64,000 nucleotides of DNA from Thioalkalivibrio sp. ALE31 (GTDB lineage: Bacteria; Pseudomonadota; Gammaproteobacteria; Ectothiorhodospirales; Ectothiorhodospiraceae): the NCBI RefSeq assembly GCF_000377405.1, contig NZ_KB905020.1, forward strand, positions 434,001 to 498,000, written 5' to 3'. The position numbers were made by a program, and so were the translations under genes. The notes beneath the pieces were generated by a model. It did no database searches. It had not been told where the DNA came from and saw only the letters and a program-made list of their open reading frames with translations. Position 1 is the first letter of the stretch; every line of letters starts with the position of its first letter. Positions 1-64,000 of the stretch are shown one piece after another.

Positions 1-1359
1 ATTCCGGTTTCCCCGGCGCACGGCCTTTTGCAGATCCTCCAGGTCCTGGTAGATCAGGCGGTCGGCCGCGATCGCCTCGCACACCTGCTCTTCGTCGCGG
101 CCGTGGGCGATCAGTTCCTCGGCCGCCGGCATGTCGATCCCGTACACATTGGGATAGCGCACCGGTGGCGCGGCCGAGGCGAAATAGACCTTCTTCGCAC
201 CCGCCTCGCGGGCCATCATCACGATCTCGCGCGACGTGGTGCCACGCACGATCGAGTCGTCCACCAGCATCACGTTCTTGCCCCGGAACTCCAGCGAGAT
301 CGCGTTCAGCTTCTGGCGCACGGATTTCCGCCGCTTGGTCTGGCCCGGCATGATGAACGTGCGTCCGATATAGCGATTCTTGATGAAGCCCTCGCGGTAC
401 TTGATGTTCAGCTCGTGCGCCATCTCCAGCGCAACAGTGCGGCCCGTGTCCGGAATCGGCACGATCACGTCAATGTCATGGTCCGGCCAGATGCGCCGGA
501 TCTTCTCGCCGAGAGCGGTGCCCATGCGCATGCGCGCGCGGTGCACGAACACATTGTCGATCACCGAGTCCGGGCGGGCGAAGTACACATGCTCGAAGAT
601 GCAGGGATTCAGACGGGTCTCGGCGGCGCATACCCGCGTGCTGACCTCGCCCTCCGGCGTGATGAACACAGCCTCGCCCGGCGCCAGGTCGCGCTCCAGA
701 TCGAAGCCCTGGGACTCCAGTGCCGCGCTTTCCGAGGCGACCATCCATTCGCGTCCGCCCTCCTCGGACTCGCGCGAGCCGTAGACAATGGGCCGGATGC
801 CGTGCGGATCGCGAAACGCCAGCAGGCCACGCCCGGCGATCATCGCGACCACCGCATAGGCCCCCTCCGCGCGCTGGTGCACCCGCTCCACCGCATCAAA
901 CACCGCATCCGGGGTCAGCCCGTTGTCGAGGAAGCGCAGCAGTTCCTGGGCAAAGACATTCAGCAGGATCTCGGAGTCCGAATCGGTATTGATGTGCCGA
1001 CGATCGGTCGCGAACAGTGCCTGCTTCAGCTCGCGCGCGTTGGTCAGGTTGCCGTTGTGCCCCAGCGTGATCCCGAACGGCGAGTTCACATAAAACGGCT
1101 GCGCCTCGGCCGAACTGGACGAGCCCGCGGTCGGATACCGCACATGCCCGATGCCCATGTTCCCGGTCAGGCTCTGCATGTGCTGGTTGTTGAAGACGTC
1201 GCGGACCAGCCCGTTGTCCTTGCGCAGGTGCAGGCGGCCGTCATCATCACAGGTCACGATGCCTGCGGCGTCCTGCCCGCGGTGCTGCAGCACCAGAAGG
1301 GCATCATAAAGGGGCTGGTTCACCGGGCTGCGCCCGACGATTCCGACAACTCCACACAT
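1..1359 (-). CDS. purF: Amidophosphoribosyltransferase (PurF), 3' end cut by window edge
   Basis: PurF catalyses the first committed step of purine synthesis: PRPP plus glutamine gives phosphoribosylamine. The frame opens with ATG at 1359 and begins [14 protein letters not shown], so Cys2 is the N-terminal nucleophile of the Ntn glutaminase domain. The stretch [11 protein letters not shown] follows in that domain. Further on, [13 protein letters not shown] is the PRPP-binding loop of the phosphoribosyltransferase domain. 453 codons lie in the window; the E. coli enzyme has about 505 residues, so roughly 50 C-terminal residues are missing off the edge. cvpA lies upstream on the same strand, the usual cvpA-purF order, but here about 290 bases carrying a nested inverted repeat separate the two. 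Confidence 0.97.
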
Positions 1360-1386
1360 ACGGCTACTGGCTCCAGGTCTACGGCT

Positions 1387-1670
1387 AGGGAAACACTGAG
1401 TAATGGACACGCTCGCGCTCGAGTCGCTTTTGCGTGCGAACAAGGCGCGGTGACTGCCGTGCAGTCATTCTGCACAAGGGAGCCGCAACGCTGTGCGCGC
1501 ACAAAAGCGGCCGAGCCCCTGCATTGAATGATTTGTGGGGTTGGCACCCCAGGTTCCCCGATCCTGCGTTGCGGCACTTGCCGGTAGAACCACTACCGGC
1601 TGCGCACCGCGCCTTGTCTCGGAAAACCTGGGGTGCCAACGCGAGCGTGTCCATTACTCAGTGTTTCCCT
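1387..1670. repeat. Nested inverted-repeat element between purF and cvpA
   Basis: Perfect 31-bp arms lie at 1387-1417 and 1640-1670; the left arm begins AGGGAAACACTGAGTAATGG. Inside are a second perfect pair of 16 bp (1540-1555 with 1625-1640) and a small hairpin (CCGGTAG at 1581-1587 with CTACCGG at 1593-1599). An imperfect pair (GCTTTTGCGTGCG near 1425 with CGCGCACAAAAGC near 1498) lies in the left half. The right outer arm includes the last codons and stop of cvpA. No transposase is encoded. It may be a MITE-like or other dispersed element, or a large structured leader of purF. A related half-arm occurs near 39,940-39,961. Confidence 0.75.
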
Positions 1671-2205
1671 GTTTACCGTCGGGGATCACTTCTTCGACCG
1701 GTTCGTCGCTCGCCAGCAGGTCATGGATCTGCTCCTGCCAGCCTTCCGGCAACTGGGCGATCAGCCAGTCCACCACGCGTTCGAACTCGGGGATCAGGCG
1801 GCTGTTCTCCCACCAGGGTTCGTCCGGCATCAGCGTCAACGAGGCCAGGAAGACGAGGACCGCCACCAGCAGCACCCCGCGCAGCAGGCCAAAGATCACG
1901 CCCAGCGAGCGGTCGGTACCGGTCAGGCCGCTTCCCTTGACCAGCCGATTCGCCAGCACACCGAGGATGCCGCCCACGATCAGGACGGCAATAAAGATCA
2001 GTGCGAAACCAATGCCCAGGCGCAGCGTCGCGTCGGAGACCGCCTGCGGCAATTGCTCCGCGACCTCCGCCGCATAGCGGATGCCCAGCCACACCCCGAT
2101 GATCCACGTGGCAAGCGAGAACGACTCGCGCACGAAGCCGCGAAAAAGGCTGATCAGCCCGGATACGACGATCAGGGCGATGATGACGAGGTCGATCCAG
2201 TTCAC
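1654..2205 (-). CDS. cvpA: CvpA family inner-membrane protein
   Basis: CvpA is a small inner-membrane protein linked in E. coli to colicin V production and to envelope stress. The product has 183 residues and starts MNWIDLVIIALIVVSG. Four hydrophobic segments are visible (about residues 5-21, 30-48, 64-86 and 100-122), followed by a polar acidic tail, which matches the family in length and topology. It lies between dedD and purF as in most gammaproteobacteria. The stop codon falls inside the right arm of the inverted repeat at 1640-1670, so the final residues (QGNTE) may derive from that element. Confidence 0.93.
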   Translation of the reverse strand: MNWIDLVIIALIVVSGLISLFRGFVRESFSLATWIIGVWLGIRYAAEVAEQLPQAVSDATLRLGIGFALIFIAVLIVGGILGVLANRLVKGSGLTGTDRSLGVIFGLLRGVLLVAVLVFLASLTLMPDEPWWENSRLIPEFERVVDWLIAQLPEGWQEQIHDLLASDEPVEEVIPDGKQGNTE

Positions 2206-2284
2206 GGGGCCGGCGTCACGTGCTCAAAGGGCGCGTAGTTTACCGCAGCCATCCGTTCCTCGCAGGGACGCCCTGGAATAGACA

Positions 2285-2866
2285 TCAGGGGTGGGCCACC
2301 ACGATGCCGGAGAGCTCCAGCTCGTCCTGCAGGCGTTCCCCCAGGGTGACCGCATCCTCGCGCTGCGCCAGCGGCCCAACTTTCACGCGGTAAATCGGAC
2401 GCCCATCCGCGGTGGAGTCATCGATAAACGCCGGCCAGCCGGCCTCGCGCAGGCGGGCGGACTGTTCGCGTGCGTTGTCCTCGTCGCGGAAACTCCCGAC
2501 CTGGACCGCCCAGCCCGCCTGCACCGGCTCGTCCGCTTCCGCCAGGCGGCGCGCGTCTGACGATTGTGGCTCCGCAGCATCCTCGCGGGCTTCTCCGCCG
2601 TTCTCCAGGCTGTGCAGTTCCGCCACCGGTCCCTCGCGTTCCCCCGTCGGGGCGGCCGGGGCCACGTCCCGACGCGGCGTCGGCCGCTCCGACGGCAGGG
2701 CGATGTCCGGTTCGGCAAACGTCGGTGCCGGCGGCACCGGGTCCTCGATCCCGCTCATGTATTCGTAACCGGCCCCGTCGAAAAGCCAGGGCAGAAAGAT
2801 CACCGCCAGCACGATCAGGATGACCGCGCCCACCAGGCGAAAACGAATGGGGTTGTCGCGGGTCAT
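2285..2866 (-). CDS. dedD: DedD-like SPOR-domain protein
   Basis: This is a bitopic membrane protein of the DedD type, which binds denuded septal peptidoglycan during cell division. The 193 residues comprise a short cytoplasmic N-terminus, one transmembrane helix (about 9-28), a Pro/Glu-rich linker and a C-terminal SPOR domain (about 116-193). The SPOR domain begins GWAVQVGSFRDEDNA and contains YRVKVGPL, both typical of SPOR folds. It is about 115 bases downstream of folC and upstream of cvpA, the standard folC-dedD-cvpA-purF order. Other SPOR proteins share this architecture, so the symbol rests mainly on context. Confidence 0.88.
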   Translation of the reverse strand: MTRDNPIRFRLVGAVILIVLAVIFLPWLFDGAGYEYMSGIEDPVPPAPTFAEPDIALPSERPTPRRDVAPAAPTGEREGPVAELHSLENGGEAREDAAEPQSSDARRLAEADEPVQAGWAVQVGSFRDEDNAREQSARLREAGWPAFIDDSTADGRPIYRVKVGPLAQREDAVTLGERLQDELELSGIVVAHP

Positions 2867-2983
2867 GCGCTCATCCGACGGCGGGGGCTGGAAAATACGG
2901 GAATCCGGGGAACATCACGAACCAATGACAGTACGCCCGCTGGCGCTGCCGTCGCAAGCCGATGCCAGATGGCGACATGGCCT

Positions 2984-4321
2984 TCAGACCGCATGCACGG
3001 CCTCGCCATCCGGCCAGTCAGGCTCCACCCGACCGGACAACGCCGCCGGGGCCAGCGCCGGCGCGTGTTCCAGGACGGCCGCCACGGTGTGGAAGGATCC
3101 GAACACCACCACCCTGCCCCGTGGCCCGGCGCGGCGCGCGGCCTCGCTGAGCGCACCATCGACGCCGCTCACGCGACATACCGGCCCCTGCCCGGCCGCT
3201 TCCAGCTCGTCGGCGAGCAAGCCAGCCGGCAACGCCCGCGGCAGATCCAGCGGCACCGGGACCCAGGCATCGACAAGGCCTTCCAGCAGGGGCCACATGG
3301 CCGTCCGCTCCTTGTCCGCCATCACCGCCACGAGCGCGACCACCGGGCCATCGACCGGGTGTGCCTCCAGCCAGCGCGCCAGTTCCCCAACCGCATGGAG
3401 GTTATGGGCCACGTCCAGCAGCCATTCCGGCGTGCCCCGTAGCCGTTGCAGGCGGCCCGGCGCCGAGATCTCCAGCGCCTGGCGGACCACGGCTTCGGTC
3501 AGGCCCGCGCCCCGTCCCAGGCTCTCGACCACCGCCAGCGCGGTGGCCGTGTTCAGCAATGCCGCCCCGTCGATCCGGGCGCCCACGCCCGCGAGCCGCC
3601 ATTCGCGAGACTGCCCCTGCCAGACCCACTGCAGCGCCGCCCCGGACCGCGTCAGGGTGAAGTCACGCCCGCTGCGAACGGCCCGCGCCCCCAGGTGGTC
3701 GGCATGCGCCAGCACGCTGGCGGGCGGCTCCGGTTCGCCCAGCACCACCGGCCGTCCGGCGCGCATCACGCCGGCCTTCTCGCGCCCGATCGCCTCGCGG
3801 CTGTCACCCAGCCAGGTCTGATGATCCAGGTCCACCGCAGTGATCGCGGCGACATCGGCATCCCAGATATTGACCGCATCCAGGCGCCCGCCCAGTCCGA
3901 CCTCCAGTACCTGCACGGCGACCCCGGCATCACGGAACAGCCAGGCCGCCGCCAGCGCGCCAAACTCGAAATAGGTCAGGGAATCATCGCCACGGGCCTG
4001 GTCGACGGCCTCGAACGCCCGGCACAGGGCGCTGTCGGAGAGGGGGTAACCGTCGATGCGGATGCGTTCGTTGTAGCGCAGCAGGTGCGGAGAGGTGAAC
4101 AGGCCGACCTTCAGGCCCTGGGCCTGCAGCAGGGCCGCGGTACGCGTGGCGACCGTGCCCTTGCCATTGGTGCCGGCCACGATCACCGTGCGCGGCCCAT
4201 CGGTATCCCGCAGGCCGAGGCGGTCAGCCACCAGCGCAATGCGCTCGAGTGTCAGGTCCATACCCACGGGGTGGAGCTGTTCCTGGAAGGAGAGCCACTC
4301 CGCCAGGGTCGCGAAACGCAT
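2984..4321 (-). CDS. folC: Bifunctional folylpolyglutamate synthase/dihydrofolate synthase
   Basis: FolC adds glutamate to dihydropteroate and to folates in the cytoplasm. The product has 445 residues. The ATP-binding P-loop GTNGKGTV is at about residues 50-57, followed by FTSPHLLRYNERIRIDG, a Mur-ligase-superfamily folate-binding signature. EVGLGGRLDAVN and ITAVDLDHQTWLG are further family motifs. Length matches the family. The ATG lies 8 bases after the accD stop, so the two are probably co-transcribed, as in other gammaproteobacteria. Confidence 0.97.
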   Translation of the reverse strand: MRFATLAEWLSFQEQLHPVGMDLTLERIALVADRLGLRDTDGPRTVIVAGTNGKGTVATRTAALLQAQGLKVGLFTSPHLLRYNERIRIDGYPLSDSALCRAFEAVDQARGDDSLTYFEFGALAAAWLFRDAGVAVQVLEVGLGGRLDAVNIWDADVAAITAVDLDHQTWLGDSREAIGREKAGVMRAGRPVVLGEPEPPASVLAHADHLGARAVRSGRDFTLTRSGAALQWVWQGQSREWRLAGVGARIDGAALLNTATALAVVESLGRGAGLTEAVVRQALEISAPGRLQRLRGTPEWLLDVAHNLHAVGELARWLEAHPVDGPVVALVAVMADKERTAMWPLLEGLVDAWVPVPLDLPRALPAGLLADELEAAGQGPVCRVSGVDGALSEAARRAGPRGRVVVFGSFHTVAAVLEHAPALAPAALSGRVEPDWPDGEAVHAV

Positions 4322-4329
4322 CGGCCGCC

Positions 4330-5289
4330 TCAGGAGGAACGCGGCGGGTCGACGCGTTCGACATCCGCCCCGTTCTCGGGGCTGATCACCTCGACGGCCC
4401 CCTCGGCATCCTCCTCACCCGCATCGGACCCGGGCACCGGGGCATGAGTCAGCATGCCCAGCACCGTCGCCAGACGGCTGCGCATGTCGCGGCGGTCCAC
4501 GATCATGTCGATCGCACCGTGCTCCAACAGGAACTCCGATCGCTGAAAACCTTCCGGCAGGGTCTCGCGCACGGTCTGCTGGATCACGCGCGGTCCGGCA
4601 AAGCCGATCAGCGCGTTCGGCTCGGCCACGTTGAGATCGCCCAGCATCGCCAGGCTGGCCGAGACGCCGCCCATGGTCGGATCCGTCATCACCGAGATGA
4701 ACGGGATGCGCTCTTCCTGCAGGCGCGCCAGCACCGCACTGGTCTTGGCCATCTGCAGCAACGAGAACAGCGCCTCCTGCATACGCGCCCCGCCAGAGGC
4801 GCTGAAGCACACCAGCGGGATGCCCTGCTCCAGGGAGCGATTGGCCCCGCGCACGAAGCGCTCGCCCACCGCGGAGCCCATGGAGCCCCCCATGAAGCGG
4901 AAATCGAAGGCGGAGGCCACCAGCGGGCGGCCCAGCAACTGCCCCTGCATGACCACCAGGGCGTCACGCTCGCCGGTGGCCTTCTGGGCGGCCACCAGGC
5001 GATCCTTGTACTTCTTGGAATCGCGGAATTTCAGCACATCCGAGGATTCGATATCGGCCGCGATCTCCTCGCGGCCCTCGGTATCCAGGAAGGTCTCGAG
5101 CCGCCGACGGGCGCTCATCCGGCGGTGATGGCCGCACTTCGGGCAGACGTCGAGATTGCGCTCCACCTCGGGGCGGTACAGCGTCGCGTCACAGCCCTCG
5201 CAGCGGACCCACAGGCCCTCCGGGACCCCGCGCTTGGTCGCGTTGTCGGTGCGGATGCGCGAAGGCATCAACTTCTCGAACCAGCTCAT
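4330..5289 (-). CDS. accD: Acetyl-CoA carboxylase carboxyltransferase subunit beta
   Basis: AccD pairs with AccA to transfer CO2 from biotin to acetyl-CoA, giving malonyl-CoA for fatty-acid synthesis. The product has 319 residues. Four zinc cysteines are visible at about 30, 33, 49 and 52 (CEGC and CPKC). The carboxyltransferase core contains [12 protein letters not shown] and [11 protein letters not shown]. The acidic tail after about residue 285 is longer than the conserved core. It lies between trpA (36 bases upstream) and folC. Confidence 0.98.
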
Positions 5290-5325
5290 GCCGTCTCCCC
5301 GTCGTCCGAATCGGCGCCGCGCATT

Positions 5326-6159
5326 CTACACCGTGGCCGGCGCGCCCGGGGAGCGCGCTGCATCCATGGCACTGCGCATCTCCCGGACCACGGCCGCCGC
5401 GGCCCGGGCGAAACCGTCGCCGTCCCCGTCGTGCTCCTCGGCCAGGCGCACGATCGCGCTGCCCACCACCACGGCATCGGCGACCCGCGCCACCTGTGCG
5501 GCGGTCTCGGCATCGCGGATGCCGAAGCCCACCCCCAGCGGCAGCCCGGTGTGCCGTCGCAGACCGTCCAGACGCGCGGACAGGGCCGAGACATCCAGGC
5601 TCTGCGAGCCGGTCACGCCCTTCAGGGACACGTAGTACACGAAGCCGCGGGCGGCCCGCGCCACATGGTCGATACGCGTCTCCGAGGTGGTCGGCGCGAT
5701 CAGGAAGATCGGATCGATCCCGGACTGTTCCAGCAACCCGACCACGTCCTCGCTTTCCTCCGGCGGAAGGTCCACCGTCAGCAGCCCATCGAGCCCGGCC
5801 GCCTGTGCGGTCTCGGCAAAGGCGTCGTAACCCATGCGTTCCACCGGGTTCAGATAGCCCATCAGCACCACGGGCGTGGTGGTGTCGGACTTGCGAAACT
5901 CGGCCACCATCGCCAGCACGTCGCGCAAGCCGGTGCCGAAGCGCAGCGCGCGTTCGCAGGCCTTCTGGATCACCGGGCCATCGGCCATCGGATCCGAGAA
6001 CGGCACCCCCAGCTCGATCAGGTCGGCCCCGGCCTCCACCAGCGCGTGCATCAGGGGCACGGTCGCGCCCGGCTCCGGGTCGCCGGCCGTCACATAGGGA
6101 ATCAACGCGGCGCGATTCTGTTCGCGCAGTTCAGCAAAGCGCTGCTCGATTCGGCTCAT
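5326..6159 (-). CDS. trpA: Tryptophan synthase alpha subunit
   Basis: TrpA cleaves indole-3-glycerol phosphate to indole, which is channelled to TrpB. The product has 277 residues. The catalytic acids are visible as Glu49 and Asp60 in [15 protein letters not shown]. The phosphate-binding region GVGFGIRD and VVGSAIVRL lies near the C-terminus. The ATG overlaps the trpB stop as ATGA, which indicates translational coupling. Confidence 0.98.
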
Positions 6160-7364
6160 AGCGTAATCCCCTCGCGTTCGGCCACGGTGTTCAGGTCCTT
6201 GTCGCCGCGCCCGGACAGATTGATGATGATGCTCTGGTCCGGGCGCATCTCGGGGGCCAGGTCCAGCACATGGGCAATCGCGTGACTGGTCTCCAGCGCC
6301 GGGATGATCCCCTCGGTGCGGGTCAGGCGGTGGAACCCGGCCAGGGCCTGATCATCGGTCACCGACACGTAATCGACCCGGCCGATGTCCTTGAGCCACG
6401 CATGCTCCGGCCCCACGCCCGGGTAGTCGAGCCCCGCCGAGACCGAATGCGTGCCGATGATCTGGCCGTTCTCGTCCTCCATCAGATAGGTCCGGTTGCC
6501 ATGCAGCACGCCCGGCTGGCCCGCGCACAATGGCGCGGAATGCCGGCCCGTCTCGACCCCGTCCCCGCCGGCCTCAACCCCGATCATCGCCACCGACTCA
6601 TCGCCCAGGAACGGATGGAACAGCCCGATCGCATTGGATCCCCCGCCCACGCAGGCCACCAGGGTATCCGGCAGCTTGCCGGTCATTGCCAGGTGCTGCT
6701 CGCGCGCCTCGCGGCCGATCACCGCCTGAAAGTCGCGCACCATCGCCGGGTAGGGGTGCGGGCCCGCCACCGTGCCGATGATGTAGAAGGTGTCGTCGAC
6801 GTTGGTCACCCAGTCACGCATCGCCTCGTTCAGGGCATCCTTCAGCGTGCGCGTGCCGGATTTGACCCCCACCACCTCGGCGCCCAGCAGGCGCATGCGA
6901 TAGACGTTCTGGGACTGCCGCCGGGTATCCTCCTCGCCCATGTAGATCACGCATTCCAGCCCCAGACGCGCGGCCACGGTCGCGGTCGCCACTCCGTGCT
7001 GACCGGCGCCGGTCTCGGCAATGATCCGCTTCTTGCCCAGCTTCTTCGCCAGCAGCGCCTGCCCGATGGTGTTGTTCACCTTGTGCGCACCGGTGTGGTT
7101 CAGGTCCTCGCGCTTCAGGTAGATCTGCGCGCCGCCGAGCTCCCGCGACAGGCGCTCGGCGTGATACAGCGGGTTCGGCCGTCCGACGAACTGCTTCAGG
7201 TCGTGGTCCAGTTCCGCCATGAACTCGGGATCCCCGATGTAGCGCTCATACACCTGCTGCAGTTCATCGAGCGCGCCCATCAGTGTCTCGGACACGAAGC
7301 GCCCGCCATACGGACCGAAATGCCCGCGGGCATCCGGGAATGCCGCCCAGTCAATCTTGTTCAT
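6156..7364 (-). CDS. trpB: Tryptophan synthase beta subunit
   Basis: TrpB condenses indole with serine using PLP. From the chosen start ([14 protein letters not shown]) the product has 402 residues. The PLP lysine is about K95 in [10 protein letters not shown], and the phosphate-binding glycine run is [10 protein letters not shown]. An in-frame extension to 7421 exists, but the start at 7364 gives the normal family N-terminus and follows AGGTGGAG, a fair ribosome site. This start overlaps the 3' end of trpF by 14 bases. The order trpF-trpB-trpA is usual; its insertion before accD is lineage-specific. Confidence 0.97.
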
Positions 7365-7992
7365 CAGTCTCCACCTCGCATTGGCGCACGGCCCGCACGA
7401 AGGCCCGCATGCGCCGTGCATCCTTGACCCCGGGCGCGGATTCCACCCCGGAACTCACATCGACCCCGTACGGGCGCAGGTGTTCCAGCGCCTCCCGCAC
7501 CGAGTCTGCATCCAGTCCCCCGGCCAGCAGCCACGGCCGTTCCAGGGCATCGGGCACACGCTGCCAGTCGAAGCGATGCCCCGAGCCGCCGCTGCGCCCG
7601 CCACCGTGGCTGTCCAGGAGAAACCCCTGGGCATCGGGATGCGCGTCCATTGCCGAGCGCGGATCGTCCCCGTCCCCCATCGCGATCGCCTTCAGGTAGG
7701 GCCGCCCGAAACGCGCGCAGGCCGTCGCGCTCTCGTGCCCGTGAAACTGCAGGCAGTCCAGTCCTGCCGTCCGCAGGACCTGTTCCACACGCGCAGGCTC
7801 GGGGTCCACGAACAACCCCACCGTAGTCACGAACGGCGGCAGCGCGGCCGCAATCGCCGCCGCCTGCGCCGGCTCCACGGCCCGCCGGCTCGGGGCGTGA
7901 AACACCAGCCCGATCGCATCCGCCCCGGCCCGAGCCGCGGCAAGCGCCTGCTCCACCGTGGTGATTCCGCAGATCTTGACCCTGTAGCGCAT
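7351..7992 (-). CDS. trpF: Phosphoribosylanthranilate isomerase
   Basis: TrpF carries out the Amadori rearrangement of phosphoribosylanthranilate in tryptophan synthesis. The 213-residue product begins [11 protein letters not shown]; Cys8 is the expected general base and Asp127 (FLLDSHGGG) the general acid. The C-terminal [16 protein letters not shown] motif binds phosphate. The open frame continues far upstream to 8643, but that part is the shadow of truA. An alternative ATG sits three codons upstream at 8001. The 3' end overlaps trpB. Confidence 0.96.
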
Positions 7993-8060
7993 GCCCGCCA
8001 TCCCGAAAAACGCAGTCGCAAGCCTACCAGAACCCGGGCGCAGGCCCGGCTTTCCCGTAA

Positions 8061-8870
8061 TCACCCCGCCCCATTCCCCGGAACGCCATCGACGACCGGT
8101 CCGGCGGCCAGCGGCAGCGCAAACTCCGAGGGGTAGTCGACATGCACGAAATAAAGCCCGCCCGCCGGGGCCGTGATACCAGAAGCCCGGCGATCCCGCG
8201 CCGCCAGCACCTCCAGGGGCCAGTCCGGATCGGCCCGGCCGTCCCCGACCGCCAGCAGCACACCCGCGATGTTCCGCACCATATGGTGCAGAAAGGCATT
8301 CGCATGAACATCGAGGACCACGTAATGCCCCTGGCGGCGTACCGACAGCGAATGCACACAGCGCACCGGCGATTTCGCCTGGCACGCCGCCGCCCGAAGA
8401 CTGCTGAAGTCCTGCTCGCCAACGAAGGCCTGGCCGGCCTGATGCATCCGTTCGGCGTCCAGTGGTCGGCGCCACCAGGACACCCGCCCCGCTTCCAGCG
8501 CCGGTCGAATCTCGCGGTTCGCGATCACATAGCGATAGCGCCGCCCGAACGCGCTGAACCGCGCATGGAAGGTCGCGGGCACCGCCTGCGCCCAGGTCAC
8601 CGCAATCGCGTCCGGGAGGCGGCTGTTGGCTCCGAGAATCCACGCGTGGGGCTCGCGCCGGGCCGGCGTATCGAAATGCACCACCTGTGCCGTGGCATGC
8701 ACCCCCGCATCCGTCCGCCCGGCACAGACCAGTTCCACCGAATGATTCGCCACGAACCCCAGCGCCGCCTCCAGATGCCCCTGGACACTGGGGCCATCCT
8801 TCTGGCGCTGCCAGCCCAGCAGCCCGCGTCCGTCGTATTCCACGCCAAGCGCCCAGCGCTGGGGTGCCAT
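8061..8870 (-). CDS. truA: tRNA pseudouridine(38-40) synthase TruA
   Basis: TruA converts uridines 38-40 of tRNA anticodon arms to pseudouridine. From ATG 8870 the product has 269 residues, beginning MAPQRWALGVEYDG. The catalytic aspartate is about D54 in CAGRTDAGVHA, and NAFLHHMVRNIAG is a conserved C-terminal motif. The start is uncertain: GTG 8912 and TTG 8933 are in frame, and the TTG lies just after a G-rich Shine-Dalgarno-like run. The chosen ATG gives the best match to the family N-terminus. The gene closely follows the membrane-protein gene that ends at 8926. Confidence 0.95.
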   Translation of the reverse strand: MAPQRWALGVEYDGRGLLGWQRQKDGPSVQGHLEAALGFVANHSVELVCAGRTDAGVHATAQVVHFDTPARREPHAWILGANSRLPDAIAVTWAQAVPATFHARFSAFGRRYRYVIANREIRPALEAGRVSWWRRPLDAERMHQAGQAFVGEQDFSSLRAAACQAKSPVRCVHSLSVRRQGHYVVLDVHANAFLHHMVRNIAGVLLAVGDGRADPDWPLEVLAARDRRASGITAPAGGLYFVHVDYPSEFALPLAAGPVVDGVPGNGAG

Positions 8871-8925
8871 CGCGTCCGCATCGGCCCCGGGCGTCGCGAC
8901 TCCGCCATGCACGCGTTCTCGCTCG

Positions 8926-9651
8926 CTATTCAATCCAGCCCCCCAACAAAGCCGCCCAGACCAACATCACGCCCCCCCAGAGCCAGGCCAGGCCCCACCA
9001 GGGCACGCCTCCCTCCGCATTTCCCGCGTCTGCCTTCCAGGCCTCCGGTTGCAGCTCCGCCCCCCCCGCCAGCGCCTGGTCCAGCCGCTCAACCAGCCAC
9101 TCCCGGACCGCCAGCAGCCGCGCGCCGCGGGATCCACGCAGGCCTGCGCGACGCTGCTCGACGGCGGCCTTCTCGTCCTCGAACAAGGCCAGTGCCAGGA
9201 ACAGCCGCCGAGCGAAACGCTCGCCCCAGCCCCCCAGTACCTGGCGCGGCCCGCCCAGGAGCGCACCAAGCGCGCCCACCAGCGCCGATCGCGAGAACCG
9301 CCCCGTCAACCACACGACCAGCACGACCACGAGCATCAGCGCGACAATCCGCCAGCCCGCCTCCTGCAGCCCCTGGAACGCGTCTCCCGCTTGTGCCGGC
9401 CAAAGCCCGTAAAACACGGCAAGCGACAGATAAAACCACTTCAGCCGCAGCATCAGTCGACCCGCGCGCCGCCACTCCACGCCACCCGTCAGCCCCAGCC
9501 CGGCGCACAGGCCGGCCACCAGGACGACCACCAGCGGATCCGCCGGCACCAGAGCGGCCGAGGCGGCCACAACACCCAGGATCGCCAAACCGGCGGCTGA
9601 AACCTCCCGGGAAGCAGATCGCACGATGTTGGATCGTTCGGCAGGGGTCAC
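8926..9651 (-). CDS. Putative integral membrane protein of unknown function
   Basis: I do not recognise a specific family. From the chosen GTG at 9651 the product has 241 residues, with several hydrophobic stretches: about residues 20-60, 75-95 and 110-130, plus one near the C-terminus (WWGLAWLWGGVMLVWAALL). A charged region (FEDEKAAVEQRRAGLRGSRG) lies between. The topology loosely resembles T components of ECF transporters (CbiQ-like), but I see no decisive motif. The frame extends to 9717, but that would run through the fimV terminator. GTG 9651 has GAGGAGG seven bases upstream, which decides the start. It lies between fimV and truA. Confidence 0.7.
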   Translation of the reverse strand: MTPAERSNIVRSASREVSAAGLAILGVVAASAALVPADPLVVVLVAGLCAGLGLTGGVEWRRAGRLMLRLKWFYLSLAVFYGLWPAQAGDAFQGLQEAGWRIVALMLVVVLVVWLTGRFSRSALVGALGALLGGPRQVLGGWGERFARRLFLALALFEDEKAAVEQRRAGLRGSRGARLLAVREWLVERLDQALAGGAELQPEAWKADAGNAEGGVPWWGLAWLWGGVMLVWAALLGGWIE

Positions 9652-9671
9652 ACGCCAGCCTCCTCGAAACC

Positions 9672-9706
9672 AAAAGGCCCCGCCCGGAGCGCCTCCGAGC
9701 GGGGCC
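9672..9706 (-). terminator. Rho-independent terminator after fimV
   Basis: On the minus strand an 8-bp GC stem (GGCCCCGC with GCGGGGCC), extended by an inner GGAG/CTCC stem, is followed by four T residues (AAAA on the plus strand at 9672-9675). It lies about 60 bases beyond the fimV stop and just upstream of the GTG chosen for the next gene. Confidence 0.8.
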
Positions 9707-9764
9707 GTACACTGCAAGCCGGTAGATGCAATCCGTTGCTGGAGGGCCGGCTCTACCCCGAGGA

Positions 9765-12259
9765 TCAGGAGCCCTGGATCTGGCTCCGGATCGCCTCGGC
9801 CTCCTGCTTCTGCTCGTCCGTGCCGGAGGCGAGGACCTCGTCGATCAGCTCCTGCGCCCCTTCCGCATCGCCCATATCGGCATAGGCCTGCGCCAGGCTC
9901 AGGCGGGTCACGTTTTCGTCGTCTCCGGTCCCTGCCTCATCCCCGGCCGCCGCCGACGGTTCACCCGGAACCTGCAGATCCTCGTCCATCGACAAACCGC
10001 TGTCCTCGGTTTCGCCGCTGTCCCCGCCGCTGGCCGGCGCATCCAGATCCGGCAGTTCACTGTCGTCCAGGTCGAACGACAGATTATTCAGGTCGTCTCC
10101 GGACGCGGCTTCATCGCGATCGGCCTCTGCCGCCGAGGCCAGGTCGTCCTCAAGGTTCTCGTCAATGTCGAACGACAGGCCCTCATCGTCGCCCGCCGGG
10201 GTGCCTTCGGTAGCCTCCGAAGTGTCCGACGTCTCGACGTCCGGGAGGTCCAGGCCTGAAAAGTCGATCTCGTTGCTGTCCGCGTCGGCATCGGCGGAGC
10301 CCGAGTCGTCGCCCGCAACCGCGTCGTCCAGCGAATCGGCCGCAGCATCTCCCGCCGAACCCGCGGAACTCCCGAGACGGGATTCCAGCTCCGAAAGACG
10401 ATCGCGCATCTCGTCGTCGTCCGGCCCCAGACGCTCGCGCAGGGCATTCGCGGCCTCGCGCGCACCCGCCTCGTCTTCCAGCGCGACATGTGCCTCGACC
10501 AGCTTCAGCCGGTACTGCTTGTTGTCCGGACTGGTTTCGAGCGCCGCGTTCAGCGTCTCGACGGCCTGATCATTCATGCCGTAGGCCAGGCATACATCCA
10601 CCTCGGCCAGGACGTCGTCCATGCCTGCCGCACCCTCGCTGGTGCTGGCAACCACGACTTCCCCGACCTCTTCCTCCGGTTCGGCCGGCGGATGCGCGGA
10701 TTCCTCCTGCGTGGTTTCGGTCTCGTCGTCGGATCGGGCCGCGGCAGCCCCCATGATGGTCCCGGCCGCGGCGCCGGTCGCCGCACCGGCCATCGCCGAA
10801 TGCGAACCTTCGGTGTGGTCGACTTCCTTCGCCTCATAGCCGGCCGATTCGACGCCGGACGCCTGAACCTTGCTGTTGTCGGCGCGCGGCTTCAAGCCGG
10901 CACCCCGTTCGTCCACCATCACCTCGCGGCGGCCGCCGCGTGCAAAGGCCAGCAGCACCAGCAGCAGCAGGACCACCAGTGCGATCGCCATCATCAGCAA
11001 CAGCGGGTCATTCATAATGCGCTCGTGCAGCGGTGCGTTCCGCTCCGCATCGGCGCGATCCAGGCGGGTACGCAGCTGTTCGCGCTCGGCGCGCAGCTGG
11101 CTCAGCTGCTCCTCGAGTTCGGCCATGTTCTCGCTGGAGATCTCGGCCAGGCGACCGCGTTCCCCGAGTTCTTCGCGCAGTTCGGAGAGCTCCTCGCGCA
11201 TCCCCTCCATCTCGGCGCGCTGGGACAACAGGGCCTCCTGGAGCAGCTCCTCGGAACCCCCCTGCGCCACACCGGCTTCAGCGTCTTCCGGCAGCAGATC
11301 GGCCACGATCTCCAGGCGGTCTTCCACCCCTTCGTCGGCGACGGACTCCTCGGCAACCGCGGGATCATCCTCGGCCACCGCCGGATCGGTGTCAGCGACT
11401 GCAGCGGCGTCATCCTCCGCCGCTGGCTCGGACTCTTCGGCCGCGACCGTCTCTTCGTCCTCGACGGCGGCCGCGTCGTCCTCCACCGCCGCGTCCTCTT
11501 CGGCGGCGGCCACGGCGTCATCGGCCGGTGCCGGCTCGGGCTCTTCCTGCGCGGCACGCGTAGACTCCTGCCACGAGCGGGTCTGGTCGGCCACCTCGGC
11601 GCGCGCCGCGGCGGCGCTGCGGGCCTCCAGTTGCTCGCGCGACGGCGTGCGCAGCTCGGCGTCCGCCCGGAGTGCGTTGATATTGTTCCCGATAAAGGCC
11701 TGGGGATTGGCATCCAGGAACGCGAGCATGGCCTGCTCGTCGCTGTAACCGGAGATCCCGCTGCGGCGCACGATCGCGTAGAGCGTATCGCCACTGCGAA
11801 CCTGGAGGGTTTCACCGGCGCGGGGCGTGCGCGGTGCCGCGGCGTCGGCCTGGCTCACAGAAGGTGCCGAGGCCCCGGACGGCATGGTCCCGGGCGGGTC
11901 CAGCAGCAGGGAGACCTCTCGCATGGCACGCCCGCCATCCCAGCGCGCCTCCAGCAGAATCCCGACGTACGGTTCGCGCACCGGCCGGCGGGTGGTCAGG
12001 ATCACGCGATCGCCATCCAGCTGGAGTTCAGGTCACCCGGAACACTCCCGCGGTTGAGACCGGCACGGCGGTACGCATCCTCGGACGCCTGGCGAATGCG
12101 GAGGGAGTCCGCGACCCCCGAGGCGCCGCGCAAGGGAATCTCCGCCCGCAAGGGCTGGTTCAGGAAGGATTGCAGGTTGACTTCACCAAAGCCCACGGAG
12201 CTAGACGACGCCGGGGCCACCAGCAGCAAGAACAAAAACCCAACCAGAAACTTGCGCAC
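9765..12259 (-). CDS. fimV: FimV/HubP polar landmark protein, reading frame broken by an apparent 1-base deletion
   Basis: FimV/HubP proteins organise the cell pole and type IV pilus or chemotaxis machinery through a periplasmic LysM part and a cytoplasmic TPR part. The N-terminal piece (12259 to about 12030) starts MRKFLVGFLFLLLV, a signal peptide, then GFGEVNLQSFLNQPLRAEI, the FimV signature. It then runs out of frame and stops at 12002. The remainder continues in another frame (LDGDRVILTTRRPVREPYVG, then LLDPP). Further along are a LysM domain (RSGDTLYAIVRR), a coiled coil, a transmembrane helix (MMAIALVVLLLLVLLAF), a very acidic Ala/Glu/Asp region and a C-terminal FimV motif (LAQAYADMGDAEGAQELIDE). 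The total span is one base short of a multiple of three, so one restored base would give about 831 residues. Sequencing error and a true mutation cannot be told apart here. Confidence 0.92.
12020..12034 (-). other. Frameshift site in fimV
   Basis: Minus-strand GACCTGAACTCCAGCTGG reads D-L-N-S-S-W in the upstream frame and ends at a stop ten bases later. Shifting by one base gives L-Q-L-D-G-D-R-V-I-L, which matches FimV. One extra base, for example a second G after GACCTG, would join the frames as D-L-E-L-Q-L. I see no slippery heptamer that would suggest programmed shifting. Confidence 0.8.
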
Positions 12260-12367
12260 GAATTCCCCCTGAAAGTGCCGCGTGGCCTAAACGCCCCTGC
12301 CGGTACGGCTGGCGACCCCCTGGCCACGAATGTGCCGGGCCGATGCCCGGCGTTTTCCCGGATTAAA

Positions 12368-13393
<1,026 letters not shown>

Positions 13394-13447
13394 CGTTCAT
13401 TCCCGGTTTAAGTTCTATCTTCAAGATATTGATTATTCGTAATACTC

Positions 13448-13487
13448 GTAGGATGCGTTGAGCGCAGCGAAACGCATCATTGGCTAC
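13448..13487. repeat. REP-like palindrome between leuB and asd
   Basis: GATGCGTT (13452-13459) pairs with AACGCATC (13471-13478) around an AGCGCAGCG-like loop. The flanks GTAG and CTAC are also complementary. This 'GGATGCGTT..AACGCATC' pattern is a common extragenic palindrome in proteobacteria. It sits just after the leuB stop and could stabilise or attenuate the leu-asd transcript. Confidence 0.65.
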
Positions 13488-13492
13488 AACGC

Positions 13493-14566
13493 CTAGCTCT
13501 CCAGCGCGGCCACCAGGGCATCACCCATCCCCTGGGTGCCCACCAGCGTCATGCCTTCGCCGAAGATGTCCGGCGTGCGCAGGCCCTGATCCAGCACCCG
13601 GCCCACGGCCTGCTCGAGACGCTCGGCCAGGTCATTGCGGTTCAGGCTGTGGCGCAGCAGCATCGCGACGGACAGCACGGTCGCCATCGGATTGGCCTTG
13701 CCCTGCCCGGCGATATCCGGCGCGGAGCCGTGGATCGGCTCGTACAGACCGACCCCCTCGCTGTTCAGCGAGGCCGAGGGCAGCATGCCGATGGAGCCGG
13801 TCAGCATGGCCGCGGCATCGGACAAAATGTCGCCAAACATGTTGCCGGTGACCATCACGTCGAACTGCTTGGGATCGCGCACCAGCTGCATCGCTGCATT
13901 GTCCACATACATGTGAGACAGCTCGACCTCGGGGAATTCCTTCCCTACACGCTCGACCACCTCCCTCCACAGCTCGGAGACCTCCAGCACGTTGGCCTTG
14001 TCCACCGAGCACAGACGCTTGCCGCGCTTCATCGCGGCCTCGAACCCGACCCGCGCGATGCGTTCGATCTCCGATTCGCTGTAGGCGGCCGTATTGAAGC
14101 CGTAGCGCTCGCCGTTACGCTCCTCGATCCCACGCGGCTGGCCGAAGTAGATCCCGCCGGTCAGCTCGCGCACGATCAGGATATCCAGCCCGCTGACCAC
14201 CTCCGGCTTCAGCGTGGAGGCCGAGGCCAGCTGCGGATACAGGATCGCCGGGCGCAGGTTTGCGAACAGGCCCAGGTCAGAACGGATACCCAGCAGGCCA
14301 CGCTCGGGGCGGAGATCACGTTCCAGCGATTCGTACTGCGGGCCGCCGACCGCGCCCAGCAGGATCGCGTCGGCGCGGCGCGCCGCCTCGCGGGTGGCCT
14401 CCGGATAGGGATGCCCGGCCGCATCATGCGCCGCGCCCCCGATCAGGCCCTGCTCGATCTCCAGATCCAGCCCGCCGATCTCGCCCACACGCTCCAGCAC
14501 CTTCAGCGCCTCGGCCACGATCTCGGGCCCGATCCCGTCCCCGGGCAATACCAGAATTCGGCTCAC
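13493..14566 (-). CDS. leuB: 3-isopropylmalate dehydrogenase
   Basis: LeuB oxidatively decarboxylates 3-isopropylmalate in leucine synthesis, using NAD and a divalent metal. The product has 357 residues. Family motifs are LPGDGIGPE at the N-terminus, [11 protein letters not shown], the catalytic [13 protein letters not shown], and [10 protein letters not shown] for metal and substrate. [14 protein letters not shown] lies near the cofactor site. leuD and leuC are upstream on the same strand and a REP-like element separates leuB from leuD. Confidence 0.98.
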
Positions 14567-14609
14567 AAACCTCTCCTAACCATCAGATCAATCGAATTTC
14601 TTCTCTACC

Positions 14610-14681
14610 TGTAGGAGGCCAGCCCCCTGGCCGATGGGGCGCCAGGACAGGCCCAATCGGCCAGAGGGCTGGCCTCCTACA
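14610..14681. repeat. REP-like inverted repeat (copy 1) between leuB and leuD
   Basis: TGTAGGAGGCCAGCCC at 14610-14625 is inverted as GGGCTGGCCTCCTACA at 14666-14681, with inner CTGGCCGAT and ATCGGCCAG also pairing. A near-identical element lies at 16827-16893, upstream of leuC. Only the short central loop differs between the two copies. Confidence 0.85.
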
Positions 14682-14692
14682 AGGGGTGCCAT

Positions 14693-15343
14693 TCAGCCCT
14701 GCGAGTGCTCCGCCATCCACGGCCACTCGCGGCGCTGGCGCTCCTCAAAGGCGCGGATGTCATCGGCGTACTGCAGCGTCAGGGCGATATCATCCAGGCC
14801 GTTCAGCAAGCGGTGGCGCCGGTCCTCGTCGAGCGTGAAACGAAACACCGTACCGTCCGGCGCCGTTACGGTCATCTCTTCCAGGTTCATTTCGACCTGT
14901 GCGCCCGGGTTCGCCTCGACCTGCTCGAACAGCGTCTGCACCTCGTCTTCCGCCAGCACCACCGGCAGCAGGCCGTTCTTGCAGCTGTTGGAGAAGAAGA
15001 TATCCGCGAACGACGGCGCGATCACCGCGCGAAAACCGAAGTCGGTCAGCGCCCACACCGCGTGCTCGCGCGAGGAGCCGCAGCCGAAGTTCTTGCGCGC
15101 CAGCAGGATGCTCGCCTGGTCGAACGGCGCCTGGTTGAGCACGAAATCCGGGTTGATACGGCGCTGGGAGCTGTCCATGCCGGGCTCGCCCGGGTCCAGG
15201 TAGCGCCAGTCGTCAAAGGCGTTCGGGCCAAAGCCCGTGCGCTTGACCGACTTCAGGTACTGCTTCGGGATGATCGCGTCGGTGTCGACATTGGAGCGAT
15301 CCAGCGGCGCGACAATCCCACGGTGTACGGTAAAGGCCTGCAT
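14693..15343 (-). CDS. leuD: 3-isopropylmalate dehydratase small subunit
   Basis: LeuD forms the swivelling domain of isopropylmalate isomerase with LeuC. The product has 216 residues. Motifs are [19 protein letters not shown] at the N-terminus and [15 protein letters not shown], the substrate-recognition region. The start lies only 3 bases after the leuC stop, so the two are translationally coupled. Confidence 0.98.
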
Positions 15344-15346
15344 CGC

Positions 15347-16759
15347 TTACGCCTCCTTCAGTGCCGACGGTTCGACGAAGTGCCCGGCCACGGCGGCCGC
15401 GGCGGCCAGCGCCGGGCTGACCAGATGGGTACGCCCGCCCTGCCCCTGACGGCCCTCGAAGTTTCGGTTCGAGGTCGAGGCGCAGCGCTCGCCCGGCTCC
15501 AGCCGGTCCGCGTTCATCGCCAGGCACATGGAACACCCCGGCTCGCGCCACTCGAAGCCGGCATCCAGAAAGATCCGGTCCAGCCCTTCCTGCTCCGCCT
15601 GCTGCTTCACCAGCCCGGAGCCCGGCACCACCATCGCCAGCTTGATGTTGTCGGCCTTCTTGCGGCCCTTGACCACCTCGGCGGCCGCACGCAGGTCCTC
15701 GATCCGCGAGTTCGTGCAGGAGCCGATGAACACCTTGTCCGGACGGATCTCGGTCATCGGCGTGTTCGGCTGCAGATCCATGTACTCCAGCGCCCGCTTC
15801 ATGCCCTCGGCGCGCACCGGATCGGACTCGGCCGCCGGGTCCGGCACGCGACCGGTGATCGGCGCGACCATCTCTGGCGAGGTGCCCCAGCTCACCTGCG
15901 GGGCGATCTCGGCGGCATCCATCTCCACCACCGCATCGAACTCGGCATCCGGGTCGGAGACCAGCGTGCGCCAGTACTCCGCCGCCTGTTCGAACAACTC
16001 GCCGCTCGGCGCCTGTGGCTTGTTGCGTACATACTCGATGGTCTTCTCGTCCACCGCGACCATGCCCGCGCGGGCCCCGGCCTCGATGGACATGTTGCAG
16101 ATACTCATGCGGCCCTCGATCGACAGGCTGCGGATCGCCGAGCCGGCGAACTCGATCGCATAGCCGGTGCCGCCAGCGGTACCGATGCGGCCGATGATCG
16201 CCAGCACCACATCCTTGGCGGTCACGCCCGGGCGCAGCTCGCCCTCCACGCGGATCTGCATGGCCTTGGTCTTTTTCTGCCACAGGCACTGCGTGGCCAG
16301 CACGTGTTCGACCTCGGAGGTGCCGATGCCGAAGGCCAGCGCGCCCAGCGCACCGTGGGTGGAGGTATGCGAATCGCCGCAGACGACCGTCATGCCCGGC
16401 AGAGTGGCCCCCTGCTCGGGGCCGATCACATGCACGATGCCCTGGCGCACATCGGCCATCGGGAAGAACTTCAGCCCCAGGCTCGTGACGTTGGTTTCCA
16501 GCGTCTCCACCTGGGTGCGCGAGACCGGATCCGCGATGCCCTTGTCCCGATCAGCGGTGGGCACATTGTGATCCGGCACCGCCAGCACGGAATCCCCGCG
16601 CCAGGGCGTGCGCCCGGCCAGACGCAGACCCTCGAAGGCCTGCGGGCTGGTCACCTCGTGCACCAGGTGCCGGTCGATGTAGAGCAGCGTCGAGCCATCC
16701 GGCTCCTCGCGCACCACATGCGCCTCCCACAGCTTGTCGTACAGTGTCTTGCCTGCCAT
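15347..16759 (-). CDS. leuC: 3-isopropylmalate dehydratase large subunit
   Basis: LeuC carries the [4Fe-4S] cluster that isomerises 2- to 3-isopropylmalate. From ATG 16759 ([16 protein letters not shown]) the product has 470 residues. The three cluster cysteines are visible in [11 protein letters not shown] and [11 protein letters not shown]. An in-frame extension to 16819 adds 20 residues unlike the family, so it was rejected; AGCAGGTA upstream of 16759 is a weak ribosome site. It is the first gene of the leuCDB-asd block and is divergent from a LysR gene. Confidence 0.97.
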
Positions 16760-16826
16760 TACCTGCTCCCGCGGCCGCGCCGCGATGTTCCAGCCATGTT
16801 TTCGATGCGCGGCCGCCAAAGCCCCC

Positions 16827-16893
16827 TGTAGGAGGCCAGCCCACTGGCCGATGGGCCCCGACGTCGGATCGGCCAGAGGGCTGGCCTCCTACA
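16827..16893. repeat. REP-like inverted repeat (copy 2) upstream of leuC
   Basis: TGTAGGAGGCCAGCC at 16827-16841 is inverted as GGCTGGCCTCCTACA at 16879-16893, with CTGGCCGAT and ATCGGCCAG inside. It belongs to the same family as the element at 14610-14681. It lies in the divergent leuC/LysR promoter interval. Confidence 0.85.
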
Positions 16894-16929
16894 GACGAGC
16901 GGCACCACCGCATTGCCAGTCTGCGGCCG

Positions 16930-17039
16930 CCCTTACATTCTTTCAAATCCGATTTATTATCTTTATCATTCCATATGGTTATGGATTGGCGATGCGGAGT
17001 CGCATCAGTCAGCCGGTCATTATCCCACGGAGGCGATAG
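16930..17039. promoter_or_regulatory. AT-rich divergent leuC/LysR control region
   Basis: This stretch is far more AT-rich than its surroundings and contains an ATTTATTATCTTTATCATT-type run followed by CCATATGG, an 8-bp perfect palindrome, near 16971-16978. The partly symmetrical flanks are compatible with a LysR-type T-N11-A operator. GGAGG at about 17029-17033 is the ribosome site of the LysR gene. Promoter hexamers were not assigned with confidence. Confidence 0.45.
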
Positions 17040-17957
17040 ATGCGCCCGGAACAGCTAAGCATCGAGTCCCTGCAGGCCTTCGTGGCGGTGGTCGATACCG
17101 GCGCCTTCTCCGCCGCGGCCGACCGGCTGCACCTGACCCAGCCGGCGATCAGCAAGCGCATCCAGTCGCTGGAGGCGACCCTGCAACGGCCCCTGTTCGA
17201 GCGTCAGGGGCGCCGCGTGCGGCCCACCGAGGTCGCCGAACGCCTGCTGCCCGAGGCACGCGAAATACTGGCCCGCCTGCACGCGATCGAGCAGCAGGTG
17301 GCCGACCTCGACCAGGTCGTGCGTGGCCGCATCCGCATGGCTACCTCCCACCACATTGCCCTGCACCGCCTGCCCGCCCCGCTGGCCGCCCTGCGCACCC
17401 GCTACCCCGAGCTGGAGCTGGAACTCGCGTTCATGGATTCCGAGGCCGGCATCGAGGCGGTGATGCACGGCGACGCCGACCTGGCCCTGGCCACCCTGCC
17501 GGACGACCTGCCGAAGGGCTCGGAGGCCCAAGCCGTCTGGACCGATGACCTGGTCCCGATGATCGCCCGCGGCCGCGCCCAGGATGCCCCGCTGGAGACA
17601 CTGCAACGGCTGCATGACTGGCCGGCGATCCTTCCGCCGGTGGGCTCCACCACCCGCCGCCAGATCGACCAGGCCCTGGCCGCACAGGGCCTGCACCCCG
17701 CCGCGGCACAGGAAAGCCCGTACCTGGAGGTCATCCGCATGATGATCGCCACCGGCCTCGGGATCGGCTTCCTCCCCCGCACCATGGCCACCGCCGAGCT
17801 GGCCATCCTCGAATGGCCCGCCCCACCCATCGCCCGCCAGCTCGGCTGGGTCCGCCACGCGGACCGCTACCGCTCCCGGACCCTTGCGGCCGTGATCGAG
17901 GGATTACATAACGGGGAGGATCAGGAGCCCCCGGACCTTACCGATCTCCAGGTGTGA
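17040..17957 (+). CDS. LysR-family transcriptional regulator, candidate regulator of leuCDB
   Basis: The 305-residue protein has the standard LysR layout. An N-terminal winged helix-turn-helix (about 5-65) contains FSAAADRLHLTQPAISKRI, followed by a linker helix and a two-lobed effector-binding domain (about 92-295). The start is ATG 17040 with GGAGG just upstream. It is divergent from leuC across an AT-rich gap of about 280 bases, which suggests it controls the leucine genes; this is inference from position. The effector cannot be told from sequence. Its last 20 bases overlap the end of the convergent ParE-type gene. Confidence 0.92.
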   Translation: MRPEQLSIESLQAFVAVVDTGAFSAAADRLHLTQPAISKRIQSLEATLQRPLFERQGRRVRPTEVAERLLPEAREILARLHAIEQQVADLDQVVRGRIRMATSHHIALHRLPAPLAALRTRYPELELELAFMDSEAGIEAVMHGDADLALATLPDDLPKGSEAQAVWTDDLVPMIARGRAQDAPLETLQRLHDWPAILPPVGSTTRRQIDQALAAQGLHPAAAQESPYLEVIRMMIATGLGIGFLPRTMATAELAILEWPAPPIARQLGWVRHADRYRSRTLAAVIEGLHNGEDQEPPDLTDLQV

Positions 17958-18294
17958 GCCTGCCGGGCAGGTCCATTGCATCATGGAGCACACGCAATAG
18001 CTCTACACAACGGGGTTTGTCGGACGCGGGCCGGAAAACGAGCACGTGTCGGCCTCTCCGCCCTCCGCGTGCGACATGGAGCGTGCAGATACCCGGACCG
18101 ATATCCTCGCGGCTGCGCACAGTCGGGATGGCGGGCCCGCCCTGCAATGCCCGGATCGCCGCGGAAAGGGTACCGGCATAGGTACGGGCCTGCTGCTCGC
18201 CAAAGTGCTCCGCCGTCCACGAAACGATATCCCGAAGATCCTGCTCGGCATACGCCGCGAGACGGACAGTCCATTGTCCGGATGATTCGTTCAC
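17938..18294 (-). CDS. ParE/RelE-superfamily toxin
   Basis: The 118-residue protein looks like a ParE-type toxin: YAEQDLRDIVSWTAEHFGEQQARTY near the N-terminus and a C-terminal core RHVLVFRP...VELLRVLHDAMDLP typical of the fold. ParE toxins poison gyrase, though related RelE proteins cleave mRNA, so the target is not settled. It starts at GTG 18294, three bases after the antitoxin stop. The 3' end overlaps the convergent LysR gene by 20 bases. Confidence 0.88.
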   Translation of the reverse strand: MNESSGQWTVRLAAYAEQDLRDIVSWTAEHFGEQQARTYAGTLSAAIRALQGGPAIPTVRSREDIGPGICTLHVARGGRRGRHVLVFRPASDKPRCVELLRVLHDAMDLPGRLTPGDR

Positions 18295-18297
18295 GGC

Positions 18298-18579
18298 TTA
18301 TCTCTTCGCGATGGCCTGTTCGGTCAGTGCCTGCAAATGCGCCTCGAGGACGCGCTCCGTATCGAGTTCGGTGTAGCGGCCTGCCTCGACGTCCGCAATA
18401 CCTTCCGCAGTCGCCCGCCGCAGGGCTTCCAGACGCGCCTCCTGCTCCCGCTCACGAGCCTCTACGAGGCGGAGCCCGTCACGCAGAACCTCGCTGGCGT
18501 TCTGGTAGCGACCGGATCGAACCAGCTGCTCCACAAACCCGCTTTGCTCCGGCGTCAGGACAATGTTTCGTGTAGGCAT
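18298..18579 (-). CDS. ParD-family antitoxin
   Basis: The 93-residue protein begins MPTRNIVLTPEQSGFVEQLV and continues GRYQNASEVLRDGLRLVE, the ribbon-helix-helix DNA-binding and dimerisation region of ParD/CopG proteins. The C-terminal half is a charged helix that would wrap the toxin. GGAGG lies six bases upstream of the ATG. It comes first in the two-gene operon, the usual ParD-ParE order, and probably represses the operon through the palindrome at 18602-18618. Confidence 0.9.
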   Translation of the reverse strand: MPTRNIVLTPEQSGFVEQLVRSGRYQNASEVLRDGLRLVEAREREQEARLEALRRATAEGIADVEAGRYTELDTERVLEAHLQALTEQAIAKR

Positions 18580-18601
18580 GGTTAACCTCCGTCCACCACT
18601 A

Positions 18602-18618
18602 TTGGCATTTTATGCCAA
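18602..18618. promoter_or_regulatory. Palindromic operator candidate upstream of parDE
   Basis: TTGGCATTTTATGCCAA is a perfect 7-bp inverted repeat around TTT, starting 22 bases upstream of the antitoxin ATG. Ribbon-helix-helix antitoxins bind such palindromes to autoregulate. Confidence 0.6.
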
Positions 18619-18732
18619 GAGCCACGTGCGATCCAGGCGCCGCCCCTCCGCACGCCCCTTCTCTGCGGGCTGTGCACACAACAAAACGAGCGCTGCACGA
18701 TTCTCGACAACGGCAACCGAGCCTTGCCGGCA

Positions 18733-19962
18733 TCAGGCGCGGGCGGCCTCGCGGGGCAGCAGGGAGGAGATCATCCAGGTGGCGAAGATGAACAAGGTGG
18801 AGGCGATCAGCGCGCCCTCCAGGCCCCAGACCATGAAGATGGCGCCGGAGGCGACGGTGCCGACCAGACGCCCACCGGCGTTGGCCATGTAGTAGAAGCC
18901 GACCTTCATCGCGACCCGGTCGGCATCGGCGTAGTCGAGGATCAGGAACGAGTGCACGGCGGAGTTGATCGCAAACACCACGCCAAACACGCCCAGCCCG
19001 ACCATCAGCACCCAGGCCGGGTCCAGCCCCGTCTCCAGGCCGATTACGATGCCGATGGGCAGCAGCATCAGGATGAAGGCCCACAACCGCGCGGTCAGCC
19101 CGGTCGGATGCAGCCCGCCGCGGCCCAGCAGGCGCGGCACCGAGGCCTGCACGATCCCGTAACCGATCACCCACAGCGCCAGAAACGCCCCCACCTGCAT
19201 GTGGTTCCAGTCAAGTGTCGCGCTGAGGAATACCGGCAAGGCGACCACGAACCAGACATCACGTGCGCCGAACAGGAAGAACCGCGCGGCCGAGAGCACG
19301 TTGATCGCGGCGGAGTTGGAGAACATCTGGGTGAATTTCGGCTTGCCCCCGACCTTCCCCAGCCCGCGCGGCAGGCCGACGATGGAGAACAGCATCACCA
19401 CCGCCAGCATCCCGGCCAGGATCACCAGCGCCATCTGGAATCCGACCGAGTACAGCAGCGCGCCGCCGACGAAGAAGCCCACCCCCTTCAGCGCGTTCTT
19501 CGAGCCGGTGAGCACCGCGACCCAGCGAAACAGCCGCCCTTCCCCGTCGCCGGCCACCAGCTTCACGCCGGACTTCGCACTCATCTTGTTGAGGTCCTTG
19601 GCGATCCCGGACAGGGCCTGCGCGAACATCACGTAGGCCACGCCCAGCCAGGCCTCGGGCACCGTGAGCATCAGCAGCGCGGCGACCTGCAGCAGCGTCC
19701 CGGCAATCATCGTCGTGTTCACCCCCAGCCGCGCGGCCAGCCAGCCGCCGGTCAGGTTGGTGAGCACCCCGAACAGCTCGTAGAACAGGAACAGGAACGC
19801 GATCTCCAGCGGGCTGTAGCCCAGCTGGTGGAAGAACAACACGACCAGCATGCGGATCGCGCCGTCGGTGACGGTAAACGCCCAGTAGTTCGCGGTGATG
19901 CGCGCGTAGGCGCCCAGCCCCAGGAAGGGCGGTGCGTTCGGCGTTTCGGCCGGGCTGCTCAT
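18733..19962 (-). CDS. arsJ: Organoarsenical efflux MFS transporter ArsJ
   Basis: In characterised systems ArsJ exports 1-arseno-3-phosphoglycerate made by a partner GAPDH from arsenate, giving arsenate resistance. The 409-residue protein starts MSSPAETPNAPPFLGLGAYA and has about 12 hydrophobic segments of the MFS type, including TDGAIRMLVVLFFHQLGYSP and GSKNALKGVGFFVGG. The pairing with a GAPDH gene five bases upstream is diagnostic of arsJ operons. The frame extends to 20028, but that would run into the GAPDH gene. No arsR, arsC or arsB is seen nearby. Confidence 0.88.
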   Translation of the reverse strand: MSSPAETPNAPPFLGLGAYARITANYWAFTVTDGAIRMLVVLFFHQLGYSPLEIAFLFLFYELFGVLTNLTGGWLAARLGVNTTMIAGTLLQVAALLMLTVPEAWLGVAYVMFAQALSGIAKDLNKMSAKSGVKLVAGDGEGRLFRWVAVLTGSKNALKGVGFFVGGALLYSVGFQMALVILAGMLAVVMLFSIVGLPRGLGKVGGKPKFTQMFSNSAAINVLSAARFFLFGARDVWFVVALPVFLSATLDWNHMQVGAFLALWVIGYGIVQASVPRLLGRGGLHPTGLTARLWAFILMLLPIGIVIGLETGLDPAWVLMVGLGVFGVVFAINSAVHSFLILDYADADRVAMKVGFYYMANAGGRLVGTVASGAIFMVWGLEGALIASTLFIFATWMISSLLPREAARA

Positions 19963-19967
19963 CCGTC

Positions 19968-20981
19968 CTACACGCCCTGCTCGGCCACGCGCGCGACCAG
20001 TTCGACCAGCCGGTTGGCATAGCCCCATTCGTTGTCGTACCAGGCCAGCACCTTCACCTGCGTCCCATCCACCACCATCGTCGACTGCGCATCGACAATG
20101 GACGAGCGCGGGTCGGTGCGGAAGTCGCTGGAGACCAGCGGGCGTTCCTCAAAGCCCAGGATGCCGGCGAGTTCGCCCGCGGCCGCCGAGCGCAGCAGTT
20201 CGTTCACCTCCTCCGCGGAGGTCTCGCGCGCCGCCTCGAAGGTGAAGTCTGTCAGCGAGGCATTCATCAGCGGCACGCGCACCGCATGGCCGTTCAGCCG
20301 TCCGTTCAGTTCGGGGAAGATGTCACCGATCGCCTTCGCCGAGCCGGTAGTGGTCGGGATCAGGTTCAGCCCGGCCGCACGGGCCCGGCGCAGATTGTCG
20401 CGCGGCAGATCCACAGGCGACTGCGTGGCGGTCATGTCGTGTACCGTCAGGATCGTCCCGTGGCGGATCTCCAGGGCCGGGTGCAGCACCTTGACCAGGG
20501 GCGCCAGGCAGTTGGTGGTGCAGGAGGCAGCGGTGACCACATGGTGCCGCGCCGGATCGTAGGCCGCATCGTTGACGCCCATCACCACGTTCAGCGCCCG
20601 CTCGTCCTTCACCGGAGCCGCGACGACCACACGCCGGGCCCCACGGTCGAAGTGCGGCTGCAGGGTCTCCATGGTGCGGAAGGCGCCGCTGGCATCGATC
20701 ACGATATCCACACCGGACTCGGCCCAGGGCACCTGCCCCGGCTCGCCCAGCTGCGTGTGGCGCAGGCTGCGGCCATCGATCTGCAGGGCGTCCGGCTCGG
20801 CCTGGATGCCGTGATCCCAGCGCCCATGCACCGAATCGAACTCCAGCAGGTGTCCGGTAACCGTACCGTCCGCCGCGACCTCGTTCAGGTGCACGATCTC
20901 GAGATCGTCCCGATCCCAGGCCGCGCGCAGCGCCAGGCGGCCAATCCGCCCCATGCCATTGATGCCAACTCGTACGGCCAT
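19968..20981 (-). CDS. gapdh: ArsJ-associated glyceraldehyde-3-phosphate dehydrogenase
   Basis: This GAPDH would use arsenate in place of phosphate to form unstable 1-arseno-3-phosphoglycerate for ArsJ to export. The 337-residue product begins [20 protein letters not shown] (NAD-binding). The catalytic cysteine is in [11 protein letters not shown], and [10 protein letters not shown] and [10 protein letters not shown] are conserved. The assignment to the arsenic branch rather than glycolysis comes from the adjacent arsJ. It could also support ordinary carbon metabolism. Confidence 0.9.
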
Positions 20982-21059
20982 GACGCCCTCCCGCGAAAAA
21001 TCGCGTCAGGATACTCCGCCCACATGACCAACGCATGACACCCGGCCGCTGCAAAGCCC

Positions 21060-21312
21060 GGTTCCACCACGAAGCTCACGAAGGCACGAAGAAGGGCGAG
21101 GTCAAGGGCGATTTCACCACGGAGAGCACGGAGGACACGAAGAAGGGCTAAGGCTGAAAAGCGGGAAGGCCTGATAAACGCGGTCGCTGGTTCTGTCCTC
21201 TTTCGTCACCCGAAACGCCGTAGCCGCTTCGGTTTCTCTGTGTCCTCTGTGCACACTCTGTGGTAACAAGCCCTTGCCCTCCTTCGTGCCTTCGTGGGCT
21301 TCGTGGTCGAAC
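21060..21312. repeat. CACGAAG-type nested inverted repeat (copy 1)
   Basis: This fills the 350-base gap between gapdh and tspO, which shows no gene. The outer arms begin ACCACGAAGCTCACGAAGG (left) and end TTCGTGGGCTTCGTGGT (right) and pair with a few mismatches over about 40 bases. A second pair inside (CACCACGGAGAGCACGGAGG with a CTCTGTGTCCTCTGTGCAC-like strand) is also visible. A homologous element lies at 50751-50991. Confidence 0.85.
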
Positions 21313-21332
21313 CAGGTTTCAGCCGCAAGCCA

Positions 21333-21848
21333 TCAGTTGAGCCAGACGATGCCGGCGTTGAGGTAGATGGCGAAGCCGACCCACAGCAGGTAGGGCACCA
21401 GCAGCGCGCCGGCGATGCGGTCGATGCGCCAGAAGGCGATTAATGTCGCCAGGATCAGCGGCCACAGGATCAGGATCTCGGCGAGCGCCAGATCCGGGCG
21501 CTGCAGGCCGAAGAAGAGCACCGACCAGCCCAGGTTCAGGGCGAGTTGCGCCAGGAACAGACCCAGCGCGACCGGCGCCCCGGTCAGGCCCACGCGGCGC
21601 CACACATGCCACGCCGCCAGCCCCATCAGCCCGAACAGCACGCTCCAGACCGGGCCGAACACCGCATCCGGCGGGTTCAACGGCGGCCGGGCCAGGGTCG
21701 GGTACCAGTCGCCCACCGAAAGACTGGTGGCCCAGCCCCCCAGCCCCGCCACGGCAAACACCAGTACCATCCAGGCCAGCAGCCCGAGCATGTCCCCACC
21801 GAAAGAGCGTCGCCGCGGACGCGGCGCACGGGCCGTATCGCGTGTCAT
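21333..21848 (-). CDS. tspO: TspO/MBR family tryptophan-rich sensory protein
   Basis: TspO proteins are five-helix membrane proteins that bind porphyrins and act in stress or tetrapyrrole signalling. From ATG 21848 the product has 171 residues. It has a basic N-terminal tail (RAPRPRRRS) and five hydrophobic segments. Family motifs are WYPTLARPPLNPPDAVFGPVW, NLGWSVLFFGL and a final YLNAGIVWLN. GAGGAG lies about 12 bases upstream of the chosen start; an extension to 21899 was rejected. It is divergent from the RND operon. No photosynthesis or haem genes are nearby. Confidence 0.92.
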   Translation of the reverse strand: MTRDTARAPRPRRRSFGGDMLGLLAWMVLVFAVAGLGGWATSLSVGDWYPTLARPPLNPPDAVFGPVWSVLFGLMGLAAWHVWRRVGLTGAPVALGLFLAQLALNLGWSVLFFGLQRPDLALAEILILWPLILATLIAFWRIDRIAGALLVPYLLWVGFAIYLNAGIVWLN

Positions 21849-21984
21849 TACAGAATTCTCCTCGAGATTCGCGGTCGCATGGCAGGATGTCCCGAACAAG
21901 GCCCGGATTCCGAACCGAATTCATTCAGGATTCAGTGAACCACGCCACACTCCCCCTGACCACCCCGAACAAAAGCGAGCTGCA

Positions 21985-23205
21985 ATGCCCCGCCCCGCCA
22001 CCCTGATCACCGCGGTTCTCTTCCTCCTGGCCGCCGGCCTGCTGGGCTGGATGCTGCTCGCTCCGGATGACGATGCAGCGCCCAGCAGTCGCCCCGGCGG
22101 TGGCGAGACGCGACCGGTGGCCGTGGCGGTGGCCGCCATCGAGACCCGTGACCTGGTCGAGCGCCGGCGCTTCACCGGGAGCATCGAGGGTGCGGACCGC
22201 ATCGAGATCACGCCCCGTGTCGGCGGCCGGGTCGCCGAGATCTTCGTCAATCTGGGGGACCGCGTGGAACCGGGCGACCCCTTGCTGCAACTGGACACCG
22301 AAGAGTTCGAGCAGGACGTCGCCCAGGCCGCGGCGGAACTGGAAGTGGCCGAGGCCAGCCTGGCGGAGGCCATCGCCAGCCGCGACGCGTCCCGGCGCGA
22401 ACTGCAGCGCACCCGTGAACTGCGCGATCAGGGGATCGCCTCGCGTTCCGAGCTGGAGGCCGCCGAGACCGAACTGGCCCTGGCGCAGACCCGAGTGGCC
22501 CTCGCCGAATCGCAGATCCGGCAGCGACGCTCCGCACTGCGCACCCGCGAGATCCAGCTCGGCTATACCCGCATCGAGGCGGATGCATCCAGCAGCACGC
22601 GCTGGGTGGCAGAACGGCATGTGGATCCCGGCACGGTCATCAGCGCCAGCGAGCCGGCGCTGGCGCTGGTCCGGCTCCAGCCGGTCCGGGCGATCCTGGC
22701 CGTGACGGAGTCCGACTACGGTCGGCTGTCTCCCGGTAAGGCCACTGAGGTACGCACCGGCGCCTACCCCGACACCGCATTCGCGGGGACCATCGCGCGG
22801 ATCGCACCGGAGTTCCGCCCCGGCTCGCGCCAGGCGCGGATCGAGGTGGAACTGCCCAACGACGACGTCCGCCTGCGCCCGGGCATGTTCGTCGAGGCCG
22901 CGATCACCCTGGGCCAGCGCGACGGCGCGCGGGCCATCCCACGCGACGCGATCATCCAGCGTGAGGCCGGGCCCACCGTATTCAGCGTGGAACGCAGTGG
23001 CGAGCGCCCAACGGCCCGGCGCCATCAGGCCGTCACCGGTGTCCGTGACGGGAACTGGGTCGAACTGCTGGAACCCGATCTGCCGCCGGGCACCGAGGTC
23101 GTGATCCTCGGCCAGCACCTGCTTGCGGACGGTACCCCGCTGCGGCTGAGCGAACCGGGCCGCATCCCCGACCGCGATGACGCGCGCGAGGCACAGACCC
23201 CGTGA
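21985..23205 (+). CDS. RND efflux periplasmic adaptor subunit
   Basis: This membrane fusion protein links an RND pump to an outer-membrane channel. From ATG 21985 the product has 406 residues. An N-terminal hydrophobic anchor (TLITAVLFLLAAGLLGWMLL) is followed by a lipoyl-like half motif (ADRIEITPRVGGRVAEIFV). Next come a long alpha-hairpin (about 110-190), the second lipoyl half, and beta-barrel and membrane-proximal domains. The frame extends upstream through the tspO gene, so the internal ATG is preferred. The stop overlaps the pump start as GTGA, so the operon is translationally coupled. Confidence 0.93.
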   Translation: MPRPATLITAVLFLLAAGLLGWMLLAPDDDAAPSSRPGGGETRPVAVAVAAIETRDLVERRRFTGSIEGADRIEITPRVGGRVAEIFVNLGDRVEPGDPLLQLDTEEFEQDVAQAAAELEVAEASLAEAIASRDASRRELQRTRELRDQGIASRSELEAAETELALAQTRVALAESQIRQRRSALRTREIQLGYTRIEADASSSTRWVAERHVDPGTVISASEPALALVRLQPVRAILAVTESDYGRLSPGKATEVRTGAYPDTAFAGTIARIAPEFRPGSRQARIEVELPNDDVRLRPGMFVEAAITLGQRDGARAIPRDAIIQREAGPTVFSVERSGERPTARRHQAVTGVRDGNWVELLEPDLPPGTEVVILGQHLLADGTPLRLSEPGRIPDRDDAREAQTP

Positions 23206-26200
23206 ATCCCGCGCGCCTGACCGTCCACCGCCCCGTGCTGACCAGTATGGTGGCCCTGATCGTGGTCATCCTCGGGCTGACCGCGCTGACGCGCCTGCCG
23301 GTGGACCTGCTGCCCGACATCACCTACCCCGTGGTCACCGTGATGACCTCCTACCCCAATGCCGGGGCCGAGGAGGTCGAACAACTGGTCACACGGCCGG
23401 TGGAACAGGCAGCGGCCGCGATCACGGGTGCCCAGGAGATCCGTTCCACCTCGGCCGAGGGCAACAGCAACGTCCGCATCAACTTCGCCTGGGGCACGGA
23501 CATCCGCCAGGCCGTGGACGACCTGCGCGATCGTCTGGCACGCATCGAGGACCGCCTGCCGGATGATGCCGACCGCCCGCTGGTGCGCCAGTTCGACACC
23601 CAGGACTCGCCCATCATGCGCCTGGGGGTGGGCTCGCAGCTGGACGCCATCCACCTGCGCACCCTGATCGACAACCGCATCGCCCCGCGCCTGGAGCGCA
23701 TCCCCGGTGTGGCCGCGGTCGACACCTTCGGCGGGCTGGAGCGCGAGGTCCGCGTGGAGGTGGACCCGGAGCGTCTCGAGGCCATCGACCTGGGCCTAGA
23801 CGACCTGCGCAACCGCATCCGCGACGCCAACGTGATCACCCCCGGCGGGCCGATCATGGACGGCCGGCGGGAGTACCGCCTGCGCACCCCGGCCGAGTTC
23901 CGCTCGGTGGACGAGGTCCGCGACACCATCGTGCAGCGCAGCGAGGATGGCGTGACCCACCTGCACCAGGTCGCGGAGGTACGCGATACCCATCAGCGCG
24001 TCACCCGCCGCTTCCGGGTCAACGAGGAAGAAGGCGTCCAGCTCGCGGTGCGCAAGCTGGCCGACGCCAACACGGTCGAGGTCTCCGAGGCGGTGCACGC
24101 CGAACTGGTACGCCTGAACCGCGACTTCCCTCAGATCGACATCCGCGCGGTCACCGACGAGGCGGGGTTCATCCGCAACTCCATCACCAATGTCGGCCAG
24201 GCCATCCTCTACGGCAGCGCGCTGGCGGTACTGGTGCTGCTCGTGTTCCTGCGCAATATCCGTTACACCCTGGTGGCGGCCACCGCGATCCCGCTGGCCG
24301 TGATCGCGACCTTTGGTCTGGTGTACTTCGGCGGCTACTCGCTGAACCTGATGACACTTGGCGGGATCGCGCTGGGGGTGGGGCTGATGGTGGACAACGC
24401 CATCGTGGTCATCGAGAGCATCGCCCGCCGACGTGAAGAACACGCCGAGCAGACCGCCGCCGAGGCCGCGATCAGCGGCACCGGACGGGTCGCGCCCGCC
24501 ATCATCGCCAGCACCCTGACCACGGTCGCGATCTTCCTGCCGCTGTTCTTCGCCGAGGAACTCGCCGGCCAGCTGTTCAAGCCCCTGGCGGCCGTGGTCG
24601 CCTTTGCCCTGGCCGGCTCGCTGATCGTTGCCCTCACCCTGGTGCCGATGCTGATGGCCCGCGCTCCGATGCCCAGGCGCGACACCAGCGCCCTCGCGCG
24701 CATGGAACATCGCTACCAGGGCCTGCTGCAGCGCACCCTGACCCAGCCGTGGATGGTCATCGGCATCAGCCTGCTGCTGATGATGATCGCCCTCGCCGGC
24801 CTGCGCGGCGTGGGCACCGAGTTCCTGCCCGCCACCGACGAGGGCGAGCTGCGCGTGCATGTATCCATGGAACCCGGCACCCCGCTGGAAGAGCTGTACG
24901 CCACCATGGCCGGGCTGGAGGCGATCATCCGCGACGAGGTCCCGGAACTGGAAAACCTGGTCTCCAGCTCGGGCGCCTCGGCGTTCCGGGCCTCCTCGCC
25001 GGCCTCCGGCAACATGCGCGTAATGGTCGGTTCTCGCGCAAGCCGCAGCCGCTCCTCCGATGCCATCGCCGCCGCGCTGCGCGAGGCGCTGGGCAGCCCG
25101 CCCGGGGTCGAGATCCGCGTACGCGCCTCCAGCGGGATCTTCTTCCGTGGCTTCGGCCGTGGCGCGGACGAGGAGAGCCTGTCCATCGAGGTCCGTGGCT
25201 TCGAACTGCCGACGATGAACGCGGTGGTCGAGCGGTTCGAGGCCGCGCTGTCCGACATCCCCGGCGTGACCGATACCCGCGTCGGCTCCGACGGCGGTCA
25301 GCCCGAGTTCGCCACCCGCATCGACCGCGCCCGCGCCGCCGACCTGGGCGTGGACGTGCGCACCATCGCCCAGACCCTGGAGACCGCGCTGGGCGGCTCC
25401 AGCGCCGGGCAGCTGCGCGCCGGGGGCGACGAGACCCGCATCTGGGTCCAGCTGCGCGACGCCGACCAGAGCTCGCTGGACGACCTGCTGAACCTGACGG
25501 TGCGCAGCGAGGACGGCGAGCGCGTCGCCCTGCGCAGCCTTGTTTCCTTTGAAACCGCGATGGGCCCCGACAGCATCCAGCGCCGCGAGCAGGCGCGCAT
25601 CAGCACCCTGTTCGTGAATATCGGCGACCGTTCATTGGGCGAGGTCGCGGCGGACGTGCGTGCCGCCCTGGCGGATATCCCGCTGCCGGAGGAGATCGAC
25701 TTCTCGGTCACCGGCGATATCGAGGAACAGGAGGCGGCCTTCTCCGAGCTGCTGCTGGGCACCCTGCTGGCCACGCTGCTGGTGTACATGGTCATGGCCA
25801 GCCTGTACGAATCCCTGCGCGACCCGCTGATCGTGATGTTCTCCATCCCGCTGGCCCTGATCGGCGTCACCGCGGCGCTGCTGATCACTGACACCACGCT
25901 CAACGTGCAGTCGCTGATCGGCATCCTGCTGCTGGTCGGGATCGTAGTGAACAACGCGATCCTGCTGGTGGACCGCATGGCCCGGCGCCACCGCGACGAC
26001 GGCATGGAACTGACCGCGGCGATCGTGGCCGCGGCCGGCGAGCGCCTGCGCCCGATCCTGATGACCACGCTGACCACCATCCTCGCGCTGTCGCCGCTGG
26101 CGATCGGCATGGGCGACGGCGGCGAGGCCCAGGCCCCGATGGCGCGGGTGGTGATCGGCGGCCTGCTGTCTTCTACCCTGATCACCCTGGTGCTGATCCC

Positions 26201-26276
26201 GACGCTGTACCTGCTGTTCCACCGCCGGGGCGAACATCCACAACCGGTCTATCGAGTCGCAACGGAACATGCCTAG
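23202..26276 (+). CDS. RND efflux pump inner-membrane permease (AcrB/MexB-like)
   Basis: The product has 1024 residues, the usual HAE1-RND length. Its first helix begins LTVHRPVLTSMVALIVVILG, then the porter-domain start LPDITYPVVTVMTSYPNAGAEEVE. GVGLMVDNAIVVIES in helix 4 carries the proton-relay aspartate. The second repeat contains LLLVGIVVNNAILLVDR. The subtype, with VMTSYPNA rather than the AcrB sequence and an Arg/Ser-rich region near 580-600, suggests a broad family 'multidrug/solvent' pump; the substrate cannot be deduced. The start is GTG 23202. Confidence 0.95.
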   Translation: MNPARLTVHRPVLTSMVALIVVILGLTALTRLPVDLLPDITYPVVTVMTSYPNAGAEEVEQLVTRPVEQAAAAITGAQEIRSTSAEGNSNVRINFAWGTDIRQAVDDLRDRLARIEDRLPDDADRPLVRQFDTQDSPIMRLGVGSQLDAIHLRTLIDNRIAPRLERIPGVAAVDTFGGLEREVRVEVDPERLEAIDLGLDDLRNRIRDANVITPGGPIMDGRREYRLRTPAEFRSVDEVRDTIVQRSEDGVTHLHQVAEVRDTHQRVTRRFRVNEEEGVQLAVRKLADANTVEVSEAVHAELVRLNRDFPQIDIRAVTDEAGFIRNSITNVGQAILYGSALAVLVLLVFLRNIRYTLVAATAIPLAVIATFGLVYFGGYSLNLMTLGGIALGVGLMVDNAIVVIESIARRREEHAEQTAAEAAISGTGRVAPAIIASTLTTVAIFLPLFFAEELAGQLFKPLAAVVAFALAGSLIVALTLVPMLMARAPMPRRDTSALARMEHRYQGLLQRTLTQPWMVIGISLLLMMIALAGLRGVGTEFLPATDEGELRVHVSMEPGTPLEELYATMAGLEAIIRDEVPELENLVSSSGASAFRASSPASGNMRVMVGSRASRSRSSDAIAAALREALGSPPGVEIRVRASSGIFFRGFGRGADEESLSIEVRGFELPTMNAVVERFEAALSDIPGVTDTRVGSDGGQPEFATRIDRARAADLGVDVRTIAQTLETALGGSSAGQLRAGGDETRIWVQLRDADQSSLDDLLNLTVRSEDGERVALRSLVSFETAMGPDSIQRREQARISTLFVNIGDRSLGEVAADVRAALADIPLPEEIDFSVTGDIEEQEAAFSELLLGTLLATLLVYMVMASLYESLRDPLIVMFSIPLALIGVTAALLITDTTLNVQSLIGILLLVGIVVNNAILLVDRMARRHRDDGMELTAAIVAAAGERLRPILMTTLTTILALSPLAIGMGDGGEAQAPMARVVIGGLLSSTLITLVLIPTLYLLFHRRGEHPQPVYRVATEHA

Positions 26277-27855
26277 AAAAACGCTGACCTGCCTCGTCGC
26301 GCTCGCCCTGACTCTCCCGGCCCAGGGCGCCGACGCCCCGGACGCCCAGGACACCCCCGAGGGCCTGCGCCTGTCGCTGCCCGCCGAGGCCCTGCTGGAC
26401 ACCCGCCCGTTCGAGCGCGAGGCGGTGGCGGAGGAGACGCTGTCGCTGGAGGAGGCCGTCGCCCGCGCGCTGGAGAACAACCGCGGCCTGCGGGCCGAGC
26501 GCCTGCAAACGGCCATCCAGGGCACCTTCGAGGCCCAGGAGCGCGCCGTGTTCGACCCCGAGCTGTTCGCCGAGCTGGAGATCAGCCGCGACCAGAGCGT
26601 GCGCCAGCTGGAACAGATCGGCGAGACCGACACGGTGACAACCACCCGCCGTTTCGGGGAGGCCGGGATCACCCAGGCGCTTCCCACCGGCACCGACCTG
26701 ACGGTCTCGCTGCGCAGTTCCCGCGCCTCCAGTTCGCGCGTGGACACCCCGCAGTTCACCACCCGCGCGGGGCTCAGCCTGACCCAGGCCCTGCTCCGGG
26801 GCGGCCGTATCGAATCCAACCTGGTGCGCCTGCGCCAGGCCAGCCTGGACGTGGAGGCCTCGGAATACGAGGTACGCGGCTTCGTGGAGCAGCTGATCAC
26901 GGATGTGGAGGGCCGCTACTGGGACCTGGTACTGGCCGACGCACAGATCGCCATCTTCGAGGAGGCCCTGGCGGTCGCCCGCGCCCAGCTGGACCAGACC
27001 GAACGCCGCATCCGGGCCGGCGACCGCCCGGAGACCGAGGCCGTATCCGCGCGCGCCGAGGTGGCGCTGCGCCGCCAGGGCCTGATCGACGCGCGGGCCG
27101 ACCGTGCCCGCGCCCAGGACGCGCTGGCCCGCCTGCTGCAGGCCGACAACGGCGGGCTCTGGGATACCCGGCTAGAGGCCCGTTCGGAGCCGGAGCTGGA
27201 GCGCTACGCCCTGGAGCCCCTGGATGCCTACGTGGCGCTGGCCCGCGACCACCGCGCCGACCTCAACGAGACCCGCCTGCGCGTGCAGCGCAACCAGCTG
27301 GAAGTCGTGCGCACCCGCAACGGCCTGCTGCCGCGCCTGGACTTCTTCGTGACCCTGGGCCAGTCCGGCTACGCCGACAGCTTCAGCCGCACCTGGCGCG
27401 ACCGCCAGGGCGACGGCTACGACCTGGCCGCCGGCCTGCGCTTCGAGATGCCCATCGGCAATCGCGCGGCCGAGGCCGAGCACACCCGCGCGCGCCTGAC
27501 CCGCCAGCAGATCCAGGAGACCCTGGCCAACCTGGAACAGCTGGCCATCGAGGACGTGCGCGCCACCTGGTTCGACGCCGCCCGTGTGCGCGAACAGATC
27601 CAGGCCCAGAAGGAGACGGTGGAACTACAGGAAGAACTGCTGCGCGTGGAACAGACCCGCTTTCGGGTCGGGGCCGGGACCGCCCTGGCCGTGGCCCAGG
27701 CCCAGCGCGACCTGCTGGAGAGCCGCCTGAACCTGACCGAGACGGTGGTGCGCTTTCGCCAGCTGAGCACCGAACTGCTCAATGCCAGCGGCACCCTGCT
27801 GCTGCACCGCGGCATCGACGCCCCGGGTGCCGAACGCGTGGAGATTCGCCTGTAA
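26269..27855 (+). CDS. TolC-family outer-membrane channel protein
   Basis: This 528-residue protein completes the tripartite efflux system. It has an N-terminal signal peptide (MPRKTLTCLVALALTLPAQGADA). Two structural repeats of paired long coiled helices follow, with LSLEEAVARALENNRGL starting repeat one and MPIGNRAAEAEHTRARLTR in repeat two. Its start overlaps the end of the pump gene by 8 bases. No terminator is obvious after it; a convergent gene ends only 43 bases away. Confidence 0.92.
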   Translation: MPRKTLTCLVALALTLPAQGADAPDAQDTPEGLRLSLPAEALLDTRPFEREAVAEETLSLEEAVARALENNRGLRAERLQTAIQGTFEAQERAVFDPELFAELEISRDQSVRQLEQIGETDTVTTTRRFGEAGITQALPTGTDLTVSLRSSRASSSRVDTPQFTTRAGLSLTQALLRGGRIESNLVRLRQASLDVEASEYEVRGFVEQLITDVEGRYWDLVLADAQIAIFEEALAVARAQLDQTERRIRAGDRPETEAVSARAEVALRRQGLIDARADRARAQDALARLLQADNGGLWDTRLEARSEPELERYALEPLDAYVALARDHRADLNETRLRVQRNQLEVVRTRNGLLPRLDFFVTLGQSGYADSFSRTWRDRQGDGYDLAAGLRFEMPIGNRAAEAEHTRARLTRQQIQETLANLEQLAIEDVRATWFDAARVREQIQAQKETVELQEELLRVEQTRFRVGAGTALAVAQAQRDLLESRLNLTETVVRFRQLSTELLNASGTLLLHRGIDAPGAERVEIRL

Positions 27856-27897
27856 TCCGAATGCTGGAAGGACCGGCGCCCCGCTCAGGACGCCCGC

Positions 27898-28476
27898 CTA
27901 TTGTCCCACCGGACGGGCACTGCCATCGGCGTCGATCTCGACGACGAGCATCGCCCCGGCCCCGATGCTGCGCCCGCTGAGCTCCATGATGTTGGCCCGG
28001 TGGGTCACGTAGACCGCAGGTCCCTGCGCCTGCCGGTATTCCTCCGCCAGGTGTTCGCGCCACGCCCGCATGCGCCGCTCACGGTGCGGGGCGTTGGTGC
28101 GAAACACCGATCCCAGGGCCTCCAGGACCACCGGTTCGCCATAGCCCAGCAGCTCCGCGGTATCGAAATTGCGACACCAGGGACCCGCGAATACCCGGAT
28201 CGCATCCAGCCCAGCGGCCCGCAGGCGTTCGCCGGTCTCGCGGGCCTGCGCGCGGCCCTCCTCGGAGAGATTGCGCTGCGTGGCGCAGTCGTCGACATCA
28301 AAGCCCGATGGGTCGCCAATCCCCGGCGCCAGGGCATGACGCATCAGCAGGATGCGCTGCGGCTCCTGCAACTGCGCCACGATCACGCGTTCTTCGGCCA
28401 GATCGTCCGCCGCCAGCGGCACAGCGAGTGCCAGCACGATCACGGCCCAGATCCCCGGGAATGCAGAGCGTTTCAT
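27898..28476 (-). CDS. Exported histidine-phosphatase superfamily protein
   Basis: The 192-residue product begins [25 protein letters not shown], a signal peptide. [16 protein letters not shown] contains the catalytic RH pair of the histidine phosphatase (phosphoglycerate-mutase-like) clan. A second histidine is in [14 protein letters not shown] and a conserved arginine in [14 protein letters not shown]. The substrate is unknown. The ATG overlaps the DUF2256 stop as ATGA, so it is the last gene of a four-gene operon. Confidence 0.88.
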
Positions 28477-28625
28477 GACGCCGTTTTCCTCGTACGACGA
28501 CGCCGGCAGGCGTCGGAACAGTAGCGCACCTCGTCCCAGCAGCGCGCCCACTTTCTGCGCCAGACAAACGGCCGACCGCACACGGCGCAGGTCTTTTGCG
28601 GCAGATGCGGCTTGGCATGCGCCAC
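28473..28625 (-). CDS. DUF2256 small zinc-ribbon-like protein
   Basis: A 50-residue protein from GTG 28625: [19 protein letters not shown], then [20 protein letters not shown]. Four cysteines in two pairs (CAVC and CSDAC), spaced as in DUF2256, suggest a bound zinc. The function of the family is unknown. Its translation is coupled to the phosphatase gene (ATGA overlap), and it lies 8 bases after the DCC protein gene with a GGGGAGG ribosome site. Confidence 0.88.
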
Positions 28626-28633
28626 GGCGGTCG

Positions 28634-29047
28634 TTACCTCCCCGGGCGGCAGACCCCGTCGTCGCAGCGGGACCGCCAGCGATAGCGGGCGATCACGTTG
28701 TAGACGCGGTCCATCAGCCAGACGACCGGCGGAAGGCGATGCAGCACGCCGCCGAGCCAGCGGTAATACGGCAGATGCCGCCAGACCAGCACGAAGGCCC
28801 ACGCGCCACTGCGAATGCGGCCCTCGGGACTGACGGCATGCATGCGCTGCATGGCCTGGTCCCAGGTGATGCCCCAGGCGGCGAGCGGCGCCGCATCGGC
28901 GTGGATGTCGCGCCAGTCGACCGCGGCAGCGGTATCCAGGCGCTGGTAGTGGCCGATCTCGCGACGGCACAGCGGGCAGCCGCCATCGAAGAACACGATC
29001 GGGCGTCCGGGGGCCTTTGGCGGTCGGTTCGCGGCCGGGTCAGGCAT
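28634..29047 (-). CDS. DCC-family thiol-disulfide oxidoreductase-like protein (DUF393)
   Basis: The 137-residue protein has [16 protein letters not shown], the DCC motif with a CxxC redox pair, near residues 19-34. The mid-region is hydrophobic ([18 protein letters not shown]) and the C-terminus [16 protein letters not shown] has a second pair of cysteines. The family is proposed to be thioredoxin-like; partners are unknown. Its ATG overlaps the stop of the upstream 109-residue gene by eight bases. Confidence 0.9.
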
Positions 29048-29369
29048 GTCCCACCGGCCCGGTCTGCTGGTGCTGCGCCTCGCCCAGCGATTTCAACGCG
29101 CGCTCCACCACATCGCGCGCGAGTCCCTGGGTCATCTCGGGGTCGGCCGGGATCATCTCGGTACGCACCGCCAGGGCCATCGCCAGGGCCTGCAGCACAT
29201 CCCCGTTGCAGGTGTCCCCCAGCACCCCGATCTCGTTATCCAGGGTATCGGTCAACCGGTCCAGCAACTGCTGCACCCGCACCGCCGAACCCGTCTCGGG
29301 GTGCAGACGAAACTCGAAGGACACGGCCTCGCCGCTCGGGGTCACATAGCGATAGGGCAATACGTCCAT
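29040..29369 (-). CDS. Conserved-looking small protein of unknown function
   Basis: A 109-residue protein starting MDVLPYRYVTPSGEAVSFEF with AGGAGAG seven bases upstream of ATG 29369. It is predicted soluble and helical (DRLTDTLDNEIGVLGDTCNGDVLQALAMALAV). I do not recognise it. It is the first gene of the four-gene operon with the DCC protein, DUF2256 and the phosphatase, and overlaps the DCC gene. It is divergent from mtgA. Confidence 0.75.
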   Translation of the reverse strand: MDVLPYRYVTPSGEAVSFEFRLHPETGSAVRVQQLLDRLTDTLDNEIGVLGDTCNGDVLQALAMALAVRTEMIPADPEMTQGLARDVVERALKSLGEAQHQQTGPVGHA

Positions 29370-29609
29370 GGCTCTCTCCTTCGCGAACGGTCGGGTTGTC
29401 GAGGCGGATTTCGGGGTCGGTCGGGCAGCCCCTCCGCCATTGGGCCACGAAACGGGCAAACAGTTCGACCGGCAGCGGGCCGACACGACCGGATCGCATC
29501 GCGAAAACCGCCCCGGCCGGCACGCGCAAGCGTTATCCTTGCGCCTCATGGAGACCCGCATCCGCAACATCGACTTCGCCGGTGCGCCGCGCGCGGCAGG
29601 GGTACGGTA

Positions 29610-30332
29610 ATGGCGGCCCGCCGCAAGCGCCGCCCGCTGCGCCGCCTGCTCCTCTGGGTGGCCGGGCTGACCGCATTCCTGCTGGCGCTGGGCATCGGGG
29701 TTATGTTCGCGCTGGTGGTGCTGTTCGCTCGCGTCGACCCGCCCTACGGCATGGCCATGGTGGTGGCCACCGACTGGCAGACCGCCTCCAACCGGCGCCC
29801 GGACTGGCAGCGTCTGGATGACCTGCCCCGCCACCTCATGCTGGCGGTGATCGCCGCGGAGGACCAGCATTTTCCCAACCATCGCGGCTTTGACTGGGGC
29901 TCGGTGCGCCAGGCGCTGGGCGATCATGTGCGCGGCGGGCGACTGCGCGGTGCCAGCACCATCAGCCAGCAGACCGCCAAGAATCTGTTCCTGTGGCACG
30001 GCCGGTCCTGGGTGCGCAAGTCGCTGGAGGCCGGGTTCACGCTGGGGATGGAGACCCTGTGGCCGAAACGACGCATCCTCGAGATCTACCTGAACCTGGC
30101 GGAATGGGGCCCCGGCATCTACGGCATCGAGAACGCCGCCCAGCATTACTTCGGTGTCTCCGCCACCGAACTGGACCGTCACCAGTCCGCGCGCCTGGCC
30201 GCCATCCTCCCCAGCCCCGGGCGCATGAACCCGGTCCAGCCGGGCCCGCAACTGGACCGCCGTATCGCCTGGGTGGAGCAGCAGATGGCCCAGCTCGGGA
30301 TCGCCTGGCTGGACCCGATGCTGCTGGAGTAA
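29610..30332 (+). CDS. mtgA: Monofunctional biosynthetic peptidoglycan transglycosylase
   Basis: MtgA polymerises lipid II into glycan strands at the periplasmic face of the membrane. From ATG 29610 the product has 240 residues. A basic N-terminus (ARRKRRPLRR) is followed by one transmembrane helix (about 13-38) and a GT51 domain. GT51 motifs are AAEDQHFPNHRGFDWGS (catalytic Glu), GASTISQQTAKNLFLW and KRRILEIYLNLAEWGPGIYG. No penicillin-binding domain follows, hence monofunctional. The preceding 240 bases, shared with the divergent operon, hold no gene I can support. Confidence 0.96.
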   Translation: MAARRKRRPLRRLLLWVAGLTAFLLALGIGVMFALVVLFARVDPPYGMAMVVATDWQTASNRRPDWQRLDDLPRHLMLAVIAAEDQHFPNHRGFDWGSVRQALGDHVRGGRLRGASTISQQTAKNLFLWHGRSWVRKSLEAGFTLGMETLWPKRRILEIYLNLAEWGPGIYGIENAAQHYFGVSATELDRHQSARLAAILPSPGRMNPVQPGPQLDRRIAWVEQQMAQLGIAWLDPMLLE

Positions 30333-30336
30333 GCCT

Positions 30337-30366
30337 CGTGCCCGACCGACGCCGAGGTCGGGCACG
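30337..30366. terminator. GC hairpin after mtgA, possible terminator
   Basis: CGTGCCCGACC pairs with GGTCGGGCACG around an eight-base loop immediately after the mtgA stop. There is no T-run, so it may be a processing or stability hairpin rather than a true intrinsic terminator. The interval to the next gene (30333-30549) shows nothing else. Confidence 0.5.
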
Positions 30367-30549
30367 GAGATCGCCCCGCGCCTTTGGCGCTCGCGATGAG
30401 CGTGCTTTCCCCCATCATGGCAAGGCTCCGCCAGGGGCGGCGGCCATCCCCGGACGCACCCCCGGCCCGCATTGTGGCGGGGAACTTCGAGCCTTTAGAC
30501 TGCTCGCACTAACCGCACGGGCGAACCGCCGTTCAATAGGTCCATCGAC

Positions 30550-32916
30550 ATGGACGCCATGAGCGCGGCTCCCATGGATGCCCCCCGAACATTGAGGTTT
30601 GCCGTGACCCACCAGCGCTCGCCGTTTCGCTTCTTCTCCCGCCTGCTCGTCCTCGCCGCCCTGCTGTTCTCCGTGCCGCTGGGGGCCGTCTCTGCCCAGG
30701 ATGCCGGCGCGACGGATTCCGGCAATGACCTGCGGCAGACGCTGATCGACGCGCTGGAAAACGAGGAGGCACGCGAACGCCTGCTGGAAGCCTTGCGCGC
30801 CGACAGCGGCGCCAGCGAGAGCGAGACGGCCGAAGATGCCGTCCCGGTGGACACCGGCGAGAGCGAATCGGTGGCGCGCCAGATTGCCCAGCTGACCCAG
30901 TCGCTGGCCGAGGGCACCGTGGCCGAGATCCGGGCCCTCAACGACATCGCCGCGGACATCGCCGAACAGGTCCGTGCAATCGAACCGAAGGTTTTCGGGA
31001 TGGCCGTGCTCGATCTGGCGATCATCATTGTATTCACCGTGGTGGTGTTCCTGATCCTGCGCCGCCTGGGTGCCCCGTTGTTTACCGGCATCGACCGCTG
31101 GGCCCTGAATGCCGCGGAGCACATGCGCCTGATGCGGGCACTGCCCGCCGTCGTCCTCGCCGCCGCGATCGACTTCCTGATCGTCATCCTCGCCTGGCTG
31201 GCCGGCTATGCCCTCGCGCTGTTCGTACTGGGCGAGTCGGGCGAGATGAACACGCGCCACTCGCTGTTCCTGAACGCCTTCCTGCTGATCGAGGTGACCA
31301 AGGCGGCGCTGCGCCTGATCTTCGCCACCCGCTACCACGGTCTGCGCCTGCTGCCGATGGCCGGGGACGAGGCCGCCTACTGGAACGCCTGGCTGGCGCG
31401 CATCGTGGGCTACATTGGCTACGGCCTCCTGCTGCTGGTGCCAATCGCCAACAACCAGATCTCCTCCGAGGCGGGGCGCTCGCTGGGGCTGATCGTGATG
31501 CTGACGGCGTTCCTGTACGCCGCCGTGATCATCCTGCAGAACCGCAGCCGGGTGCATGACCGCCTGATCGCGATGGCCAACCGGGCCGAGTTCGCCTTCA
31601 CCCGGATCGTGATCTCGCTGCTGGCGAATTTCTGGCACTGGATCGCACTGCTCTATTTCCTGGCGCTGGCCGTGGTCAGCGTCACGCGCCCGGAAGACGC
31701 CCTGCCCTTCATGGCCAAGGCCACCGGTCAGACCTTGCTCGCGGCCTTCGCGGGCGTGTTCGTCGCCAACCTGCTGACGCAGCTGATCGGCCGGCAGATC
31801 CGCGTGCCCGACGAGACCCGGGAGAAGTTCCCGTCGCTGGAACTGCGCCTGAACTCGTACATCCCGAAGGCGCTGAAGGTCATGCGCCTGGTGATCCTGC
31901 TGATCGTGCTGGCGGTGATCGCGGATGCCTGGGGCGCCTTCAGCCTGACCACCTGGCTCGCCTCCGACACCGGCATGGCGGTACTGGGCACCGCGATCTC
32001 GGTCGCCCTGATCCTGCTGGGCGTGCTCGCCATCTGGCTGGTATTCGCCAGCTGGATCGAACACCGCATGAACCCCAACACCGGCGACGGCGGTCCGACG
32101 GCCCGCGAGGCCACGCTGCTGACCATCTTCCGCAATGCGGTCGCCATCGTGCTGATCGTGATGACCACCATGATCGTGCTGGCCGAGATCGGCGTGAACA
32201 TCGGGCCGCTGCTGGCCGGCGCGGGCGTCCTCGGCCTGGCCGTCGGCTTCGGTGCCCAGAAACTGGTCCAGGACGTGATCACCGGGGTCTTCATCCAGCT
32301 CGAGAACGCCATCAACGTCGGTGACGTAGTCACCGTCGCCGGAACGACTGGCGTGGTCGAACGCCTGACCATCCGCTCGCTGGGTCTGCGCGACCTGTCC
32401 GGGACCTACCACCTGATCCCGTTCTCCTCGGTCGATGCGGTGTCCAACTACATGCGTGAATTCGCCTACCACGTGGGCGAGTACGGCGTCGCCTACCGCG
32501 AGGACATCGACGAGGTCATCGTGCGCCTGCGCGAGGCCTTCGAGGAACTCAAGGAAGACCCCGACCAGGGTCCGAACATCCTCGACGAAATGGAGGTGCA
32601 CGGCGTCACCGCCCTGGCCGACAGCTCGGTCAACGTGCGTGTCCGCATCAAGACCCTGCCGGGCACCCAGTTCGGCCTGGGCCGCGCGTTCAACCGCCTG
32701 GTCAAGAAGCACTTCGACGCCGCCGGCATCGAGATCCCGTTCCCGCACCAGACCATCTACTTCGGTCAGGAGAAGGACGGGTCGGCCCCCGCGGCCAACC
32801 TGCGCATGATCGAGGCCGCGCCGGAGGGCGACGCCGACGACCGGGACTATTCACGCGACCGGCGCGCCCGCCCGAACCCGAAGCACAAGGGCGACTACGA
32901 CGAGTCCGAGGACTGA
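30550..32916 (+). CDS. Large MscS-family mechanosensitive channel (YbiO-like)
   Basis: The 788-residue protein has a signal-like N-terminus (about 30-60, FFSRLLVLAALLFSVPLGAVSAQ) and a long acidic periplasmic segment. Many transmembrane helices follow, ending in the MscS core. The pore helix region is LAGAGVLGLAVGFGAQKLVQDVITGVF, and the beta domain has NVGDVVTVAGTTGVVE. The C-terminal tail is rich in Asp and Arg. Size and order resemble E. coli YbiO; such channels vent solutes at hypo-osmotic shock. The start is uncertain: several in-frame ATG and GTG codons lie within the first 20 residues. Confidence 0.9.
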   Translation: MDAMSAAPMDAPRTLRFAVTHQRSPFRFFSRLLVLAALLFSVPLGAVSAQDAGATDSGNDLRQTLIDALENEEARERLLEALRADSGASESETAEDAVPVDTGESESVARQIAQLTQSLAEGTVAEIRALNDIAADIAEQVRAIEPKVFGMAVLDLAIIIVFTVVVFLILRRLGAPLFTGIDRWALNAAEHMRLMRALPAVVLAAAIDFLIVILAWLAGYALALFVLGESGEMNTRHSLFLNAFLLIEVTKAALRLIFATRYHGLRLLPMAGDEAAYWNAWLARIVGYIGYGLLLLVPIANNQISSEAGRSLGLIVMLTAFLYAAVIILQNRSRVHDRLIAMANRAEFAFTRIVISLLANFWHWIALLYFLALAVVSVTRPEDALPFMAKATGQTLLAAFAGVFVANLLTQLIGRQIRVPDETREKFPSLELRLNSYIPKALKVMRLVILLIVLAVIADAWGAFSLTTWLASDTGMAVLGTAISVALILLGVLAIWLVFASWIEHRMNPNTGDGGPTAREATLLTIFRNAVAIVLIVMTTMIVLAEIGVNIGPLLAGAGVLGLAVGFGAQKLVQDVITGVFIQLENAINVGDVVTVAGTTGVVERLTIRSLGLRDLSGTYHLIPFSSVDAVSNYMREFAYHVGEYGVAYREDIDEVIVRLREAFEELKEDPDQGPNILDEMEVHGVTALADSSVNVRVRIKTLPGTQFGLGRAFNRLVKKHFDAAGIEIPFPHQTIYFGQEKDGSAPAANLRMIEAAPEGDADDRDYSRDRRARPNPKHKGDYDESED

Positions 32917-33023
32917 CGCAACCAGCGGGGCGAACGGCCGGCTGAGTGGCCTGCCGCCACGCGCGGTCATCCCGAACGGGCTTACCCTTTCCGCCAGGGC
33001 GGGATTTGGGTCAATATAGCCGC

Positions 33024-33710
33024 ATGCGACTGTTGATCCTGCTCGCGCCGTTGCTGTTGTTCCTCGCCTGGGCCCCGGGCCTCTGGGTCCGTCACGTCAT
33101 GAAGAAGTACCACCAGCCGGGGGACCGCTACGACGGCACAGGCGCGGAACTGGCCCGCGATCTGCTGGACCGTCACGGGCTGCACAAGGTCCGGGTGGAG
33201 AGCACCACGCACGGGGATCACTACGACCCCGACGCCCGCACCGTGCGGCTGTCGCCCGAGAACCACGAGGGCCACTCCCTCACGGCGGTCACCGTGGCCG
33301 CCCACGAGGTCGGACACGCCATCCAGCATGCCGAGGGCTACGCCCCGCTGCGCATGCGCAGTTACCTGGTCTGCGTCGCGGGATACGGACAGCAGATCGG
33401 CGCCTGGCTGCTGGTCGCCATCCCCTTTGTCACCCTGCTCGCCCGGCATCCGGCGCCCGCGTTCCTGTTCCTGCTGGCCGGAGTCCTCTCCATGGGGCTC
33501 GCCACGCTGGCCCACCTGGTCACTCTCCCCACGGAGTTCGACGCCAGCTTCCGCCGGGCCATGCCGATGTTGCGTGACGGGCGTTACCTGCACCCACCCG
33601 ACTACCCGCATGCGGAGCGCATCCTGAAGGCCGCCGCCTATACCTACCTCTCGCAATCCCTGATGAGCCTGCTGAACATCGCCTCGTGGTTCCGCTACCT
33701 GCGCCGCTGA
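33024..33710 (+). CDS. YugP-like membrane zinc metallopeptidase
   Basis: From ATG 33024 the product has 228 residues, beginning with a hydrophobic segment (LLILLAPLLLFLAWAPGLW). HEVGHAIQHAEGYAPL at about residues 94-109 carries the HExxH zinc motif. Two further membrane segments follow (WLLVAIPFVTLLA and FLFLLAGVLSMGLATLAHL), then TLPTEFDASFRRA, a family signature with the presumed third ligand. The frame extends to 32946, but MRLLIL gives the family-like start. Substrates are unknown. Its end overlaps the methyltransferase gene by 25 bases. Confidence 0.85.
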   Translation: MRLLILLAPLLLFLAWAPGLWVRHVMKKYHQPGDRYDGTGAELARDLLDRHGLHKVRVESTTHGDHYDPDARTVRLSPENHEGHSLTAVTVAAHEVGHAIQHAEGYAPLRMRSYLVCVAGYGQQIGAWLLVAIPFVTLLARHPAPAFLFLLAGVLSMGLATLAHLVTLPTEFDASFRRAMPMLRDGRYLHPPDYPHAERILKAAAYTYLSQSLMSLLNIASWFRYLRR

Positions 33711-34381
33711 GCGCCTCCGCTCGGCCAGCCTGCCCGTTGTGCGGCCTGCCGACCCGGCCGTTCCATCACCGCGGGCTCGGCGACCCCTCACCCGGTGACT
33801 ATCGCCGCTGCCACCACTGCCGCCTGATCCACCTCGACCCCGGGGTCTGGCCCGACCGCGAGACGGAACGTGCGTACTACCGCACCCACGAGAATCGGCC
33901 CGATGACCCTGGTTACCAGGCGCATCTGCAGCGGCTGATCGAACCGCTGCTCGAGGCCCTGCCGCCACCTGCCCGCGGCCTCGACTGGGGCTGCGGCCCC
34001 CAACCCGTTCTCGCGGCCCTGCTGCGGACACGCGGCTACACCATGGATACCTGGGACCCCGCCTTCGCACCCACCTGGCCCGACGCACCCGACTCCGGCT
34101 GGGATATCATCACCTGCACCGAGGTTCTGGAACACCTGCACAACCCCCTGGACACGCTGCAAACGCTGCGCACCCACCTGCGCCCGGGCGGCGTTCTTGG
34201 CGTAATGACCGAATGGCCGCCCGCGGCGGACCGCTTCCGCCGCTGGCACTATCGCCGCGACCCCACCCACGTCGCGTTCTACGGGCCCGACACCCTGCAC
34301 TGGATCGCCGACCGGCTGGGTTGCGCCCTCGCGCTGCCCGCGCGCGACATAGCGCTGTTCACGCGCAGCGATCCGCCCTGA
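33686..34381 (+). CDS. Class I SAM-dependent methyltransferase with N-terminal Cys pairs
   Basis: The 231-residue product starts at GTG 33686, inside the end of the protease gene. An N-terminal zinc-ribbon-like part (CPLCGLPTRPF and YRRCHHCRLIHLDP) precedes a Rossmann methyltransferase domain with LDWGCGPQPVLAALL (SAM loop), CTEVLEHLHNP and LRPGGVLGVMTEWPP. This resembles methyltransferases of the type-12/23 kind with CxxC leaders. The substrate is unknown. The 25-base overlap suggests translational coupling. Confidence 0.85.
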   Translation: MVPLPAPLSASARPACPLCGLPTRPFHHRGLGDPSPGDYRRCHHCRLIHLDPGVWPDRETERAYYRTHENRPDDPGYQAHLQRLIEPLLEALPPPARGLDWGCGPQPVLAALLRTRGYTMDTWDPAFAPTWPDAPDSGWDIITCTEVLEHLHNPLDTLQTLRTHLRPGGVLGVMTEWPPAADRFRRWHYRRDPTHVAFYGPDTLHWIADRLGCALALPARDIALFTRSDPP

Positions 34382-34583
34382 TCAACCCGAAACCGCGACG
34401 GGCATCACACGGATACGCCCGCCACGGGGCCCCGGGGAACTCCTCCATCCGCGGATCGTCTTCGCCAGGTGCCACTCGCCAGGTTGGACGCCCCCTTGTC
34501 GGGCATGAAAGCGCCACGCTTGTTAAGCTGGGGTTAAGTGCGCTTGTCTAGGCTACCGTTACTACTTAAGCAGGAGAGACTCT

Positions 34584-35174
34584 ATGAAGATTCGTTCCCG
34601 GTCCGTCGCCGGACTGATCGCCGCGGCCGCCCTTGCGCTGGCCAGCCCGCTCGCCATGGCGCAGGGCATGGGCCAGCAGGGTCAGGGCGGCATGGGCATG
34701 CAGGGCGGTCAGGGCGGCAACCCGCAGATGGAGATGCAGCAGCTCCAGCAGACGCTCGCCGAGACCCAGCAGCAGGCCATCCAGAACAATCCGCAGCTGG
34801 AACAGAAGGGCGAAGAGCTGGAAAATCTGGTCCTGGACAAGATGGAGTCCGCCGGCTATCAGCCGCGTCGGGACCTGGAAACCCTCGAGTCCGCCGAGGA
34901 ACGCCTGCGCGATCCGGACCTCAGCGCCGAACAGCGCCAGGAAGTCATCCAGTCCGAAGACGTGCAGCAGGCGCAGATGAACCTGCAGGAGGCCCAGCAG
35001 GCGGTCGCTCAGGATGAAGAGATCCGGGAGGCCCAGGAAGCCTTGCGGGAAGACCTGATGGCCGCCATGCGCCAGGAAAACGCCGATATCGACGACGTCA
35101 TCCAGCGCATGCAGAGCCTGCAGCAGCAGATGCAGCAGCAACAGGGTGGCCAGGGCGGCGGCATGATGCGCTAA
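34584..35174 (+). CDS. Exported Gln/Met/Gly-rich helical protein of unknown function
   Basis: The 196-residue protein has a clear signal peptide (MKIRSRSVAGLIAAAALALASPLAMAQ). A Gly/Met/Gln-rich stretch (QGMGQQGQGGMGMQGGQGGN) follows, then a mostly helical region rich in Gln and Glu, and a Gly/Met tail (QQGGQGGGMMR). AGGAGAG lies upstream of the ATG. It looks periplasmic. The Gly-rich ends flanking a coiled-coil-like core suggest a binding or structural role, but I recognise no family. It is a single gene with its own terminator. Confidence 0.8.
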   Translation: MKIRSRSVAGLIAAAALALASPLAMAQGMGQQGQGGMGMQGGQGGNPQMEMQQLQQTLAETQQQAIQNNPQLEQKGEELENLVLDKMESAGYQPRRDLETLESAEERLRDPDLSAEQRQEVIQSEDVQQAQMNLQEAQQAVAQDEEIREAQEALREDLMAAMRQENADIDDVIQRMQSLQQQMQQQQGGQGGGMMR

Positions 35175-35196
35175 TCGCGTCACCGTAGACCCGATG

Positions 35197-35233
35197 AAAA
35201 AGCCCGGTCCCCGTCAAGGGGCCGGGCTTTCTT
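35197..35233 (+). terminator. Rho-independent terminator
   Basis: AGCCCGGTCCCC pairs with GGGGCCGGGCT (one bulged T) around a short loop, followed by TTTCTT. It lies 25 bases after the Gln-rich protein gene. A-rich bases on the other side allow weak activity for the convergent malQ as well. Confidence 0.88.
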
Positions 35234-35279
35234 GTGTCGGGCCCATGCCTGCATTGAGGCGCGCGGGCCGAACGGTCCC

Positions 35280-36755
35280 TCATTCCAGGCGGCCGGTCTC
35301 CTGCGCCAGCGCGCGCAGCGCCTCGGTCTGTCCCTCGGGCAGCTGACTCCAGTCAAAGCGCCAGGTCCAGTTGCGTTCGTCCACCGTACCGGGAATGTTC
35401 GTGCGCGCCTCCGAACCCAGTTGCAGGGCATCCTGCATCGGCAGAATCGCGAGCTGTGCCGGAGAACGGCAGGCCGCACGGATCAGCGGCCAGGGCATCT
35501 CCTCGGCCCCGCCCTCGTCCAGCGTTGCGATCACGTGCTGCTGCAGGGACGGCTCCAGGGAGCGAAACCAGCCCAGCGTGGTGTCGTTGTCGTGGGTGCC
35601 GGTATACACCGCGCTCAGATCGTCGTGGTTCGCCGGCAGGTACGGGTTGTCCGGCCCGCCCTCGAAGGCGAACTGCAGGATGCGCATGCCCGGCAGATCG
35701 AAGCGCAGGCGCAGAGCGGTCACCTCCGGCGTGATCACGCCGAGGTCCTCGGCCAGCAACGGCAGCACGCCGAGACGGGTCTGAAGCTGTTCGAAGAAGT
35801 CCGCGCCCGGCCCCGGCACCCAGTGCCCCTGCGTGGCATCCGGCTCGCTCGCCGGCACCGCCCAGCTGGCCTCGAAGCCGCGGAAGTGATCAATGCGCAC
35901 GGCGTCTACCGTCTCCAGGGTCCAGCGCAGCCGCTCCACCCACCAGTCGTAGCCGCGTTCGGCAAGGCGGTCCCAGCGGTAGTGCGGGTTGCCCCAGCGC
36001 TGCCCGGTCTCGGAGAAGTAGTCCGGTGGCACGCCGGCCACGGTCAGCGGGTGCCCCGTGTCGTCCAGATCGAACAGGTCACGGTGGGCCCAGACCTCGG
36101 CCGAGTCGTGCGCCACGAAGATCGGCATGTCGCCCAGGATCAGGATGTCCCGTGCGCGGGCATGCTCGCGAACGTCCTGCCATTGATCGAACAGCACAAA
36201 CTGGGCGAAGCGTACCGCCTCCAGCTCCCGGGCCGCATCGACCTCCACAGCCGCCAGGGCATCCGGATCGCGGTCGCGCAAGGCGGCCGGCCATTCCCAC
36301 CAGGGACGGCCGCCTTCACGGGCCCGGATCACCACGAACCGGGCAAAGTCCTCCAGCCACACCGGGCCCTGGGAATCCCGAAAAGCCTGGTAGGCCTGCG
36401 CCCAGCCATCGCCGGCCTGCTCCAGCCGCTCCCGCGCCTGTTCCAGCAGTGTGTCGACGGGCAGCGTCGGGTCCGCAAGGCCCGCGCGCGCCGCCAGGCG
36501 CTGCGGGTCGATCAGGCGCACATCGCCAGCGAAGGCGGAGATACTGGCATACGGCGAACCGTCCTCCTGCGGCGGGTGCAACGGCAGGATCTGCCACAGG
36601 CTGAAGCCAGCATCCCGCGCCCAGTCGAGGAAACGAAAGGCCTCGTCCCCCAGCGTCCCGACCGGACCCAGGCCCGGCAATGACACGGGGTGCAGGAGGA
36701 CCCCCGCGCGGCGGCGCTGCATCAGGGGGTTGCAGTGTTCTTCGCCCGCCTCCAT
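35280..36755 (-). CDS. malQ: 4-alpha-glucanotransferase (amylomaltase)
   Basis: MalQ transfers maltodextrin units between alpha-1,4-glucans. The product has 491 residues, GH77 family. Near the N-terminus are LLHPVSLPG and WQILPLHPP. Catalytic motifs are VDAVRIDHFRGFEASW (nucleophile Asp), LLAEDLGVI (acid/base Glu) and YTGTHDNDTT (third Asp). An alternative ATG at 36722 exists, but GAGGGG upstream of 36755 favours the longer form. It lies just downstream of the GH57 gene on the same strand and belongs to the glycogen cluster. Confidence 0.97.
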   Translation of the reverse strand: MEAGEEHCNPLMQRRRAGVLLHPVSLPGLGPVGTLGDEAFRFLDWARDAGFSLWQILPLHPPQEDGSPYASISAFAGDVRLIDPQRLAARAGLADPTLPVDTLLEQARERLEQAGDGWAQAYQAFRDSQGPVWLEDFARFVVIRAREGGRPWWEWPAALRDRDPDALAAVEVDAARELEAVRFAQFVLFDQWQDVREHARARDILILGDMPIFVAHDSAEVWAHRDLFDLDDTGHPLTVAGVPPDYFSETGQRWGNPHYRWDRLAERGYDWWVERLRWTLETVDAVRIDHFRGFEASWAVPASEPDATQGHWVPGPGADFFEQLQTRLGVLPLLAEDLGVITPEVTALRLRFDLPGMRILQFAFEGGPDNPYLPANHDDLSAVYTGTHDNDTTLGWFRSLEPSLQQHVIATLDEGGAEEMPWPLIRAACRSPAQLAILPMQDALQLGSEARTNIPGTVDERNWTWRFDWSQLPEGQTEALRALAQETGRLE

Positions 36756-36772
36756 CCGCTACGGCCCCTCGT

Positions 36773-36817
36773 ACATGGTTACCGGGCACATGGTTACTTG
36801 GCACACAGTTACTGGCC
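36773..36817. repeat. Three tandem 15-bp repeats between GH57 gene and malQ
   Basis: Units ACATGGTTACCGGGC (36773), ACATGGTTACTTGGC (36788) and ACACAGTTACTGGCC (36803) run head to tail. The third unit overlaps the stop codon of the GH57 gene. The function is unknown; the spacer could vary in copy number. Confidence 0.75.
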
Positions 36818-38557
36818 CTTGCGCATGGTACCGCCCGCCGCGGGATCACCGCCCCCGACCGAGAGGACCTCGCCCAGCGAGTCGGGCACATCGAGATCCG
36901 CCAGCTGGTACAGGCGGGCTAGATGCCGACGATAGAGCTGTTCGAAGTCGCTGACGGAACCCGCGGGGTTGTATTCCCCGAACCACCAGCACCAGTCGGA
37001 GCCCTCGCATACCGCGAGCTGCTTGCGCAGCTCCGGCGTATCCAGTTCCGGATGCCGCGCGATGGCCTGGTCCACGGCGGTCCAGGCCTCGATCAGGCGG
37101 TCCCAGCCAAGGTTCTTGTCCGGGTCGCCAATCCAGGTGGAAAAGGTCCCGTAGACCCAGGAGCCCGCCACCATGCCCGTGAGTTCGCCGCGATCCGTCC
37201 GCGGACCCGTGCGCTGGCAGACGTCCGAGAAGGTGCACAGGTTCAGCCGCGGATTCTCCGCTACCCGCTCGTACAACGCCCGCAGGAAGTAGAAGCCGTT
37301 CTCCGGGTAGTACTCCCAGGCGTTCTCGCCATCCAGGATGACCGCCACCACGCCCCCGTCGGGCGAGACGGCGGCAATGTTCTCAAGGTGATGCACGAAG
37401 TCCCCGACCGCGTCGTCGGCGTGCCAGTCGGCGTAGCGAAACCCGATCGCATCGGAAAGCCCGTCGTCGCGGAAGAACAGCTCCGTCCGGGCCCCCTTCA
37501 GGCAATACGGACGATGCAGCCAGCCCTCCTGCTCCGCCGAACCGGTATGCGACTCGGCGGTCTCCCCGGCCGCCGCCAGGCTGTTGCCGAGTACGGTCTG
37601 GCCACTGGCGGTCCAGCAGATGTCGTAGTCATCCAGCAGGCGCACGGTCGCCTCGCTGAGACTGCCCTCCGAAGGCCAGCAGCCGCGTGGCCGGAAGCCG
37701 AAGTACTGCTCGAACACCGCCAGGCCGCGTTCGATATGCCAGCGCACCCGGGCCTCTCCGTCCGGGTACGCCGGCGCCTGCGGCAATTCGACATCCGGCA
37801 TCGCCTCGCGCGCCGACTGCAGATCCAGCAGCAGCGGCATGATTGGATGGGCATACGGGGTGAACGAGAGCTCCACGCGCCCCTGCTCGGCCAGCTCGCG
37901 GTAGCGCGGCAGGATCGCCTTGACCTCGTCGCGGATCAGCTTCAGCAGGCGGCCCCGCACGTCGCGGTTGAAGCCCTGATCCGCCTTCAGCCAGCCCTGC
38001 ACCTCGGGATAGGCGCGGCGCACGGTCTCCCCCAGCCAGGCCAGGTGATAGCAGGTCGCCAGATCCTGGAAGAAGCGGTTGTCCAGATGCGCCAGCAGCA
38101 CGGCGTCTTCCAGCGCCTGGCGGGCCAGGGTCGCCAGGCGCTCGAACAGCGGGAACGGCTCGATCATGCGCGGGGCATGCGCGCGCAGGCAGACGCGCAG
38201 GATCTCGCGCCGCTGCACCGGATCCACCGGGACGATATCCAGCTGGAGCAGGTCCAGCACCGGGTCGCCGAAGCTCGAGCGATTGCCGATCCCGGCCTCC
38301 AGCCGCTCGCCGTAGTCCGCGATCTGCTCCAGCAGGATCGGCGCGAAATTCACCACCGCGCGCGCCTGGGGACAGGCCTCCAGGTGCGCGGCCATGTCGG
38401 TGTAGTCCTTCAGCGCGTGCAGGTAGGTCCATGGCAGAACATACTCGCCAGCCCCGGAGTCGTAGTACTGCGGCTGGTGCATATGCCAGCACAGCACCAC
38501 GTCGAGCTGCGGCGGCTGGGTGGCGAGCGCGGTGGTACTGCCGGATTCAGCGGACAT
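36809..38557 (-). CDS. Glycoside hydrolase family 57 alpha-glucan enzyme
   Basis: The 582-residue product starts with an N-terminal polar tail, then [16 protein letters not shown], the first conserved GH57 region. [14 protein letters not shown] contains the candidate nucleophile Glu, and [18 protein letters not shown] the acid/base Asp region. [10 protein letters not shown] and WCWWFGEYN are also typical. GH57 covers amylases, 4-alpha-glucanotransferases and branching enzymes; I cannot choose between them from sequence. Its start overlaps the glgC 3' end by 11 bases, and malQ follows. Confidence 0.9.
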
Positions 38558-39812
38558 GGTGGGTCGCCTGTCCGAGCATCTCCGGCGTCACCACGCGCAC
38601 CCCGCCCGGGGAGACGAAGTAGTCGCGGGCATCGGCCTCGTCGTCCACCCCGATCTCGGTCCCGTCCGGGATCTTGCAGCCCTTGTCGATCACCGCATTG
38701 CGGATCACGCAGTTCTCGCCGACTGTCACACTGGGCAGGATCACCGAGTCTTCCACGGTGGCACAGGCGTTGACCTGCACATTGGAAAACAGCAGGGAGT
38801 GGCGCACGGTGCTCCCGGAGATGATGCAGCCCCCGGAGACCATCGAGTCGATCGCCATGCCACGGCGGTCCTCGTCGTCGAACACGAACTTGGCCGGCGG
38901 CAACTGCTCCTGATAGGTCCAGATCGGCCACTCCGAGTCGTACAGGTTCAGCCCCGGCGTCACCCCGATCAGCTCCAGATTCGCCTGCCAGTAGGAGTCG
39001 ATGGTCCCTACATCGCGCCAGTAGCCCTGGCGCACGCCCTGCTCGTCACGGAACGGATAGGCCATCACCTGGTTTCGCTCGATGATGCCGGGGATGATGT
39101 CCTTGCCGAAATCGTGGCTGGAGAAGGTGTCGTCCGCATCCTTGATCAGCTGGTCGAACAGGAACTCGGTGTTGATCACATAGATCCCCATTGAGGCCAG
39201 CGAGTGGGTCTTGCTGCCGGGGATCAGCGCCGGGTCCTCCGGCTTTTCCGCAAACGAGGTAATGCGGCTGGACGCATCCACCCCCATCACGCCGAAGGCC
39301 TTGGCCCGCTCCTGTTCCACCTCCAGGCAGCCCACCGTCATGTCCGCGCCGCTCTCCACGTGGAAGGCGATCATCTGGCCATAGTCCATCTTGTAGATGT
39401 GGTCCCCGGCCAGGATCAGCACATAGCGCGGATTGTGCTGCCGGATGATGTCGATGTTCTGGTAGACCGCGTCGGCCGTCCCCGCGTACCAGGAGGTCTC
39501 GATGCGCTGCTGCGCCGGCAGCAGCTCGATGAACTCGCCGAATTCCCCGCGCAGGAAGCTCCAGCCCCGCTGCATGTGCTGGATCAGCGAGTGCGCCTTG
39601 TACTGCGTCACCACGGCGACCTGACGGATACCCGAGTTGATGCAGTTGGACAGGGGGAAGTCGATGATGCGGAACTTGCCGCCGAAGGGCACGGCCGGCT
39701 TGGCGCGCCACAGCGTCAGTTGTTTCAGTCGCGAGCCGCGTCCGCCGGCCAGGATCAGGGCAAGGGTCTCCCGGGTCAGGCGGCTGACGTAACGTTGCGG
39801 TTGTGGACTCAT
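38547..39812 (-). CDS. glgC: Glucose-1-phosphate adenylyltransferase
   Basis: GlgC makes ADP-glucose, the donor for glycogen synthesis. From ATG 39812 the product has 421 residues. Motifs are [15 protein letters not shown] (ATP binding), [18 protein letters not shown] (activator and substrate region), [12 protein letters not shown], and a C-terminal beta-helix. GGAT in the right position precedes the start; an extension to 39875 was rejected. The gene overlaps the GH57 gene downstream and is divergent from glgB. No glgA lies in the window. Confidence 0.96.
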
Positions 39813-39939
39813 GCACCCATCCTTGTCGAGGCAAACACGTCCGCATGTACCCGCTCGCTGGGTCCTCGCTCCCACCCGCGGACAAAGCTCGGTGTGTGCC
39901 CTGACCCGCCTCGTGGAACCGCGGTATCCGACAAGCGCG

Positions 39940-39961
39940 CGTACATTAATCAGTGTTTCCC
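39940..39961. repeat. Half-copy of the purF-cvpA repeat arm in the glgC/glgB gap
   Basis: CATTAATCAGTGTTTCCCTA at about 39942-39961 resembles CATTACTCAGTGTTTCCCT in the arm at 1640-1670; GCGCGCGT just upstream resembles GCGAGCGT. Only one arm is seen here. It lies in the 230-base divergent interval between glgC and glgB. Confidence 0.55.
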
Positions 39962-40041
39962 TAGTATGTTGTACTCACGTGTTCTGCCGACCCGGCCTGA
40001 ACCGCACTATTCCACGACCCAAACGCGAGCTTGATCCGAGT

Positions 40042-42255
40042 ATGGCAACAGCCCCCGACAAATGCACCCGTTCCGTCGCCGATCCGTTAGCGCGCCTGGC
40101 CGAGGCCCGGCTCCATGATCCGCACAGCGTCCTGGGGCGCCATGCGCTGGATCAACAAACCACCTGTTATCGGGCCTGGCTACCGCATGCAACGGAGGCC
40201 TCCATCACACTTTGCGACGGGCGCCACATACCCATGGACGCCGCCTCGGGATTCCCCGGGCTGTTCCTGTGGCGTGGGCCGGTGGACACCCTCCCCGCGC
40301 ACCCGCAGCTGGACTGGATGCCCGAGGGTGGCACATCCACGTTGCAGTCAATTGACCCCTGGAGCTTTGCCCCGGACATCCCCGAATTCGATCGCCACCT
40401 GTTCGCCGAGGGCCGCCACTGGCATGCCCATCGCATGCTGGGCGCCCATCCGATGGCCCGCGACGGCATCCACGGCGTGCGCTTCGCCGTGTGGGCGCCC
40501 AACGCCGAACGCGTGTCGGTGGTGGGCGACTTCAACCGCTGGGACGGGCGCTGCCATCCAATGACCGTCCACGCGGGCAGCGGCATCTGGGAGCTGTTCA
40601 TACCGGGGATGACCGCGGAAACGCTGTACAAGTTCGAGATCCGCAATCGCGAGCACGGCAGCCTGCACCTGAAGACCGACCCGTACGCCCGCGCCTACCA
40701 GGTTCGCCCCGAGACCGCCGCCCGCATCCAGGAGGCCAGCACCTATGCCTGGAATGACGAGCACTGGATGCGCAACCGCGATCCGGAGGCCTGGAAGCAT
40801 CGGCCAATGAGCATCTACGAGGTGCATCTGGGCTCCTGGCAGCGCAGTCCCGAGGGCCACTGGCCCAGCTACCGCGAGCTGGCCGAGCGCCTGGTGCCCT
40901 ACGCCCGCGACATGGGCTTTACCCATCTCGAATTGCTGCCGGTCACCGAGCACCCGTTCGACGGATCCTGGGGCTACCAGAGCACCGGCTTCTTCGCACC
41001 CACCTCGCGCTTTGGTCAGCCGGACGACTTTCGCCATTTCGTCGACCAGGCCCATCAGGCCGGTCTTGGCGTGATCCTCGACTGGGTCCCCGGCCACTTC
41101 CCGCGCGACGAGTTCGCGCTGGCCCGATTCGATGGCACCGCGCTGTACGAACACGCCGACCCGCGCATCGGCGAGCACCGCGGCTGGGGCACCCTGATCT
41201 TCAACTACTCGCGCCCCGAGGTCCGCAACTTCCTGCTCTCCAGCGCCCTGTGCTGGGTCGAGGACTTCCACCTCGACGGCCTGCGCGTGGATGCCGTCGC
41301 CTCCATGCTCTATCGCGACTACGACCGCGAAGGCGAGGACTGGCTGCCCAACATCCACGGCGGCAACGAAAACCTGGAGGCCATCGACTTCCTGCGCCAC
41401 CTGAACGAGACGGTCCAGACCAGTCATCCGGGCGTCGCCATGATCGCCGAGGAATCTACCGCCTGGCCGGGGGTCAGCCGCCCGCCGTCCATGGGCGGGC
41501 TGGGCTTCACCATGAAGTGGAACATGGGGTGGATGCACGACACCCTGACCTACTTCGGGATGGACCCGATCTACCGCATGCACCACCACGGCCAGCTCAC
41601 GTTCGGCCAGCTCTACGCCTATAGCGAGAACTTCGTCCTGCCGTTCTCGCACGACGAGGTGGTACACGGGAAGCGCAGCCTGCGCGGACGCATGCCGGGC
41701 AACGAGTGGGAACAGCACGCCAACCTGCGCCTGCTCTACAGCTGGCAGTGGCTCTACCCCGGCAAGAAACTCCTGTTCATGGGCCAGGAATTCGGCCAGG
41801 GCCCGGAATGGTCGGAGGATCGCGAACTGGACTGGTACGTACTGCAGTACCCGCTGCACCAGGGCCTGCAGAACCTGGTGCGGGATCTGAACCGCGCCTA
41901 CCGCGCCGACCCCGCCCTGCACGCCCGGGAATTCGAACCGGACGGCTTCGACTGGCTGGACTGCGACGATGCCGCGCACTCCACCCTGAGCTTCGTGCGC
42001 CGCGACCACCAGGGCCGCCAGGTCGTGGTGGTGCTGAACCTGACGCCGGTGGAGCGCCCGGCCTACCCCGTACCCGCGCCCCACGCCGGGCGCTGGCGGG
42101 TCACCCTGAACAGTGACGCCGAGGTCTACGGTGGGGGCTCGCGCGGCCCGGCGGAGGCCTATGCCGAGCCGGTGGAACGCCACGGGCACCCCGCGACACT
42201 CTACCTGCATCTGCCGCCACTGGCGGCCCTGTTACTGGAGCCAGCCGGCGACTGA
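40042..42255 (+). CDS. glgB: 1,4-alpha-glucan branching enzyme
   Basis: GlgB introduces alpha-1,6 branches into glycogen. From ATG 40042 the product has 737 residues, close to the 728 of E. coli. It has an N-terminal CBM48 module, then a GH13 barrel. [19 protein letters not shown] contains the nucleophile Asp, [13 protein letters not shown] the acid/base Glu and [13 protein letters not shown] the third Asp. A C-terminal all-beta domain ends [11 protein letters not shown]. The frame continues upstream to 39811 without motifs, so the shorter start is used. Confidence 0.97.
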
Positions 42256-42367
42256 CGTCGGGGCGCCTCGGGCCGAAGCCGCTAAGACCGGCTCCTGTTT
42301 GCAGGCCCGTGCGGGCCCGGAACTCGCGGCCCCAATGCCGGCCATGGGCTCGGGATCGGGATCGGGC

Positions 42368-43507
42368 TCATTCCAGGCGATAAAGCCCGCCATCCGAATG
42401 GTCCGTCAGCACATAGATGTGCCCCTCCGGTCCCTCGCGGACATCACGAATGCGCCCGATCTTGCCGTGCAGCAGCTCTTCCATGTGCACGACTTCGTCG
42501 TCCTCGATCACGATGCGCAGGATCCGTTCGGCACGCAGGCCACCCGCCAGCAGATTGCCTTGCCAGGACTCGAAGCGATCCGCGGTCACCATCGCCAGCC
42601 CGGACGGCGCCAGCGTCGGCAGGAACTCGTAGACCGGGTCGATCATGTCCGCGTCGTGACGCGCCTCGCCAAAGGGTTCCTCGGACCGATAGTCGCGCCC
42701 CCGCGACACCACCGGCCAGCCATAGTTGCCCCCGGCTTCCATACGGTTCAGTTCATCCCCACCCCGGGGCCCGTGGTCCGTCAGCCAGATCGTGCCGTCC
42801 GCCGGATCCACCACCAGACCCTGCGAATTGCGCAGGCCATAGGCAAAGATGTGTGGCTGGGCATCATCGCGGTCGACAAACGGGTTGTCCGCCGGGGCCT
42901 CGCCATCCTCGGTCAGGCGCAGCAGCGACCCGGTGTGCGCGGAAAGGTCCTGGGACGGGTCTTCCTGCCGACGATCGCCGATCGTCATCAGCAGGGTGCC
43001 ATCGGCCTGCCAGGCCAGCCGCGAACCGAAGTGGCCCGGATTGCTCCCGCCCCGGTCCTGACGGAACAGCTCCTCCACCTCGTGCAGGGCCCCGTCCTCC
43101 AGACGCCCGCGCCCCAGCGCGGTGTAGGACTGGTCGGAATCCCCGGTGACATAGGTGAAATACACCCGGTGGTTCGCCGCGAAGTCCGTGTGCAGCACGA
43201 CATCCAGCAAGCCGCCCTGGCCGCGCGCCACGACATCCGGCACACCCTCGACCGAGCTCACCTCGCCATCGCGCACCTGTTTCAGCGCACCCGTCCGTTC
43301 GGTCACCAGATAGCCACCGTCCGGCAGGAAGGCCACCGACCAGGGGTGCTCCAGATCACCGGCTACCCGCACAAGATCGAAACGTTCGTACTCGCTGGAG
43401 ATGCCTTCCTCGACCACTTCGCCGGCCAGGGCCGAGCCCACCAGCGCCAGCCCCGCGACCAGCGCACCGGTGCGGATGGCGTAGCCTCGTGTCATTGCCT
43501 CTCGCAT
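42368..43507 (-). CDS. PQQ-dependent aldose sugar dehydrogenase-like protein
   Basis: From ATG 43507, which has GGGAGG six bases upstream, the product has 379 residues with a signal peptide (MREAMTRGYAIRTGALVAGLALVGSALAG). It looks like a six-bladed propeller of the soluble glucose/sorbosone dehydrogenase family (E. coli YliI type). LEHPWSVAFLPDGGYLVTER starts blade one; HFGSRLAWQADGTLLMTIGD, YGLRNSQGLVVDPADG and DELNRMEAGGNYGWPVVS are family motifs. It would oxidise sugars in the periplasm using PQQ. The spacer to glgB (42256-42367) holds only a short GGGATC-type repeat. Confidence 0.88.
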   Translation of the reverse strand: MREAMTRGYAIRTGALVAGLALVGSALAGEVVEEGISSEYERFDLVRVAGDLEHPWSVAFLPDGGYLVTERTGALKQVRDGEVSSVEGVPDVVARGQGGLLDVVLHTDFAANHRVYFTYVTGDSDQSYTALGRGRLEDGALHEVEELFRQDRGGSNPGHFGSRLAWQADGTLLMTIGDRRQEDPSQDLSAHTGSLLRLTEDGEAPADNPFVDRDDAQPHIFAYGLRNSQGLVVDPADGTIWLTDHGPRGGDELNRMEAGGNYGWPVVSRGRDYRSEEPFGEARHDADMIDPVYEFLPTLAPSGLAMVTADRFESWQGNLLAGGLRAERILRIVIEDDEVVHMEELLHGKIGRIRDVREGPEGHIYVLTDHSDGGLYRLE

Positions 43508-43589
43508 GCCGTACCTCCCGTTATCTGCCATTGCAGAAATGGGACACGACGACCGGGGGATTGTTCACGCGACGGCGTGGTGTGCCGAA

Positions 43590-45080
43590 TCAGGCCTCCG
43601 GGCGCAGGTGCGGGAACAGCAGCACGTCACGGATCGACGGGCTGTTCGTCAGCAGCATCACCAGGCGGTCGATGCCGATGCCCTCGCCCGCCGTGGGCGG
43701 CAGGCCATACTCCAGGGCGCGGATGTAGTCAGCGTCGTAGTGCATCGCCTCGTCGTCGCCGGCGTCCTTCTCCGCGACCTGGGCCTGGAAGCGCTCGGCC
43801 TGGTCCTCGGGGTCGTTGAGCTCGGAGAAGCCGTTGGCGATCTCGCGCCCGCCGACGAACAGCTCGAAGCGGTCGGTCACGAACGGGTCGTCGTCGTTGC
43901 GCCGCGCCAGTGGCGAGACCTCGGTCGGATAGGCGGTGATGAAGGTCGGGTGGCGCAGCTTGTTTTCGGCGGTGTACTCGAAGATCTCGGTCCACAGCTT
44001 GCCCAGTCCAAAGCTCGCCTTGATCGGGATCTCCAGCCGCTCGCAGTGGGCGCGCACCCTGTCGATATCGCCCAGGTCTTCGCTGCTGATCTCCCGGTTG
44101 TGCTCGAGGATCGCCTCGCGCACCGTCATGCGGGTGAACGGCTGGCCGAAATCGTAGGTCTCGCCCTGATACTCGATGGTGGTCGTGCCCAGCACGTCCT
44201 CGCACAGCCCGCGCAGCAGCGTCTCGGTGCGGTCCATCAGCGCATGGTAATCCACGAACGCCTCGTAGAACTCGAGCATGGTGAACTCGGGGTTGTGCCG
44301 GGTGGACAGCCCCTCGTTGCGGAAATTGCGGTTGATCTCGAAGACCTTCTCGAAGCCGCCGACGACCAGGCGCTTCAGATACAGCTCCGGCGCGATGCGC
44401 AGGTACAGCGGCATGTCCAGCGCATTGTGGTGGGTGGCGAACGGCCGCGCGGTCGCGCCGCCCGGGATCACCTGCATCATCGGGGTCTCCACCTCGATGA
44501 AGTCCTCGCGCTCGAAGTACTCGCGGATGTAGCGCACGATTCGGGTGCGGGTGCGGAACAGCTCGCGGCTGTCCGGGCTGGTGATCAGATCCACGTAGCG
44601 CTGGCGGTAGCGCTGTTCCTGGTCGGTCAGGCCGTGGAACTTCTCCGGCAGCGGGCGCAGGCTCTTGGTCAGCAGACGCAGCTCGTCCAGCTGCACCGTC
44701 AGCTCGCCGGTCTTCGTCTTGAACAGCGTACCCTGCCCGCCGACGATATCGCCCAGATCCCAGTGCTTGAAGGCCGCGTAGACGCCCTCCGGCAGGCTGT
44801 CGCGCTGGGCGAACAGCTGGATGTCCCCGGACTGGTCGCGCAGGCGGACAAAGCTCGCCTTGCCCATCACGCGCTTGCCGATCATGCGCCCGGCGACCGT
44901 CACGCGGACCCCCTGCCCCTCCAGCGCCTCGCCTTCGGTGTCGTCATGCGCGGCGTGCAGATCGGCCGCCAGGGCATCGCGGCGGAAGTCGTTGGGGAAG
45001 GCCGGGCCGGCCTCGCGCAGCTCGTTCAGCTTGGCGCGCCGCTGGGCGATCAGCTTGTTCTCGTCGGTAATCTCGGTCAT
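43590..45080 (-). CDS. lysS: Lysyl-tRNA synthetase (class II)
   Basis: The product has 496 residues. It has an N-terminal OB-fold anticodon-binding domain (about 55-150, [21 protein letters not shown]) and a class II catalytic core. Motif 2 is [18 protein letters not shown] and motif 3 [20 protein letters not shown]. Length matches the bacterial enzyme. It lies 24 bases after prfB, the same prfB-lysS order as in E. coli, and the two are likely co-transcribed. Confidence 0.98.
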
Positions 45081-45104
45081 CGGGAATCCCGGTAAAAGAA
45101 AGCG

Positions 45105-46203
45105 TTACAGCCCGCTCTTCAGGCTGGCTTCAATGAACTGGTCCAGGTCGCCGTCGAGCACGGCCTGGGTGTTGCCGACCTCCACGCCGGTGCGCAGATC
45201 CTTGATCCGCGACTGGTCGAGCACGTAGGAGCGGATCTGGCTGCCCCAGCCGATGTCGGACTTGGTGTCCTCCACCGCCTGCTTCTCGGCATTGCGCTCC
45301 TGCAACTCGCGTTCGTACAGCTTGGCGCGCAACTGATTCATCGCCATCTCGCGGTTCTTGTGCTGCGAACGTCCCGCCTGACAGGCGGTGACCACCCCGG
45401 TCGGGACGTGCGTGATGCGGACCGCGGAATCGGTCGTGTTCACGTGCTGCCCGCCGGCGCCGGAGGACCGATAGGTATCCACCCGCAGGTCGGCCGGGTT
45501 GATCTCGATCTCGAAGTTCTCGTCGATCTCCGGCGAGGCGAACACGGAGGCGAACGAGGTATGCCGGCGGTTGCCGGAATCGAACGGCGACTTGCGCACC
45601 AGACGGTGCACACCGGTCTCGGTGCGCAGCCAGCCGAAGGCGTACTCGCCCTGGATGTGCACGGTGGCACTCTTGATCCCGGCCGTCTCGCCTTCGGAGA
45701 GCTCGGTGACCTCGGCCTTGAAGCCCTTGTGCTCGGCCCAGCGCAGGTACATACGCAGCAGCATATTCGCCCAGTCCTGGGCCTCGGTGCCGCCGGAGCC
45801 GGCCTGTATGTCGAGGTAGGCGTTGGCCTCGTCCATGTCCCCGGAGAACATGCGGCGGAATTCGAGCCCCTCCACGCGCGCGGTCAGGGCGTCGACATCG
45901 GTCTCGACCGACGCCGCCGTCTCCTCGTCGTCATCCGCCTCGGCCATCTCCAGCAGGTCCCGGCTCTCGTCCAGCTGAGTGCCGATCTCGCGGATGTTGA
46001 TGACCACACCCTCGAGCTGGGCCCGCTCCTTGTTCAGGGCCTGGGCCTGCTCCGGGTCATTCCAGATGTCGGGGTTTTGCTCCAGCTCCCGCTGGACTTC
46101 TTCCAGCCGTTCTTCCTTGGCCGGGTAGTCAAAGATACCCCCTAAGGGCGTCCAGGCGGCCCTTCAGGTCATCGATCCGGGAGTACAGCGCGTTCAGTTC
46201 CAT
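45105..46203 (-). CDS. prfB: Peptide chain release factor 2 with programmed +1 frameshift
   Basis: RF2 reads UGA and UAA stops. A 24-codon first frame starts at ATG 46203 ([20 protein letters not shown]) and ends at TGA 46131-46129. The second frame continues from 46130 ([12 protein letters not shown]). Joined, the protein has 365 residues, the same as in E. coli. The tripeptide SPF (VRKSPFDSG) that reads UGA and the GGQ motif (GAGGQHVN) are both present. Skipping base 46131 joins the frames. lysS lies downstream. Confidence 0.97.
46129..46143 (-). promoter_or_regulatory. prfB: prfB autoregulatory frameshift site
   Basis: Minus strand reads AGGGGGTATCTTTGAC: a Shine-Dalgarno-like AGGGGG, the slippery CTT codon and an in-frame TGA. 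RF2 scarcity lets the ribosome slip to +1, so RF2 controls its own level. This matches the classic bacterial site. Confidence 0.95.
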
Positions 46204-46290
46204 GGCAGTTTCCGTCGGGTGTCGTGGCGCGCACGGCACGTTCCATCAGGTGGCGAGAAAAGCCGCGCAGTATAACACCGGCACGCGGCT

Positions 46291-47238
46291 TCAGGGCCGC
46301 CTTGGGCGGCGCCAGAAGGCCAGCGCCTGGCGGCGGTCGAGCCGCAGTACGGGGTGGCTGGACTGCGGGTCCACGAACTCCAGCGCACGCAGTTCCCCGC
46401 GGAACACGCCGCACACCCCGGGCGCGACCACGTCATCGGCGACCGATTCCAGCAGCTCCAGGCGTCGTTCGGGGGACGGCGGGGCCCCCAGCGCGTCGAC
46501 CACGACCACCGTGTCGCCGGATTCCGCCGGCGTGCAGGCCGGATCCGGGCACCAGTCGATACCGGCGCCCCGTGCCAGCCAGCGGCCGATCGCCCCGCCG
46601 CCACAGACGCGCCTCACGTCGCTGGCTCCGCCGGCAAAGCCCGGCGTCCATAGCCACAGCCCATGCACCGCACCACGTCCCTCACGCTCGCGTTCCAGGT
46701 TGACGGGGTGCTGGAACCACGCCATCTGCAAGCCGGTCGCCAGGACCTGGAGACGCCGCGCGACATCGCCCTGCAGCGAGGGGGCCACCATGGATCGACC
46801 GAGCCCGACAGACGGCGGCGGGCCGGAGGCCTCGCCCTCGGCGTCCAGCTGCAGCTCCCACAGGCCGTCTTCGCCCAGGCCCAGGGTGGCGCCGGCCGCC
46901 TCCAGTTCCGGCTGCGCGGCCGCCCACAACGCCTCGCGCTCGGCGTCCGCCACGGGCTCTACCGCCGAGGCCACGAGCTCCTTCATCCCGGGCGTCAAGT
47001 GCACCGGCTGGGCCAGCCAGGTCCGCGCCCCACGCCCCCGCGGCTGATACCCCAGGCACTCGGCCAGCGCGGCCTCCCAGCCTTCCGCGCCCGGCCCCGC
47101 ACCCACGGGCCGGGCGCGTCCCAGCCAGCGGGCCAGACGCCGCACGGGTCGCGACGCATCGTCCCGAGTCGCCCCGGGCGAGGCCCATAGCCCCGGGAGC
47201 AGGTACCGGACCCGGCGTTCCGCACCGCCTCCAGTCAT
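46291..47238 (-). CDS. Uncharacterised protein, distant metal-enzyme-like gammaproteobacterial family
   Basis: The 315-residue protein has RVRYLLPGLWA at its start, GLWELQLDAEGEA in the middle and VVVVDALGAPPSPERRLELLE late. No clear catalytic motif is visible. Proteins of this kind near prfB or recJ in gammaproteobacteria are sometimes labelled phosphoglycerate-mutase-like. I cannot confirm that from sequence. The ATG overlaps the psiE stop as ATGA, so the two are coupled. The 87-base gap to prfB contains no obvious terminator. Confidence 0.7.
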   Translation of the reverse strand: MTGGGAERRVRYLLPGLWASPGATRDDASRPVRRLARWLGRARPVGAGPGAEGWEAALAECLGYQPRGRGARTWLAQPVHLTPGMKELVASAVEPVADAEREALWAAAQPELEAAGATLGLGEDGLWELQLDAEGEASGPPPSVGLGRSMVAPSLQGDVARRLQVLATGLQMAWFQHPVNLEREREGRGAVHGLWLWTPGFAGGASDVRRVCGGGAIGRWLARGAGIDWCPDPACTPAESGDTVVVVDALGAPPSPERRLELLESVADDVVAPGVCGVFRGELRALEFVDPQSSHPVLRLDRRQALAFWRRPRRP

Positions 47239-47699
47239 TGATCGGACCCGTAACGCCCCTTGGGCACGTCCCGCTCCCCGGCTGGATCGTTCTCGATCCC
47301 CGGGGCCACCCGTCCCTCGTCGTCATAGGGGAACCGGATGTGGCCATAGCGCAGGACCAGCACCGCACCGGCCAGGATCAGGATGCCTGCCGTCACCGCG
47401 ATCAACTCCCACTCCGACATTTCCTTCATGTCGATGATCACGTAGCGTGCCAGCGCGACGATCGCGATATAGATCGGCAGGCGCACCGGCAGGCGCCGGG
47501 ATCGCAGGTAGATCCCGACCATGGCCAGCACTTCGAGAAAGATAAACAGCAACAGCAGATCGGCCAGCCCCACCCACATCGCCGAGATCATGGTGGCGAT
47601 CTCCTGCAGGATCGCGATCACGGTGGCCACGGCAATGACGACCAGCACCGCCACCTCGACATGATGCAGGGCGCGGCGCCCGGTGTGTTCGATGTTCAT
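47235..47699 (-). CDS. psiE: PsiE-like phosphate-starvation-inducible membrane protein
   Basis: From ATG 47699, with GGGAGAG upstream, the product has 154 residues. Four hydrophobic segments are seen: VAVLVVIAVATVIAILQE, LLLLFIFLEVLAMVGIYL, LPIYIAIVALARYVIID and LIAVTAGILILAGAVLVLRY. These match the PsiE family in layout and length. E. coli PsiE is induced by phosphate starvation; its role is unknown. It is coupled to the following uncharacterised gene and divergent from the thioredoxin-like gene. Confidence 0.82.
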   Translation of the reverse strand: MNIEHTGRRALHHVEVAVLVVIAVATVIAILQEIATMISAMWVGLADLLLLFIFLEVLAMVGIYLRSRRLPVRLPIYIAIVALARYVIIDMKEMSEWELIAVTAGILILAGAVLVLRYGHIRFPYDDEGRVAPGIENDPAGERDVPKGRYGSDQ

Positions 47700-47824
47700 G
47701 ACTCTCCCTTGTTGCGAGGATTCGCGAATCCAGGACTCGTGCCATCGTATCACCCGCTCCGGGCCTGAACGTGCGCTTGTCCATCTGGTCTATAACACTA
47801 GATACAGAGAGTCTGGCCCTTGCC

Positions 47825-49378
47825 ATGCGCCACCGCTTTCCCATTATCGGCAGCTTTTCGCCCCTCCGCCGACGCGCGGGATCGGTGGGCGCCGTACTCG
47901 CCGGCCTGGCTCTGCTGGCACTGGCCCTGCCCGCGGCCGCGGAGGACTATCCGGCCGACTCCAGCATCGACTGGCAAAGCTGGGACAGCGGGCTGTTCGC
48001 CGAGTCCGAGGCGCGCGAACGCCCGATCTTCTTCTATTTCCACGGCCAGTGGTGCACCTGGTGCCGCGACTTCCAGGACGAATCCCTGGAGAACCCGTCG
48101 GTGGTGGATGTCATCGACGAGCACTACATCCCCGTCCTCGTCGACCTGGACGAACGCGCCGACCTGTTCCGCCGTTATGGCGGGCGCGGCCTGCCCTTCG
48201 TGGTCATCGTGAATCACGAAGACGAGATGCTGACCCGCTTCACCGGCCACGTGAATGCCCGTGACCTCGAGAGCATCCTCCAGGCGCAGCGCGACATGTT
48301 CTCGGTCACCGGCCGCGAGATCACACCGGACGACGCGGCGATCGACGGCCTCGAGGCCTTCATGGAGATGCTCGACGAGGTCTATGACGAGCGCGCCGAC
48401 CGCCTGAGCGGCAGCGCCACATTCGGCACGCTCAGCAAGCGCCCGCAACCCTGGACCTACCGCTACCTGCTGGCCAGTGACGACTGGGAGGAACGCATGC
48501 CCGGCCTGCTGGACCAGATCGCGGAGGATCTCTACGACGAGGTCGAGGGCGGCTTCTTCTTCTTCCACGATCCCGACCAGCGCGACCCGGTCCTGGCCCT
48601 GGAGACCTCCAAGCGCCTGGATCAGAACGCCGCGTTCCTGTGGCTGTTCTCCGAGGCCTACGAGCACATCGGCGACGAACACTACGCGGAGATCGCGCGC
48701 GGCATTCGCGACTATCTGCGCGACCACCTGTGGGACGCCCGTCAGATGCGCTTCGGCAACAGCCAGTACGCCGACCGCGACTACTATCAGCTGGACCCGG
48801 AGACCCGCACGCAGGCCGATCCACCCCGGGTCGACCGCAACACCTATGCCGACACCTCGGGCCAGGCCATCGCCGCGCTCGCCAACCTGGCGCGGGTACT
48901 GGAAGACCGCGACACCCTTGAGTGGGCCCGCGAGGCGCTGGAGGCGCTCGACCGCTATCTGCTCACCCGCAGCGGCTACCTGCACGGCATCACCGCCGGC
49001 GGACGGCCGGCGATGGAGGGCTACCTGCCCTCACAGATCTGGCCAGAGATCGCCCGCCAGGAACTGGCGCGCGCCGTGGAGGCACTGGATGGCGAACGTC
49101 CGGACCTGCCCGACCCGGTCGCCGCGCTGGATCGACTGGAGCCCTTCTTCGACGCGGAGCTGGGCACGCATGCCGAGCGGATCGGGACGGACCTGGAGCC
49201 CTGGTCGGAGACCCGCACCCAGGCCGCGCTCGCCTGGTGGCTGTATCGCCTGCCCGACGACGCGATCGAGGCGTCCCATATTGACCGCGACACCGTGCGT
49301 GACCGCCTGCGCATCGAGCCCGGCGCGGATCCCGACGACGTCGCCCTGGGCTTCGACGCCCTGCGCCGGGGCTTCTGA
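47825..49378 (+). CDS. Exported thioredoxin-fold protein (DUF255/YyaL-like)
   Basis: From ATG 47825 the product has 517 residues with a signal peptide ending near AALPAAAEDY. An N-terminal thioredoxin-like domain contains IFFYFHGQWCTWCRDF, with a CxxC pair, and a cis-Pro region GGRGLPFVVIV. The C-terminal part resembles an all-helical six-hairpin glycosidase-like fold (DEVEGGFFFFHDPDQRDP, YADTSGQAIAALANLARV). This architecture recalls DUF255/spermatogenesis-associated YyaL proteins, but cytosolic family members are more common. Function is unknown. Confidence 0.82.
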   Translation: MRHRFPIIGSFSPLRRRAGSVGAVLAGLALLALALPAAAEDYPADSSIDWQSWDSGLFAESEARERPIFFYFHGQWCTWCRDFQDESLENPSVVDVIDEHYIPVLVDLDERADLFRRYGGRGLPFVVIVNHEDEMLTRFTGHVNARDLESILQAQRDMFSVTGREITPDDAAIDGLEAFMEMLDEVYDERADRLSGSATFGTLSKRPQPWTYRYLLASDDWEERMPGLLDQIAEDLYDEVEGGFFFFHDPDQRDPVLALETSKRLDQNAAFLWLFSEAYEHIGDEHYAEIARGIRDYLRDHLWDARQMRFGNSQYADRDYYQLDPETRTQADPPRVDRNTYADTSGQAIAALANLARVLEDRDTLEWAREALEALDRYLLTRSGYLHGITAGGRPAMEGYLPSQIWPEIARQELARAVEALDGERPDLPDPVAALDRLEPFFDAELGTHAERIGTDLEPWSETRTQAALAWWLYRLPDDAIEASHIDRDTVRDRLRIEPGADPDDVALGFDALRRGF

Positions 49379-49390
49379 CGCCAGGCCGGA

Positions 49391-50620
49391 TCAGCCCTGC
49401 TGACGAAAACCCGCAACCTCGTTCTGTAGCTGCTGCGCCAGCCCTTCGAGGGCCTCTACCGCCTGCTGCATCTCGTTGGCCCCGTCGGCGTTGCGCACCG
49501 CGATGTCATTGATGTGGTGGATGTTGCGGTTGATTTCCTCCGCCACCTGGCTTTGCTCCTCGGTCGCGCTGGCCACCTGGCGGGTCATGTCGTCGATGGT
49601 GGTCACCGAGTCGTGGATGTACTCCAGGGTCTCGCCCGCCTCGCCGGCCTTCTCCACCGAGGTCTCGGCGTGCTGCTGGCTCACCTCCATCGCCTGTACC
49701 GCGCGGGTCGCCCCACCCTGCAGACGCTGGATGATCTCGCGGATCTCGCCGGTCGAGTCGTTCGTGCGTTGTGCCAGATGACGCACCTCGTCGGCCACCA
49801 CTGCGAATCCCCGCCCGGCCTCGCCGGCCCGCGCCGCCTCGATCGCGGCGTTCAGGGCCAGCAGGTTGGTCTTCTCGGCGATCTCCTCGATCACCTGCAG
49901 GATGGTGCCGATGTTGTCGCTGTCGCCCTTCAGCTCACTGATCACGTGGCTCGCCTGGCGGATCTCGCCGGCCAGGGTGTTGATCGCGCCCTGCGTGGCC
50001 TGCACCACGGTGCGTCCGCCTTCCGCCGCCCGGGTCGCCTGACCGGCACTCTCGGCCGTGCTCTGGGTGTTGTTGGCCACCTCCTGCACAGTGGCGGACA
50101 TCTGATTCATCGCGGTGACCACCTGCTCCACGTCGCCGCGCTGCTCGTGGGTCGCCCGGGTCAGTTCGTTGCTGCGACCCTCCAGTTGCCGCGCGGAGGC
50201 GGCGATGCCGTCGGCCGCATCCGCGACCTGCCGGATCAGCCCGGAGAGCCGGCCCATCACCGTGTTGAAGGCTGCACCGGTGCGGCCGATTTCGTCGTCC
50301 GTAGTCACCTCCACGCGGTGCCCGAGATCCGCGCGCCCCTCGCCGATCGCCTCCAGCCCCTCGGCCAGGCGCTCCAGGGGCCGCGTCAGCACATTGGCAT
50401 AGAACCACCCAATCCCCAGCGCCACCACGAACGCGACCACCCACAGCGCCCACAGCAACCACCACAGCTGGGTCACCAGGGCATCGTCGACCCCGGTGGC
50501 AAGATCGCCCTTCATGGTGTGGAAGGTCACCCCGCCCATGATCGACAGCGGCACCGTACTCACCACGATCACCAGAATAATCAGCTTCAGCCGCAGCCCA
50601 CCCAGATTCCCAATCTTCAT
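49391..50620 (-). CDS. Methyl-accepting chemotaxis protein with minimal periplasmic part
   Basis: The 409-residue receptor has two transmembrane helices (about 10-32 and 54-76) separated by only about 20 residues, so it lacks a normal ligand-binding domain. A HAMP domain follows (about 77-130), then a long coiled coil. The signalling tip has [40 protein letters not shown] 50620 has AAGGAGG upstream; a GTG two codons earlier overlaps that site and was rejected. It probably senses membrane or cytoplasmic state. Confidence 0.9.
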
Positions 50621-50750
50621 CGACACCCTCCTTTGGCTTCGTTAACGACCACCCGCGCCCGGCCTTGAGCCCGCCAGAGTATCGCCCGGCCCATCCCCCG
50701 CCGCCCTGATCCAGCTCAACTCCAACGCCTCGCCGCAACGCGAAAACCGT

Positions 50751-50991
50751 ATTCACCACGAAGCACACGAAGGCACGAAGAAGGGCAAGGGCAAAAGCAT
50801 TTCACAGGACGACGCGAAATTTGGAAGTGTTTACGGGCCCTCGGCAATCACAACACGCTGTGATTAGCCTTGTACTGGGGCCAATCACCTGGCGCACAAC
50901 ACCAGCCCCTTCCTGTCTTCCAGCCTTCCTGTTATCGCTTTTCGCCCTTGACCTGGCCCTTCTTCGTGCCTTCGTGTGCTTCGTGGTGAAT
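50751..50991. repeat. CACGAAG-type inverted repeat (copy 2)
   Basis: Perfect 36-bp arms lie at 50751-50786 and 50956-50991, beginning ATTCACCACGAAGCACACGA. This is the same family as the element at 21060-21312. The 170-base loop holds no gene and, with the flanks, fills most of the gap 50621-51080 between the chemoreceptor and rhlE. Confidence 0.9.
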
Positions 50992-51018
50992 AAAGCCCTC
51001 CCCGCCAGGCCCGGAACG

Positions 51019-51055
51019 AAAAAACCCGCGGGCCCGGAGTTCGGGGCCGCGGGTT
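51019..51055 (-). terminator. rhlE: Rho-independent terminator after rhlE
   Basis: Minus strand: AACCCGCGGCCCC pairs with GGGCCCGCGGGTT, followed by six T residues. It begins about 26 bases after the rhlE stop. Confidence 0.9.
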
Positions 51056-51080
51056 CGCGGTATGGCGCTGGCGCGTCGGA

Positions 51081-52403
51081 CTAGCGGCTGCGCGCCGCCC
51101 GGTTGCCGTTGGAGGACGGGCGGCCGTTGCCGCCGCGACCGCCGCCGGGCTTGCCACCGCGGGCGTTGCGCGGGGCGCCATTGCGTGCCCCGCCGCCCGG
51201 CTTGCCGCCACGACCGCCGCGGCGGTTATTGCCATTGCCGTCATTGGCAGCCGGCTTCGGCGCGGCAAAGCCTTCGGTCTCGATGCGGTCGATCGGGCGC
51301 TGGATCAGGCGCTCGATGCCCTTCAGCAGCTTGATCTCCTCGCCGTCCACCAGCGACAGCGCGGCACCGGCGGAACCGGCACGCCCGGTGCGGCCGATGC
51401 GGTGCACGTAGTCCTCCGGCACGTTCGGCAGCTCGAAGTTGACCACCTGCGGCAGCTGATCGATATCCAGTCCGCGCGCGGCGATATCGGTGGCCACCAG
51501 CACCGGCACCTGGCCGGACTTGAACTGCTTCAGCGCCTTGGTGCGCGCCGCCTGGCTCTTGTTGCCGTGGATCGCCTCCGAGCGCACGCCGTCTTTCGAC
51601 AGCTTCTCGGCCAGGCGGTTGGCGCCATGCTTGGTGCGGGTGAACACCAGCACCTGTTCCCAGTTGTTGGTACGGATCAGGTGACTCAGCAGCTCGCGCT
51701 TCTGGCTCGTCTCGACCAGATGCACGCTCTGCTGCACACTCTCGGCGGCCGTGTTGCGCGGGGCGATGTCGATCTCCGCCGGGCGGGTCAGCAGGCCGTT
51801 GGCCAGCTTGCGGATCTCGTCGGAGAAGGTCGCCGAGAACATCAGGTTCTGACGGTTTTTCGGCATCATCGCGATCAGCTTCTTGATGTCGCGGATGAAC
51901 CCCATGTCCAGCATGCGATCGGCCTCGTCGAGGACCAGGATCTCCACGCCGGACAGGTCGATGGTCTTCTGGTTGGCGTGATCCAGCAGACGCCCCGGGG
52001 TCGCCACCACGATGTCCATGCGGTCGCGCAGGGCCTTGATCTGCGGGTTCATGTTCACGCCGCCAAAGATCGTCATCGAGCGCATCTTGAGGTTGCGCCC
52101 GTAGGTCTTCACGGAGTCGTGCACCTGGGCGGCCAGTTCCCGAGTCGGGGTCAGCACCAGGCAGCGCGGGCGGCCCGCACCGGGCTTGGGCGCATCGCTG
52201 GTGGACAGGCGCTGCAGGATCGGCAGGGTAAAGCCGGCGGTCTTGCCGGTGCCGGTCTGGGCGGCGGCCAGCAGGTCGCCCCCCTTCAGGACTTCCGGGA
52301 TCGCCCGGGCCTGGATCGGGGTCGGGTGCTGGTACCCGGAGGTTTCCAGCGCGCGCAAAAGGGTATCGGCCAACCCGAGGTCGGCAAAGGTCGTATCAGT
52401 CAT
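51081..52403 (-). CDS. rhlE: DEAD-box RNA helicase RhlE-like
   Basis: From ATG 52403 the product has 440 residues, after TTGGAGC. Helicase motifs: Q-motif GYQHPTPIQ, motif [10 protein letters not shown], motif [11 protein letters not shown], motif III FSATF, and [12 protein letters not shown]. The C-terminal tail (about 385-440) is Gly/Arg/Asn-rich, typical of RhlE proteins and a likely RNA-binding region. It would remodel RNA in ribosome assembly or decay. A single gene with its own terminator. Confidence 0.95.
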
Positions 52404-52715
52404 GGAATGCTCCAACGCTACCCGCCACTCGTTCAACAAGAGCACCCATCGGGGGAAACGAAATCAGGGGGATCACTGTGAACCGGAATGGCTCTGGATC
52501 AGATGAACGGACGCTGACGGGCGGGGCGTTCGATGGACGCACTATACGCCTTTCGTCAATGAAAAGACACTCCACCCATTACCGCCTGGATATATATTTG
52601 TTTTGTGAGGGAATATGGACTAGCTTCCATTCAACAAGAATAACCCGGCGCCCAGGCAGCACCGGTCCGGCCGACGCGACACCAATAACAACGATTCGGC
52701 CATCAGGGGAACAAC
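52404..52715. other. AT-richer intergenic region between rhlE and aer-like gene
   Basis: These 312 bases lie between divergent genes. A stretch near 52545-52650 is noticeably AT-rich (GGATATATATTTGTTTTGTG), consistent with promoters. I see no reading frame of interest, no terminator and no strong sigma-28 consensus. The ribosome site of the aer-like gene is GGGGAAC near 52706. Confidence 0.5.
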
Positions 52716-54299
52716 ATGAAACGCAACCTGCCCGTGACCGGGAACGAGGTGGATTACCCGGAGAGTGCCAACATCCTTTCCACCACCAACCTCAAGGGGG
52801 CCATCACCTACGTCAACCCGGATTTCATCGACATCAGCGGGTTCGAACCGGACGAATTGCTCGGCAAGAACCACAACGTGGTCCGCCATCCCGATATGCC
52901 GCCGGCGGCGTTCGAGGACCTGTGGAACACCATCCAGGGCGGCCGCTCCTGGATGGGCCTGGTCAAGAACCGCTGCAAGAATGGCGATCACTACTGGGTC
53001 AACGCCTATGTGACGCCCGTAACGGAAGACGGGCAAACCGTCGAGTATCAGTCCGTTCGCACCAAGCCGCGGCGCGAACAGGTAGCCAAGGCTGAATCCG
53101 TCTACGCGGAACTCCTCCAGGGTCGCAGGCCCCTGGCCCTGCGCCTGCCCCCCATCGGCATCAAGGTCAGGACCGTAGCGGCCCTCGCCGGCGGCGTCCT
53201 GGCGGGGCTGATCGCCAGCAGCGTATTGACCGGCCTGTCCTGGTCGAGCGCCCTGATCTTCGCGCTGACCGCGCTAGTGGTGGGCGGCGCCCTGGTATGG
53301 ATCAGCCTGTCGCCCCTATGCCGCGCGGTGGCCCACGCCCGCCGCATCGCCAACAACCCGGTCAGCCAGTACATCTACTCCGGTCGTACCGACGAGGCCG
53401 GCGAGCTCCTGTTCGCCCTGGAGATGCTGGAGGCGGAGGGCGGCGCGGTCGTCGGGCGCATGGGGAATGCGGCCGAACGCCTTACCCGGACAGCCGACGC
53501 CCTGGTGACCGCGGTCGGTGACAGCCGGCAAGCCTGCAACCATCAACAAACCGAGACCGAACAGGTGGCGAGTGCCACCCAGCAGATGGTGAACAGCGTG
53601 CAGGAAGTCGCGCGCAGCGCCCAGGGTGCCGCCGATGCAGCGGATCGGACCGACCGCGAAGCCGGTGCCGGAAGTGCCGTGGTGGGCGAGAGCACTCAGG
53701 CGATCGAGAACTTGGGCAAGCGGATCCGCGATGGCTCCGGTGTAATGGCCGAACTGGACCAGCACAGCCAGGACATCACCAGCGTACTCGACGTCATCCG
53801 CGGCATCGCCGAGCAGACCAACCTGCTCGCCCTCAACGCGGCGATCGAGGCCGCGCGCGCCGGCGAACAGGGCCGTGGCTTCGCCGTAGTGGCGGACGAG
53901 GTGCGCACACTGGCCAGCCGAACGCAGGACTCCACCGCCGAAATCCAGCAGATGATCGAGCGTCTTCAGGATCGCGCACGGGCGGCAGTATCCACCATGG
54001 AGCGAAGCCGGGCTCAGGCCGAAACCAGCGTCGAACAGGCCCAACAGGCCGCGGCGGCACTGGACAATATCACCACGGGCGTCGGACAGATCCGCGACAT
54101 GAGCACCCGGATCGCGGCCGCCGTGGAACAACAGGGGACCGCCGGCGAAGAGATCCGCCGCGGGGTCGACTCCATCCGCAACGCAGCCGACACCACAGCG
54201 AACCGCGCCGACCAAAGCGAGGCCGCTGCCCGTGAGGTCGCACAGCTCGCCACAGGATTGCAGGGCCTTGCCCGGCAATTCTGGGCAAGACATCGCTGA
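52716..54299 (+). CDS. Aer-like PAS-domain chemoreceptor (energy taxis)
   Basis: The 527-residue protein begins with a PAS domain (about 15-120) resembling E. coli Aer: [40 protein letters not shown] and [15 protein letters not shown]. In Aer the conserved His/Asp/Trp set binds FAD and reports redox state. A hydrophobic segment (about 150-200) and a methyl-accepting domain with [31 protein letters not shown] follow. It is followed after 16 bases by a GGDEF/EAL gene, probably in one transcript. Energy taxis is inferred from the family. Confidence 0.92.
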
Positions 54300-54315
54300 A
54301 AGGAAAAGCATCCGG

Positions 54316-56841
54316 ATGACTTCCCGATCCGATCGGTACCTGCGCCAGCATATGGGCCTCGCCTCCGGCGTACTGCTGGCCCTGTTGCTGTTCCCACTGG
54401 TGATCTGGTTACTCGGCCTGGACCTGCCCCGGATCCTGCCCCGCGAGCACCTGACGGCGTTCCATACGGCGGCGGAGCTGTTCGCGGTGGTCGTCGCGGT
54501 ACTGGTGTTCGCGGTCGGCTACCACGTCATCGACCGGCGTCGGGTCGCCGCTTCGGTCCTGCTCGCCTGCGCCTTCCTGGCGGTCGCGCTGCTCGATTTC
54601 CTGCACCTGATGACCTATCCGGCGATGCCGGACTTCATCACCCCCAACTCGACGCAACAGACCCTGTTCTTCTGGCTGGCCGCGCGCCTCGTCGGTGCGG
54701 CCGCGTTGCTGGCCTACGTGGCCCTGCCGATGGTCGCCCACAGCGACGGGCCGCCTCGCCATATCTACCTGATCGGGAGCCTGTTGCTGGTCGCCCTGCT
54801 CGCATGGATCGGTCTGTGGCATGCCGGGATCATCCCGCCCCTGTTCGACCCGATCAGCGGCCTCACACCCTTCAAGATGGGGCTCGAGGCCCTGGTGATC
54901 GCCCTGCATCTGGTCACGCTGGCCCTGCTGATCCTGCGCCGCGAACTCCTGCAACGTCCCGGCATGCCACTAGTGGCCGCGGCGCTGGTCATCAGCATGG
55001 GTAGCGGGATGTTCTTCATGTTCTACGAAGACCTGACCGACACCCCCTTCGTACTGGGCCACCTGTACAAGCTAGCGGCCTACCTGCTGATCTACCAGGG
55101 TCTGTTTCTGGAAAGCGTGCGCTCGCCCCTGGAGCGTCTGCACCAGGCCCACCGCGACATCGAGATGCGCGAGCGGCGCTACCAGCAACTGGTGGAGACG
55201 GCCCCCGACGGCGTCCTGGTCACCGATACGGAGGGCCGCATCGTGATGGCCAACCGAAATATCGAACGCCTGTTCGGCTACCCCCGCCAGCAACTGATCG
55301 GCCAGCCGGTGGAGTGTCTGGTCCCGGACCGCCTGCGCGAGCGCCACCGAACCCATCGCGAGACCCAAGGCCGGAGCATCAACCGCCGCACCATGGGGCA
55401 GGTACCCCATCTGCGCGGCCAACGTATCGACGGCACCGAGTTCCCGGTGGACATCAGCCTCAACGCCTTCGAAGACACCGAAGGCCGCCGCATTACCGCC
55501 TTCATCCGCGACATCACCGACCGCCAGCGCCGCGAGGCGCGCATCCAGCATCAGGCCACCCATGACAGTCTGACCGAACTCCCCAACCGCTGGCTACTGC
55601 ACGACCGCCTGACGCAGGGCATCGCCCAGGCCGAGCACAACGACCACCCGATCGCGGTAATGCTGCTGGATCTCGACAACTTCAAGATGGTCAACGACAC
55701 CTTTGGCCATGACGAGGGCGACCAGCTGCTGAAGGCCGTGGCCGCCCGACTCCAGGGCGCCCTGGACCAGGAAGCCACCATCGGCCGCTTCGGTGGCGAC
55801 GAGTTCATGATCCTCCTGACCCACGTGGCGGACGAACAGGCGATCGCCCGGGTCGCCCAGCGCATCCTGGGTATCTTCGACACACCCTTCCAGACCGAAC
55901 ACGCGCGCAACCTCGTCTCCAGCGGCAGCCTCGGGATCGCCATGTTCCCGCGCGACGCCCAGGACGATCGCAGCCTGGTGCGCTATGCCGACATGGCCAT
56001 GTACGAGGCCAAGCACTCCGGCCGCAACACCTGGGCCTTCTTTTCGCAGCACCTGGATGCCCAGGTGCACGAGGAACAGCGCCTGCAACAGCGCCTGCAA
56101 CAGGCGCTGGAGAATGCCGACCTCGAGCTGCACTACCAGCCACTGCTGGAGGTCGCGTCGAACCGCGTGATCGGCGTCGAGGCCCTGGCTCGCTGGACCG
56201 ATGCCGAGCTCGGGCCGGTGGCACCGGCCCGCTTTGTCGCCAGCGCGGAGGCCAACGGCCTGATCCTGCCCCTGGGCGACTGGGTCATCCGCGAGGCCTG
56301 CGAACAGCTCGCCCAATGGTCACGGGCCGGCGTCGGGCTCCGCGTCGCCATCAATATCTCCGCGATGCAGTTCCGCCAGCATGACCTGGTGGAACGCCTG
56401 CGCGCGGCCCTCGAGGCGACCGGCGCCCCGCCCGAGCGACTCGAGATCGAGGTAACCGAGACCGTCGCCATGGCGGATGTGGCCCTGACCCACGATCAGC
56501 TCCGCGGCCTGAAGGCCCTGGGCATCCGGGTGGCCCTGGACGACTTCGGCACCGGCTATTCCTCGCTCGCCTACCTGAAGTCCCTGCCCATCGACAAGCT
56601 CAAGATCGACCGCTCCTTCATCGCCGACATCGGCGAGGACCCGGAATCGGAGATGATCCTGCGCTCCATCGTGCACCTCGGCCACAGCCTCGGCCTGACG
56701 CTCGTCGCCGAAGGCGTGGAAACGGACGCACAACGAACCTTCCTGCGGGAAATCGGCTGTGACCTGTACCAGGGCTGGCTGCATTCGCATGCGATGGCCG
56801 CAGGGGCCCTCAAGGAACGCCTGCAACACGAAACGGTGTGA
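54316..56841 (+). CDS. MASE3-PAS-GGDEF-EAL cyclic-di-GMP protein
   Basis: From ATG 54316 the product has 841 residues. The first 280 residues hold about eight membrane helices of MASE3 type (AFHTAAELFAVVVAVLVFAVGY, LDFLHLMTYPAMPDF). A PAS domain follows (about 290-410, APDGVLVTDTEGRIVMANRN). The GGDEF motif is intact at 493-497 (RFGGDEF) but no RxxD inhibitory site precedes it. The EAL domain has VEALARW at about 621-627, NISAMQF, DDFGTGYSSL, KIDRSFI and EGVET, so it looks catalytically complete. AGGA lies about 12 bases upstream. Cytoplasmic c-di-GMP turnover, possibly both synthesis and breakdown. Confidence 0.94.
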   Translation: MTSRSDRYLRQHMGLASGVLLALLLFPLVIWLLGLDLPRILPREHLTAFHTAAELFAVVVAVLVFAVGYHVIDRRRVAASVLLACAFLAVALLDFLHLMTYPAMPDFITPNSTQQTLFFWLAARLVGAAALLAYVALPMVAHSDGPPRHIYLIGSLLLVALLAWIGLWHAGIIPPLFDPISGLTPFKMGLEALVIALHLVTLALLILRRELLQRPGMPLVAAALVISMGSGMFFMFYEDLTDTPFVLGHLYKLAAYLLIYQGLFLESVRSPLERLHQAHRDIEMRERRYQQLVETAPDGVLVTDTEGRIVMANRNIERLFGYPRQQLIGQPVECLVPDRLRERHRTHRETQGRSINRRTMGQVPHLRGQRIDGTEFPVDISLNAFEDTEGRRITAFIRDITDRQRREARIQHQATHDSLTELPNRWLLHDRLTQGIAQAEHNDHPIAVMLLDLDNFKMVNDTFGHDEGDQLLKAVAARLQGALDQEATIGRFGGDEFMILLTHVADEQAIARVAQRILGIFDTPFQTEHARNLVSSGSLGIAMFPRDAQDDRSLVRYADMAMYEAKHSGRNTWAFFSQHLDAQVHEEQRLQQRLQQALENADLELHYQPLLEVASNRVIGVEALARWTDAELGPVAPARFVASAEANGLILPLGDWVIREACEQLAQWSRAGVGLRVAINISAMQFRQHDLVERLRAALEATGAPPERLEIEVTETVAMADVALTHDQLRGLKALGIRVALDDFGTGYSSLAYLKSLPIDKLKIDRSFIADIGEDPESEMILRSIVHLGHSLGLTLVAEGVETDAQRTFLREIGCDLYQGWLHSHAMAAGALKERLQHETV

Positions 56842-56970
56842 CGCACGCCCCGCCACCACTCCCTGCAATTGGCCAGGGGATTACATTCCATGCGGATTGC
56901 GTCTAGGTTCTGAAGGGATGCGCTCACAGAAGGCGGCACAAGACCGCCCGGGCGAAGGCCAGGGGGCAGG

Positions 56971-59379
56971 ATGGACAGCCAGGAAGCCAGCGACTCCACA
57001 GCAACCGTGGGGTCCAGTAATGCGCACGATTATCGCTCGGCCGTAGCGATCGCAGCGGGATTTGCGGTCGTCCTGCTGTTGATGATGGTGATGGTCATGA
57101 TCGGCCTCGAGCGCATCGGTCAGGTACACGATCGCCTGGACGTGATCGTCCACGAGCACAACGTCAAGACCGAACTCCTCAACAACATGCGCACGGCCGC
57201 GCGCGAACGCTCGGTCACCCTGCTGCGCCTGTCGATCACCGATGACCCCTTCGATCTCGACGCGGGGATCATGGAGTTCCGCTCGCACGCGTCGGACTTC
57301 ATGGTCAACCGCAACCAGCTCGAGGCCATGCCCCTCACGGAACGCGAGCAGGCCCTTCTAACCGAAGGCCGCGAACTGACATCGAGCGCGGTCGAGGTCC
57401 AGGAACGCGTACTCAACAAGATCCTGGATGACGACCTGGAGGCTGCCACAAGCTGGCTACTCGAACAGGCCATCCCGATGCAGAACGAGGTCCTGGCGAA
57501 TCTCGGCACCCTCCTGGAACTGCAGCAGGAGGCCTCCGAAGCCGCGGCGCGGGACACGGCCGAGCAATACCGGAACGCGGTGCAGTTCATGTCCCTGCTG
57601 GGGACCGCCGCCCTGCTGATCGGCATCGTCGTAGCGGTGGCCGTCCTGCGCCGCAGCCGTGATATCGAGGCGGAGCTGTTCCGCGAGAAGGAACGCGCCC
57701 AGGTCACCTTGCACGCCATCGGCGACGCGGTCATTACCATCGACACGGACGGGCGCATCGACTACCTCAACCCGGTGGCCGAACACCTGACCGGCTGGAG
57801 CGATGCCGAGGCCCGCGACGAACAACTGGACCGGGTGTTCCGCACCATCCGCGAGGACGACGGCCAGCTACTCCCCCACCCCCTGGTGGACATGGTCCCC
57901 GACGGCACGACCTGCAGCCTCAACCAGGACACGATCCTGGTCTCCCGTGACGGCCACGAATACGCCATCGAGGAGGTCTCCGCGCCCATCCGTGATCGCA
58001 CGGGCGCCGTCATCGGGGCCGCCCTGGTATTCCGGGACGTCTCCCGGGCGCGCGAAATGGCGCGCGACCTGTCCTGGGCCGCCACCCACGACTGCCTGAC
58101 ATCGCTGGCCAATCGGCTGGAGTTCGAACGCCGCCTGCGTCAGCTCGTCACCAGTGCCCATCACGACGGGCGCGAACACGCCCTGCTGTACATGGACCTG
58201 GACCAGTTCAAGCTGGTCAACGATACCTGCGGGCACGGTGCCGGCGACGACCTGCTGTGCCAGCTGACCTCGCACATGCAGGCTCAACTGCGCGAAAGCG
58301 ACACCCTCGCCCGCCTCGGCGGCGACGAGTTCGGCGTCCTCCTGGAAAGCTGCCCGTTACAACGCGCCGAAGAGATCGCGGAGAAACTGCGGCGCGCAAT
58401 GGAACAATTCCGCTTCGACTGGGACGGCCGCATGTTCCGGATCGGCATCAGCATCGGGGTCGTCCCGGTCCGTGGCGAGCACGGAGACGCGGCCCAGTTC
58501 ATGAGCGAAGCCGACGCCGCCTGTTACCTGGCCAAGGAACGCGGGCGCAACCGTATCCATGTCTCGCGCCCCGACGACGCGGCCCTTTGCCGGCACCAGG
58601 GCGAGATGAACTGCCTGCAGCGCATCAATCACGCCCTGGAGAACGACCAGTTCTGGCTGTACGGCCAGCACATCGAGCCAATCACCAGTGGCGGTCCCCG
58701 CCACATCGAGGTGCTGCTGCGGATGATCAACGACGAGGGCGCGATCACACCGCCCAGTACCTTCATCCCGGCCGCCGAACGCTACGGCCTGATGGCGGCC
58801 ATCGACCGCTGGGTCATCGACCGGGTATTGCAGGTCGCCCGCCACACCGCGCCCACGGACGGCCATTTCGCCATCAACCTGTCGGGCCAGTCGCTGTGCG
58901 AGCGCGGCATGCTGGACTACATCGTCGAACGCATCCAGACCAGCGGCGTGGCGCCTGGCCGCCTGTGCTTCGAGATCACTGAAACCGCCGCGATCGCCAA
59001 TCTCAACCAGGCCAGTCGCTTCGTGAACACCCTGCGCGCCATGGGCTGCTGCTTCTCGCTGGACGACTTCGGCACCGGGATGGCGTCCTTCGGCTACCTC
59101 AAGACCCTGCGCGTGGATTACCTGAAGATCGACGGCAGCTTCGTGCGCGACATGAGCGACGACCCGATCAGCCATGCCATGGTCGAGAGCATCCACCACA
59201 TCGGCCAGGTCATGGGCATCAAGACGGTCGCCGAATGTGTCTCCCACGAAGACCTGCTGCCACCCCTGCGCGCGATCGGCATCGACTACGCCCAGGGCTT
59301 CGGGCTGCACCTGCCGGAACCCCTGGAACCGTGCCCGGTTCCGAGCCAAGCCTCCACCACCGACACTCGCTACGCCTGA
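56971..59379 (+). CDS. 4HB-PAS-GGDEF-EAL cyclic-di-GMP protein with EVL variant
   Basis: The 802-residue protein has a first membrane helix (about 24-44), a periplasmic four-helix-bundle-like region (about 50-200), a second helix (about 207-224) and a PAS domain (about 240-350). The GGDEF motif is intact at 450-454, with an RESD inhibitory site at 441-444. The EAL domain starts EVLLRM at 580, keeping the catalytic Glu but with Val for Ala. It otherwise keeps EITET, LDDFGTGMAS, KIDGSFV and AECV. Its start lies 129 bases after the previous gene, so it may share its transcript or have its own promoter. Confidence 0.93.
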   Translation: MDSQEASDSTATVGSSNAHDYRSAVAIAAGFAVVLLLMMVMVMIGLERIGQVHDRLDVIVHEHNVKTELLNNMRTAARERSVTLLRLSITDDPFDLDAGIMEFRSHASDFMVNRNQLEAMPLTEREQALLTEGRELTSSAVEVQERVLNKILDDDLEAATSWLLEQAIPMQNEVLANLGTLLELQQEASEAAARDTAEQYRNAVQFMSLLGTAALLIGIVVAVAVLRRSRDIEAELFREKERAQVTLHAIGDAVITIDTDGRIDYLNPVAEHLTGWSDAEARDEQLDRVFRTIREDDGQLLPHPLVDMVPDGTTCSLNQDTILVSRDGHEYAIEEVSAPIRDRTGAVIGAALVFRDVSRAREMARDLSWAATHDCLTSLANRLEFERRLRQLVTSAHHDGREHALLYMDLDQFKLVNDTCGHGAGDDLLCQLTSHMQAQLRESDTLARLGGDEFGVLLESCPLQRAEEIAEKLRRAMEQFRFDWDGRMFRIGISIGVVPVRGEHGDAAQFMSEADAACYLAKERGRNRIHVSRPDDAALCRHQGEMNCLQRINHALENDQFWLYGQHIEPITSGGPRHIEVLLRMINDEGAITPPSTFIPAAERYGLMAAIDRWVIDRVLQVARHTAPTDGHFAINLSGQSLCERGMLDYIVERIQTSGVAPGRLCFEITETAAIANLNQASRFVNTLRAMGCCFSLDDFGTGMASFGYLKTLRVDYLKIDGSFVRDMSDDPISHAMVESIHHIGQVMGIKTVAECVSHEDLLPPLRAIGIDYAQGFGLHLPEPLEPCPVPSQASTTDTRYA

Positions 59380-59541
59380 TCGGGTCGCTCCGGAGGCGCG
59401 TCTCAGGGGCTCCAGCCCGCTCATGCGCGGGCCCAATCCCAGGGACCTTCGGGCCCCGGGTTCGGTTCCAACCGCCCCTCGCAGCGGCTGGGTCGCCGAC
59501 ACGAACGCCAACGTCCCAGCACCTTCCGGAACCAGAAAGAA

Positions 59542-59566
59542 GAAAGGCCGCCCGAAGGCGGCCTTT
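59542..59566. terminator. Bidirectional terminator between convergent genes
   Basis: GAAAGGCCGCC pairs with GGCGGCCTTTC around CGAA, with A-runs before and T-rich bases after. It sits between the c-di-GMP gene (ends 59379) and the convergent Rossmann protein gene (ends 59617). The remaining bases of this 237-base gap show nothing further. Confidence 0.85.
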
Positions 59567-59616
59567 CAACCACGGGTCGATCACCACGCCGCCCATCCCG
59601 ACGGCGCGGGTGGCCA

Positions 59617-59988
59617 TCAGTAGCCGGTGCTGCCGTGTACGTCCGGCGGCGCCTCGCGGGTCAGCATTGCCCAGGTCAGGTGGGCCATCACCTCCGGCGC
59701 CACCACCGTATGGCGGTTGCCGGTGTTCTGCATGCCCTCGCGCAGCTCCTGGCGCACCTGCGGCTGGCCGCTCAGGTCAAAGATCACGTCCACCTGGTCG
59801 CCACGCGCCACGATATCCGCGACCGACTCCAGCGGGATACCCTTCTCCTCGGCCAGCCGGCGGCCCTCCGTCTCGGCTTTCTCCGAGACCGCGCAAAGCG
59901 TCATCCCCGGCAGGCCGGACTCGAGCAACATCTCCAGGAAACGGCCGCCCACCCGGCCAAGCCCCACGACTGCAATGTGAATCGACAT
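59617..59988 (-). CDS. Stand-alone NAD(P)-binding Rossmann domain protein
   Basis: From ATG 59988, with GGAGT upstream, the product has 123 residues: MSIHIAVVGLGRVGGRFLEM, with a GxGxxG motif at 9-14. It continues with SVADIVARGDQVDVIFDLSG and ends with no catalytic domain. The fold recalls the NAD-binding half of homoserine, aspartate or DapB-type dehydrogenases. The frame extends to 60144 but without family resemblance. A role as a cofactor or redox sensor is possible but unproven. Confidence 0.75.
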   Translation of the reverse strand: MSIHIAVVGLGRVGGRFLEMLLESGLPGMTLCAVSEKAETEGRRLAEEKGIPLESVADIVARGDQVDVIFDLSGQPQVRQELREGMQNTGNRHTVVAPEVMAHLTWAMLTREAPPDVHGSTGY

Positions 59989-60184
59989 AAACACTCCATC
60001 CTGTTGGTCTTGTTGTTGTCTCCACACACGCACCGCAGGCGCCACCCGCGAAACGTGTCCCCTGACTGTAGGCGATCCGCACCGCGCCTGCACGGCATCC
60101 CTCGCCCCGCCCCGCATCCGGCCATTTGGCGCGTATGGCCCCACGCCCTACAGTGCCCGCAACCCGTCAACGAATGGAGCCCCC

Positions 60185-60832
60185 ATGGACAACGTGCACC
60201 TGCCAATCCGCGTCGACCGCCGCGAACAGGGCAAGATCATTCAGCGCATCGAACGCCTGGAAGGGGTGGAACTGGAATTCACCGACCTCGATGTGGGCGA
60301 CTACCTGCTGCCCAACGGCGTCGTGGTCGAGCGCAAGTCCGCCACCGACATGGTGCTGAGCGTGGTCGACAAGACCCTGTGGGAAAACGCCGCCAAGCTG
60401 AAGGCCAACCACAGCCAGGTGGTCTATATCGTCGAGGGGGACCTGTACGAACCGCGCTTCCACCAGCAGGCGCTGGATATCCACCGTGCCCTCGCGCACC
60501 TGACCATCGCCCTCGGCATTAGCGTGCTGCCCAGCCCGGATGCCGACAACAGCGGCATGCTCATCTACCTGCTGGGCCTGAACGCCCAGATGGAGCCGGA
60601 CCCGGCCGATCGCCCCACCAAGCCGGACACCCGGCGCAAGGCCGCCGAGTTCATCGTCAGCGGCCTGCCCGGCGTCGAGGCCGACACGGCACGCGACCTG
60701 CTGCGCGACCTCGGCAGCGTACGCGACATCATCAACGCCGACGCCGCCACCCTCGCCCAGACCGACGGCCTCGACGCCGAACGCGCCGAACGCATCGAAT
60801 CCGTCGTCACCTACGGCAGCCGCACCACCTGA
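60185..60832 (+). CDS. ERCC4/XPF-type nuclease with helix-hairpin-helix domain
   Basis: The 215-residue protein resembles the nuclease core of XPF, Mus81 and archaeal Hef. Motifs are RVDRREQGK near 9-17, DVGDYLLPNG at 36-45 and VVERKSATDMVLSVVD, with the ERKxxxD signature at 49-55. VVYIVEGDLYEPRF continues the fold. The C-terminal 70 residues (GLPGVEADTARDLLRDLGSV) look like a helix-hairpin-helix DNA-binding domain. It would cut branched or 3'-flap DNA, by analogy. GGAG lies six bases upstream of the ATG. It lies beside recD but in the opposite, convergent orientation. Confidence 0.88.
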   Translation: MDNVHLPIRVDRREQGKIIQRIERLEGVELEFTDLDVGDYLLPNGVVVERKSATDMVLSVVDKTLWENAAKLKANHSQVVYIVEGDLYEPRFHQQALDIHRALAHLTIALGISVLPSPDADNSGMLIYLLGLNAQMEPDPADRPTKPDTRRKAAEFIVSGLPGVEADTARDLLRDLGSVRDIINADAATLAQTDGLDAERAERIESVVTYGSRTT

Positions 60833-60862
60833 ACGCCCCCAAGCCGCCAACCACACCACCCC

Positions 60863-60886
60863 CTGTGGGAGCCTGCTCGCAGGCGA
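60863..60886. repeat. REP-like sequence
   Basis: CTGTGGGAGCCTGCTCGCAG contains the hairpin GCCTGC-TC-GCAGGC and matches the REP consensus pattern known from Pseudomonas (TGTGGGAGC...GCGA). It lies 30 bases after the ERCC4-type gene. Confidence 0.65.
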
Positions 60887-60970
60887 AGCCCCCGCCAAAG
60901 CCGGAACACCCCGGCCATCACCCGGCCCCGGCACCGTCACCCCAACCGCAGCACCACCCAACCCCCGGAC

Positions 60971-61002
60971 ATCCCGGCCGCAGCGCAGCGAAGCGCCGGG
61001 AT
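60971..61002. repeat. ATCCCGG-type palindrome (copy 1)
   Basis: ATCCCGGC (60971-60978) pairs with GCCGGGAT (60995-61002) around a CGCAGCG-rich loop. A related palindrome follows at 61050. The 273-base gap 60833-61105 holds these repeats and no gene. Confidence 0.6.
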
Positions 61003-61049
61003 CCCCCCGCCGGATGTACCCCAGGCCCAGGGCCACCCCAACGCTCGAG

Positions 61050-61081
61050 ATCCCGGATAACCGCTACGCGGTTTCCGGGAT
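61050..61081. repeat. ATCCCGG-type palindrome (copy 2), possible terminator of recD
   Basis: ATCCCGGA and inner AACCGC pair with GCGGTT and TCCGGGAT around TAC, a 14-bp stem with a small bulge. It is 25 bases downstream of the recD stop on the minus strand. No T-run follows, so it may act as an RNA-stability or REP-like element rather than an intrinsic terminator. Confidence 0.6.
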
Positions 61082-61105
61082 GACGCCACCGCCCCCCGCA
61101 CCTCC

Positions 61106-63217
61106 CTACGGCGCATCGTCCAGCCAGCGGCGCAGGCCGCCGCTGCGGCGGATCTGGCGCTGACTGGCCGCGGCCAAGGTGCCCGCTCGTGGCTCCAGCA
61201 GGCTGAACCAGCGGCTGGCGCGGGTGATCGCGGTGTAGACCAGCTCGCGGGTCAGGATGGGGCTGTCGGCCTCCGGCAGTACCAGCGCGACATGCTCGAA
61301 CTCCGAGCCCTGGGCCTTGTGCACAGTCAGCGCAAAGGCGGTCTCGACGGCCTCCAGCCGGTTGGGCAAAACCCAGCGCACGCGATCCCCCGCCGCGAGA
61401 AAGGCGACGCGCAGCACCGGCGCCGCCGCCTCCGGACCCCCATGATCCCCGGTCGCCTCGGGCTCGCCCCGCGCCAGCCAGGCCGGAACGGCCAGGGCAA
61501 TGCCGATATCGCCATTGATCAGCCCCAGCGCATAGTCGTTGCGGGTCACGATCACCGGTCGCCCCTCGAACCATGGCGCATGCCCCTCTGACCCGCCGCC
61601 ACGGCCGGCATCCACCTCCAGCAGCCCGCGCGCCTGCAGCGCCCCGGCGATACGCCGGTTGAGCGTCTCCAGCCCCCACGGGCCACGCCGCACCGCGCAC
61701 AGCAGCTGGAAGCGCCCGTGGGCCGCGAGCACGTCCCGCGCCCAGTCCTCCCAGGCCGCCCGCGGCGCGGCCGGGGCCGGGCGGGCCGCACGCAGGCCCT
61801 GCAGATACCCGGAATAGCCCACTGCCTCGTTCACGGGCGTATCCGTGCGCCCGTCCACCGCGAGACTCACCAGTGCCGGGTCCTCCGGACCGGCGAGCAC
61901 GCGCTGCAGGACGGCATCGTCCCCGCCCGCTTCGCTCGACGACTCGCCCGCGTTCACGGCGGCCGCCAGCCGCCCGATCCCGCTGTCCGCGCCGAAGCGA
62001 TGACTCTCGCGCAGCATCACGATGTGCTGGTCCAGCGCCTGCCCGTGCGCATCCTGCATCGCCGCGGGCATGGCCATCCCGGTCACCGCTTCCAGCCACT
62101 GCGCGGTCTCCGGCGTGTAGTGCCCACCGCCGGCGCGGTGACACAGCTCGCCCAGCACCGCGCCGGCCTCCACTGATGCCAACTGGTCGCGATCCCCCAG
62201 CAGAATCAGGCGCGCCGTGCGCGGCACCGCGGCGACCAGACTGGCCATCAACTCCAGGTCGATCATCGAGGCCTCGTCCACCACCAGCACGTCCACCGCC
62301 AGGGGATTGCGGGCCCCGTGGCGGAAGTGCCGGGTATCCGGCCGCGCGCCCAGCAGCCGGTGTACCGTCACCACCTCCGCCGGCAGGTTTCGCCGCAGCG
62401 CATCGCCGTCCGGCAGCGTCTCCAGCCCCAGGCGGTCCAGCGCCCCGCTGACCGAGGCGTTCAGACGGGCCGCCGCCTTGCCGGTGGGCGCGGCCAGGCG
62501 AATCCGCAGCGGGTCTTCGGGCCCCTGCAAACCCTGCAGCAGCGCGAGCAACCGCAGCACCGTGGTGGTCTTGCCCGTGCCCGGCCCGCCGGTAATCACG
62601 CTGAAGCCGGAACCGGCGGCCAGGGCACAGGCCAGGCGCTGCCAGTCCGGGTCGGCGGTCGCATCGGCCGAAATGCCGAACAGGCGATCCAGCCAGCCAT
62701 GCGCCGCGTCCACATCCAGCGCGTCCTGCCAGGCGCCCCGGTCTTCAAGCCGCGCGCGGACCGCCTGTCCGATGCGGCGCTCGGCCTCCCAGTAGCGGCG
62801 CAGATAGACCTGCCCTCCAGTGAACACCAGCGGCGTCGTGCCCGCCTCGCCCGGTCCGGCCAGGGCACTCCCGTCCAGGGCCTGCGCCACCTGCGCGCCC
62901 GACACACCCTGCAGGACCGCCGAGGGCCGCGGCGGTGGCTGCGAACCCGGATCCCCCTCCGGCGGCAAAGCCAGCGTGGCATCGGGCGTCTCCAGCAAGG
63001 CCTCCAGCTCCAGACACACATGGCCGCGCCCGACCTGATGGCTGGCCAGCGCCGCCAGCAGCAGGGCCAGCGGCGATGCCTCCGGGGCCTGCTCGTGCAG
63101 AAAGCGCACCAGCGCCCGGTCCACGCCCCGCAGCCAGCCAGCGGCCTCCCACTCGCCCAGGAGACCCACCAGGGCCTCCACCGACCCCAACGCCCGGGTA
63201 TGTGTGACCACGCTCAT
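61106..63217 (-). CDS. recD: Exodeoxyribonuclease V alpha subunit (RecD)
   Basis: RecD is the 5'-3' helicase of RecBCD. The product has 703 residues, longer than the 608 of E. coli. Walker A is ITGGPGTGKTTT at about 208-219, motif II VLVVDEASMIDLEL, and VHKAQGSEFEHVALVLP and YTAITRASRWF are late SF1 helicase motifs. The start overlaps the recB stop as ATGA, so the two are coupled. No recC is visible; it probably lies upstream of recB beyond the window. Confidence 0.96.
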   Translation of the reverse strand: MSVVTHTRALGSVEALVGLLGEWEAAGWLRGVDRALVRFLHEQAPEASPLALLLAALASHQVGRGHVCLELEALLETPDATLALPPEGDPGSQPPPRPSAVLQGVSGAQVAQALDGSALAGPGEAGTTPLVFTGGQVYLRRYWEAERRIGQAVRARLEDRGAWQDALDVDAAHGWLDRLFGISADATADPDWQRLACALAAGSGFSVITGGPGTGKTTTVLRLLALLQGLQGPEDPLRIRLAAPTGKAAARLNASVSGALDRLGLETLPDGDALRRNLPAEVVTVHRLLGARPDTRHFRHGARNPLAVDVLVVDEASMIDLELMASLVAAVPRTARLILLGDRDQLASVEAGAVLGELCHRAGGGHYTPETAQWLEAVTGMAMPAAMQDAHGQALDQHIVMLRESHRFGADSGIGRLAAAVNAGESSSEAGGDDAVLQRVLAGPEDPALVSLAVDGRTDTPVNEAVGYSGYLQGLRAARPAPAAPRAAWEDWARDVLAAHGRFQLLCAVRRGPWGLETLNRRIAGALQARGLLEVDAGRGGGSEGHAPWFEGRPVIVTRNDYALGLINGDIGIALAVPAWLARGEPEATGDHGGPEAAAPVLRVAFLAAGDRVRWVLPNRLEAVETAFALTVHKAQGSEFEHVALVLPEADSPILTRELVYTAITRASRWFSLLEPRAGTLAAASQRQIRRSGGLRRWLDDAP

Positions 63218-64000
63218 GCCACGCCCTCCCGGTCGACGCCGTGCTTCATCAAGCGATCCAGCTGCTCGATCAACGCGCGCGGCGGGCAGTGATGGAACAC
63301 CCCGTGCCCGGGCGCATCCACGCCGCGCAGGAACAGGTACACCCCGCCCCCCATGTGCCGGTCGTAGTCATAGCCCGGCAGCCGCGCGGCCAGCTGGCGA
63401 TGCAACGCCAGGGTGTAGAGCACCAACTGCAGGTCATAGCGGTGTTCCAGCACCGCCGCCTGCAGGCGCTCCGGGGTATAGGCCTGCGCCGAAGTCCCCA
63501 GCCAGTTGGACTTGTAGTCCGCCACGTAATAGCGCCCGTCCTGCTCGAAAACCAGGTCGACGAAGCCCTTCAGCATCCCGTTCAGCGTCACGTCCCCTAC
63601 CGGCGGGCGCCGCTCGCCCGGCAGGATCTGCGCCCGCACCGCCTGATCCAGATCCCCGGCCCTGAGGCGGCGCGCCGGGTACAGAAACTCCAGCTCCGGC
63701 TGATACGTGGCCAAGCCCCCCAGCGAGAACGTCCCGCCCTCCTCCAGCGGGAAGCCGGCCGTCAGCAACTGCTGCATCCAGTCCGTGACCACCGTGGACC
63801 AGTCACCCCAGCCCCGGCGCTCGCAGCGCGTTTCGACCTCCCGCGCCAGGCGTTCGGGCTGCGCCACCTGCGCGGCGAGGCCCTGCTCCGCCGCCCACTC
63901 CAGCAGCCCGTGCAGGAAGGTGCCCGGTCCCGGCCCGCGAGGGAAGGCGTGCAGCCCGCTGGCCGCGCGTGGCCCGGCCTCGGGCTCGAGTTCGGGGAAC
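63214..64000 (-). CDS. recB: Exodeoxyribonuclease V beta subunit (RecB), 3' part only
   Basis: The open frame continues past the window edge at 64000. The 261 residues visible are the C-terminal nuclease domain. It begins with HAFPRGPGPGTFLHGLLEWA, and GMLKGFVDLVFEQDGRYYVADYKSNW carries the nuclease Asp, Asp and Lys residues. LQLVLYTLALHRQL follows. It is coupled to recD (ATGA overlap). The helicase part is outside the window. Confidence 0.96.
   Translation of the reverse strand, partial: FPELEPEAGPRAASGLHAFPRGPGPGTFLHGLLEWAAEQGLAAQVAQPERLAREVETRCERRGWGDWSTVVTDWMQQLLTAGFPLEEGGTFSLGGLATYQPELEFLYPARRLRAGDLDQAVRAQILPGERRPPVGDVTLNGMLKGFVDLVFEQDGRYYVADYKSNWLGTSAQAYTPERLQAAVLEHRYDLQLVLYTLALHRQLAARLPGYDYDRHMGGGVYLFLRGVDAPGHGVFHHCPPRALIEQLDRLMKHGVDREGVA

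Follow-up and report, generated by a model that had tools for sequence, protein, structure and literature searches.

A small chromosomal XPF-like nuclease with altered helix-hairpin-helix hairpins in Thioalkalivibrio

The window, that is, the whole stretch of 64,000 nucleotides analysed from the soda-lake bacterium Thioalkalivibrio sp. ALE31, carries an xpf-like gene whose product we read, with moderate confidence, as a stand-alone chromosomal structure-specific endonuclease of the XPF family, dimeric, acting on forks or flaps and with an unusual helix-hairpin-helix (HhH) domain. The stand-alone part of this reading rests on the motifs of the protein, the domain order of short archaeal XPF, purifying selection, the single copy and the absence of an operon partner. 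XPF-type nucleases are best known from archaea and eukaryotes. A 2018 review described XPF proteins as being without direct orthologues in bacteria (PMC6320978). Bacterial XPF-like proteins are already known, both from plasmid annotation and from a published type I-G CRISPR gene; the chromosomal group described below (group A), with its altered hairpins, seems to be a new subfamily. We found no publication on group A or on its hairpin change, an absence that is weak evidence.

The xpf-like gene and its product

The coordinates of the gene, its domains and its neighbours are collected in Table 1. The open reading frame starts with ATG, five bases downstream of a GGAG sequence, and a consensus search revealed neither a sigma-70 promoter nor a terminator at the gene. 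No LexA-type site (CTGT-N8-ACAG, with at most one mismatch) was present nearby, so SOS control was rejected, with the reservation that the genus may use another box.

Table 1. Features of the xpf-like gene and its immediate neighbours (positions in the window)
Feature	Position	Strand	Basis
xpf-like gene, ERCC4 nuclease + (HhH)2	60185..60832	+	215 aa ORF
ERCC4 nuclease domain, residues 10-129	60212..60571	+	Pfam PF02732, 66 bits
ERKxxxD catalytic motif, E49 R50 K51 ... D55	60329..60349	+	sequence/alignment
Tandem helix-hairpin-helix domain, about residues 155-208	60647..60808	+	PF14520, 29.1 bits; match to Hef HhH 1x2i
Hairpin 1, G163 V164 E165, Glu for second GhG Gly	60671..60679	+	alignment, 29 homologues
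Hairpin 2, G195 L196 D197, Asp for second Gly	60767..60775	+	homologue alignment
Probable ribosome-binding site GGAG, 5 nt before ATG	60176..60179	+	sequence
recD, convergent neighbour	61106..63217	-	TIGR01447, 538 bits; not part of the system
Divergent neighbour, NAD-binding Rossmann-like	59617..59988	-	weak sub-threshold matches only

The Pfam search of the product returned ERCC4 with an E-value of 4.4e-18 (66 bits, well over the cut-off of 24) and HHH_5 with 29.1 bits, just over its cut-off of 27. N-terminal to ERKxxxD lie VDRRE at residues 10-14 (D11, R13, E14) and GD at residues 38-39, which makes the set of nuclease-motif residues VDxRE, GD and ERKxxxD complete. The original prediction, which saw a bacterial protein with a nuclease core of the XPF/Hef type and an HhH domain at the C-terminus and proposed an ERCC4 HMM search, is thus borne out, and so is its statement that no helicase is fused: no helicase domain was found in the 215 amino acids, and the Hef model was matched only at positions 572-776. 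That match, to the C-terminus of Hef (NF010337, 138 bits), was the best in NCBIfam, followed by archaeal Xpf (NF040956, 77.6 bits); both scores fall below the respective equivalog cut-offs of 610 and 300. The gene is the sole ERCC4 match in its own genome.

The XPF of Aeropyrum pernix (2bgw/2bhn) aligns with residues 8-208, almost end to end (E=1.4e-19), and the Hef nuclease of P. furiosus (1j22) aligns over the nuclease domain. AlphaFold, given a shallow alignment of 11 sequences, produced a poor model (pLDDT 54, pTM 0.42). Foldseek searches with this model put A. pernix XPF first at E=8.5e-07, and they also found the Hef HhH domain 1x2i with an rmsd of 0.9 over 57 columns; as the whole-chain TM-scores were low and the model was poor, we give this result little weight.

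Short crenarchaeal XPF proteins (A. pernix 2bgw, Sulfolobus solfataricus) share with the xpf-like protein the order of the domains, the length, the catalytic motifs and the lack of a helicase, but they carry a C-terminal PCNA motif, whereas the xpf-like sequence ends in ...VVTYGSRTT soon after the HhH domain and has no tail with a PIP (PCNA-interaction) motif. It also differs from them in lacking the second Gly in both hairpins and in its bacterial host. Euryarchaeal Hef, whose C-terminal nuclease half gave the NCBIfam match, has an N-terminal SF2 helicase that the xpf-like protein lacks, and the score stays far under the Hef cut-off. Archaeal XPFs are homodimeric (PMC6320978). The partner helicase invoked by the original prediction may not be needed; the crenarchaeal XPF likewise has no helicase and acts as a homodimer carrying a PCNA motif (PMC6320978).

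Group A, its hairpins and its distribution

A tree built from 31 sequences separates group A from the rest at a branch that is supported at 100/98 and present in 100% of the bootstrap trees; branches elsewhere in this tree are long, and its deeper placing is unsure. The second Gly of the hairpin has been lost at both hairpins in all 19 HhH-bearing sequences of group A, and it is kept in the other bacterial homologues (8/9 at hairpin 1 and 9/9 at hairpin 2) as well as in A. pernix XPF. In place of the GhG signature the window protein has PGVE and DGLD. Hairpin 1 of the group reads PGVE, PGVD, PGVA, PGID or PNID, and at hairpin 2 the substitute is Asp in all aligned Thioalkalivibrio copies and in G147, and Arg in G141 and G245. 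This pattern suggests that the glycine was probably lost in one event per hairpin on the stem branch, rather than in many independent ones. Human XPF-ERCC1 and FANCM-FAAP24 have HhH hairpins that likewise depart from the canonical form (PMC6320978, PMC3711432), although these are heterodimers with helicase-like domains, whereas we found only one ERCC4 protein in the genome of the window. Since human XPF and FANCM depart from it too, GhG is typical of the XPF/MUS81 family rather than strictly defining, and its absence does not exclude membership of that (ERCC4) family.

The change extends beyond the two glycines. Of the six other homologues scanned with the single-motif HHH model of Pfam, five scored 37-47 bits and G034 scored 17, whereas group A gave no match or a marginal one. 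The net charge of the C-terminal third ranges from acidic to neutral in group A (-3 to 0 in the five members with an HhH domain that were checked) and is mostly basic in the others (+1 to +11 in 8/9). Both types coexist in strain K90mix, where the chromosome holds a group-A copy and plasmid pTK9001 a homologue whose second hairpin is canonical, so the hairpin change is not part of a genome-wide acidic shift. Every nuclease-motif residue is kept in all the aligned Thioalkalivibrio copies. Some other members of the group are further altered: in G062 (L047) an ERCC4-only form of 141 aa has no HhH domain in any downstream frame, in G141 and G245 (L049, L051) EYK or DYK replaces ERK and VDxRE is absent, and G031 (L028) holds a truncated remnant in which the N-terminal part is gone and residues 118-212 are left. 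The copies of G141 and G245 adjoin a gene with, by appearance, an ABC-F-like N-terminus; G031 also carries a separate xpf-like gene, nearly identical to the CRISPR-linked one of G034.

A full-length copy is present in 26 of the 30 genomes of the genus, in two clades that are 80-97% (clade 1) and 57-61% (clade 2) identical to the window protein; in the named Thioalkalivibrio genomes the copies are 81-97% identical, most of them in the same gene order. The frame is open in relatives that are 57-97% identical to the window gene, and pairwise dN/dS values for the group-A gene range from 0.06 to 0.22, from which we conclude that the gene is real and under purifying selection. Seeming internal stops in the G013 and G019 copies turned out to be the regular terminal stop, beyond which the alignment had continued. 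It is also dispensable, as no match was found in G003, G009 and G011 (the last two single-contig) among the 30 genomes searched, and G018 (66% complete) gave an HhH-type (RadC) match only. HhH-only matches at residues 153-213 in other genomes were considered as second XPF copies and rejected, being RadC where inspected.

Outside the genus, group A occurs in three other small families (G147/G785, G062 and G141/G245). ERCC4 proteins of any kind were found in 13 of 370 genomes of the class and 4 of 398 of the phylum, with the window's own genome counted in both. The copy of G147 is 78-81% identical to clade 2, while the identity between clades 1 and 2 is only about 60%, and RecA is 85-89% identical across all pairs of G147, clade 1 and clade 2. 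As the closeness of G147 to clade 2 has no parallel in RecA, a transfer of the gene between families appears likely from these identities.

Group A is chromosomal, which disposes of the possibility, raised with the original prediction, that the homologues might be restricted to phages or plasmids. Outside group A, plasmid proteins annotated as 'ERCC4 domain-containing protein' (Pseudomonas megaplasmids, Polaromonas sp. JS666 plasmid 1, pTK9001) have the same two domains, but are 25-34% identical to the window protein, plasmid-borne and canonical in the second hairpin. On the conjugative Polaromonas plasmid the gene (L077:7989-8642) lies among PRTRC-system genes, a setting in which an association with plasmid maintenance is possible. 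The xpf-like protein of T. sulfidiphilus (WP_012638991.1; PMC9638904) is also a short bacterial XPF, from a related organism, but it is 28% identical to the window protein, belongs to another clade and has lost the second Gly in neither of its hairpins (PRVG, DGIG). Its gene sits between Csb2 and Cas4-1, whereas no cas genes were recognised beside that of the window. In G034, which is T. sulfidiphilus HL-EbGr7 by gene order, we located an xpf-like gene within a type I-G CRISPR-Cas locus (L059:5966-17331) that holds Csb2, Cas7, Cas3g, Cas4-Cas1, Cas2 and a repeat array, as already noted in PMC9638904, where the gene was proposed to serve prespacer processing.

Genomic context and alternative readings

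The xpf-like gene does lie beside recD, as the original prediction said. The two genes converge and are 273 nt apart in the window, and beyond recD follows the C-terminal part of recB, on the strand opposite to the xpf-like gene. The stretch between the convergent genes (60833-61105) contains a palindrome, GATCCCGGATAACCGCTACGCGGTTTCCGGGATG, similar to intergenic repeats of the REP type, and this gap takes insertions in relatives. On the other side, the NAD-binding neighbour, not an evident DNA-repair gene, adjoins the xpf-like gene in 12 of the 30 genomes of the genus, all of clade 1. Just 5' of the xpf-like gene, on the + strand, two large tandem ORFs of the PAS/GGDEF/EAL type occupy 54232-59379; Pfam confirmed the second (GGDEF, EAL, PAS), and the first was read from sequence alone.

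The adjacency to recD is limited to the closest relatives. The spacing is about 0.27 kb in the window and in G008, and it widens to 1.1 kb (G021, G002), 1.6 kb (G010) and 6.1 kb (G024), with a toxin-antitoxin pair (Phd-type antitoxin, PIN toxin) between the two genes in G021 (L033) and an RND efflux cluster in G024 (L038). In G001 and K90mix the distance grows to about 676 kb and about 651 kb, respectively. In five genomes (G026, G012, G020, G025 and G004) the xpf-like gene and recD are on separate contigs, and the 8-10 kb examined around the former contain no recD; in G022 the contigs end too early to show how the two genes are placed. Chromosomal contexts of the full-length copies differ among Thioalkalivibrio strains, the neighbours of the clade 2 copies are unrelated genes, and no conserved operon partner of group A was found in the neighbourhoods compared. 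Among the group-A carriers outside the genus, recD is present in G062 and G245 and was not detected in G147 (100% complete) and G141 (99%).

We give almost no credence to the proposal that the protein is a RecBCD accessory acting on recombination intermediates. Proximity speaks for it, since recD adjoins the gene in the window and lies 0.27-6.1 kb away in five further strains, but transcription is convergent, the adjacency is confined to closest relatives and gives way to about 650-680 kb in two strains, and near-complete G147 and G141 carry the nuclease with no recD match. With the adjacency not conserved and the nuclease present where recD is missing, a RecBCD partnership is unsupported, and we rejected it on synteny and co-occurrence. 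The original prediction had itself named the lack of a conserved recBCD neighbourhood as grounds against it, and its functional inference falls on that point. A role in excision repair like that of eukaryotic XPF, in which the protein would make the cut 5' of a lesion beside or instead of UvrC, is suggested by the shared nuclease family, yet is very improbable, as the protein is neither fused to nor flanked by an NER partner or a helicase and Haloferax Hef, from an organism with UvrABC, takes no part in NER (PMC7776575).

We consider it unlikely that group A is a mobile-element or defence nuclease that settled on the chromosome, for instance one for prespacer trimming or plasmid maintenance. 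Homologues on 152 plasmids (33-34% identity among the matches listed), one of them within a PRTRC cluster, the gene in the T. sulfidiphilus type I-G locus (PMC9638904), the strain-dependent context of group A and the transfer suggested by the identity of G147 to clade 2 are all consistent with such an origin. Against it, group A is a separate clade carried by most genomes of the genus, we recognised no cas or PRTRC genes beside the copies viewed, whose neighbours were mostly read by eye, and there was no match to a PADLOC model or a phage, nor a relative on a viral contig. A known defence family and a phage origin were rejected on the last grounds, and the window gene has no recognised cas gene next door and no place in the clade of the type I-G gene. 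Decay of group A into a non-catalytic scaffold that binds DNA or protein is quite improbable: the hairpins are degenerate throughout, and the EYK/DYK and VDxRE changes of G141 and G245, the HhH-less form of G062 and the N-terminally truncated remnant of G031 point that way, but the Thioalkalivibrio copies keep all nuclease-motif residues at a dN/dS well under 1.

Probable function and significance

A stand-alone fork or flap endonuclease is the reading that we retain. From what is known of the family, the protein would form a homodimer via its nuclease and HhH domains and nick branched DNA such as 3'-flaps, forks and recombination intermediates close to the point where single and double strands meet, as a helper that restarts or resolves blocked forks. 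Hef acts at stalled forks; that of Haloferax takes part in fork restart and provides a pathway alternative to the resolvase Hjc (PMC7776575). The hairpins qualify this picture. GxG hairpins have been described as indispensable for HhH domains to contact duplex DNA, and human XPF, whose HhH domain is non-canonical, binds single-stranded DNA with it (PMC6320978). Judging from its hairpins, the HhH domain of the xpf-like protein may no longer grip duplex phosphates in the standard way and may serve mainly for dimerisation or for contacts with single strands or a partner. If this grip is altered, DNA recognition would shift toward the nuclease domain or a putative partner; if the HhH domain binds DNA poorly, an ordinary fork-nuclease role becomes less certain. 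More tentatively, the group-A homodimer may have given up canonical GhG duplex binding altogether, with a bacterial partner or single-strand recognition aiming it at its substrate. In such a homodimer all four hairpins carry an acidic residue, Ala or Arg in place of the second Gly, and on this view the members with a lost HhH domain or changed nuclease motifs would have gone further along the same path.

The xpf-like protein is a small two-domain XPF, under selection and nearly universal in a cultivable genus, with no helicase, PCNA motif or ERCC1. The recD case is a reminder that a genomic neighbour can mislead on function, while the protein itself offers a simple system for studying how the nuclease core acts by itself and whether it can bypass the HhH hairpins.
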